A DNA stretch of 27,127 nucleotides from the IMG/VR virus record IMGVR_UViG_3300048930_001175, positions 1 through 27,127 of that record; one strand, 5' to 3'. The notes under the pieces were generated by a model. It was given only the letters and a program-made list of their open reading frames with translations, did no database searches and was not told the DNA's origin. Below, one piece after another: positions 1-27,127 of the stretch (within the stretch, counting starts at the first letter, position 1; each line of letters starts with the position of its first letter). The DNA comes from a virus. The position numbers and the translations under genes were made by a program.

Positions 1-42
1 GAAAACGAAACACATCACCTCTCTACGCGTACACGCGGATTA

Positions 43-156
43 TCCTCCCCAGCCTCCCCAGCCTCCCAAAACGACCGCTAACCCATTGATCCCCCGCACC
101 CCCGCAAGCCGAAACCCGCCGGGGCGCTTGCCTCCCTTGCCTCCCTAGCCTCCCGC
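43..156. repeat. Two triads of a 9-bp GCCTCCC repeat (iteron-like)
   Basis: Positions 43-69 and 130-156 each hold three tandem 9-bp units of the form GCCTCCCNN (first unit of the left triad TCCTCCC). On the minus strand they read as G-rich GGGAGGC units. They lie just downstream of the helicase stop codon. A short palindrome, CGCGT-AC-ACGCG, lies at 26-37. Nearby replication genes make an origin iteron array or a G-quadruplex-forming element possible; that role is inference. I see no gene in 1-176. Confidence 0.45.
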
Positions 157-176
157 GACATCGCGCGCGCGAGGGC

Positions 177-2141
177 TCAGTCCCCCGCCGCGCCATAGCC
201 GAAGGGGGTGTGAGAGGGGCCGAATTCGGCCCGGATGCGCACGCCGCTGTAATAGGAGACCGAGGCCTTGCCCTTCTCGATGCCGAACTGGTCGGCCGCC
301 TTGGGCATGCGCCGGTTGAAGGTGGACTTGCCGAGCGGCGTCAGGCCGCTGCGCTCGCAATACTTGGCGAAGGCGGCATAGAGTTCGCCCGCCTCCACCG
401 TGTCGTGCGGGTTGCGGGTCAGCTCCAGCGCCGCGCGCACGAAGGCGCCCACCACGTCGCTCTCGTCGCGATACTCCTGCGTCGCCGCCAGGATCTTCTC
501 CGGCGGGTCGAGCGCGCCGCGCCCGAGATAGTCGAGCGCGCCATCGATCATCCAGTTGAGGATGCCCGGCATCTCGGCCTGCAGTTTCTTCGGCAGAGCC
601 TTGTCGCGCTCGCCTTCGGGAATCTGCACCTCGAACGGCACCAGGATCACGCGGCGCCAGATGCCGTCGTCATTGCCATAGATGCGCGGCTTTCGGTTGC
701 ACGAGATCACCAGCTTGAAGAAGGGATAGACCTCGATGAATTCGTGGTGCAGCCGGCGCACATTGATGGGCTCGGAGCCGGTCACGTCCTTGATGAAGCT
801 TTCGTCCAGCGGCAGCCCCTCCTTCGGCTCGGCCGAGCGCACGAAGCGCGCCGCCGGCAGGCGGATGAGGTCGGGCGTCGCCTCCGAGCCCTTGCGGTTC
901 TGGTCGGAGACGATGCTCATCACCGGCACGGTGGTGGCATAGTCGCCCATGACGCGGGCGATGATGTCCACCAGCGTGGATTTCCCGTTCTTCCCCTCGC
1001 CGTAGAAGATGCAGAAGGCCTGCTCGCCCGTGAGCGCGGTGAGGCAATAGCCGAACCAGCGCTGGAGGAAGGCCCGCACCTCCGGATCGGGCACGCAGCG
1101 CTCCAGGAAGGCGGTGAACCGCGGCGCCTTCGCCTCTGGGCAGTGGAAGGCCGGCGCGCGCTTCGTCATCAGGTCGCCGCGCGCATGGGGGCGGATGGAA
1201 TAGCGCCACACCGTGCGCAGCCGCACCGCCTCGGGGTCGGGGCATTCGGGGTCCGGCTCCTCGCTCTTCTCGAAGCGCAGCGTGCCGTTGGCGAGGCCGA
1301 GGGCCAGCGGGTCGGCATCCAGCGCCGCGAGCGGCTGGGCGAGATAGGGCCGCGCCTCGCCCAGCATGCCGTCGAGCTTGCCGGAATTGCCGGAGGAGGT
1401 GGCGAAGCGCCGCCGCTGCGCCTGGCGCGCCTGCAGGGCCTTCATGGCCAGCGCCCCGCGCGAGGTCACCTCCTTCAGCCGCGCCGCCTCGGTCTTGAGC
1501 ACGTGCGCGCGCCGCCGGCGCTCGGTCTTGCTGATGTCCTCGTCGTCAAGGGCGATGATGTCGTGCGGGATCTCGCGCAGCCGCGCCAAGGCCTCCTCGG
1601 CATCGCCCACGGCCTCGCGCTCGCGGGGGGTCAGCTCCAGCACATAGGCCTCGAGGGCGATCGCCTCGGCGGTCGGGTGCGCGAAGCGGCGCACCACGTC
1701 CTCGTCATTGTCCGGCCGGAACCAGCGCGTGGCATCCCAATAGTGCCAGCCGAGGTTGGGCACGAAGAGGATGTCGGCGCCGTGGCGCAGCCGCAGCCGG
1801 CGCGAATTGCCGATGTCGTTCATGGGCTCGCGCGCGCAGGCGGCCAGCGTGCCATCGCCCGGGTCGAAGCCCTCCGGCGGCGGCTCCAGGTCTTCCTGCG
1901 GCGCGTCGTCCGGCGGCTCTTCCTCGCCGCCGCGCCCCATGTTCCCCTCCGGCGGGTCTTCGCGCGCGGGGGAAGCCGGGGGCCGCAAATCGGTCTCCCA
2001 GTCGTCATCATTCGCCGCGGCCGGCGGAAACGCGGCAGCTGGCGGGGCGCTTCCCTCCCCGCGCACGAGCGCGGCGATGCGCTCCTCTGGCGTGAGGTCG
2101 GGCGGGGCGACGGCCGGAGCCTTTTCGGAAGGTTCCGTCAT
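177..2141 (-). CDS. Phage/plasmid D5-type SF3 replicative helicase
   Basis: The 654-residue protein should unwind DNA for phage replication as a ring helicase. The first ~95 residues are Pro/Glu-rich and look disordered. A D5_N-like region follows, then an SF3 ATPase with Walker A GEGKNGKST near residue 380 and a downstream ISCNRKPRI segment typical of P4/D5 helicases. No zinc finger or Toprim is present: the primase activity is in a separate gene at 7204-8442. I chose the ATG at 2141 because AAGGGGG precedes it by about 6 nt; an in-frame ATG at 2195 would add 18 residues. It is the last gene of the leftward operon. Family assignment is firm; the link to phage replication is inference from context. 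Confidence 0.9.
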   Translation of the reverse strand: MTEPSEKAPAVAPPDLTPEERIAALVRGEGSAPPAAAFPPAAANDDDWETDLRPPASPAREDPPEGNMGRGGEEEPPDDAPQEDLEPPPEGFDPGDGTLAACAREPMNDIGNSRRLRLRHGADILFVPNLGWHYWDATRWFRPDNDEDVVRRFAHPTAEAIALEAYVLELTPREREAVGDAEEALARLREIPHDIIALDDEDISKTERRRRAHVLKTEAARLKEVTSRGALAMKALQARQAQRRRFATSSGNSGKLDGMLGEARPYLAQPLAALDADPLALGLANGTLRFEKSEEPDPECPDPEAVRLRTVWRYSIRPHARGDLMTKRAPAFHCPEAKAPRFTAFLERCVPDPEVRAFLQRWFGYCLTALTGEQAFCIFYGEGKNGKSTLVDIIARVMGDYATTVPVMSIVSDQNRKGSEATPDLIRLPAARFVRSAEPKEGLPLDESFIKDVTGSEPINVRRLHHEFIEVYPFFKLVISCNRKPRIYGNDDGIWRRVILVPFEVQIPEGERDKALPKKLQAEMPGILNWMIDGALDYLGRGALDPPEKILAATQEYRDESDVVGAFVRAALELTRNPHDTVEAGELYAAFAKYCERSGLTPLGKSTFNRRMPKAADQFGIEKGKASVSYYSGVRIRAEFGPSHTPFGYGAAGD

Positions 2142-2218
2142 CCGCGCCCCCTTGCGCCAGTACCGCCACCTATTAAATAATCGCTCCGACAGCACCGCTC
2201 TCGCATGAGGTCACGGCC

Positions 2219-2506
2219 ATGACGCCGGACAGCGCCCGCTCTGCTCTCGAATCCACCTTGCGCCATCTGACCGGCGAATTGCCGCCCGCCACCATCGAGG
2301 TCGTCCCGGACGACACCGACCCGCGCTTCAATTGGACCATTCGCCTCCACGGCGTCGGCACCGTTTCGGATGACGGGGCGGCCGTCACGCACTACGAGGC
2401 GATCATGGCGAGCTTCGCTGCGGTGCGGGAGGCAAACCCGCTCCTGGACTTCCCCCCGTGCGGCTCGATCCCCGGCCGGCGAACAGCACATTTTCTTTCC
2501 GGCTAA
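2219..2506 (+). CDS. Small hypothetical protein
   Basis: This 95-residue protein has no recognised domain. It contains alternating polar and hydrophobic stretches (TIEVVPDD, FNWTIRLHG) that suggest a small beta-rich fold, then a short helix. GAGG lies about 8 nt before the ATG. It is divergent from the helicase, with an AT-rich 77-bp gap between them holding both 5' ends. It is the first gene of a short forward cassette that opposes the surrounding leftward operon. A hairpin with a T-run follows its stop, which supports an independent unit. Function unknown. Confidence 0.5.
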   Translation: MTPDSARSALESTLRHLTGELPPATIEVVPDDTDPRFNWTIRLHGVGTVSDDGAAVTHYEAIMASFAAVREANPLLDFPPCGSIPGRRTAHFLSG

Positions 2507-2514
2507 GTTGAAAC

Positions 2515-2536
2515 GCCCGCTCGCGGGCCGCGTTTT
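2515..2536 (+). terminator. Probable intrinsic terminator
   Basis: The arms GCCCGC (2515-2520) and GCGGGC (2523-2528) form a hairpin with a very short loop. A TTTT run lies at 2533-2536, a few bases after the 2219-2506 stop codon. The tight loop means the real stem is probably 5 bp. Confidence 0.4.
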
Positions 2537-2572
2537 CTCCGAGCGAACCAGATCGCAAGGAGGAATGACGCC

Positions 2573-2804
2573 ATGGGCAATCCCAACGACCCGAACCAGC
2601 GCGACGACAAGCACAACCGCCAGCAGGGCGGCGAGATGGACCAGGACAAGCAGCGCCAGCAGGAGCGCGAGCGCCAGCAGTCCCCAGCAGGGCGGCGGCC
2701 GCCAGCAGCAGGGCGGCCAGCCGGGCCAGCCCGGCCAGCGCCAGTACGGCAACACCGATGAGCAGACCCCGGATCGAAATCGGGACAATCCCGACCGTCG
2801 CTGA
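2573..2804 (+). pseudogene. Gln-rich small protein split by a frameshift
   Basis: AAGGAGG lies 9 nt before the ATG. The frame reads a hydrophilic protein (MGNPNDPNQRDDKHNRQQGG, then a Gln/Arg/Glu stretch) until about 2690. There it switches to an Arg/Pro run that stops at 2761. The +1 frame continues the same style, with Gln/Gly-rich repeats ending NRDNPDRR at 2804. The switch falls at a CCCC run (about 2682-2685); one C fewer would fuse both halves into a protein of about 76 residues. It may be a real mutation, a sequencing slip or slippery translation. The product looks intrinsically disordered and its function is unknown. A strong terminator follows immediately. Confidence 0.55.
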
Positions 2805-2820
2805 TCCAGGCCACGCTCCG

Positions 2821-2860
2821 GAAAGCCCCGCCGGCCCCCACCTGGCGGGGCTTTCTGTTT
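2821..2860. terminator. Strong Rho-independent terminator
   Basis: A perfect 12-bp stem, GAAAGCCCCGCC (2821-2832) and GGCGGGGCTTTC (2844-2855), encloses an 11-nt loop and is followed by TGTTT. It closes the forward Gln-rich gene. It also lies just beyond the leftward methyltransferase remnant, so it could attenuate leftward readthrough toward the helicase. Confidence 0.85.
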
Positions 2861-2866
2861 GGGCCA

Positions 2867-3028
2867 TCATTCCGCCGCCTCCCTGAATTCCCCGGCAGCG
2901 CGGCGCTTAGGCGCGGCGCCGACGATGTCGGCGGGCGCGACCCAGAGGCCCACCAGTGCCTTGATGGCGCCCGTGCTTGAACCCCCGGCCCCGCAGAGCA
3001 GGTCAGCAATGAGGATATTGCGGCTCAT
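2867..3028 (-). pseudogene. C5-cytosine DNA methyltransferase N-terminal remnant
   Basis: The 53-codon frame begins MSRNILIADLLCGAGGSSTG. This is the start and SAM-binding motif I (D-L-x-C-G-A-G-G) of a C5-cytosine methyltransferase. The rest is missing: the catalytic Pro-Cys motif and target-recognition region are absent, and the frame ends in an unrelated tail (PKRRAAGEFREAAE). A methyltransferase of this class is normally over 300 residues. GAGAGGG precedes the ATG, so the peptide may still be translated, but it cannot methylate DNA. It most likely arose by internal deletion or by recombination joining the 5' end of one gene to the 3' end of another. Confidence 0.6.
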
Positions 3029-3072
3029 GCCGCCCTCTCGACAACTTGAGCGCGAGCGGGCAGGCTGAGCCG

Positions 3073-3759
3073 ATGCGGAAAGATCTTATCTCCTTTGTAT
3101 CGGGAATTGTGTTGGCCCTTTTTGTAGGGGGCCTTCTGGGCGCATCTTTGCTTGCGAATATTGCCGGCTCTAGCCCGCACCCCGCACTTCAATGCGATTC
3201 TGCCAAGGCAAGCGACAGTTCTGAATGGCTCGGATTCTTGGGCGCCATCATAGGAGCGGCTGCCACAATCACTGCTGGTTCGATTGCATGGTTCGTGGCG
3301 CAGCCACAGATTAAAGCCATAACGTCCGAGCATCTCGGCCGTCAGGTGCGGCTGCTTCGAGATCTCGACAACTTTGTAAATTTGATCATGAGCGTTGCGC
3401 TCTACAATAAGGAGCAAGCCAACCGCGATGCGAGTACGTTCGGGGAAAGCAAAACCTACCGCATGTTTCCAGTATCTTGCCCGCTTCCCCATGCCGACGA
3501 TTGGCGGCTGCGAGACCAAGTTTTGAGAGATGTAATCAAGGCTTTCGATCTCGGATATTCCTTCGGAGCTGAGCATTTTCCAACACCCAGGCCTGATCGC
3601 GCGGCAGTCAAAGCAGCCAGCAACATCATTGACGCCTGCGAACAGGTACGGCGCGTAGTTCGCCATGATCTTCAAGAACTTGGCGTTGATCTTTCCATTG
3701 CGACACACGGGCAAAGATTTGCTGAAACAGCCCACCTTCGCGCGGCCAGGGAAGATTGA
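3073..3759 (+). CDS. Two-TM membrane protein of unknown function (accessory)
   Basis: This 228-residue protein has two hydrophobic segments, about residues 6-33 (around GIVLALFVGGLLGASLLANI) and 50-75 (around GFLGAIIGAAATITAGSIAW). A long, mostly soluble helical C-terminal domain follows. No catalytic motif was recognised. GC content is clearly lower than in the flanking genes, which suggests separate acquisition. The gene runs against the operon. It fits exactly between the methyltransferase (stop 2 bp away, convergent) and the C5-methyltransferase remnant. The ATG at 3073 is preferred; a TTG at 3046 is in frame but lacks a clear ribosome site. A role in lysogenic conversion or phage exclusion is inference from position and topology. 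Confidence 0.75.
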   Translation: MRKDLISFVSGIVLALFVGGLLGASLLANIAGSSPHPALQCDSAKASDSSEWLGFLGAIIGAAATITAGSIAWFVAQPQIKAITSEHLGRQVRLLRDLDNFVNLIMSVALYNKEQANRDASTFGESKTYRMFPVSCPLPHADDWRLRDQVLRDVIKAFDLGYSFGAEHFPTPRPDRAAVKAASNIIDACEQVRRVVRHDLQELGVDLSIATHGQRFAETAHLRAARED

Positions 3760-3761
3760 AA

Positions 3762-5258
3762 TCACTCCGCCGCCTCCCCTGCTTCATCCGCGCCGAACAG
3801 CGGAAGCGGCGCGGCCTGAGCGCCGCGCGCCATCGCGGACTCTCGCTGGCGCTCCACCTCCCCCATCCACTCGCGCTCGATGCGCCTGCGCGCCATGTCG
3901 GCATAATCGGGGTTGAGTTCGATGAGTGCCGCGCGGCGGCCCATGCGCGCAGCGACAAGCGCCGTGGTGCCGGCGCCGCCGAACGGGTCGAGCACAAGGC
4001 CGCCTGGCGGGCATCCGGCGGCGATGCAGCGCGCGGCTAGTTCCGGCGGGAAGGTCGCGAAATGGGCATCAGAGAACGGCTTTGTCGCCATGGGCCACAC
4101 GTCCAGCGGCGCCGGCTCATAGTTGCGCAGCAGGCGTCCCTCGCCGCGCGGCGCGTCCTCGATCCCCGTATGGTTGATGCCGCCAACATGGCGCGGCGTC
4201 AGGCCACGGACCTTTTCATCCCGCGCGGCCTCCCAGCGCTCATTGAAACCGGCATGGCGGCGGGAGTGGCCGCGCTGCTTTTCGCGGCGCTCCGGCTCGG
4301 GCAGCGCATCTGCCAGCACATGGCGCCCATAAGTCGCCCGCCCGCGCGGTCCACCCACAGTCTTCATCGTGCCGTTGGTCTTCGCGCCGGCATTGGCCCG
4401 CCGTGATCCTTCCTGGCTCTCGACATCCTGTTGCCATCGGGCGACGGACGCCGGTGCCGCTTCCATGCGCACGGCGCCAGCGTCGTAATAGGCGCCGATG
4501 CGCGACCAACGGGGCGCCGCGCGCGCCGGGTCCGTCACCAAGGGGCAGCGCTCGGAAAGGTCCGGGAAAAATGAAATCTCCCCCGTGTCCCGCGCGCGCC
4601 AAACGTCGCCGTCGCAAGACTTGGTGAGCAGGAAGATCTTCTCGTGCGCGGTGCTCGGCCGGTAAACGCCCGACGAGTCCGGCATCGGGTTGGTCTTGCC
4701 CCACACGATTTCCGAGCGCACCCACCACCCATCGTCCTGCAGGGCGATGGCAAGTCGGTTCGGCACCATGCACAGGTCTTTCGGCTTCAGGACGCCGCCG
4801 GCGACGATGCGCCCGCCATGGGCTGCCGCCACCGAGCCTTTGTTGGCCGATGTGCCGAACCTGCTCGTCTTCTCATAGGCGTCGACATAGATAGGCCCCA
4901 CGGTCGAGAACGGCTTGTCCCGAAACGTCCGGTCGTCGACGCCCGCCTCCTTGGTGTCGGCGGCGCTGCGCCCGTTGGGCGACGTGGCGTAGCAATCGCT
5001 ATAGTTGACCCACAGCGTTCCGGTGGGCTTGACCACCCGACGCACCAGGGCGAACACGTCGACCATGACCGCCAGGTGCTCACCCAGAGTTGGCTCAAGG
5101 CCGATCTGCCCCGCGACGCCATAGTCTCGCAGCCCCCAATAGGGCGGGCTGGTGACGACGCAATCGACGCTGTCCGGCTCCATCGCCGCCAGCATGGCGC
5201 GCACGTCGCCGCGCCAGAGCGCCACGCGGCCGGAAAGGAAAAGCTCCGGCTCGCTCAT
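3762..5258 (-). CDS. Beta-class DNA methyltransferase (N4-cytosine/N6-adenine)
   Basis: This 498-residue enzyme should transfer a methyl group from SAM to an exocyclic amino group in DNA. Motif IV, TSPPYWGLRDYG, lies near residue 36. The SAM-binding motif I region, DPFGGAGTTALVAARMG, lies near the C-terminus, giving the beta-class order (IV before I). A basic, low-complexity insert of about 130 residues between them probably includes target recognition. TSPPY is seen in both N4-cytosine and N6-adenine enzymes, so the base is unresolved. No restriction endonuclease is adjacent, so it is an orphan that may protect phage DNA or alter expression. Its ATG overlaps the stop of the upstream HTH gene (ATGA), indicating translational coupling. 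Confidence 0.92.
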   Translation of the reverse strand: MSEPELFLSGRVALWRGDVRAMLAAMEPDSVDCVVTSPPYWGLRDYGVAGQIGLEPTLGEHLAVMVDVFALVRRVVKPTGTLWVNYSDCYATSPNGRSAADTKEAGVDDRTFRDKPFSTVGPIYVDAYEKTSRFGTSANKGSVAAAHGGRIVAGGVLKPKDLCMVPNRLAIALQDDGWWVRSEIVWGKTNPMPDSSGVYRPSTAHEKIFLLTKSCDGDVWRARDTGEISFFPDLSERCPLVTDPARAAPRWSRIGAYYDAGAVRMEAAPASVARWQQDVESQEGSRRANAGAKTNGTMKTVGGPRGRATYGRHVLADALPEPERREKQRGHSRRHAGFNERWEAARDEKVRGLTPRHVGGINHTGIEDAPRGEGRLLRNYEPAPLDVWPMATKPFSDAHFATFPPELAARCIAAGCPPGGLVLDPFGGAGTTALVAARMGRRAALIELNPDYADMARRRIEREWMGEVERQRESAMARGAQAAPLPLFGADEAGEAAE

Positions 5259-5809
5259 GCCGCCCGCGCCTCGCCCGGCGTACCTCTAGAATTCAGCGTG
5301 TTACACCCGATGTTTCCCGTGGAACCTGCCGCGCCGACGCGCGTGCCCGCCTCCGGCGCGGTGAAGTCGGTGGGGTGGCGGCCCATGAGGGCGCAGATGC
5401 GCAGGGTGCTGGTCACGTCCACCGCCTCGCCGTGCTCGGCCCGGCACCAGGTGGCCACCGAAACGCCTGCCGCCCGCGCCGCACCCCGCATGGCCTGCCC
5501 GGCGGCGGAGCGGTAGAGCACCATCGCCGCCGCGAAGAACCACCACAGGAAAGGCCCGCGCGGGGAAAGCGGCAGCCGCCCCGGAAGCGGCGCGGAGAGC
5601 GGGCGCAGCGTCACGGCATCGAGGCCGCGCACCGCGCAGGTGGCGAGCCAGCAATCGAGCCGCACCGGCCGGCCCGCCCGCATCGCCCCGAAGATGCGCC
5701 CGGCTGTGAGCGGCGCGATGCCCGCCATGGCCTTGATGCGGTCCATCTCCGGATGGGTGAGCGGCTGGGCCGCAAGAACAGCGCCGAGGCGCTCATGGAT
5801 AGTGCGCAT
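5255..5809 (-). CDS. Helix-turn-helix phage regulatory protein
   Basis: The 184-residue protein carries a Cro/CI-like HTH near the C-terminus (AGVSVATWCRAEHGEAVDVT, then TLRICALMGRHP). An N-terminal helical region beginning MRTIHERLGAVLAAQ looks like a second DNA-contact or dimerisation domain. The ATG at 5809 is preferred because GAGGAG lies about 7 nt upstream; an ATG at 5884 is in frame but would overlap the operator palindromes. The gene is divergent from higB and shares its 112-bp promoter region. It couples by ATGA to the methyltransferase. It probably controls part of the early operon; the target is unknown. Confidence 0.75.
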   Translation of the reverse strand: MRTIHERLGAVLAAQPLTHPEMDRIKAMAGIAPLTAGRIFGAMRAGRPVRLDCWLATCAVRGLDAVTLRPLSAPLPGRLPLSPRGPFLWWFFAAAMVLYRSAAGQAMRGAARAAGVSVATWCRAEHGEAVDVTSTLRICALMGRHPTDFTAPEAGTRVGAAGSTGNIGCNTLNSRGTPGEARAA

Positions 5810-5843
5810 GGCGGTGCTCCTCGCGGCCACTGCGGCCGAAAAA

Positions 5844-5895
5844 CGTATCATGTCGCGATACGAAAATGTTGACGGACGTATCACGATGCGATACG
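5844..5895. promoter_or_regulatory. Twin CGTATC-N7-GATACG operators
   Basis: Two inverted repeats with identical 6-bp arms, CGTATC and GATACG, and 7-bp spacers occupy 5844-5862 and 5877-5895. Their centres are 33 bp apart, about three helical turns, so dimers bound at both would face the same side. A possible forward -35 (TTGACG, 5869-5874) lies between them. They sit just upstream of higB and are probably bound by HigA, which usually autoregulates. The divergent HTH protein is an alternative ligand. Confidence 0.75.
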
Positions 5896-5921
5896 TTCAT
5901 TTCAACGAAACGGGGCGGGCG

Positions 5922-6206
5922 ATGATCAAGAGCTTCAAGGGCAAGACGGCCGAGGCGATCTTCAACGGGGTCAATCCCGGCAAGGGTTTCCCGGCCGATC
6001 TCGTCCGCGCCGCCCAGCGCAAGCTCGCCATGGTCAACGCCGCCCACGTGCTGACCGATCTGCGCGTGCCGCCCGGCAACATGCTGGAGGCCCTCAAGGG
6101 CGACCGCGCCGGCCAGCATTCCATCCGCATCAACGACCAGTGGCGCGTGTGCTTCATGTGGGACGACGGCGCGCGCCACGTGGAAATCGTCGACTATCAC
6201 TCCTGA
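5922..6206 (+). CDS. higB: HigB-type toxin (RelE/ParE superfamily)
   Basis: The 94-residue protein matches the length and layout of HigB toxins, which cleave mRNA on the ribosome. It starts MIKSFKGKTAEAIFNG, and the C-terminal half has the strand pattern HSIRINDQWRVCFMWDDGA and ends VEIVDYHS, both typical of the family. GGGGCGGG lies just before the ATG. An in-frame ATG at 5886 lies inside the second operator and is less likely. The antitoxin gene follows after 12 nt, the toxin-first order typical of higBA. The pair runs against the surrounding operon and may stabilise the lysogen or act in phage defence. Confidence 0.93.
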   Translation: MIKSFKGKTAEAIFNGVNPGKGFPADLVRAAQRKLAMVNAAHVLTDLRVPPGNMLEALKGDRAGQHSIRINDQWRVCFMWDDGARHVEIVDYHS

Positions 6207-6218
6207 GGAGGCCCCCTT

Positions 6219-6521
6219 ATGGCGCACACCCCCCTCCCCCCCGTCCATCCCGGGGAGATCCTGCGGGAGGAGTTCCTCCTGCCCCTCGGCCTCACGCCCT
6301 ACGCGCTGGCGAGCGCGCTCGGCGTGCCGCGCACGCGCATCGAGCGCCTCGCGCGCGAGGACACGGCCATGACGGCGGACACCGCCTTGCGCCTTGCTCG
6401 CTATTTCGGCACCAGCGCCGAGTTCTGGATGAACCTGCAGGCGCTGTACGATGTCCGCGAGGCGCAGGGCCGGCTGGCGGCCGAGATCGCCGCCATCACC
6501 CCGCGCGAGCAAGCCGCCTGA
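6219..6521 (+). CDS. higA: HigA-type antitoxin, XRE family
   Basis: The 100-residue protein begins with the HigA signature PPVHPGEILREEFLLPLGLT. An XRE helix-turn-helix follows (YALASALGVPRTRIERLARE), then the family tail ALRLARYFGTSAEFWMNLQ. It should bind and neutralise HigB and repress the operon through the CGTATC operators upstream. GAGGAGG precedes the ATG at good spacing. Its stop is 2 bp from the convergent gcrA stop. Confidence 0.95.
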   Translation: MAHTPLPPVHPGEILREEFLLPLGLTPYALASALGVPRTRIERLAREDTAMTADTALRLARYFGTSAEFWMNLQALYDVREAQGRLAAEIAAITPREQAA

Positions 6522-6523
6522 CA

Positions 6524-7207
6524 TCACGCGGCCTCCCCGATCTCGTCCAGCATGTCGCCGGTGCGTTCAGCCCGCGCCTCGTCCGGGCGGCGGGCGCGGC
6601 GCGCCACCTCGTGCGGCGGGCGCACGGGGCGCAGCGCCTGCGGCTCGTAGGCGAGCCGGCAGCAGGCGGGGCAATAGGAGCGTCCCGGCGCGGCGGACGC
6701 GCCGCAGACCCGGAGCGCCAGCCCCTCCCCCGCCACCGGCCAGCGGCAGGCATCGCGGCCAACGGCGGTGAAGAGCACGCCGCCGGCCGGGCCGGAGGGC
6801 GCGGCCTTCCCCGCCCCGTCATGCTCCGGCTTGACCGGAGCATCCACGCCACCTCCCAGCCTCGCGCCCCGCCGCCGAATGGGCCCTCCGGTCAAGCCGG
6901 AGGGCGGCGGCGGGGAGATGGCAGCGGCGTCATGCTCCGGCTTGACCGGATCATCCACCGGCGCGGCATACGCGCGGCGCGGCTTCGTCGCCGGCTTGGC
7001 CGGAGCGCTCGCGCGGACGGCCGCATAGCGCGTCTCATTGCCGCGCAATTGCAGGCCAATGCGCATGCACTTGCCGATCACGGCATTGCGGCTCGCGAAA
7101 TGCCCGGCCGCGCACATGGCGGCGGCGATCGCGGACGCGGGTTGCCCGTCCTCGGCCAGCCGGCGCAAAAGCTTCTCGGCCCTCGGATCGTCCCACACGC
7201 TGCTCAT
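6524..7207 (-). CDS. GcrA-family regulator carrying an in-frame REP insertion
   Basis: The 227-residue protein resembles GcrA, the alphaproteobacterial cofactor that joins sigma70-RNA polymerase to methylated promoters. The N-terminus (WDDPRAEKLLRRLAEDG, then SRNAVIGKCMRIGLQLRG) is the GcrA HTH. The C-terminal part carries the CRWPVAGEGLALRVCG and YCPACCRLAYEP cysteine segments. Between them a Pro/Gly-rich linker of about 50 residues is encoded by three REP palindromes, which keep the frame open. The ATG overlaps the primase stop (ATGA). A phage GcrA could redirect host cell-cycle transcription, perhaps at sites made by the neighbouring methyltransferase; that is inference. Confidence 0.82.
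   Translation of the reverse strand: MSSVWDDPRAEKLLRRLAEDGQPASAIAAAMCAAGHFASRNAVIGKCMRIGLQLRGNETRYAAVRASAPAKPATKPRRAYAAPVDDPVKPEHDAAAISPPPPSGLTGGPIRRRGARLGGGVDAPVKPEHDGAGKAAPSGPAGGVLFTAVGRDACRWPVAGEGLALRVCGASAAPGRSYCPACCRLAYEPQALRPVRPPHEVARRARRPDEARAERTGDMLDEIGEAA
6821..6954. repeat. Cluster of three REP-type palindromes inside gcrA
   Basis: Three palindromes share the core TCCGG-CTTGA-CCGGA. At 6821-6843 the arms are ATGCTCCGG/CCGGAGCAT. At 6883-6905 the core is inverted (loop TCAAG). At 6932-6954 it returns to the first orientation with one arm mismatch. The alternating orientation is like a REP/BIME cluster. Such elements are usually intergenic; here they form the linker of a coding gene without a stop or frameshift. 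Confidence 0.8.
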
Positions 7208-8442
7208 GCCGCCGCTCCCATGGGATGGCTCGCGCGCGCAGGCGGCGCGAGCATGTCGTTGAAGTCCCTGCCAGGCTCGGCCCAGATGGTGCGCACCAGG
7301 CGGCCGGGGGCGGCGTGGCGGGCCTCGGCGCGCCGCATCGCCATCTGCGTCAGGAACGGTTCCGAATCCCCGTCGCCGAGCAGCAGCAGCTCGCGCACGC
7401 TGTCCTCCACCGGCATGGCGAGGCTCTCGAAATCGGGCGTCGGGCCGGGCACGCGCACCGGCTGAAGGCGGTCTGCTTTGTCCGGGCGGCGCAGGGTCGG
7501 GTGCACGATGGTCTCGGCCGCCTTGCCGCCGAGATTGCCGAGGTCGACGCCGGCGGCGAACACGTCGCCGGGCTCATCGGCGCCGAGGCGCCGCAGCGCC
7601 GTCCACACCGAGAGCACCGTCTCGATACCCTCGCCGGCCACCATCCGCGCCGGGCCGGCCTCTGCAGGCGCGGGCCTCACCAACACAATCCGCCCGCCCT
7701 GCTTGGAACCGCGCGCCTTGCGCGCCGGCAGCAGCTCGCCGGTCTCGGGATCGGCCAGCACCGCCTTGCCGTCCGCGGCGGCGAGGTCGAGCCAGGTGAA
7801 ATGCAGGCCGCGGAAATGCCCGTCCGCGCCGGTGATGGCGGCGAGCATGGCCGGCCCGCGATGGATGATGCGCGGGCGCGTGCCGCCGCGCCCGTCCGCC
7901 TCGCGGCCGTGGAAATAGGGCGCGGCGGGCAGGAAGCGCAGCGCCGTGCCCGGCGGCAGAGCGAGCCCGTTGCGCCGGTCCAGATAGGCCGCGACCATGG
8001 GGTGCTGCGGCACAGCCTGGCGCCACATGGCATAGAGCGCTTTCCTCTCCTTCTCTCGAAAGAAGGAGGCGGACTTCTCGCTCTTCTCCGCCTCGGCCTG
8101 GCGCTGCGCCGCGCGCGCGGCCAGTTCCTCGGGCGAGAGGCGGTGCCCCTCCCCCTTCGGCGGCGGCGCTCCGGTCAGCGTCTCGCAGGCGGCGAGGAAA
8201 TCCGCGCCGTCCAGGTGCATTACCAGGCCGATGACATCGCCGCCCACGCCGCAGTGCCGGCAATTCCAAAGGTTTTTACGCGTGTTGAGCCCGAACCGAT
8301 CGCTGCCGCCGCACACCGGGCACGGCCCCACCATTTCCGCGCCTGCCTTGCGCAGGCGGATGCCGCGCCGCCCCACCTCCTCCGCCACGGACGTGGCGCG
8401 GGCCTCGGCCACCCAATCCGCGAAGACGAAATCGCGGGTCAT
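7204..8442 (-). CDS. Phage primase with CHC2 zinc finger and Toprim domain
   Basis: This 412-residue protein should synthesise RNA primers. A DnaG-type zinc finger has Cys41, Cys44, Cys61 and Cys64 (CPVC, then CRHC). The Toprim region has the acidic AGEGIETVLS segment near residue 268 and a DGDSE metal-binding motif near residue 350. A charged helical linker connects the two. The separate SF3 helicase at 177-2141 completes a split primase-helicase. No strong ribosome site precedes the ATG. The stop overlaps the gcrA start. The forward cassette at 8599-9545 separates it from the promoter-proximal genes, so it may depend on readthrough or its own promoter. Confidence 0.92.
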   Translation of the reverse strand: MTRDFVFADWVAEARATSVAEEVGRRGIRLRKAGAEMVGPCPVCGGSDRFGLNTRKNLWNCRHCGVGGDVIGLVMHLDGADFLAACETLTGAPPPKGEGHRLSPEELAARAAQRQAEAEKSEKSASFFREKERKALYAMWRQAVPQHPMVAAYLDRRNGLALPPGTALRFLPAAPYFHGREADGRGGTRPRIIHRGPAMLAAITGADGHFRGLHFTWLDLAAADGKAVLADPETGELLPARKARGSKQGGRIVLVRPAPAEAGPARMVAGEGIETVLSVWTALRRLGADEPGDVFAAGVDLGNLGGKAAETIVHPTLRRPDKADRLQPVRVPGPTPDFESLAMPVEDSVRELLLLGDGDSEPFLTQMAMRRAEARHAAPGRLVRTIWAEPGRDFNDMLAPPARASHPMGAAA

Positions 8443-8598
8443 GAGGGGGTCTCAAACTTAGAAAAACTCGAACGCTCGGCCCAGTTTGGACTTGTTAACC
8501 ACAACCAAAAATGGAAACTTCTCCCATGCACTGGCAGCGTGAACTGTGAACGTTCCCGATTGAAAGCGAGCGGGGACGAGTAAGCAGGGGAGCATTCT

Positions 8599-9024
8599 AT
8601 GACGAGGCCGAGAACCTCGAAGGCCGTTGATAGGAGGGGCTCCGCGAAGGACGCTGCCAGTAAGGGACCAGAGAAAAAGGCTGCGAAGGCATCGATCAAA
8701 CACGCTTCTTCAAATCCTGGTAAGGCCGACGCTCCAAAGAAGGCTCCATCCAAGCCAAGTGCAGCGAAGGTTGCGAAGCCGGCGGCGCCCAAAGCACCCA
8801 CATACGCCGCAGCGAAGGCGGTAGCTCCAAAAGCACCGGCAAAGGCGGCTGCTAAGCCGGCGGCGCCCAAAGCACCCACATACGCTGCAGCGGCAAAGCC
8901 GGCGGCGCCGAAAGCACCGGCAAAGGCCGCTGCGAAGCCGGCGGAGCCTTCGCGCCCACGCGCTGTCCGAGGCCCAGGAGTGGCCCATGCGTCACCAAAA
9001 CCCGGCGGTGGAAAGACTGGGTGA
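8599..9024 (+). CDS. Lys/Ala/Pro-repeat protein (histone H1-like tail)
   Basis: The 141-residue protein is almost entirely Lys, Ala and Pro. It has repeated blocks of KPAAPKAPTYAA and APKAPAKAAAKPA between about residues 55 and 115, after a basic, Ser-containing N-terminus. It resembles the C-terminal tails of H1-like and HU-like bacterial proteins and should be disordered and bind DNA or acidic partners. There are no membrane or catalytic motifs. GGGGAG lies 6 nt before the ATG. The stop sits immediately before the SLATT-like gene, so the two are likely translated together. The composition could mislead homology searches; the function is inference. Confidence 0.7.
   Translation: MTRPRTSKAVDRRGSAKDAASKGPEKKAAKASIKHASSNPGKADAPKKAPSKPSAAKVAKPAAPKAPTYAAAKAVAPKAPAKAAAKPAAPKAPTYAAAAKPAAPKAPAKAAAKPAEPSRPRAVRGPGVAHASPKPGGGKTG
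8776..8885 (+). repeat. 78-bp-period internal direct repeat
   Basis: A perfect 32-bp direct repeat lies at 8776-8807 and 8854-8885, offset by 78 bp (26 codons). Related KAPAKAAAKPA-coding segments continue to about 8945. The frame is kept, so repeat number could change by recombination without breaking the gene. Confidence 0.85.
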
Positions 9025-9029
9025 ATAAG

Positions 9030-9545
9030 ATGATGTCTGCAATCGGCGATCTCAAATTTGATGTTATGCGCAACGCCATTTACCATACGGCTCGGCGTCG
9101 GTGGCTTGAATCTACAAATCGACTGTTTAATTTCGTCGTAATCATCACAGGAGCCAGCGCAGTTGCTGATATTGCTAGCGGTTTCCTGAATCAAAAATGG
9201 TTTGCCTTCGCGGCCACAACGGCCGGCGCTCTCCAGCTCGTCTTTGACTTCGGCGGCCGCGCAAAGACTCACGAATTTCTCCAGAAACGATATTACGACT
9301 TGATATCCGAAATAGAGGCCCTGCAGAATCCAAGCGATACAGATCGCTGCAAATGGTTGTCTGATCTTAATAAAATCTACGCGGACGAACCTCCGACCAT
9401 GCGCGGTCTTGATGCCATCGCCTACAATAACGCGGCAGACGCCCTTGATCGAGAGTATAAAGTTACAGTCACATGGTATCAGAGTCTTTTTTCTCAAATA
9501 TACGCTTTCAACGCGACCAGGTTCAAAGAAGTTCTCCGGAAATAA
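9030..9545 (+). CDS. SLATT-like two-TM protein, possible defence effector
   Basis: The 171-residue protein begins with a cytosolic helix (YHTARRRWLESTNRLFN). Two TM segments follow (FVVIITGASAVADIASGF and WFAFAATTAGALQLVFDF), then a long cytosolic helical domain starting RAKTHEFLQKRYYDLISE. This order matches SLATT-type proteins, proposed membrane-acting effectors in several anti-phage systems. The match is from pattern memory and needs a profile search. GGTGA, spanning the upstream stop, is the likely ribosome site for the ATG at 9030; a GTG at 9021 is also possible. GC is clearly lower than in the replication genes. No SMODS/CD-NTase or SLOG sensor is adjacent; the only partner is the Lys/Ala/Pro-repeat gene. 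Confidence 0.65.
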   Translation: MMSAIGDLKFDVMRNAIYHTARRRWLESTNRLFNFVVIITGASAVADIASGFLNQKWFAFAATTAGALQLVFDFGGRAKTHEFLQKRYYDLISEIEALQNPSDTDRCKWLSDLNKIYADEPPTMRGLDAIAYNNAADALDREYKVTVTWYQSLFSQIYAFNATRFKEVLRK

Positions 9546-9704
9546 ATGAACACAATTTGATCGATTATTAATTATCGTCTTTGATCTCAGCACGGGCAAA
9601 TTCATCATTCGGCACATACCGATGCCGAAGTATCGATGGCGAGCCGAGCGAGTTTCAAGCTCACGGTCACATGTCCGGCCCTGTCGCACCCGATTGCCCA
9701 TGGC

Positions 9705-10211
9705 TCAGCCCACCACGCGCAGCGGCTTGGCGGCGCAGGACGGGCCGGCGGCGCGCACCGCGGCGAGGCCGGCGCGAAAGCCGCGCACGCCCTCCTCCAT
9801 GGTGGAGGCCGCGCGGTCGAGCGCCTCCGCCTCGGCGGGGGTGATGGTCCCGTCCTCCAGCGCCGAGGCCATGTGGATGGAAAGCTCGCCCTGCGCCCGC
9901 AGCAGCGCGGAATGGCGCGCATTGATGGAGGCGGCCGAGGTCATGGCCGCCTCGTCCGTCAGTCGGCGCCCGTGCGCCTCGGCCATCACGGTGGTGACCA
10001 GCGGCAGGCCGCAGTCCGCCTCCAGCGCATAAGCGGAGGCGAGGTCGATCACCTCCGGGTGGCTCGCGTGCTGCCAGCGCGAGACTTCGCTCTTGGAATG
10101 GGCGGTGATGTCGCCCGCGCGGACCACGCCGCCGCAATGGCGCACGAGGTCGCGCGTCGCCGCCTTGATGCGCAGCACGAAGGGATCGGAAAGGGGATGC
10201 GGCTCGTCCAT
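9705..10211 (-). CDS. Phage DNA-binding regulatory protein
   Basis: The 168-residue protein starts MDEPHPLSDPFVLRIKAAT and contains a probable HTH (GGVVRAGDITAHSKSEVSRW). A long Ala-rich helical C-terminal half follows. This layout recurs in regulators of alphaproteobacterial prophages, but I know no experimentally defined member. GAGG lies 6 nt before the ATG. Twin TTCCC-N5-GGGAA palindromes about 30-75 bp upstream may be its operator. It may act as a CII- or Q-like switch on the downstream primase operon; that is inference. The 159 bp between its stop and the SLATT-like stop is AT-rich and holds no gene I can support. Confidence 0.7.
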   Translation of the reverse strand: MDEPHPLSDPFVLRIKAATRDLVRHCGGVVRAGDITAHSKSEVSRWQHASHPEVIDLASAYALEADCGLPLVTTVMAEAHGRRLTDEAAMTSAASINARHSALLRAQGELSIHMASALEDGTITPAEAEALDRAASTMEEGVRGFRAGLAAVRAAGPSCAAKPLRVVG

Positions 10212-10241
10212 GGCAGCCTCGTGGTGTCAAGCGAAAACGCG

Positions 10242-10285
10242 TTTCCCTGTCCGGGAAAACGCAGTGCGTTTTCCCGGTGTGGGAA
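10242..10285. promoter_or_regulatory. Overlapping palindromic operator sites
   Basis: TTTCCC-TGTCC-GGGAAA occupies 10242-10258 and TTCCC-GGTGT-GGGAA occupies 10271-10285, centres about 28 bp apart. The segment between them forms a nested 27-bp palindrome (10251-10277) with arms CCGGGAAAACGCA and TGCGTTTTCCCGG. It lies between two leftward genes, just before the regulator at 9705-10211. No U-run follows the stem, so an operator fits better than a terminator. Confidence 0.6.
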
Positions 10286-10319
10286 GGCTTCGAGAGTGGT
10301 TCAGTGGTGCGAGATCAGG

Positions 10320-10895
10320 TCACGGCGGCGGGCGTTCCCTCCGCGGCTCGGTCGGGTCGGCATGCAAGTCGGACGGGAGGTCTGGATGGTCGAGCGGATT
10401 GGGCTCAACGTGGAACGGGCGGGCTACCAGGCCTGCCTGCTGGTGGTGATCGCCAAGATGGCCCGGCGCATCGCCACCCATGATTCCGGCGGCCACGCCT
10501 TCCTCGGATGGGTGCGGCACCATCTCATCGCGGGAGCCGCCGCCCAGCACCAGGCGGATGCGCCCATCCAGGCCGAGTTCCAGCTTCTCGCCGACCTCGT
10601 CCGCGACGCGGCGCGCGAGCCAGGGCCCGAGCGTCTCCGCCGGCAGGGTGGCGGCGCCGATCAGAAGGGCGCGCGTGTGCAGCCGCGCCGCCGCGATGAT
10701 GTCGAGAAGCACTGAGGTGTCCACATGCTCCAGCATGAGATCGAGCGGCACATGCAGCACCAGCGCCCCCTCGCGCACCTCGATGCGGCCAACAGCGGCA
10801 AGGTCCGCCAATTCGACGAGCGCAAAATCGCGCGCCGCCTGCGAGAAGGTGGTGCCGCGGCGCGGACGCTCCGAGACGTTGCGCACTTCGCTCAT
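10320..10895 (-). CDS. Hypothetical phage early protein
   Basis: I do not recognise a family in this 191-residue protein. The middle (residues ~25-115) has alternating hydrophobic segments (LVLHVPLDLMLEHVDTSVLL, then ARLHTRALLIGAATL) that look like a folded alpha/beta domain. The last ~60 residues are His/Pro-rich and probably flexible. Its ATG overlaps the Cro-like stop codon (ATGA) and is preceded by GAGGAGG, so the two are translationally coupled. Its place right after cro suggests an early regulatory or host-takeover role; that is inference. Confidence 0.65.
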   Translation of the reverse strand: MSEVRNVSERPRRGTTFSQAARDFALVELADLAAVGRIEVREGALVLHVPLDLMLEHVDTSVLLDIIAAARLHTRALLIGAATLPAETLGPWLARRVADEVGEKLELGLDGRIRLVLGGGSRDEMVPHPSEEGVAAGIMGGDAPGHLGDHHQQAGLVARPFHVEPNPLDHPDLPSDLHADPTEPRRERPPP

Positions 10896-11167
10896 GCCGC
10901 CTCCTCCCGCGCGGGGGCGTCGTCATTGGCGGCGGCGGGCGGCAAGGGGCGCGGGATATCGGCGGGCACGTGAAGCCACATGAGGCGCTCGGCTGTGATG
11001 CCCGCAATGCCGAGCCGCCCGGCCGAAGCAATGAGCTTCGGCCAGTAGGCCACAGGGACAGAACCCCTGCGCTTCATCTCGCTGGCGGTCGAACTGCTCT
11101 TGCCGATGACGCGGGCGAAAGCCGCGACACCGCCATAGGCTTCGATCAGGTCGCTGACGGTCTCCAT
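10892..11167 (-). CDS. Cro-like repressor, carph-isopro HTH type
   Basis: The 91-residue protein has an HTH near the N-terminus (LIEAYGGVAAFARVIGKSSS) continuing TASEMKRRGSVPVAYWP. This is the pattern of small Cro/YdaS-like proteins annotated as carph-isopro. The C-terminal tail is Pro/Ala-rich. It is the first gene of the leftward operon and divergent from the CI-like repressor, the usual Cro position. Its ATG lies only 7 bp from the end of a TATATT -10 box and has no Shine-Dalgarno, so the mRNA is probably leaderless or nearly so. It should bind the adjacent operator and oppose CI. Confidence 0.82.
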   Translation of the reverse strand: METVSDLIEAYGGVAAFARVIGKSSSTASEMKRRGSVPVAYWPKLIASAGRLGIAGITAERLMWLHVPADIPRPLPPAAANDDAPAREEAA

Positions 11168-11174
11168 GGGAGAA

Positions 11175-11223
11175 AATATACATGCAACATGTTCATCATG
11201 TCAACATGACACGTGTGTACACG
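11175..11223 (-). promoter_or_regulatory. Leftward early promoter with CI/Cro operator
   Basis: On the minus strand a perfect -35, TTGACA (11199-11204), is followed after 18 bp by TATATT (11175-11180). The promoter is covered by repeated CAACATG/CATGTT half-sites, and a CGTGT-GT-ACACG inverted repeat lies at its distal end. Positions 11179-11208 match the reverse complement of the operator at 12335-12378 at 29 of 30 bases. Confidence 0.82.
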
Positions 11224-11241
11224 TTTCGTGATGATGTCCGC

Positions 11242-11862
11242 ATGCCCGAATCAATGCACGATAGGCTTCGCAGAGCCCGCACAGAGGCCGGATTTTCCTC
11301 CGCGCGCGCGGCCGCGCTGCGCTTCGGTTGGAAGCCCTCGACTTACGCCGCCCACGAGAACGGCCAGAACCGCTTCGATGAAACGGTGGCCCGGGAGTAT
11401 GCACGGCGGTTCAAGGTTTCGCCAGGCTGGCTGCTTGGCCTGGAAACGCCGCCGCCCCCAGCGCCCGCCAGGCTCGTGCCGGTGGTCGGCTATGTGGGGG
11501 CGGGCGCCGAGGTGCATCTGGTCGATGACCACGCCAAGGGCGCGGGCCTGGACGAGGTGCCAGCTCCCCCTTCCGTCAGCCGCGATTGCGTGGCTGTGAA
11601 GATTCGCGGAGATTCCATGGAGCCGCGTTTCTTCGAAGGCGAAATCCTTTTCTACGACAAAGTCTATTCGACCCCTGAACAGCTGCGCGCCCTGATCCGG
11701 CGCGAATGCGTCATCACGCTCGAAGACGGCCGCGTCTTCGTCAAGCGACTGCTGGCAGGCTCACGCACATCGACCTGGACACTCTGGAGCTACAACGCCG
11801 AGCCCATTACGGACGCACGCATCAAATGGGCGGCGCCGGTCGATTGGCGCTATTCAGGCTAG
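11242..11862 (+). CDS. CI-type lysogeny repressor (XRE HTH + S24 peptidase)
   Basis: The protein holds the phage in lysogeny and should self-cleave when RecA is activated. The N-terminal HTH reads MHDRLRRARTEAGFSSARAA, then LRFGWKPSTYAAHENGQ. A Pro-rich hinge is followed by a LexA/CI S24 domain with cleavage-site-like GYVGAGAE, the catalytic Ser in GDSMEP near residue 125 and the Lys in RVFVKRL near residue 166. At about 206 residues it is of normal size. An ATG at 11182 is in frame but lies inside the operator. ATGs at 11242 and 11254 are the realistic starts, without a clear ribosome site. It lies between the two mirrored early promoters. Confidence 0.9.
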   Translation: MPESMHDRLRRARTEAGFSSARAAALRFGWKPSTYAAHENGQNRFDETVAREYARRFKVSPGWLLGLETPPPPAPARLVPVVGYVGAGAEVHLVDDHAKGAGLDEVPAPPSVSRDCVAVKIRGDSMEPRFFEGEILFYDKVYSTPEQLRALIRRECVITLEDGRVFVKRLLAGSRTSTWTLWSYNAEPITDARIKWAAPVDWRYSG

Positions 11863-11864
11863 GC

Positions 11865-12305
11865 TCATCGAAACCGGGCCGGAAGCGAACGCCGGTAGAT
11901 CTTCTTGAATAGCGCCTGCGCCTGCTCGGACGCCGTGGCGAGCTCAAGGTCGTCGAGAGCACCGCAAGCGTTCTTGAAGGCCATTGCGTCAGTTGCGTCG
12001 ACCTTACTGCTGCCCGACGCCTGGATAACGACGCGCCAAGCGCAGCTGAGCGCAGCATTCACCTTTACAGCGCCGTCGCAGCCGGTGGAAAGACAATAGG
12101 CCACGTTCCTCTGCGACTGGTAATCGCCACGGAGCGCCTTCGGCATTTCCTGCACGAATTGGTCGCGCGAGGCCTCGCAGAATTGACCCTGCATGCCCGA
12201 GGCCGTGCACATCCGAAGATGCTCCTCCGGAGACTGGGCGCGGGCTTGGCACGGCGCCATGAGCGTTGCCAGGAACAACAACCATCGCATGAGCCCCACC
12301 CTCAC
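11865..12305 (-). CDS. Small secreted Cys-containing protein, possible conversion gene
   Basis: The 146-residue protein has a signal peptide (MRWLLFLATLMAPCQARAQS), predicting a mature periplasmic protein of about 120 residues. The mature part has several cysteines (CTASGMQGQFCE, YCLSTGCDG, LSCAWRV, ACGALDD) that could form disulfides. No domain is recognised. GTG at 12305 is chosen because GGAGG lies 5 nt upstream. It converges on the repressor gene (stops 2 bp apart). Its 5' end adjoins the right-hand operator, so the repressor might influence it. A periplasmic protein beside cI is a usual place for a lysogenic-conversion factor; the role is inference. Confidence 0.72.
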   Translation of the reverse strand: MRVGLMRWLLFLATLMAPCQARAQSPEEHLRMCTASGMQGQFCEASRDQFVQEMPKALRGDYQSQRNVAYCLSTGCDGAVKVNAALSCAWRVVIQASGSSKVDATDAMAFKNACGALDDLELATASEQAQALFKKIYRRSLPARFR

Positions 12306-12334
12306 ATTTACCTCCGCGGGATGATAAGGCGCGT

Positions 12335-12381
12335 CATGTACACGTTACATGTTGACATAATGAACATGTTGCATGTACATA
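12335..12381 (+). promoter_or_regulatory. Rightward early promoter with CI/Cro operator
   Basis: A perfect -35, TTGACA (12352-12357), is followed after 18 bp by TACATA (12376-12381). The same 18-bp spacer, differing by one base, occurs in the leftward promoter. The whole segment 12335-12378 is an inverted near-copy of 11179-11223, so the same repressor should close both early promoters. Confidence 0.8.
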
Positions 12382-12409
12382 CTTCCCATCACACCCGATG
12401 GGGACACCA

Positions 12410-12745
12410 ATGCACCTTCCCGACCAGCTTTCCCCGCCCGAAGCGGCGGATGCGGTTCTCAACCTCGCCAGCCTCGGCGAGGTTCTCGACCGGCTCTCCA
12501 ACGCCATCCGGAAGCTTGAGGGCTTCACCTTCCATCGCCAGCCCGAGGCGGTGAAGGCCGCAGACGAGGGCGGGGAGGAGGCCAACCGGTTGCTCGCCCA
12601 TCTCCAGACGGAGATGGCCGACACCGCCGCCACCATCCTCGCCACCATGCCCGTTGCCGCAGAGCGCATCGCCAAGGCGCAGGCGGCTCTCGCGGCCACG
12701 CTGGCCGCCGCCGCCGCGGTCGAGGGCACCGGGGAGGCCGCGTGA
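12410..12745 (+). CDS. Hypothetical helical early protein
   Basis: The 111-residue protein is mostly amphipathic helix with a long Ala-rich C-terminus, consistent with a coiled coil. No domain is recognised. It is the first gene after the rightward early promoter, where phages often keep small host-takeover or anti-repression proteins. The ATG at 12410 is preferred because GGGGA precedes it at good spacing; ATG at 12398 is in frame. The stop overlaps the next start (TGATG). Confidence 0.65.
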   Translation: MHLPDQLSPPEAADAVLNLASLGEVLDRLSNAIRKLEGFTFHRQPEAVKAADEGGEEANRLLAHLQTEMADTAATILATMPVAAERIAKAQAALAATLAAAAAVEGTGEAA

Positions 12746-13146
12746 TGGCGCAGGTTCACAGCCCCTTCGCCCCGCGCGACGTGGTGCGCTGCGTGCAGCC
12801 CACGGGCCGGCTCGTCAAGGGCAACATCTACCAGGTGCGGGCCACGCAGCCGGCCGAGGACGTGCTCGCCGCCACTCTCGGCGAGGGGCCTTATGTGCAC
12901 CTCTACGATTTCGAGGGGGCCTTCATCGCCGCGCGCTTCGTGCTGGTGGCGCGCGCTCCCGCCAATGACGACGCCGCGCACGACGTGGCGCAGCGCATGG
13001 CGCAGGTGATGCGCGAGCGCGTGGCCCTGTCGGGCTCGTGCGACGTGCACGATCTGGCCCGCGCCGGATTCACCGCCGCGCAGATCATCGAGTTTTCCGA
13101 CGAAGCCCGCGGCATCGCCGGCCCGTTGCCCGCCGAGGTGGCGTGA
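12745..13146 (+). CDS. Hypothetical protein with SH3-like N-terminal half
   Basis: In this 133-residue protein, the N-terminal segment (RDVVRCVQPTGRLVKGNIYQ, then VHLYDFEGAFIAARFVLVAR) looks like a small beta-barrel. The C-terminal half is helical, with SCDVHDLARAGFTAAQIIEF resembling a short HTH. I do not know the family. GGGGAGG precedes the ATG, and the start overlaps the previous stop by one base. It belongs to the rightward early operon. Confidence 0.65.
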   Translation: MAQVHSPFAPRDVVRCVQPTGRLVKGNIYQVRATQPAEDVLAATLGEGPYVHLYDFEGAFIAARFVLVARAPANDDAAHDVAQRMAQVMRERVALSGSCDVHDLARAGFTAAQIIEFSDEARGIAGPLPAEVA

Positions 13147-13448
13147 TGGTCCGCACCCTCGGCCTGCGCCTCACCAATCCCTTCCGGCGCTACTGCCCCC
13201 CGGCGCCGGGAGAAGCGGAGCCGCGGATGCCGCGGCCGCCCGAGCAGGTCGCGCGCCGCGCGGCCTTCGCGAACGGCGCCACGAACATCTGCGGCTCCGC
13301 ACCTTCCCCCTACCCCGCAGATCCGACGGCAGCCTTCGTGCAGCAGTGCGCCCTTGGCGCCGTGCACATCGGCGCCGGCGTCGGCCTGCTCTGGCTCGCC
13401 GGCGCCGCCGCCCTCTTCCAGGCCACCCGCGAGATGATGGAGGTGTGA
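13146..13448 (+). CDS. Small protein with one C-terminal TM segment
   Basis: The 100-residue protein has a basic, Pro-rich N-terminal part and one hydrophobic segment near the C-terminus (VHIGAGVGLLWLAGAAALF), so it is probably tail-anchored in the inner membrane. No family is recognised. It starts at ATG 13146, overlapping the previous TGA, with GAGGTGG upstream. Confidence 0.6.
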   Translation: MVRTLGLRLTNPFRRYCPPAPGEAEPRMPRPPEQVARRAAFANGATNICGSAPSPYPADPTAAFVQQCALGAVHIGAGVGLLWLAGAAALFQATREMMEV

Positions 13449-13452
13449 CCCC

Positions 13453-13731
13453 ATGGCGCTCATCACCTATTCGCCCTCAGGCACCGGCCCCGGCGCCATC
13501 GCCAAGCTGGTGTGGGCCGCAAGCCAGGCGCTGCTGCAGGCCGCGCGTGACGGCCAGCGCGAGGCCGCCGAGCAGATCGGCATGTGGCTCGCCAACACGC
13601 GGCCCGACCCGCGCTGCACGCCCCGCGTCCAGCGCACCATCGACCGCAGCCTGGAAATCGCCCGCGCCCGCTTGGGCGGTTGCGGGCCGGACTTCCAACC
13701 CATCCAGCCCGACGACGGAGAGGCGGCATGA
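13453..13731 (+). CDS. Hypothetical early protein
   Basis: The 92-residue protein is mostly helical (AIAKLVWAASQALLQAARDG, then IDRSLEIARARLGGCGPD). No domain is recognised. GGAGG lies about 10 nt before the ATG. The stop overlaps the start of the HD hydrolase in the sequence GAGGCGGCATGAGC, so the two are translationally coupled. Confidence 0.65.
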   Translation: MALITYSPSGTGPGAIAKLVWAASQALLQAARDGQREAAEQIGMWLANTRPDPRCTPRVQRTIDRSLEIARARLGGCGPDFQPIQPDDGEAA

Positions 13732-14423
13732 GCGCCCGCACGCCCGCCCCCTGGATCCAGACCGGCACCGGCCGGGCGCTCGACCTCATGGCGCCGACGG
13801 CGGCCATGATCGACCTCGACACTGACGTGGCCGAGGCGCTCGCCCGCGAGCCGCGCTTCGGCGGGCATGTGCGCGGCGGCCCCTACAGCGTGGCGCAGCA
13901 CATGGTGCTCGGCGCCGACGCCATCGTCGACCAGACCGGCAGCATCGAGACCGCGCGGGCGTTCATCCTGCACGACGCGCATGAATATGCCTGCAAGGAC
14001 ATGATGACGCCGCTCGCCAAGGCGCTCGACTTGCGGGTGGGCAAGGTGATCGAGGATCATCTGCGCCTCGCCGGCTCTCCGCCTGCCATGATCGCCGGCG
14101 CCGGCGCGGGCATCTTCCGCATCGCCCTCGCCGGCCTCAAGGCGGACCTCGACCGCGCCATCCACGCCGCCGCCGGCCATCCCTGGCCGCTGGCGCCGGA
14201 GATCGCCAAGCGCGTCGCCGAATGGGACCTCGCCATGCTGGCGGCCGAGCGCCGCCATCTGCTCACGCCCGCGCCGAAGCCGTGGGACCCCGCGGTGGAG
14301 GATTGGGCGCCCGCGAAGTTGAAGGGCCGCATCCAGGTCTGGCCTTGGCCCAAGGCCGCCGACGAATGGCGCGACCGGCTCCACCGCTTCTTCCCCCACC
14401 TCGCCGCCAAACGGGCGGCGTGA
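13728..14423 (+). CDS. HD-domain (YfbR-like) nucleotide phosphohydrolase
   Basis: The 231-residue protein has the HD metal site: SVAQH with His58, then LHDAHEY with His82-Asp83, and Asp91 followed by TPLAK. YfbR-type enzymes dephosphorylate deoxyribonucleoside 5'-monophosphates. Phage versions probably tune nucleotide pools or deplete a host nucleotide. The C-terminal ~60 residues (KLKGRIQVWPWPKAADEWRD) extend beyond a minimal HD fold. It lies directly before the DnaN gene, which supports a role in DNA synthesis. The reaction is inferred from family. Confidence 0.82.
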   Translation: MSARTPAPWIQTGTGRALDLMAPTAAMIDLDTDVAEALAREPRFGGHVRGGPYSVAQHMVLGADAIVDQTGSIETARAFILHDAHEYACKDMMTPLAKALDLRVGKVIEDHLRLAGSPPAMIAGAGAGIFRIALAGLKADLDRAIHAAAGHPWPLAPEIAKRVAEWDLAMLAAERRHLLTPAPKPWDPAVEDWAPAKLKGRIQVWPWPKAADEWRDRLHRFFPHLAAKRAA

Positions 14424-14493
14424 GGTGTCCGACCAGGCGGCCGCGCGCGCGCGCCGTCGCGAACGGCGCCACGAAGGAGAAGGAGCCCAAGCC

Positions 14494-14741
14494 ATGAGCA
14501 CCGCCGCCGCAAACTCAAGGATCGACCATCTCGAACGGCGCCGCCGCGAGACGGCTGCGGCGTTTTTCAAGGCCGCGCGCCGGCATGCCCCGCGCGCGCC
14601 CTCGCCGCCCGGCTGGTGCGCGCCACCTGCGACGTGCTGCGCGAGGAAATCCGCGCGGCAAGGCGCAAGGCCCAAGCCCGCCGCATCAACCGCGAGGCCA
14701 AGGCCATCACCGCCGACCTGTTCGGGGACCAGACATCATGA
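14494..14741 (+). pseudogene. Small basic protein split by a frameshift before dnaN
   Basis: Translation from ATG 14494, with GGAG upstream, gives MSTAAANSRIDHLERRRRET and continues as a normal helical protein until about 14590. It then turns into an Ala/Pro/Cys-rich run. The -1 frame from there reads ALAARLVRATCDVLREEIRA and ends ITADLFGDQTS at 14741, overlapping the dnaN start (ATGA). One missing base in the GC-rich run near 14583-14600 would explain this. The restored protein would be about 82 residues, strongly basic and helical. Alternatives are a -1 slip or a shorter gene starting near 14613. Confidence 0.55.
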
Positions 14742-15853
14742 AACTCACCGCCGAGCGCGACGCGCTCCTCTCCGCCGTCGAGCGGGCCGCCCGCGTGATC
14801 GAGCGGCGCAACACCATCCCCGTGCTCGGCACGATGAAGGTCGTGGCGGAGAAGGGCCGCCTGGTGCTCACCGGCACCGACCTCGACATGGAGGTGACCA
14901 CCACCTGCCCGGCCGAGGTGGCCCAGGCCGGCGCCGCCGCCGTGCCGCTCACGGCCGCCGACTTCCTGCGCAAGCTGCCGGCCGGCGCGCAGGTGGAGAT
15001 CACCGCCGAAAAGGGCCACGCCACGCTCAAGGCGGGCCGCAGCCGCGCCACACTCAACACGCTGGACGTGGAGGATTTCCCGGAATTGTCCGCCGTGGCC
15101 GGCGAGGCGGCCGAGTTCCCGCTCGCGGCCTCCAGCCTCGCCGCCATGATCGAGCGGGTGTCGTTCGCCATCTCCACCGAGGAGACGCGCTATTACCTCA
15201 ACGGCATTTACCTGCATGGCGCCGTCTGCGAGGACGGCCCGCTGCTGCGCGCCGTGGCGACGGACGGCCACCGCCTGGCACTGCACAACATCATCGCGCC
15301 CGAGGGCGCCCATCCCATGCCGGGCGTGATCGTGCCGCGCAAGGCCGTCGCCGAGATCGCCCGCCTCATCAAGCCGCTGGGCAATGAGGCGGTGACGCTG
15401 CGCGTGAGCCCGACGCGGCTCTCGCTGACCGCCGGCGTCACCACGCTGGCCACCAAGCTCATCGACGGCACCTTCCCGGACTATGACCGCGTCATCCCCA
15501 AGGACGGCGAGTGCCGCGCCCTCGTGGACGTGGCGGCGCTGGATGCCGCCGTGGCGCGGGTCTCCACCGTCTCCAGCGAGCGCGGGCGGGCGGTGAAGTT
15601 TTCCTTCGCGGAGGGCCTCCTCACCCTCTCCGTTACCAATCCCGACACGGGCGAGGCGCGCGACGAGGTGGAGGCCGAGTGGTCCGCCCCGCCGCTGGAG
15701 ATCGGATTCAACGCCGGCTACGTGGCCGACATCCTCGGCGCCTTGCCCGGAAAGGCCGCGCGGCTCGCCATGAAGGATCCCGGCTCCCCCTGCCTCATCA
15801 CCGCCGAGGTCGACACCGCGTCACTCTTCGTGCTCATGCCGATGCGGGCGTGA
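14738..15853 (+). CDS. dnaN: Phage-encoded DNA polymerase III beta sliding clamp
   Basis: This 371-residue protein has the full length of a bacterial clamp, with all three domains. Typical segments are VIERRNTIPVLGTMKV, YYLNGIYLH, ATDGHRLALH, GTFPDYDRVIP and the C-terminal VLMPMR. It would encircle DNA and tether polymerase. The phage segment carries no polymerase or clamp loader, so it probably competes with or replaces the host clamp on host machinery. It is coupled to the broken upstream gene by ATGA. It seems too complete to be a remnant, and the flanking phage genes argue against it being the chromosomal copy. Confidence 0.95.
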   Translation: MKLTAERDALLSAVERAARVIERRNTIPVLGTMKVVAEKGRLVLTGTDLDMEVTTTCPAEVAQAGAAAVPLTAADFLRKLPAGAQVEITAEKGHATLKAGRSRATLNTLDVEDFPELSAVAGEAAEFPLAASSLAAMIERVSFAISTEETRYYLNGIYLHGAVCEDGPLLRAVATDGHRLALHNIIAPEGAHPMPGVIVPRKAVAEIARLIKPLGNEAVTLRVSPTRLSLTAGVTTLATKLIDGTFPDYDRVIPKDGECRALVDVAALDAAVARVSTVSSERGRAVKFSFAEGLLTLSVTNPDTGEARDEVEAEWSAPPLEIGFNAGYVADILGALPGKAARLAMKDPGSPCLITAEVDTASLFVLMPMRA

Positions 15854-15945
15854 GGGCCTCGCGCTGCTCAAGAAGACGCACGAGAATGACGCCGCACCAT
15901 TGCCGACTGCCCTTCCAGTCGCGAAGCCGAGCTGAGAACCGCGTA

Positions 15946-16437
15946 ATGTCAGAGCGCAAGCAGGCCACCACCACCATGATCCTCACCATGGTCGCCTTCG
16001 CCCTTTTCGTGGCGGTGCTGTTTATGGCCTTCTTCCGCGTGCTCAGCGCGCGCGCCGAACCGATCGCGCCCGGCGCCATTCATGTGATCGACGGCGACAC
16101 CATCGCCGTCGGGCCCGAGCGCTACCGCCTCGTCGGCTTCGACGCGCCCGAGGCAGCCTCGCGCGCCCGCTGTCCGGCCGAGCGCGCGCTGGCCGCCCAG
16201 GCGACGCAGCGCCTGCGCCGCCTGGTGGCCGCCGGCGGCCTCGACCTCACCGAGGTGGACTGCCGCTGCCGCCCGGGCACCGCCGGCACGCCGCGCTGCA
16301 ACCACGGCCGCCGCTGCGGCCGCCTCACCGCCGCCGGCCGCGACGTGGGCGAACTGCTGATCGCCGAGGGACTGGCGCAGCCCTATGTCTACGACCCGGC
16401 CCACCCGGCGCCGCCGGCCGACTGGTGCGGGAGGTGA
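15946..16437 (+). CDS. Membrane-anchored thermonuclease (SNase family)
   Basis: The 163-residue protein has an N-terminal hydrophobic segment (TMILTMVAFALFVAVLFMAF) followed by a staphylococcal-nuclease fold. Key residues are in HVIDGDTIAVG (Asp49, Asp51), RYRLVGFDAPE (Arg61, Asp66, Glu69) and CGRLTAAGRDVGELLI. It should cut DNA or RNA in the periplasm using calcium. A Cys-rich insert (CRCRPGTAGTPRCNHGRRC) is unusual in the family and may be disulfide-bonded. An in-frame ATG at 15886 would lengthen the N-terminus. The ribosome site is weak. It may degrade incoming DNA or process host DNA; the role is inference. Confidence 0.85.
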   Translation: MSERKQATTTMILTMVAFALFVAVLFMAFFRVLSARAEPIAPGAIHVIDGDTIAVGPERYRLVGFDAPEAASRARCPAERALAAQATQRLRRLVAAGGLDLTEVDCRCRPGTAGTPRCNHGRRCGRLTAAGRDVGELLIAEGLAQPYVYDPAHPAPPADWCGR

Positions 16438-16439
16438 GG

Positions 16440-16697
16440 ATGGCGCGCGACCATCACGATGTCCTGCCGATAAGCCTGCCGCCGCGCGGCCTCTCGCGCG
16501 TGGAGGCGGCCGCCTATATCGGCGTCTCGCCCAGCACATTCGACCAGTTGGTGAAGGATGGGCGGATGCCGCCAGCGAAGAGAATTAATTCCCGCACGGT
16601 CTGGGACCGCAAGCAGCTTGACGCCGCGTTCGATGCGTTGCCGGATGGCGGCCGGCAAGAGGACCGCGACGATCCGTGGGCGCGGGTCGCGGTGTGA
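16440..16697 (+). CDS. xis: Excisionase / AlpA-like HTH protein
   Basis: The 85-residue protein contains a MerR-like winged HTH (GLSRVEAAAYIGVSPSTFDQ) followed by LVKDGRMPPAKRINSRTVWD, the signature of phage excisionases and AlpA regulators. It should bend DNA at the att site and steer integrase toward excision. GGAGGTGAGG directly precedes the ATG. It sits just before the integrase, the normal xis-int order. Confidence 0.85.
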   Translation: MARDHHDVLPISLPPRGLSRVEAAAYIGVSPSTFDQLVKDGRMPPAKRINSRTVWDRKQLDAAFDALPDGGRQEDRDDPWARVAV

Positions 16698-16711
16698 CAG
16701 GCGGCGTGCCG

Positions 16712-17812
16712 ATGCTCGACCGATTGCAATATGTCTATGAGGACATGGACCGCCACGGCAACGTGCGCATCTATGTCTGGCGCGGCAAGGGGCACGCGAA
16801 GATCCGCATTCGCGAGACACCCGGGACCAAGGAATTCCGCAAAGCCTATGAGGCCGCGATCGAGAAGGCGTTTGCTGCCGCGGCGGAGAAGCCCGAGGAG
16901 AGCAAGCCCCTCGATCGCACGCCGAAGCCCGGAACCTATCGCTGGCTATGCCTGCGCTTCATGGCCGAGAGCGCGGCCCACAAGCGGGACAGCGCGCGTA
17001 CCCGCCATGTCCGCAAGCTGGTCCTGGAGAGCACATTCGAGGAGCGCGTCGCTCCCGACGAGACGGCGATCTATGCGGACTTCCCGCTTGATCGGCTGAC
17101 TGTCAAGGCCATGCGCGTGCTGCGCGACCGGAAGATCGCCACGCCCGAGGCCGGCAACAGCCGCATCAAGAACCTGCGCAAGGTGTTCGCCTGGGCGATC
17201 GAGGAGCAGATTCCCGGCATCGCAGCCAACCTTGCCAGGGACGTTCCCTACTTCAAGTCGACCAGTGGCGGCTTCCACACATGGACGCTCGACGAGATCG
17301 AGCAATATGAGGCGCGCCACCCGATCGGCACGAAGGCCCGCCTCGCGCTCGCGCTCCTGCTCTACACGGGCGTGCGCCGCTCCGACGTCGTTCAGCTCGG
17401 CCGGCAGATGATCCGCAACGGGTGGCTTCGCTTCACCGAGGTGAAGGGCAAATCCCGAATGGTGAAGGAGCGCGACATCCCCCTTTTGCCGCAGCTTCAG
17501 GCTGTCATCGCGGCCACGCCGGGCGAGCACATGACCTTCCTGGTGACCGAGTTCGGCGCACCGTTCACCGACGCCGGCTTCGGCAATTGGTTTCGCGATC
17601 GATGCAACGAGGCGGGCCTCCCGCGATGCACGGCGCATGGCCTGCGCAAGGCCGGCGCCACCATCGCCGCCGAGAACGGGGCGACCGAGCACCAACTCAT
17701 GGCCATCTATGGCTGGGAAAGCCCCAAGCAGGCCGCGCTCTACACCCGGAAAGCCAACCGCAAGCGCCTCGCCGGCGACGCGATGCACCTGGTGGTGCCG
17801 GCCAAACGGTGA
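16712..17812 (+). CDS. int: Tyrosine recombinase (phage integrase)
   Basis: The 366-residue enzyme should recombine attP with a tRNA attB. The catalytic Arg lies in LLYTGVRRSDV near residue 222. The beta-hairpin Lys region is VKGKSRMVKERD, HGLRK gives the His-x-x-Arg near 308-311, AIYGWES has Trp at the usual His/Trp position, and the nucleophile is the Tyr of ALYTRK near 343. An N-terminal arm-binding and core-binding region precedes these. ATG at 16712 has AGGCGG 7 nt upstream; GTG at 16694, overlapping the xis stop, is possible. The att core lies 90 bp downstream. Confidence 0.95.
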   Translation: MLDRLQYVYEDMDRHGNVRIYVWRGKGHAKIRIRETPGTKEFRKAYEAAIEKAFAAAAEKPEESKPLDRTPKPGTYRWLCLRFMAESAAHKRDSARTRHVRKLVLESTFEERVAPDETAIYADFPLDRLTVKAMRVLRDRKIATPEAGNSRIKNLRKVFAWAIEEQIPGIAANLARDVPYFKSTSGGFHTWTLDEIEQYEARHPIGTKARLALALLLYTGVRRSDVVQLGRQMIRNGWLRFTEVKGKSRMVKERDIPLLPQLQAVIAATPGEHMTFLVTEFGAPFTDAGFGNWFRDRCNEAGLPRCTAHGLRKAGATIAAENGATEHQLMAIYGWESPKQAALYTRKANRKRLAGDAMHLVVPAKR

Positions 17813-17819
17813 ACATCTC

Positions 17820-17857
17820 TTTCCCACTTTCTCTTCCCCACCGTATCCAGTGGGAAA
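17820..17857 (+). terminator. Weak hairpin after integrase
   Basis: The arms TTTCCCAC (17820-17827) and GTGGGAAA (17850-17857) are followed by AAT rather than a U-run. The loop is long (22 nt). It might terminate int weakly or be integrase arm-type sites in the att region; TTCCCAC-like motifs recur between the arms. Confidence 0.3.
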
Positions 17858-17902
17858 AATAAGCGGAAAAAGACAAGATATTTCAGTATTTTAGAAATTG
17901 GA

Positions 17903-17921
17903 TGGTGCCCAGGGGCGGAAT
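17903..17921. other. Probable attP core matching a tRNA 3' end
   Basis: The 19 bases TGGTGCCCAGGGGCGGAAT are, read in reverse, the last part of the T-loop, the T-stem strand CCGCC, the acceptor strand CCTGGGC, the discriminator A and CCA of a tRNA. The match to alphaproteobacterial tRNA-Phe is from memory. The match ends at 17922, so no complete tRNA is present. It lies 90 bp after int in an AT-rich stretch, as expected for attP. The rest of 17813-18052 (240 bp) holds no gene I can support. Confidence 0.75.
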
Positions 17922-18052
17922 GGTTATTGGCGCGTGAAATCAGGCGCTTAGTTGAAGGTGCGGGCGAGTGAGCGCGCATTGATCGACAAGGGGAATTTTC
18001 CGCCCTCCCCGCACCGGTTCGATGCCCGATTTCGGCTTGAGGAGGGATGGGA

Positions 18053-18805
18053 ATGGAGAGCCCAAAGCACGAAGCGGCGATGTCCCGCGAAATCCTGCGC
18101 GGTGTCGTGGGCTCCACGGCTCACGGCATCAACATCGCTGGCCAGGACGACCGGGACGAGATGGGCGTGTTCGTTGAGGCGCCGGAGCACGTCTGCGGCT
18201 TGCGGAGCTTCGACCATTCCATTTACCGAACGCAGCCGGAAGGGGTGCGGAGCGGGCCGGGCGACCTCGACCGAGTGATGTACAGCCTGCGCAAGTTCGC
18301 GCGGCTGGCGGCCGACGGCAACCCGACCGTGCTCGTGCTGCTGTGGCTCCCCGAATATGTCACCAAGACGCCCCTTGGCGTGGCCCTTGTGGGCATGCGG
18401 GAGGCGTTCGTCAGCCGGGAGGCCGGGAAGCGATTCCTCGGATATCTCACCGGGCAGAAAGCGTCACTGCTGGGCGAGCGAGCGAAGAAGGTGCAACGGC
18501 CGGAACTGGTGGAGCGCTACGGCTTCGACACCAAGTTCGCCATGCACGCGCTGCGGCTCGGTTTCGAGGGCATTGAGTACATGACCGAGGGGCGCCTGAC
18601 GCTCCCCGTGGCGGAGCCGAACCTTTCGGTCCTCCGCGCCGTGCGGCAAGGCGAAGTGAGCTTTGGCGAGACCATGGCGCTGATCGAGGACGCGGAGGCG
18701 CGGCTTGCTGGCTTGGTCCATGCGTCAACGCGGGGCGCCGACCGCGCGGCCATCGACCGCTTTCTTGTGGAAACGCATCAGCGCCATTGGGCTGCCAAGG
18801 ACTGA
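18053..18805 (+). CDS. RlaP-type predicted nucleotidyltransferase
   Basis: The 250-residue protein has the minimal nucleotidyltransferase signature: GSTAHGINIAGQDDRDEMGV supplies the Gly-Ser motif and catalytic acidic residues, followed by a helical C-terminal domain (YSLRKFARLAADGNPTVLVL). Family members (pfam RlaP) are often linked to RNA repair or ligase genes and also occur alone in phages. No ligase is nearby. The ATG at 18053 has GGAGG at 8-nt spacing; ATG at 18047 is too close to it. It may modify tRNA or counter tRNA damage; this is inference. Confidence 0.85.
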   Translation: MESPKHEAAMSREILRGVVGSTAHGINIAGQDDRDEMGVFVEAPEHVCGLRSFDHSIYRTQPEGVRSGPGDLDRVMYSLRKFARLAADGNPTVLVLLWLPEYVTKTPLGVALVGMREAFVSREAGKRFLGYLTGQKASLLGERAKKVQRPELVERYGFDTKFAMHALRLGFEGIEYMTEGRLTLPVAEPNLSVLRAVRQGEVSFGETMALIEDAEARLAGLVHASTRGADRAAIDRFLVETHQRHWAAKD

Positions 18806-18815
18806 GGAGGAAGGG

Positions 18816-19052
18816 ATGGGCGTGAAGGTGAAGAAGCTGGAGTGGAACCCGTACCGAGCGGAGACGCCGTTCGGCTACTACCTAGTGGAGGACCAGACAG
18901 ACCTCACCGCGCCAGACCTGAATGGCCGCGCGCCGTTTCTGCTCTCCGGAACAAGGCTGGATTGCTCTCGTCACGACACGCTGAGAGCGGCACGGGCCGC
19001 AGCCCAGGCCGACTTCGAACGCCGCATCCTATCCACCCTAGAGCAAGATTGA
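18816..19052 (+). CDS. Small conserved phage protein
   Basis: The 78-residue protein begins MGVKVKKLEWNPYRAETPFG and ends TLRAARAAAQADFERRILST. Small phage proteins of this layout are common near early or transition genes, but their function is unknown. GGAGGAAGGG precedes the ATG. It follows the nucleotidyltransferase after 10 nt, probably in one transcript. Confidence 0.75.
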   Translation: MGVKVKKLEWNPYRAETPFGYYLVEDQTDLTAPDLNGRAPFLLSGTRLDCSRHDTLRAARAAAQADFERRILSTLEQD

Positions 19053-19062
19053 GGAGGGGGTA

Positions 19063-19257
19063 ATGGTCCTTGCCATCTACGCATTTTCTCTGGTGTTCGC
19101 CGCGCTCGTGCTCGGCGGAACCGCCTACGTGGTGTTCGGCCTCGGCTACTCCGGCTGGTGGTTTCTCCTGGCGCTGATCGTGTGCGCCATGAACAGGGCG
19201 GAGATCGACGTGAAGACGGCGCGCGTCCGCGCTCTATCCGAACACGAGGGGAAGTGA
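19063..19257 (+). CDS. Small two-TM membrane protein
   Basis: The 64-residue protein has two hydrophobic segments (VLAIYAFSLVFAALVLGGTA and YSGWWFLLALIVCAM) and a short charged tail. GAGGAGGGGG lies just before the ATG. No family is recognised. The size and topology would also fit a holin, but it is far from the lysis cluster and on the other strand. Confidence 0.65.
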   Translation: MVLAIYAFSLVFAALVLGGTAYVVFGLGYSGWWFLLALIVCAMNRAEIDVKTARVRALSEHEGK

Positions 19258-19259
19258 CC

Positions 19260-19661
19260 ATGGGAAGCGAGATGCAGGAGAAAATCGCGAGGGCGATGAC
19301 CGCCGCCAGGACCGCCGCGATGAAGAAGCGGTTCGGCCTGGACTGCGACCCGCCGGGCTATGACGAATACGACGATACCGGACGGGAGGACGCTCTAGCC
19401 GAGGCGCTCGCCGCTATGGAGGCCATGAGAGAGCCGACGGATGATATGGTCGTGGCCGGGGGCAACTACGTCTTGGACGTAGGCGGCATCGACGGCATGC
19501 ACGCCCACGACCGGGGACCTCCCTACTTCATCAAAGGCCGCGAGACGGGCTCCTATGAGCTGTGGCAGCATATGATTGACGCCGAGATCAAGGCCGCCAA
19601 TGCCCCACAAAGTGAAGCTCACCCGCCCCTGGACCATCATAGAGCACCAGGAGAGTTTTGA
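19260..19661 (+). CDS. Hypothetical phage protein
   Basis: The 133-residue protein has a helical N-terminus (MQEKIARAMTAARTAAMKKR), an acidic patch (DPPGYDEYDDTGRED) and a C-terminal segment WQHMIDAEIKAANAP. Proteins of this type recur in alphaproteobacterial phages without known function. GAGGGGAAG precedes the ATG. Its last 62 bp overlap the next gene in another frame, so the extreme C-terminus may be longer than functionally needed. Confidence 0.65.
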   Translation: MGSEMQEKIARAMTAARTAAMKKRFGLDCDPPGYDEYDDTGREDALAEALAAMEAMREPTDDMVVAGGNYVLDVGGIDGMHAHDRGPPYFIKGRETGSYELWQHMIDAEIKAANAPQSEAHPPLDHHRAPGEF

Positions 19662-19800
19662 GATCCAGTCCTCCAGCGGGATATCCGTCGCCTACGTCTA
19701 TTTCGATGAGGGCGACCCTATCCGGCAGGCTGTGAGGAAGAGGATGGACAGGGCGTCGGCGCTGGCGGTCGCCAAGGCCATCGCGAAGATCGGGGCTTGA
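19600..19800 (+). CDS. Small conserved protein, LTRPWTI type
   Basis: The 66-residue protein reads HKVKLTRPWTIIEHQESFEI, then SSSGISVAYVYFDEGDPIR, ending ALAVAKAIAKIG. It resembles a widespread small alphaproteobacterial family with no assigned function. The start lies inside the preceding gene, with AAGG upstream. It is the last rightward gene before a strand switch. Confidence 0.72.
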   Translation: MPHKVKLTRPWTIIEHQESFEIQSSSGISVAYVYFDEGDPIRQAVRKRMDRASALAVAKAIAKIGA

Positions 19801-19807
19801 AGCGAGG

Positions 19808-19829
19808 CGCGGTCGGCATATCGACCGCG
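19808..19829. terminator. Hairpin between convergent gene blocks
   Basis: The arms CGCGGTCG (19808-19815) and CGACCGCG (19822-19829) form an 8-bp perfect stem with a GCATAT loop, at the point where rightward and leftward genes converge. No T-run follows, so termination strength is uncertain. No gene is seen in 19801-19879. Confidence 0.4.
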
Positions 19830-19879
19830 GAACAATCGCAAGGGCTTAGCGCGTCCGTTGTCTCAGGACACAGGACGCG

Positions 19880-20164
19880 TCACGATGCCTCTTTCCACCC
19901 TTCGTCGATCTTGTTCCGATCCGCGGCGAGGGTGGCGTAGCCGGCGATGTCCCGCCAGTGGTCCTCGAAATGAGGGTCGCCCGTCAGGATGCGTCCGATC
20001 TTGTGCGCAATCATCTCCAGCGCCTCGATCTCGCTCGGCAGCAGCTTGCCGTGATTCCGATATCGGGCCATCACAGCCTTGATTTCCTGAGTGCAGGTCG
20101 CATGCTCAACCCAATCGCCGTGCGTTTTCTTGCGATCCGCCAGGATGGTCGTAAGCTCATTCAC
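19880..20164 (-). CDS. DUF6378-like phage protein
   Basis: The 94-residue protein starts with GTG and reads NELTTILADRKKTHGDWVEH, then MARYRNHGKLLPSEIEALEM and ending in the helical HWRDIAGYATLAADRNK. The Arg-Lys-x-x-His-Gly start and the C-terminal helix pattern match small phage proteins grouped as DUF6378, whose role is unknown. The start overlaps the stop of the DUF1937-like gene (GTGA). It ends the leftward block. Confidence 0.78.
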   Translation of the reverse strand: MNELTTILADRKKTHGDWVEHATCTQEIKAVMARYRNHGKLLPSEIEALEMIAHKIGRILTGDPHFEDHWRDIAGYATLAADRNKIDEGWKEAS

Positions 20165-20523
20165 GGCAGCGCCTCCATCTCGACAATCGGCTTGCCCATC
20201 CTGCGGAAAGCCTCCCGCTCCATCTTCATGCCGATGCTTTCGCGCCATCCGTAAATATGCACCGCGACCATGGCGATACATGCTTCCATGAAGTGGTCGT
20301 TTTGCGTCATCCACAGGTCGTGAGACTTGGGATCGATGCCGCCGACGCGGGCGATAGGGTGGGAATGGGAAATGGGGGAGAAGACGGTAAAGCCGAGGCG
20401 GATCAGGTGCGCCGCGTGGCGGTTCGCGTCATAGTCGGCTGCGGCTAGGCCGAACGGATGGGCTGTATAGGGCACTGCCACATAAATGATACCGGGGCGC
20501 CCTTTCAGATCATCCAGTGTCAC
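20161..20523 (-). CDS. DUF1937 family protein (deoxyribosyltransferase-like fold)
   Basis: The 120-residue protein opens with a beta strand and loop typical of nucleoside 2-deoxyribosyltransferase-like proteins (GIIYVAVPYTAHPFGLAAAD). Further family segments are TVFSPISHSHPIAR and YGWRESIGMKMEREAFRRMG. Such proteins may bind or modify nucleotides, but DUF1937 has no established reaction. It starts at GTG 20523, inside the stop of the upstream gene, with AAGGAG upstream. With the DUF6378-like gene it forms a coupled pair. Confidence 0.82.
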   Translation of the reverse strand: MTLDDLKGRPGIIYVAVPYTAHPFGLAAADYDANRHAAHLIRLGFTVFSPISHSHPIARVGGIDPKSHDLWMTQNDHFMEACIAMVAVHIYGWRESIGMKMEREAFRRMGKPIVEMEALP

Positions 20524-20744
20524 AGCGGGCGCTCCTTCGCTGGCTTCCCGTTGTTCGTCGCCAACTCCACAGTCGGCGCGGTTCTCAGGGCCAGGTGTTG
20601 AAGCGTAAGTTCTCCGGCCTTCTTCAGCAGTTCGCGAGCTTCCTTATTCTTCATCTTTTCCAGATCGTCGGCAATATTTCTCACCGCCTGCACACGCTCA
20701 TAAACGATATCGCGCTGCGGCGGCGGCCCATCATCTTCATCCAT
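20520..20744 (-). CDS. Small helical phage protein
   Basis: The 74-residue protein begins MDEDDGPPPQRDIVYERVQA and contains an amphipathic helix (RNIADDLEKMKNKEARELLK). No family is recognised. GAGGAG lies 7 nt before the ATG. The gene lies between the phosphoesterase (10 bp) and the DUF1937-like gene (overlap), probably in one transcript. Confidence 0.68.
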   Translation of the reverse strand: MDEDDGPPPQRDIVYERVQAVRNIADDLEKMKNKEARELLKKAGELTLQHLALRTAPTVELATNNGKPAKERPL

Positions 20745-20754
20745 GGCGCGCTCC

Positions 20755-22038
20755 TCAGGCAACATCGGCATAGGGGCGGGAGACCACGGCCGGGCCGGCA
20801 TAGAGCGACCCTTCGGACGGGTGCCCAAGGTGCAGCTCTTGGTGGGAGATCACCCCGTGCTGTTCATGCACCACCAGCATGTTCTGGCATGATGCCTCGG
20901 GATCGGCGCGAAGGTCGCGGGCGTACTCGCCGAAGCCCACCACCGAGCCGTTGCCGTAGCCGAAGGGGGTTCGCGTCGTGGTGTGGAAGTGCCCGGTCAG
21001 CACGCGATAGATGGGCCGGCCGGAGCGCCAGGACGTGTCCACCAGCTTGCGGTGCCCGCGCACGATGGTCGCCGATGCCCCGATGAAGCCCGTCCCACCC
21101 TTCGCCCCCATGGCGTCACCATGCGTGAGGAGCCAGCTAAAGCAGTAGGTGGAGAAGTAGGCATCCGGGGATTCGGTGCGGTAGAAGGTGACATCGGAGA
21201 TGCCGGCGCCGCGCACGCACGCCTCGGCAAAGTCCGTCGCCAGGAGATCGAGCGACATCGCCGCCCTGCCCTTCGACTGCGGCTTGATGGTGAGGCGCCC
21301 GTGGTTGCCAGGGACGCTGTAGATGCGCACTGGGCAGCCGACGCGCTGGCGCAGGGTGAGGATGCCGCCGGCTATCAGCTCGGCCACTTCCCGCACCGTT
21401 GCGGGCACCGCAGGGGCGTTCGTCTCGGCGAGTTCGGCATGGATGTTGCCGGAGATCAGATCGCCGCCCAGGCACAGCACGATTTCCTCGGGAGGCGCGC
21501 CGGACCAGTGCTCGGTGCACAAGCTCGCGGCCTTGTTGAAGAACCGGCCGAGCCGGGCCTTCGCAATCGAGGCGTCGTACTTGTTCAGCCCGTCCATCTG
21601 ATCGAGGAAGACGGATTCCCCATAGTGGACATCGGATAGGTGGAGGATGACGGAGCGCCCGCCCTTCCCTGTTCCGGGCTGGTGGGCGACAATGCGGGGC
21701 TTGAGCGGGGCGTTCGTGAGGCCGAGCACGGATGCCCGGATATCCTCCGCCTCTGCGGCCCGGCGGGCGAGGTCGGCGTTGACGGTGCGCAGCCTGGAAA
21801 GCTCATCGCGCCCGCGCCGGTCTTCCACGTGGTCGCGCTCTTCCGGCGGGGCCGCGTTGAGCACCGGGTCCGGCTTCGGGCCGAGAAATCCCTTCTTCAC
21901 CGCCATGTTTCGCCAGCGCGAAATGCTCGTATGAGCATGGCCCGTCGCCTTGCAAACATCAACGAGTCTGTAGTTGTGATCCACAATGACTTTGGCGAGG
22001 TCTTGCAGAAACTTGTCGCTCGGCTTAGGGAGTGCCAT
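20755..22038 (-). CDS. Calcineurin-like metallophosphoesterase with N-terminal HTH
   Basis: The 427-residue protein has the five metallophosphoesterase motifs in order: HLSDVHYGE, CLGGDLISG, SVPGNHGRL, LTHGDAMG and LTGHFHT. They bind two metal ions for phosphoester hydrolysis. The first ~60 residues form a separate HTH-like domain (LVDVCKATGHAHTSISRWRN), followed by a charged linker. The fusion suggests action on DNA or nucleotide at a bound site. GGGG lies about 8 nt before the ATG. Substrate unknown. It is the largest gene of the middle leftward block, just downstream of the lysis genes. Confidence 0.9.
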   Translation of the reverse strand: MALPKPSDKFLQDLAKVIVDHNYRLVDVCKATGHAHTSISRWRNMAVKKGFLGPKPDPVLNAAPPEERDHVEDRRGRDELSRLRTVNADLARRAAEAEDIRASVLGLTNAPLKPRIVAHQPGTGKGGRSVILHLSDVHYGESVFLDQMDGLNKYDASIAKARLGRFFNKAASLCTEHWSGAPPEEIVLCLGGDLISGNIHAELAETNAPAVPATVREVAELIAGGILTLRQRVGCPVRIYSVPGNHGRLTIKPQSKGRAAMSLDLLATDFAEACVRGAGISDVTFYRTESPDAYFSTYCFSWLLTHGDAMGAKGGTGFIGASATIVRGHRKLVDTSWRSGRPIYRVLTGHFHTTTRTPFGYGNGSVVGFGEYARDLRADPEASCQNMLVVHEQHGVISHQELHLGHPSEGSLYAGPAVVSRPYADVA

Positions 22039-22063
22039 GCAAATGCCCCTTTGCTGTGGCGGA

Positions 22064-22378
22064 CTACTTGCCGCGTTCCAGTCTATCCAAGCGCTCGCGC
22101 AGCGCCCTCATCTGTTCGTCGGCGCGGATGGTGCGCTCTAGAATTTCGGTCTGGCGCGCCATCTGCGCCTCGACGACGGTCAGCCGAGAATGGAAGGTCG
22201 CCCCACCCACGATGAGCGTGATGAGGATGGTCGTCATCGACAGGACGTGGCCGAGGTTGATGGTCCCGTCGAATCGGGCTTTCGTGCTCTTGCCTTGGCC
22301 GTGCAGCTCGTCACGAATGAGGGCGCGGAGATCGTCGTCGGTCATTTGCGCTGCCGCGGCGCTCGCTTCCGTGGTCAT
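22064..22378 (-). CDS. One-TM coiled-coil protein near lysis genes
   Basis: In this 104-residue protein, a soluble N-terminus precedes one TM segment (LSMTTILITLIVGGATFHSR), then a strong coiled coil (TEILERTIRADEQMRALRER). GAGGGG precedes the ATG. Similar phage proteins are found beside spanins and holins. A lysis accessory role is plausible; a virion-associated role is the alternative. Confidence 0.68.
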   Translation of the reverse strand: MTTEASAAAAQMTDDDLRALIRDELHGQGKSTKARFDGTINLGHVLSMTTILITLIVGGATFHSRLTVVEAQMARQTEILERTIRADEQMRALRERLDRLERGK

Positions 22379-22384
22379 GGCCCC

Positions 22385-22666
22385 TCACCGCTTCCCATTC
22401 CGGAGGTCGGACAGGATGCCATCCGCATACCGGCCGCATTCCACCTTCTCGCGGTTCACCTTCTTGAAGGCCGCGATGTATTCGAAGGCGAGCCGCTTCC
22501 ACCGGACGCCGGACGGCAGATCGGGCGCAGGGGTGGGCGTGACGCAGGTGGCTGGCATGGGCGGCACGTTGCGCTTCAGGGCCGCAAGGGTGCGATCATC
22601 GCAGCCCGCGCAGAACATCGTCAGGCACAGGGCCGCAGTCGTCAGGGCTACCCTTTTCGAGCGCAT
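22385..22666 (-). CDS. Outer-membrane lipoprotein, o-spanin candidate (Rz1-like)
   Basis: The 93-residue protein has a lipoprotein signal peptide ending in LCLTMFCAGC, a lipobox that would place the mature Cys in the outer membrane. The mature part is short with a Pro-rich stretch (NVPPMPATCVTPTPAPDLP), as in many o-spanins. The ATG at 22666 has GGAG about 8 nt upstream and lies within the upstream membrane-protein gene in another frame, a 71-bp overlap typical of Rz/Rz1. It would fuse inner and outer membranes at lysis. The assignment rests on architecture, not sequence similarity. Confidence 0.75.
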   Translation of the reverse strand: MRSKRVALTTAALCLTMFCAGCDDRTLAALKRNVPPMPATCVTPTPAPDLPSGVRWKRLAFEYIAAFKKVNREKVECGRYADGILSDLRNGKR

Positions 22667-22964
22667 CGAGCTTCTCCTTGTCGGCTTTGGCCTCGGCGGC
22701 CATGCGGGACACGCGGTCAAGCCAGTCGGCACCCGCGCGCTGGTTGAGATTGGCGTCGGCATCTGCGACGATGGCTTCGGAACGCTGCTTCAGCCACGCC
22801 TCGCGGCGGTCGCCTCCGAAGTCAATGGCGACCCACCACACGGCCAGGACCGCATAGACGAACGCCGGCTTCTCGCCGAGGTAGCGCCGGATGGCGATAT
22901 AGGCCGCCACAGCCCCGGCCGCGTAGAGCCACCAGGGGGCGACGGACAGAACCCATTGGAGCAT
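22596..22964 (-). CDS. Membrane protein with periplasmic coiled coil, i-spanin candidate (Rz-like)
   Basis: The 122-residue protein has two N-terminal hydrophobic segments (APWWLYAAGAVAAYIAI and PAFVYAVLAVWWVAIDF) separated by a positively charged loop. The loop predicts both ends outside, so the C-terminal coiled coil (WLDRVSRMAAEAKADKEKLD) faces the periplasm as an i-spanin requires. The C-terminal PDDCGPVPDDVLRGLR resembles Rz-like tails. Two TM segments rather than one is unusual. GGGGTGATCC precedes the ATG. The lipoprotein gene overlaps its 3' end. Confidence 0.72.
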   Translation of the reverse strand: MLQWVLSVAPWWLYAAGAVAAYIAIRRYLGEKPAFVYAVLAVWWVAIDFGGDRREAWLKQRSEAIVADADANLNQRAGADWLDRVSRMAAEAKADKEKLDALEKGSPDDCGPVPDDVLRGLR

Positions 22965-22967
22965 GGA

Positions 22968-23093
22968 TCACCCCGTGATGTAGTGGAGGAGGGCGAATGC
23001 GCCGAAGCCGGCCGCAGCACCTATCGCCAGAAGGGCGCCTAGGGCCGCCAGGAGCAGCAGCCACAGGCCGATGGCGCGGAGGGCCTCGCCCAT
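22968..23093 (-). CDS. Tiny hydrophobic protein, holin-like candidate
   Basis: The 41-residue protein is almost entirely hydrophobic (AIGLWLLLLAALGALLAIGA continuing to FGAFALLHYITG), one or possibly two TM helices. It lies between a membrane protein and the i-spanin candidate (the next start is 3 bp beyond its stop). Too small for domain recognition; holin or antiholin is inference. The start ATG follows the previous TGA by 2 bases. Confidence 0.55.
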   Translation of the reverse strand: MGEALRAIGLWLLLLAALGALLAIGAAAGFGAFALLHYITG

Positions 23094-23095
23094 GG

Positions 23096-23593
23096 TCACG
23101 CCCCGCGCTTGGCCGCGAGAAGCGCGTCGGAGTGCACGCCAATCGCAAGCTGGATCACCGAGCAGACGTGGCCGCGCTCCACCAGGGCGACGACCACGAC
23201 GTTCGCAGCCACGCCGATGATGAGCCCTTCGGCCTTGAGGTCGGTTTCCGGCGGCTGGCGGTTGACCACCTCCAGATAGCGCCCCACCTCCCACTGGTTA
23301 GTGAGGGTGATGATCGGGATGCCGGCGGCGCGGACGGGCTCCACCTGCTGCACCACGAACGCCTCAAGGGGGAGGCACTGGACGGGCTGGGCGCGGGCCG
23401 GGCTGGAGAGCGCCCACACCAGCCACACCACCAGGACCACGAGCCCCGTCACGAACCAGCGGACGAACGGGCCGAGGAACGTGTCCAAGAGCATCGCGGC
23501 AAGGGTCTGGTCCTGCGGCGGCACATAGAGCCACTGCCGGTAGGCCGCCCAGGCGATGATGAGGACGGATGCGAGGATGGGGAGCCAGATCAT
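23096..23593 (-). CDS. Membrane protein of the lysis cluster
   Basis: The 165-residue protein has an N-terminal TM segment (MIWLPILASVLIIAWAAYRQ), a second (WFVTGLVVLVVWLVWALSSP) followed by signal-peptide-like ARAQ, and a C-terminal soluble domain (EAFVVQQVEPVRAAGIPIIT). No family is recognised. Its ATG overlaps the endolysin stop (ATGA), so it is translated with endolysin. Holin or pinholin function is plausible by location, but the soluble domain is larger than in usual holins. Confidence 0.62.
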   Translation of the reverse strand: MIWLPILASVLIIAWAAYRQWLYVPPQDQTLAAMLLDTFLGPFVRWFVTGLVVLVVWLVWALSSPARAQPVQCLPLEAFVVQQVEPVRAAGIPIITLTNQWEVGRYLEVVNRQPPETDLKAEGLIIGVAANVVVVALVERGHVCSVIQLAIGVHSDALLAAKRGA

Positions 23594-24762
23594 GACGCGC
23601 CTCCGAGCCAGCGAGGAAGCTTTCCGGCCTCGCGGTACCGGTTCCAGAGAAGGAAGAGGCCGCCGGCCAGGATGACGACGCCGAGGACGATCCCGATCAC
23701 GTCGCCGGCCGCCCACTGCGCCCGCGCGTCGGAGGCCACGTCGCCCACCTCCTTGGCGGCATCGACGGCCACGGCGACGGTCGCGGCGCCGCCGGCAATC
23801 GCCGCGCCAGCGCCTTGGACCGATCCGCTGGAGGCCGCGCCGCCGGGGGGAAATTCCTTGGGCAGCGCTTCGGGAGCCTTCGCCCCTTCCACGCGCGCCT
23901 TCAGCATTTCGCGCGTGACCGGCCCGGCGATTCCGTCAACTGGGATGCCGTTGGCGCGCTGGAATTCCTTGATTGCCGCTTCGGTCGCCGGGCCCTTCCG
24001 GCCGTCCACCTTGATGTCGGCGCCGAGGGTGACAAGCTGCTGCTGCACCGCGCGGATATAGTCGTCTTCCTCAGCCGCCTGCCACGCCGGAGCATTGTCG
24101 TCGCGCACCAGCGGATAGATGCGGTTGAACCACGCCTGGCGGTCGGCGCGGCCGTTATAGCCGCCGTTGATGCGCTTGGTGATCGAGGCAAGGTCATTAC
24201 GGTCGGCGAGCGCGTTGCAGCCCGCTTCCTTCCACTCGGCCAGAGCAGGCAGCAGCGCGAACTCCGCTGCCGTCACATTGTCCGGGTCATCCTCGAAGAT
24301 GGCGCCGAGCCCGACCTTCTGGCCGAGCCGGCGGTGAGCCCCGCGCCCCGTGGTCTGCATCAGCCCGTTGCCGCGGAACCACCATCCGTCGCCTGGATAG
24401 TTGCCGGACGCGCCGGCAGTGTTCCCTAGCTCGCGCGCTTTTCCGGGATTGCCCTGCCCGTACACACGCTCAAAGAGCGCCGGGCCGTTTCCCGCCAGCA
24501 CCCGCGCCTCGGCCGCCGTGACCTTGGCCGAATGCCGGTTGACGCCGAAAATCTCCATGATGCGAGATGCGGAATATGCCCCGCTTTCCCGCAGGATGGT
24601 GAGGCCGCCGCTCTCGTGGAAAGCCTGCGCCAGGAAGTGCGCCAGGCGCAGTGGCGTGTTCACCCCGTAGTCTGCCAGCACCTTGTCGCCCGCCTCGAAG
24701 GCGCGGACATAGGCCGGCCGGGCGCGGGGCGCGAGCCGCCGCACAACTTCAATAGCGCGCAT
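23590..24762 (-). CDS. GH19-type endolysin with peptidoglycan-binding domain and C-terminal TM
   Basis: The 390-residue enzyme should degrade peptidoglycan at lysis. Residues ~1-215 are a chitinase-like GH19 domain with the candidate catalytic Glu50 in AHFLAQAFHESGG and the signature WWFRGNGLMQTTGR. Residues ~225-285 are a peptidoglycan-binding repeat (GPATEAAIKEFQRANGIPVD). A Gly/Ala linker leads to a TM segment near residues 352-372 (VIGIVLGVVILAGGLFLLWN). Most endolysins lack such an anchor. The ATG has GGAGG 8 nt upstream, located inside the 3' end of the HNH gene. The stop overlaps the next membrane-protein start. Confidence 0.9.
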   Translation of the reverse strand: MRAIEVVRRLAPRARPAYVRAFEAGDKVLADYGVNTPLRLAHFLAQAFHESGGLTILRESGAYSASRIMEIFGVNRHSAKVTAAEARVLAGNGPALFERVYGQGNPGKARELGNTAGASGNYPGDGWWFRGNGLMQTTGRGAHRRLGQKVGLGAIFEDDPDNVTAAEFALLPALAEWKEAGCNALADRNDLASITKRINGGYNGRADRQAWFNRIYPLVRDDNAPAWQAAEEDDYIRAVQQQLVTLGADIKVDGRKGPATEAAIKEFQRANGIPVDGIAGPVTREMLKARVEGAKAPEALPKEFPPGGAASSGSVQGAGAAIAGGAATVAVAVDAAKEVGDVASDARAQWAAGDVIGIVLGVVILAGGLFLLWNRYREAGKLPRWLGGAS

Positions 24763-25270
24763 TGTCTTGCCTCCGGAATTCTCCGTGAAAAATCAATGAG
24801 GCGGCGCGATATGTTTTGGCCGCCTCATTTTCATCATTGAAATACCCCAGCGATAGGCGCTTGCCGTCGGAATTGATATAAGCTTGCCACTTTCCAATTC
24901 TGCGGTGAAATGAAGTTCCTTTGTGCCCGCTCGTATTATCAACGCGGATTTTAGCATTTCGATTATTTTCCGCGCGAGAGGCGACACGAATATTTTGCTG
25001 GCGATTATCTAGACCGCGCCCATTGATGTGATCGACAAATTTTTCTTGAGGCGCTCCAGCCAGCAACCGATGCATTAACTCGAACTTCTGCCGCCCGGAT
25101 GCGTCCCTGCCGGCGCACCGCCTGGCATAAACCCCGCCGGGGCAGACGGCTGCGTGCCATTTAAACCCCGAGATTATGGGAATATCGCTAGCATCGATGA
25201 CAGCCTCATACCCTCTCGTTAGTGAAACGAAGGCAACGGCGCCATCGATGCGAACATTACTTGCTCGCAT
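24749..25270 (-). CDS. HNH homing endonuclease with AP2 DNA-binding domain
   Basis: The 173-residue protein has an HNH core (KFELMHRLLAGAP, then FVDHINGRGLDNRQQNIRVA) followed by an AP2-type domain (HKGTSFHRRIGKWQAYI, then YFNDENEAAKTYRAASLI). This is the usual make-up of phage homing endonucleases, which cut and spread by copying. GC content is lower than in the neighbours, supporting independent transfer. Its last 14 bp overlap the endolysin start, and its 3' end supplies the endolysin ribosome site, so it may affect endolysin timing. GAGAGACC precedes the ATG. Confidence 0.92.
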   Translation of the reverse strand: MRASNVRIDGAVAFVSLTRGYEAVIDASDIPIISGFKWHAAVCPGGVYARRCAGRDASGRQKFELMHRLLAGAPQEKFVDHINGRGLDNRQQNIRVASRAENNRNAKIRVDNTSGHKGTSFHRRIGKWQAYINSDGKRLSLGYFNDENEAAKTYRAASLIFHGEFRRQDNARY

Positions 25271-25321
25271 GGCAGGTCTCTCTCAGATTGTCAGGAGTGG
25301 GCCGCGCTCAGGCGGCGGGGA

Positions 25322-25612
25322 TCAGTCGTATTCGGAGGGCGGCGGGACGATCGTGTCGTGGATCACCGCATGCGGGCGCATCGTCGCCTCACCCTCGGGG
25401 GCATCCCAGTCGGGCCGGTATTCGCAGACGGCTGCCCAGGGCTGGTGATAGAAGTCGCGGCGAACTTCGACCTGCTGGAAGATAGCGCCCTGAAGCCACC
25501 ACTCCGGAGCGTTGGCGTTGGACCACGCGATATAGGCCTCGCACTCGGCCAGCCCCTCGGGGGTGTCCGGCCAGATGGCGACGCGGTGGGGGCGCACGTA
25601 GGTCTCGGTCAT
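25322..25612 (-). CDS. Hypothetical phage protein
   Basis: The 96-residue protein is rich in aromatics and Pro (MTETYVRPHRVAIWPDTPEG, then ANAPEWWLQGAIFQ, YHQPWAAVCEYRPDW). No family is recognised. AAGGAG precedes the ATG. It lies between the tail-type gene and the HNH gene, in the leftward late block. A role in tail-fibre assembly is only a guess from location. Confidence 0.65.
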   Translation of the reverse strand: MTETYVRPHRVAIWPDTPEGLAECEAYIAWSNANAPEWWLQGAIFQQVEVRRDFYHQPWAAVCEYRPDWDAPEGEATMRPHAVIHDTIVPPPSEYD

Positions 25613-25624
25613 GGTCAGGTCTCC

Positions 25625-26380
25625 TTAAGGATAGAGTGCGTGCAGCGCGGCACGCTCGCCCGTCGTCAGGGGCGCGGCGATGATGATTTCGTAGACCGCG
25701 CCTTGCCAGAAGTTGGCCCCGGCAGACCCATAAGCCCCGATTACTACCCGCGCGGTGTCCGTCGACGGCACCGCCGCGCCCGATGCTTCAGCCCCATTGT
25801 CGAGTGCGGCGAACGTCGTGGTGGCTGACCACCGGACTCCGATGCGATGCTTGCCGCTGAGGTCGCTGCCGACATCGGTTACGGATACGTTGGACGCCCC
25901 GGTACCCGTGCGGGCGCGCACCCGGTTTGTCGCGCTGGCCACAGTGCGATCCACCACGCGCGAGGTGTTGAGGGACGATGCATTGCCCATCCACACCAAG
26001 GCGCGCGAAGTCGTGTCCGCCGGAAGCGCGGACTGGCCTGCGACGGCAAAGACCTCGCCAGCAGCGGCTGCCGCCAGGAATGGGTTCGAGTTCGCGGCCA
26101 AAAAGTCGTCGGTGCCGTCGAACACCACCGCCTTGTTCGCCGCGTCATAGGTCGGTCGCGTGCCGGCGGCGCCAGGAGACACCACCAATCCGGACGCGAG
26201 GCAGGTCCACGACGTTACCGCGGCACTGGACAGGGTAAGTGACGTCGCCGCCTCGCCGCTGAAGTGGCCGAGCCGCTTGGCGCCAAGAAGATTGGCGACC
26301 TTCTGCCACGTCGGTGTCACGCGCCCCCCGCCGAGGACAGCGAGGCTGGTGATGCCAGTCCCCGTTCCGAGCCGAGGCAT
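25625..26380 (-). CDS. Phage tail/virion protein with LamG-like domain
   Basis: The 251-residue protein has a helical start, then a region rich in Ser, Thr and Gly with RPTYDAANKAVVFDGTDDFL, a signature of concanavalin/LamG-like modules in phage tail and surface proteins. It ends in strands (NFWQGAVYEIIIAAPLTTGE) and a final ERAALHALYP. It may bind a host surface sugar or decorate the virion; this is inference. Its ATG overlaps the stop of the upstream gene (ATGA). Confidence 0.78.
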   Translation of the reverse strand: MPRLGTGTGITSLAVLGGGRVTPTWQKVANLLGAKRLGHFSGEAATSLTLSSAAVTSWTCLASGLVVSPGAAGTRPTYDAANKAVVFDGTDDFLAANSNPFLAAAAAGEVFAVAGQSALPADTTSRALVWMGNASSLNTSRVVDRTVASATNRVRARTGTGASNVSVTDVGSDLSGKHRIGVRWSATTTFAALDNGAEASGAAVPSTDTARVVIGAYGSAGANFWQGAVYEIIIAAPLTTGERAALHALYP

Positions 26381-26733
26381 CAGGAAACAGCCTTCGCGGC
26401 GATCTTATCGCCGATGCCGATCACCTGCTCATAGACCTGGCCGACGCCGCGGCGGACACGGGCGCTGGTGGCTGAGGCCTCCTCCGTGGCGGTGCAGTCA
26501 GGCGTGGTGCCGGTCGCGAAATAGCAGTCGGCATCCACAGGCACCGCCTGCACCACGAAGTGCGTCACGTCCTTGAACTTGGTCAGCAGGGCGCGCGCCT
26601 GCGTCAGGGCACCAGAGGTCGCCTGCGCACTGGTGAAGTCCAGCACCCCGGAATAGACCGCCGGGCCGATGCAGGAGGAAGCGAACGGCTCCTTCAGCAC
26701 GACAGGGTGGATAGAGAAGTCGGCCTTTGCCAT
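26380..26733 (-). CDS. Hypothetical virion-associated protein
   Basis: The 117-residue protein begins MAKADFSIHPVVLKEPFASS and ends VRRGVGQVYEQVIGIGDKIA. No domain is recognised, but its place directly before the LamG-like gene, with translational coupling, suggests a tail or tail-fibre component. GGAGG lies about 9 nt before the ATG at 26733. Confidence 0.68.
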   Translation of the reverse strand: MAKADFSIHPVVLKEPFASSCIGPAVYSGVLDFTSAQATSGALTQARALLTKFKDVTHFVVQAVPVDADCYFATGTTPDCTATEEASATSARVRRGVGQVYEQVIGIGDKIAAKAVS

Positions 26734-26764
26734 GGTGTGGGCCTCCGGATGGGTGGATATGGAA

Positions 26765-26789
26765 AAGCCGCCTTGGTGAGGGGCGGCTT
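26765..26789. terminator. Hairpin in divergent intergenic region
   Basis: The arms AAGCCGCC (26765-26772) and GGCGGCTT (26782-26789) form an 8-bp stem with a 9-nt loop. On the minus strand it is followed by TTTTCC, so it could end leftward transcription entering from the right. It also lies in the 5' leader region of the rightward gene at 26802. Role uncertain. Confidence 0.4.
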
Positions 26790-26801
26790 GGGAGAAAGAG
26801 A

Positions 26802-26981
26802 ATGGCGACCTACGAAGTGCCCGAGGAACTAGAGCGCGCCCTTGACCGCTGGATCGAGACACTGCCGGAGCTGCGCCCTGACTGGCCGGAGGCGCTCCTT
26901 TGGGCCATACGCGATTTCCTGATGGGCCAGGGCGTCATCCCCTACGATGAGGACGACGAAGAGGACTCCACCGAAGGTTGA
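26802..26981 (+). CDS. Small acidic protein
   Basis: The 59-residue protein begins MATYEVPEELERALDRWIET and ends in an acidic tail (YDEDDEEDSTEG). The N-terminal half resembles short ribbon-helix-helix or antitoxin-like helices, but no family is certain. GGAGAAAGAGA precedes the ATG. It is divergent from the virion genes and followed 40 bp later by a DUF3892-like gene. Confidence 0.6.
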   Translation: MATYEVPEELERALDRWIETLPELRPDWPEALLWAIRDFLMGQGVIPYDEDDEEDSTEG

Positions 26982-27021
26982 GGCGGTGCTACGGTGGTGC
27001 TCTCAACCTGGGGAGGGTGGG

Positions 27022-27127
27022 ATGGCCACGCACTACACGGTGTCCTGCATCAACAAAGACGACAGGATGGACGCCTATCGGAGGATCACGCACATCGGAG
27101 GGGCAGGCATATTCCCTTGGAAGTTCT
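27022..27127 (+). CDS. DUF3892-like protein, cut by window end
   Basis: The visible 35 residues (MATHYTVSCINKDDRMDAYR, then RITHIGGAGIFPWKF) match the start of DUF3892 proteins, small proteins of unknown function found in phages and bacteria. GGGAGGGTGGG precedes the ATG. The gene runs off the window. Confidence 0.72.
   Translation, partial: MATHYTVSCINKDDRMDAYRRITHIGGAGIFPWKF

Follow-up and report, generated by a model that had tools for sequence, protein, structure and literature searches.

A mirrored pair of predicted operator blocks flanking the repressor gene of a probable lambda-organised temperate phage, and a predicted operator code shared with its relatives

Introduction

The virus record IMGVR_UViG_3300048930_001175, a DNA of 27,127 bases that was analysed over its whole length and is referred to here as the window, contains a CI-type repressor gene with a short sequence on one side that recurs, inverted, on the other. 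The locus raises the question of whether these two copies are operators through which one repressor closes two outward early promoters, in the manner of oL and oR, and what part is played by a gene for a secreted protein that lies between them. The lambda switch used for comparison comprises the promoters pL, pRM and pR and the genes cI, rex, cro and cII, with three-site operator blocks, oR2 lying upstream of the -35 box of the repressor promoter.

The mirrored repeat

In an inverted-repeat search of a 3-kb region, positions 11176-11216 (left arm, the oR-like block) pair with 12340-12380 (right arm, the oL-like block) over 41 nt at 90 % complementarity, the longest of the 27 pairs found. Within this repeat, 11179-11208 and the reverse complement of 12348-12377 agree at 29 of 30 bases; the first-pass annotation had reported the same match, but had set the right-hand copy one base off, at 12349-12378. 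Among the matches listed for the whole window, the only other inverted 30-mers agreeing at 25 or more of 30 bases belong to a single hairpin centred near 10264. When the sequence 5' of the repressor gene was aligned, with gaps, to the reverse complement of the sequence 3' of it, the score was 64, compared with a maximum of 31 in 60 dinucleotide shuffles. As that annotation had stated, the arms enclose both the repressor gene (11242-11862, plus strand) and the secreted-protein gene (11865-12305, minus strand). A search of phage records by DNA similarity to the immunity region returned no match.

Predicted operators in the window and in related loci

Comparison of the relatives yielded a palindromic code, AACAYG-NNN-CRTGTT. 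In the window, three predicted operators lie upstream of the repressor gene, namely O-a (11179-11193; TACATGCAACATGTT, 1 mismatch to AACAYGNNNCRTGTT), O-b (11203-11217; AACATGACACGTGTG, 1 mismatch) and O-c (11218-11232; TACACGTTTCGTGAT, 2 mismatches), and two lie on its far side, namely O-b' (12339-12353; TACACGTTACATGTT, 1 mismatch) and O-a' (12363-12377; AACATGTTGCATGTA, 1 mismatch). Neither the arms nor these sites are assigned a strand. The third right-hand site is degenerate, with 3 mismatches. Elsewhere in the window, with up to 2 mismatches allowed, there are only two further operator-like matches, single sites at 3453 and 5840. The spacing of O-c is identical in six related loci (L004, L005, L017, L018, L030 and L031).

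Related loci were collected by repressor protein similarity alone, and grouping of the repressors at 90 % identity gave 72 clusters. Upstream operators are present in 61 of these clusters. The first-pass annotation had proposed an alignment of the operators across related phages, and this comparison showed that 54 of the 61 carry the same code 3' of the repressor gene as well, downstream sites being counted up to 2 kb from the repressor stop codon. In the relatives, the 150 bp preceding the repressor gene contain 10.6 operator-like sites per kb, and the rest of these loci 0.096 per kb; downstream, the density is 1.02 per kb, against a background of 0.067 per kb. These enrichments are partly circular, because the motif was derived from the loci in which it was counted. 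The controls were the frequency of sites in the remainder of each locus, the fixed spacings, and one phage that had been kept apart. The last of these, Rhizobium phage RHph_I3_18, did not contribute to the definition of the motif; it carries two sites upstream of the repressor gene and three downstream, and three of these are perfect.

A mirrored repeat also brackets the repressor gene in L004 and L005 (repressors 73 % identical), L006, L009, L010 and many other loci, and its sequences match within one phage and differ between phages. Relatives with other operator sequences are mirrored too, namely L010 and, with more distant repressors, Mesorhizobium phage vB_MseS-P1 and Paracoccus phage Pyei1. 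The present code was sought in phiLM21, Caulobacter phage DMCA and Paracoccus phage Pyei1, and was not found in them.

The repressor and the flanking genes

The repressor has HTH_3 and Peptidase_S24 domains and belongs to phrog_4. Residues Ala87-Gly88, Ser125 and Lys168 are invariant across six aligned relatives, and the protein carries, at the level of its sequence, the hallmarks of CI/LexA self-cleavage. The predicted structure has a pLDDT of 80.8, and the best solved-structure matches in a fold search are the lambda and 186 repressors, though a search of solved structures by sequence, with the repressor alignment, gave no match. The relative placement of the two domains in the model is uncertain (pTM 0.60, with a large whole-chain rmsd).

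Leftward, the order is the gene in the Cro position (10892-11167, minus strand), which encodes a carph-isopro protein (NCBIfam NF046037), a CII-like activator (9705-10211, minus strand; phrog_101), primases and a methyltransferase. The rightward early operon starts with a gene to which no function is assigned (12410-12745, plus strand), and the order on this side is a nucleotide phosphatase, a sliding clamp, a nuclease, an excisionase-like regulator and a tyrosine integrase (16676-17812, plus strand). The arrangement is that of lambda, with the Cro-position, CII-like and replication genes on one side and the excisionase-like gene and integrase on the other, the Cro function being assigned by position. 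Carph-isopro homologues occupy this position, apparently leaderless, in 49 related loci besides the window, which suggests, again from position, a Cro role for the family.

Just upstream of the CII-like gene, where tR1 is found in lambda, 10238-10278 contains two overlapping hairpins, one of them followed by TTTT on the minus strand. The lambda CII box, TTGC-N6-TTGC, sought with one mismatch, gave 20 matches where 25.7 were expected; CII proteins from phages other than lambda may recognise different boxes. The sliding-clamp homologue of the early rightward operon (14633-15853; phrog_947) has annotated counterparts in phage 16-3 and, close to the repressor region, in Pyei1.

Promoters and leaderless transcripts

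The predicted leftward early promoter, which is pR-like, spans 11175-11204 on the minus strand (TTGACA-18-TATATT, 11 of 12 matches) and has a predicted start at 11167. Its rightward, pL-like counterpart spans 12352-12381 on the plus strand (TTGACA-18-TACATA). The -35 boxes are at 11204-11199 on the minus strand in the left arm and at 12352-12357 on the plus strand in the right arm, each followed by an 18-nt spacer. Relative to the Escherichia coli consensus, the left -10 box matches at five of six bases and the right one, a poor box, at three of six. The claim of the first-pass annotation that each copy has TTGACA, an 18-bp spacer and a -10 box is sound for both -35 boxes, both spacers and the left -10, and has to be weakened for the right -10.

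Across the relatives, TTGACA points outward in 59 of 77 loci upstream of the repressor gene and in 70 of 77 downstream, and inward in only 4 and 7, respectively. However, TTGAC falls within the operator half-site, and its conservation thus does not count separately in favour of promoters. In 46 of the 48 loci with TTGAC in reach, 34-39 nt separate the start codon of the Cro-position gene from the first -35 base (37 nt in the window), a distance that places the predicted transcription start at the ATG and would make the message leaderless. A pRM-like promoter for the repressor is predicted at 11206-11235 on the plus strand (ATGACA-18-GATGAT), with a start at about 11242, and is similar in L004, L005 and L018. 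The GATGAT ends six bases 5' of the repressor ATG, and the repressor transcript, like that of the Cro-position gene, is predicted to be leaderless. As the cI and cro messages of PY54 were mapped as leaderless by RACE (PMC4488713), such transcripts would be unusual, not new.

O-b overlaps the -35 boxes of both divergent promoters, and O-c overlaps most of the repressor -10. From this spacing, negative self-control appears likelier than lambda-style activation from oR2.

A model for the switch

The reading we favour, with a probability of about 0.9, is that the locus serves as the immunity region, with one repressor acting on two mirrored operator blocks, in a temperate phage that is organised like lambda and probably infects an alphaproteobacterium. 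In the proposed model, a self-cleaving CI-type repressor would bind AACAYG-NNN-CRTGTT sites on both sides of its own gene, O-a, O-b and O-c on one and O-b' and O-a' on the other, the order in which they fill being a matter of prediction. O-a and O-b would cover the leftward early promoter, and with it the Cro-position, CII-like and replication genes, while O-a' and O-b' would cover the rightward early promoter of the clamp, nuclease, excisionase-like gene and integrase. O-b and O-c also lie over the promoter of the repressor, which would probably be self-limiting. DNA damage would lead to self-cleavage of the repressor, and both early operons would open. The secreted-protein gene would be optional lysogeny cargo, possibly transcribed from an inward promoter in mirror image to that of the repressor. 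The central idea of the first-pass annotation, one repressor closing both outward early promoters as at oL and oR, is strongly favoured by the presence of the code on both sides of the gene and by the outward TTGACA boxes in the counts given above, as a prediction from sequence.

In an extension of the looping idea of the first-pass annotation, the main task of the two operator blocks would be to be bridged by repressor into a DNA loop, through which the repressor gene and the enclosed secreted-protein gene are controlled. Lambda CI loops oL and oR, the repressor model resembles the lambda repressor, and the window has two strong mirrored blocks about 1.14 kb apart (centre of O-b to centre of O-b'). 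However, among the relatives the blocks lie anywhere between a few hundred bases and over 2 kb apart, and in 22 of the 54 clusters the repressor is less than 300 bp from the far operator, with little or nothing between them. In the remaining clusters, different phages have different ORFs in this interval. With so little room for a gene in those 22 clusters, the operators are not paired in order to control the secreted-protein gene. Direct overlap of operators and promoters already accounts for repression, so looping is not needed, and we regard it as an unlikely main function.

That the main protein on the repeats is the product of the Cro-position gene or a factor of the host, and not the repressor, is much less probable still. 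Lambda Cro and CI share the same sites, and in 50 loci the operators and the Cro-position gene are inherited together, but the loci were collected by repressor similarity, and those with distant repressors (L010, L103, L105 and L110) have different mirrored sequences. This fits a joint change of repressor and operator, although the Cro-position proteins may change too. Near-identical 30-bp cores more than 1 kb apart could also be what remains of an inverted duplication at this locus, or a site of recombination, with no regulatory role, but their position and spacing recur in 54 clusters with sequences that differ between phages, and the arms contain palindromes and outward promoter boxes, so that we give this explanation almost no weight.

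Ruegeria phage 45A6 (L103), Mesorhizobium phage vB_MseS-P1 (L105) and Paracoccus phage Pyei1 (L110) have a similar layout with different operator-like sequences, and form a natural set for linking the recognition helices of repressors to operator codes.

The secreted-protein gene

Under the model of one repressor acting on two blocks, the gene enclosed with the repressor gene is, by its predicted role, optional lysogeny cargo at the position of rex in lambda. It belongs to phrog_5882, a family of no assigned function, and has a ribosome site, GGAGGT, 5' of the GTG at 12305. The right operator block adjoins its own promoter region, which would offer a more direct way of controlling it than a loop. 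A candidate inward -10 box, TATCAT, lies at 12321-12326 on the minus strand, the exact mirror position of the repressor -10, and suggests that the gene is possibly driven by an inward promoter mirroring that of the repressor. Minus-strand matches at five of six bases to the -10 consensus occur at 0.08 % of positions in the window and at 0.7 % locally, and the -35 of the inward candidate is poor. The mirrored -10 was considered as a general feature of the family and rejected, since L006 and L031, which have an opposing cargo gene, are similar, but L004 and L005 lack it, and the suggestion is confined to the window. In L004, the opposing cargo gene is of a different kind, and an operator-like site, the third on the right-hand side, adjoins the start of that gene at about 1564-1578 counted from the repressor start. 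In a fuller version, the right block would be a complete functional mirror, with an outward lytic and an inward lysogeny promoter, the secreted-protein gene expressed in step with the repressor, and two facing lysogeny genes under one repressor in a symmetric four-promoter cassette; this we hold to be possible but somewhat doubtful.

A search of viral contigs with the secreted protein as a single sequence found no close relatives. However, an alignment of the protein with two phage homologues, used as the query, matched 62 other viral contigs. In Rhizobium phage RR1-A, the homologue is the lone opposing gene among tail genes. Screening of the secreted-protein loci with the repressor profile at an E value of 1e-4 gave none, and weaker profile matches together with Pfam identified S24-domain neighbours in six of the examined loci (L112, L123, L131, L138, L139 and L147), in which the relative lies directly 3' of an S24-domain (repressor-type) gene on the same strand. 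This suggests repeated capture of the gene as lysogeny cargo beside the S24-domain genes of other phages, and such attachment to repressor-type genes would agree with expression in a lysogen. For the function of the protein, the predicted structure of which is too poor to use (pLDDT 57), superinfection exclusion may reasonably be guessed.

Comparison with known phages

The nearest characterised relative is Rhizobium phage 16-3. Its record annotates OL1, OL2 and PL on one side of gene c and OR1, OR2 and PR on the other, with outward promoters, int and xis beyond PL, an S24-type repressor, and a repressor -10 that lies seven bases 5' of the start codon given in the record. However, the 16-3 operator is ACAA-N4/6-TTGT and not AACAYG-N3-CRTGTT, and the present code, with up to 3 mismatches allowed, was not found in the 16-3 operators. 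The C protein aligns with the present repressor in the S24 half only and not over the full length, and there is no cargo gene between c and OL.

The likeness to lambda extends to the gene order, the two operator blocks with outward promoters, the CI-type repressor, the CII-like gene, the accessory gene in the rex slot and the 24 bp between the centres of O-a and O-b. Lambda differs in having three right-hand sites where the window has two, and an oR2 further upstream, whereas O-b lies on the -35 of the repressor promoter (centre at about -32). The predicted leaderless Cro-position gene, an accessory gene opposite in direction to the repressor gene and an unrelated operator sequence also set the present phage apart. 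With a layout like those of 16-3 and lambda but other operators, it would work like both, with an operator of a type found in neither.

The telomere phages N15 and PY54 differ in that OL is upstream of repA, in their repressors and operators, and in having linear plasmid prophages. RHph_I3_18 (MN988542) has the same code up- and downstream of its annotated repressor C gene, but its repressor is more distant (36 % over part of the protein) and its record does not annotate the operators.

Implications

As judged from sequence, the lambda-style double operator is genuine and well conserved, and is ordinary in principle; what is new is the predicted operator code and the breadth over which it can be recognised. 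Code and switch layout are predicted for a broad group of phages, represented by 54 repressor clusters, with named hosts that include Bradyrhizobium, Chelatococcus and Rhizobium, and few phage operators are known in these hosts. In Sinorhizobium prophages, a 2025 study found no operators of either the lambda or the 16-3 type (PMC12429752), and, as phiLM21 lacks the present code, this gap is only partly addressed. The code would let immunity groups be tested from sequence. The carph-isopro family gains a likely role, in the Cro position, and the region beside the repressor gene appears as a slot where accessory genes, possibly superinfection-excluding, collect.
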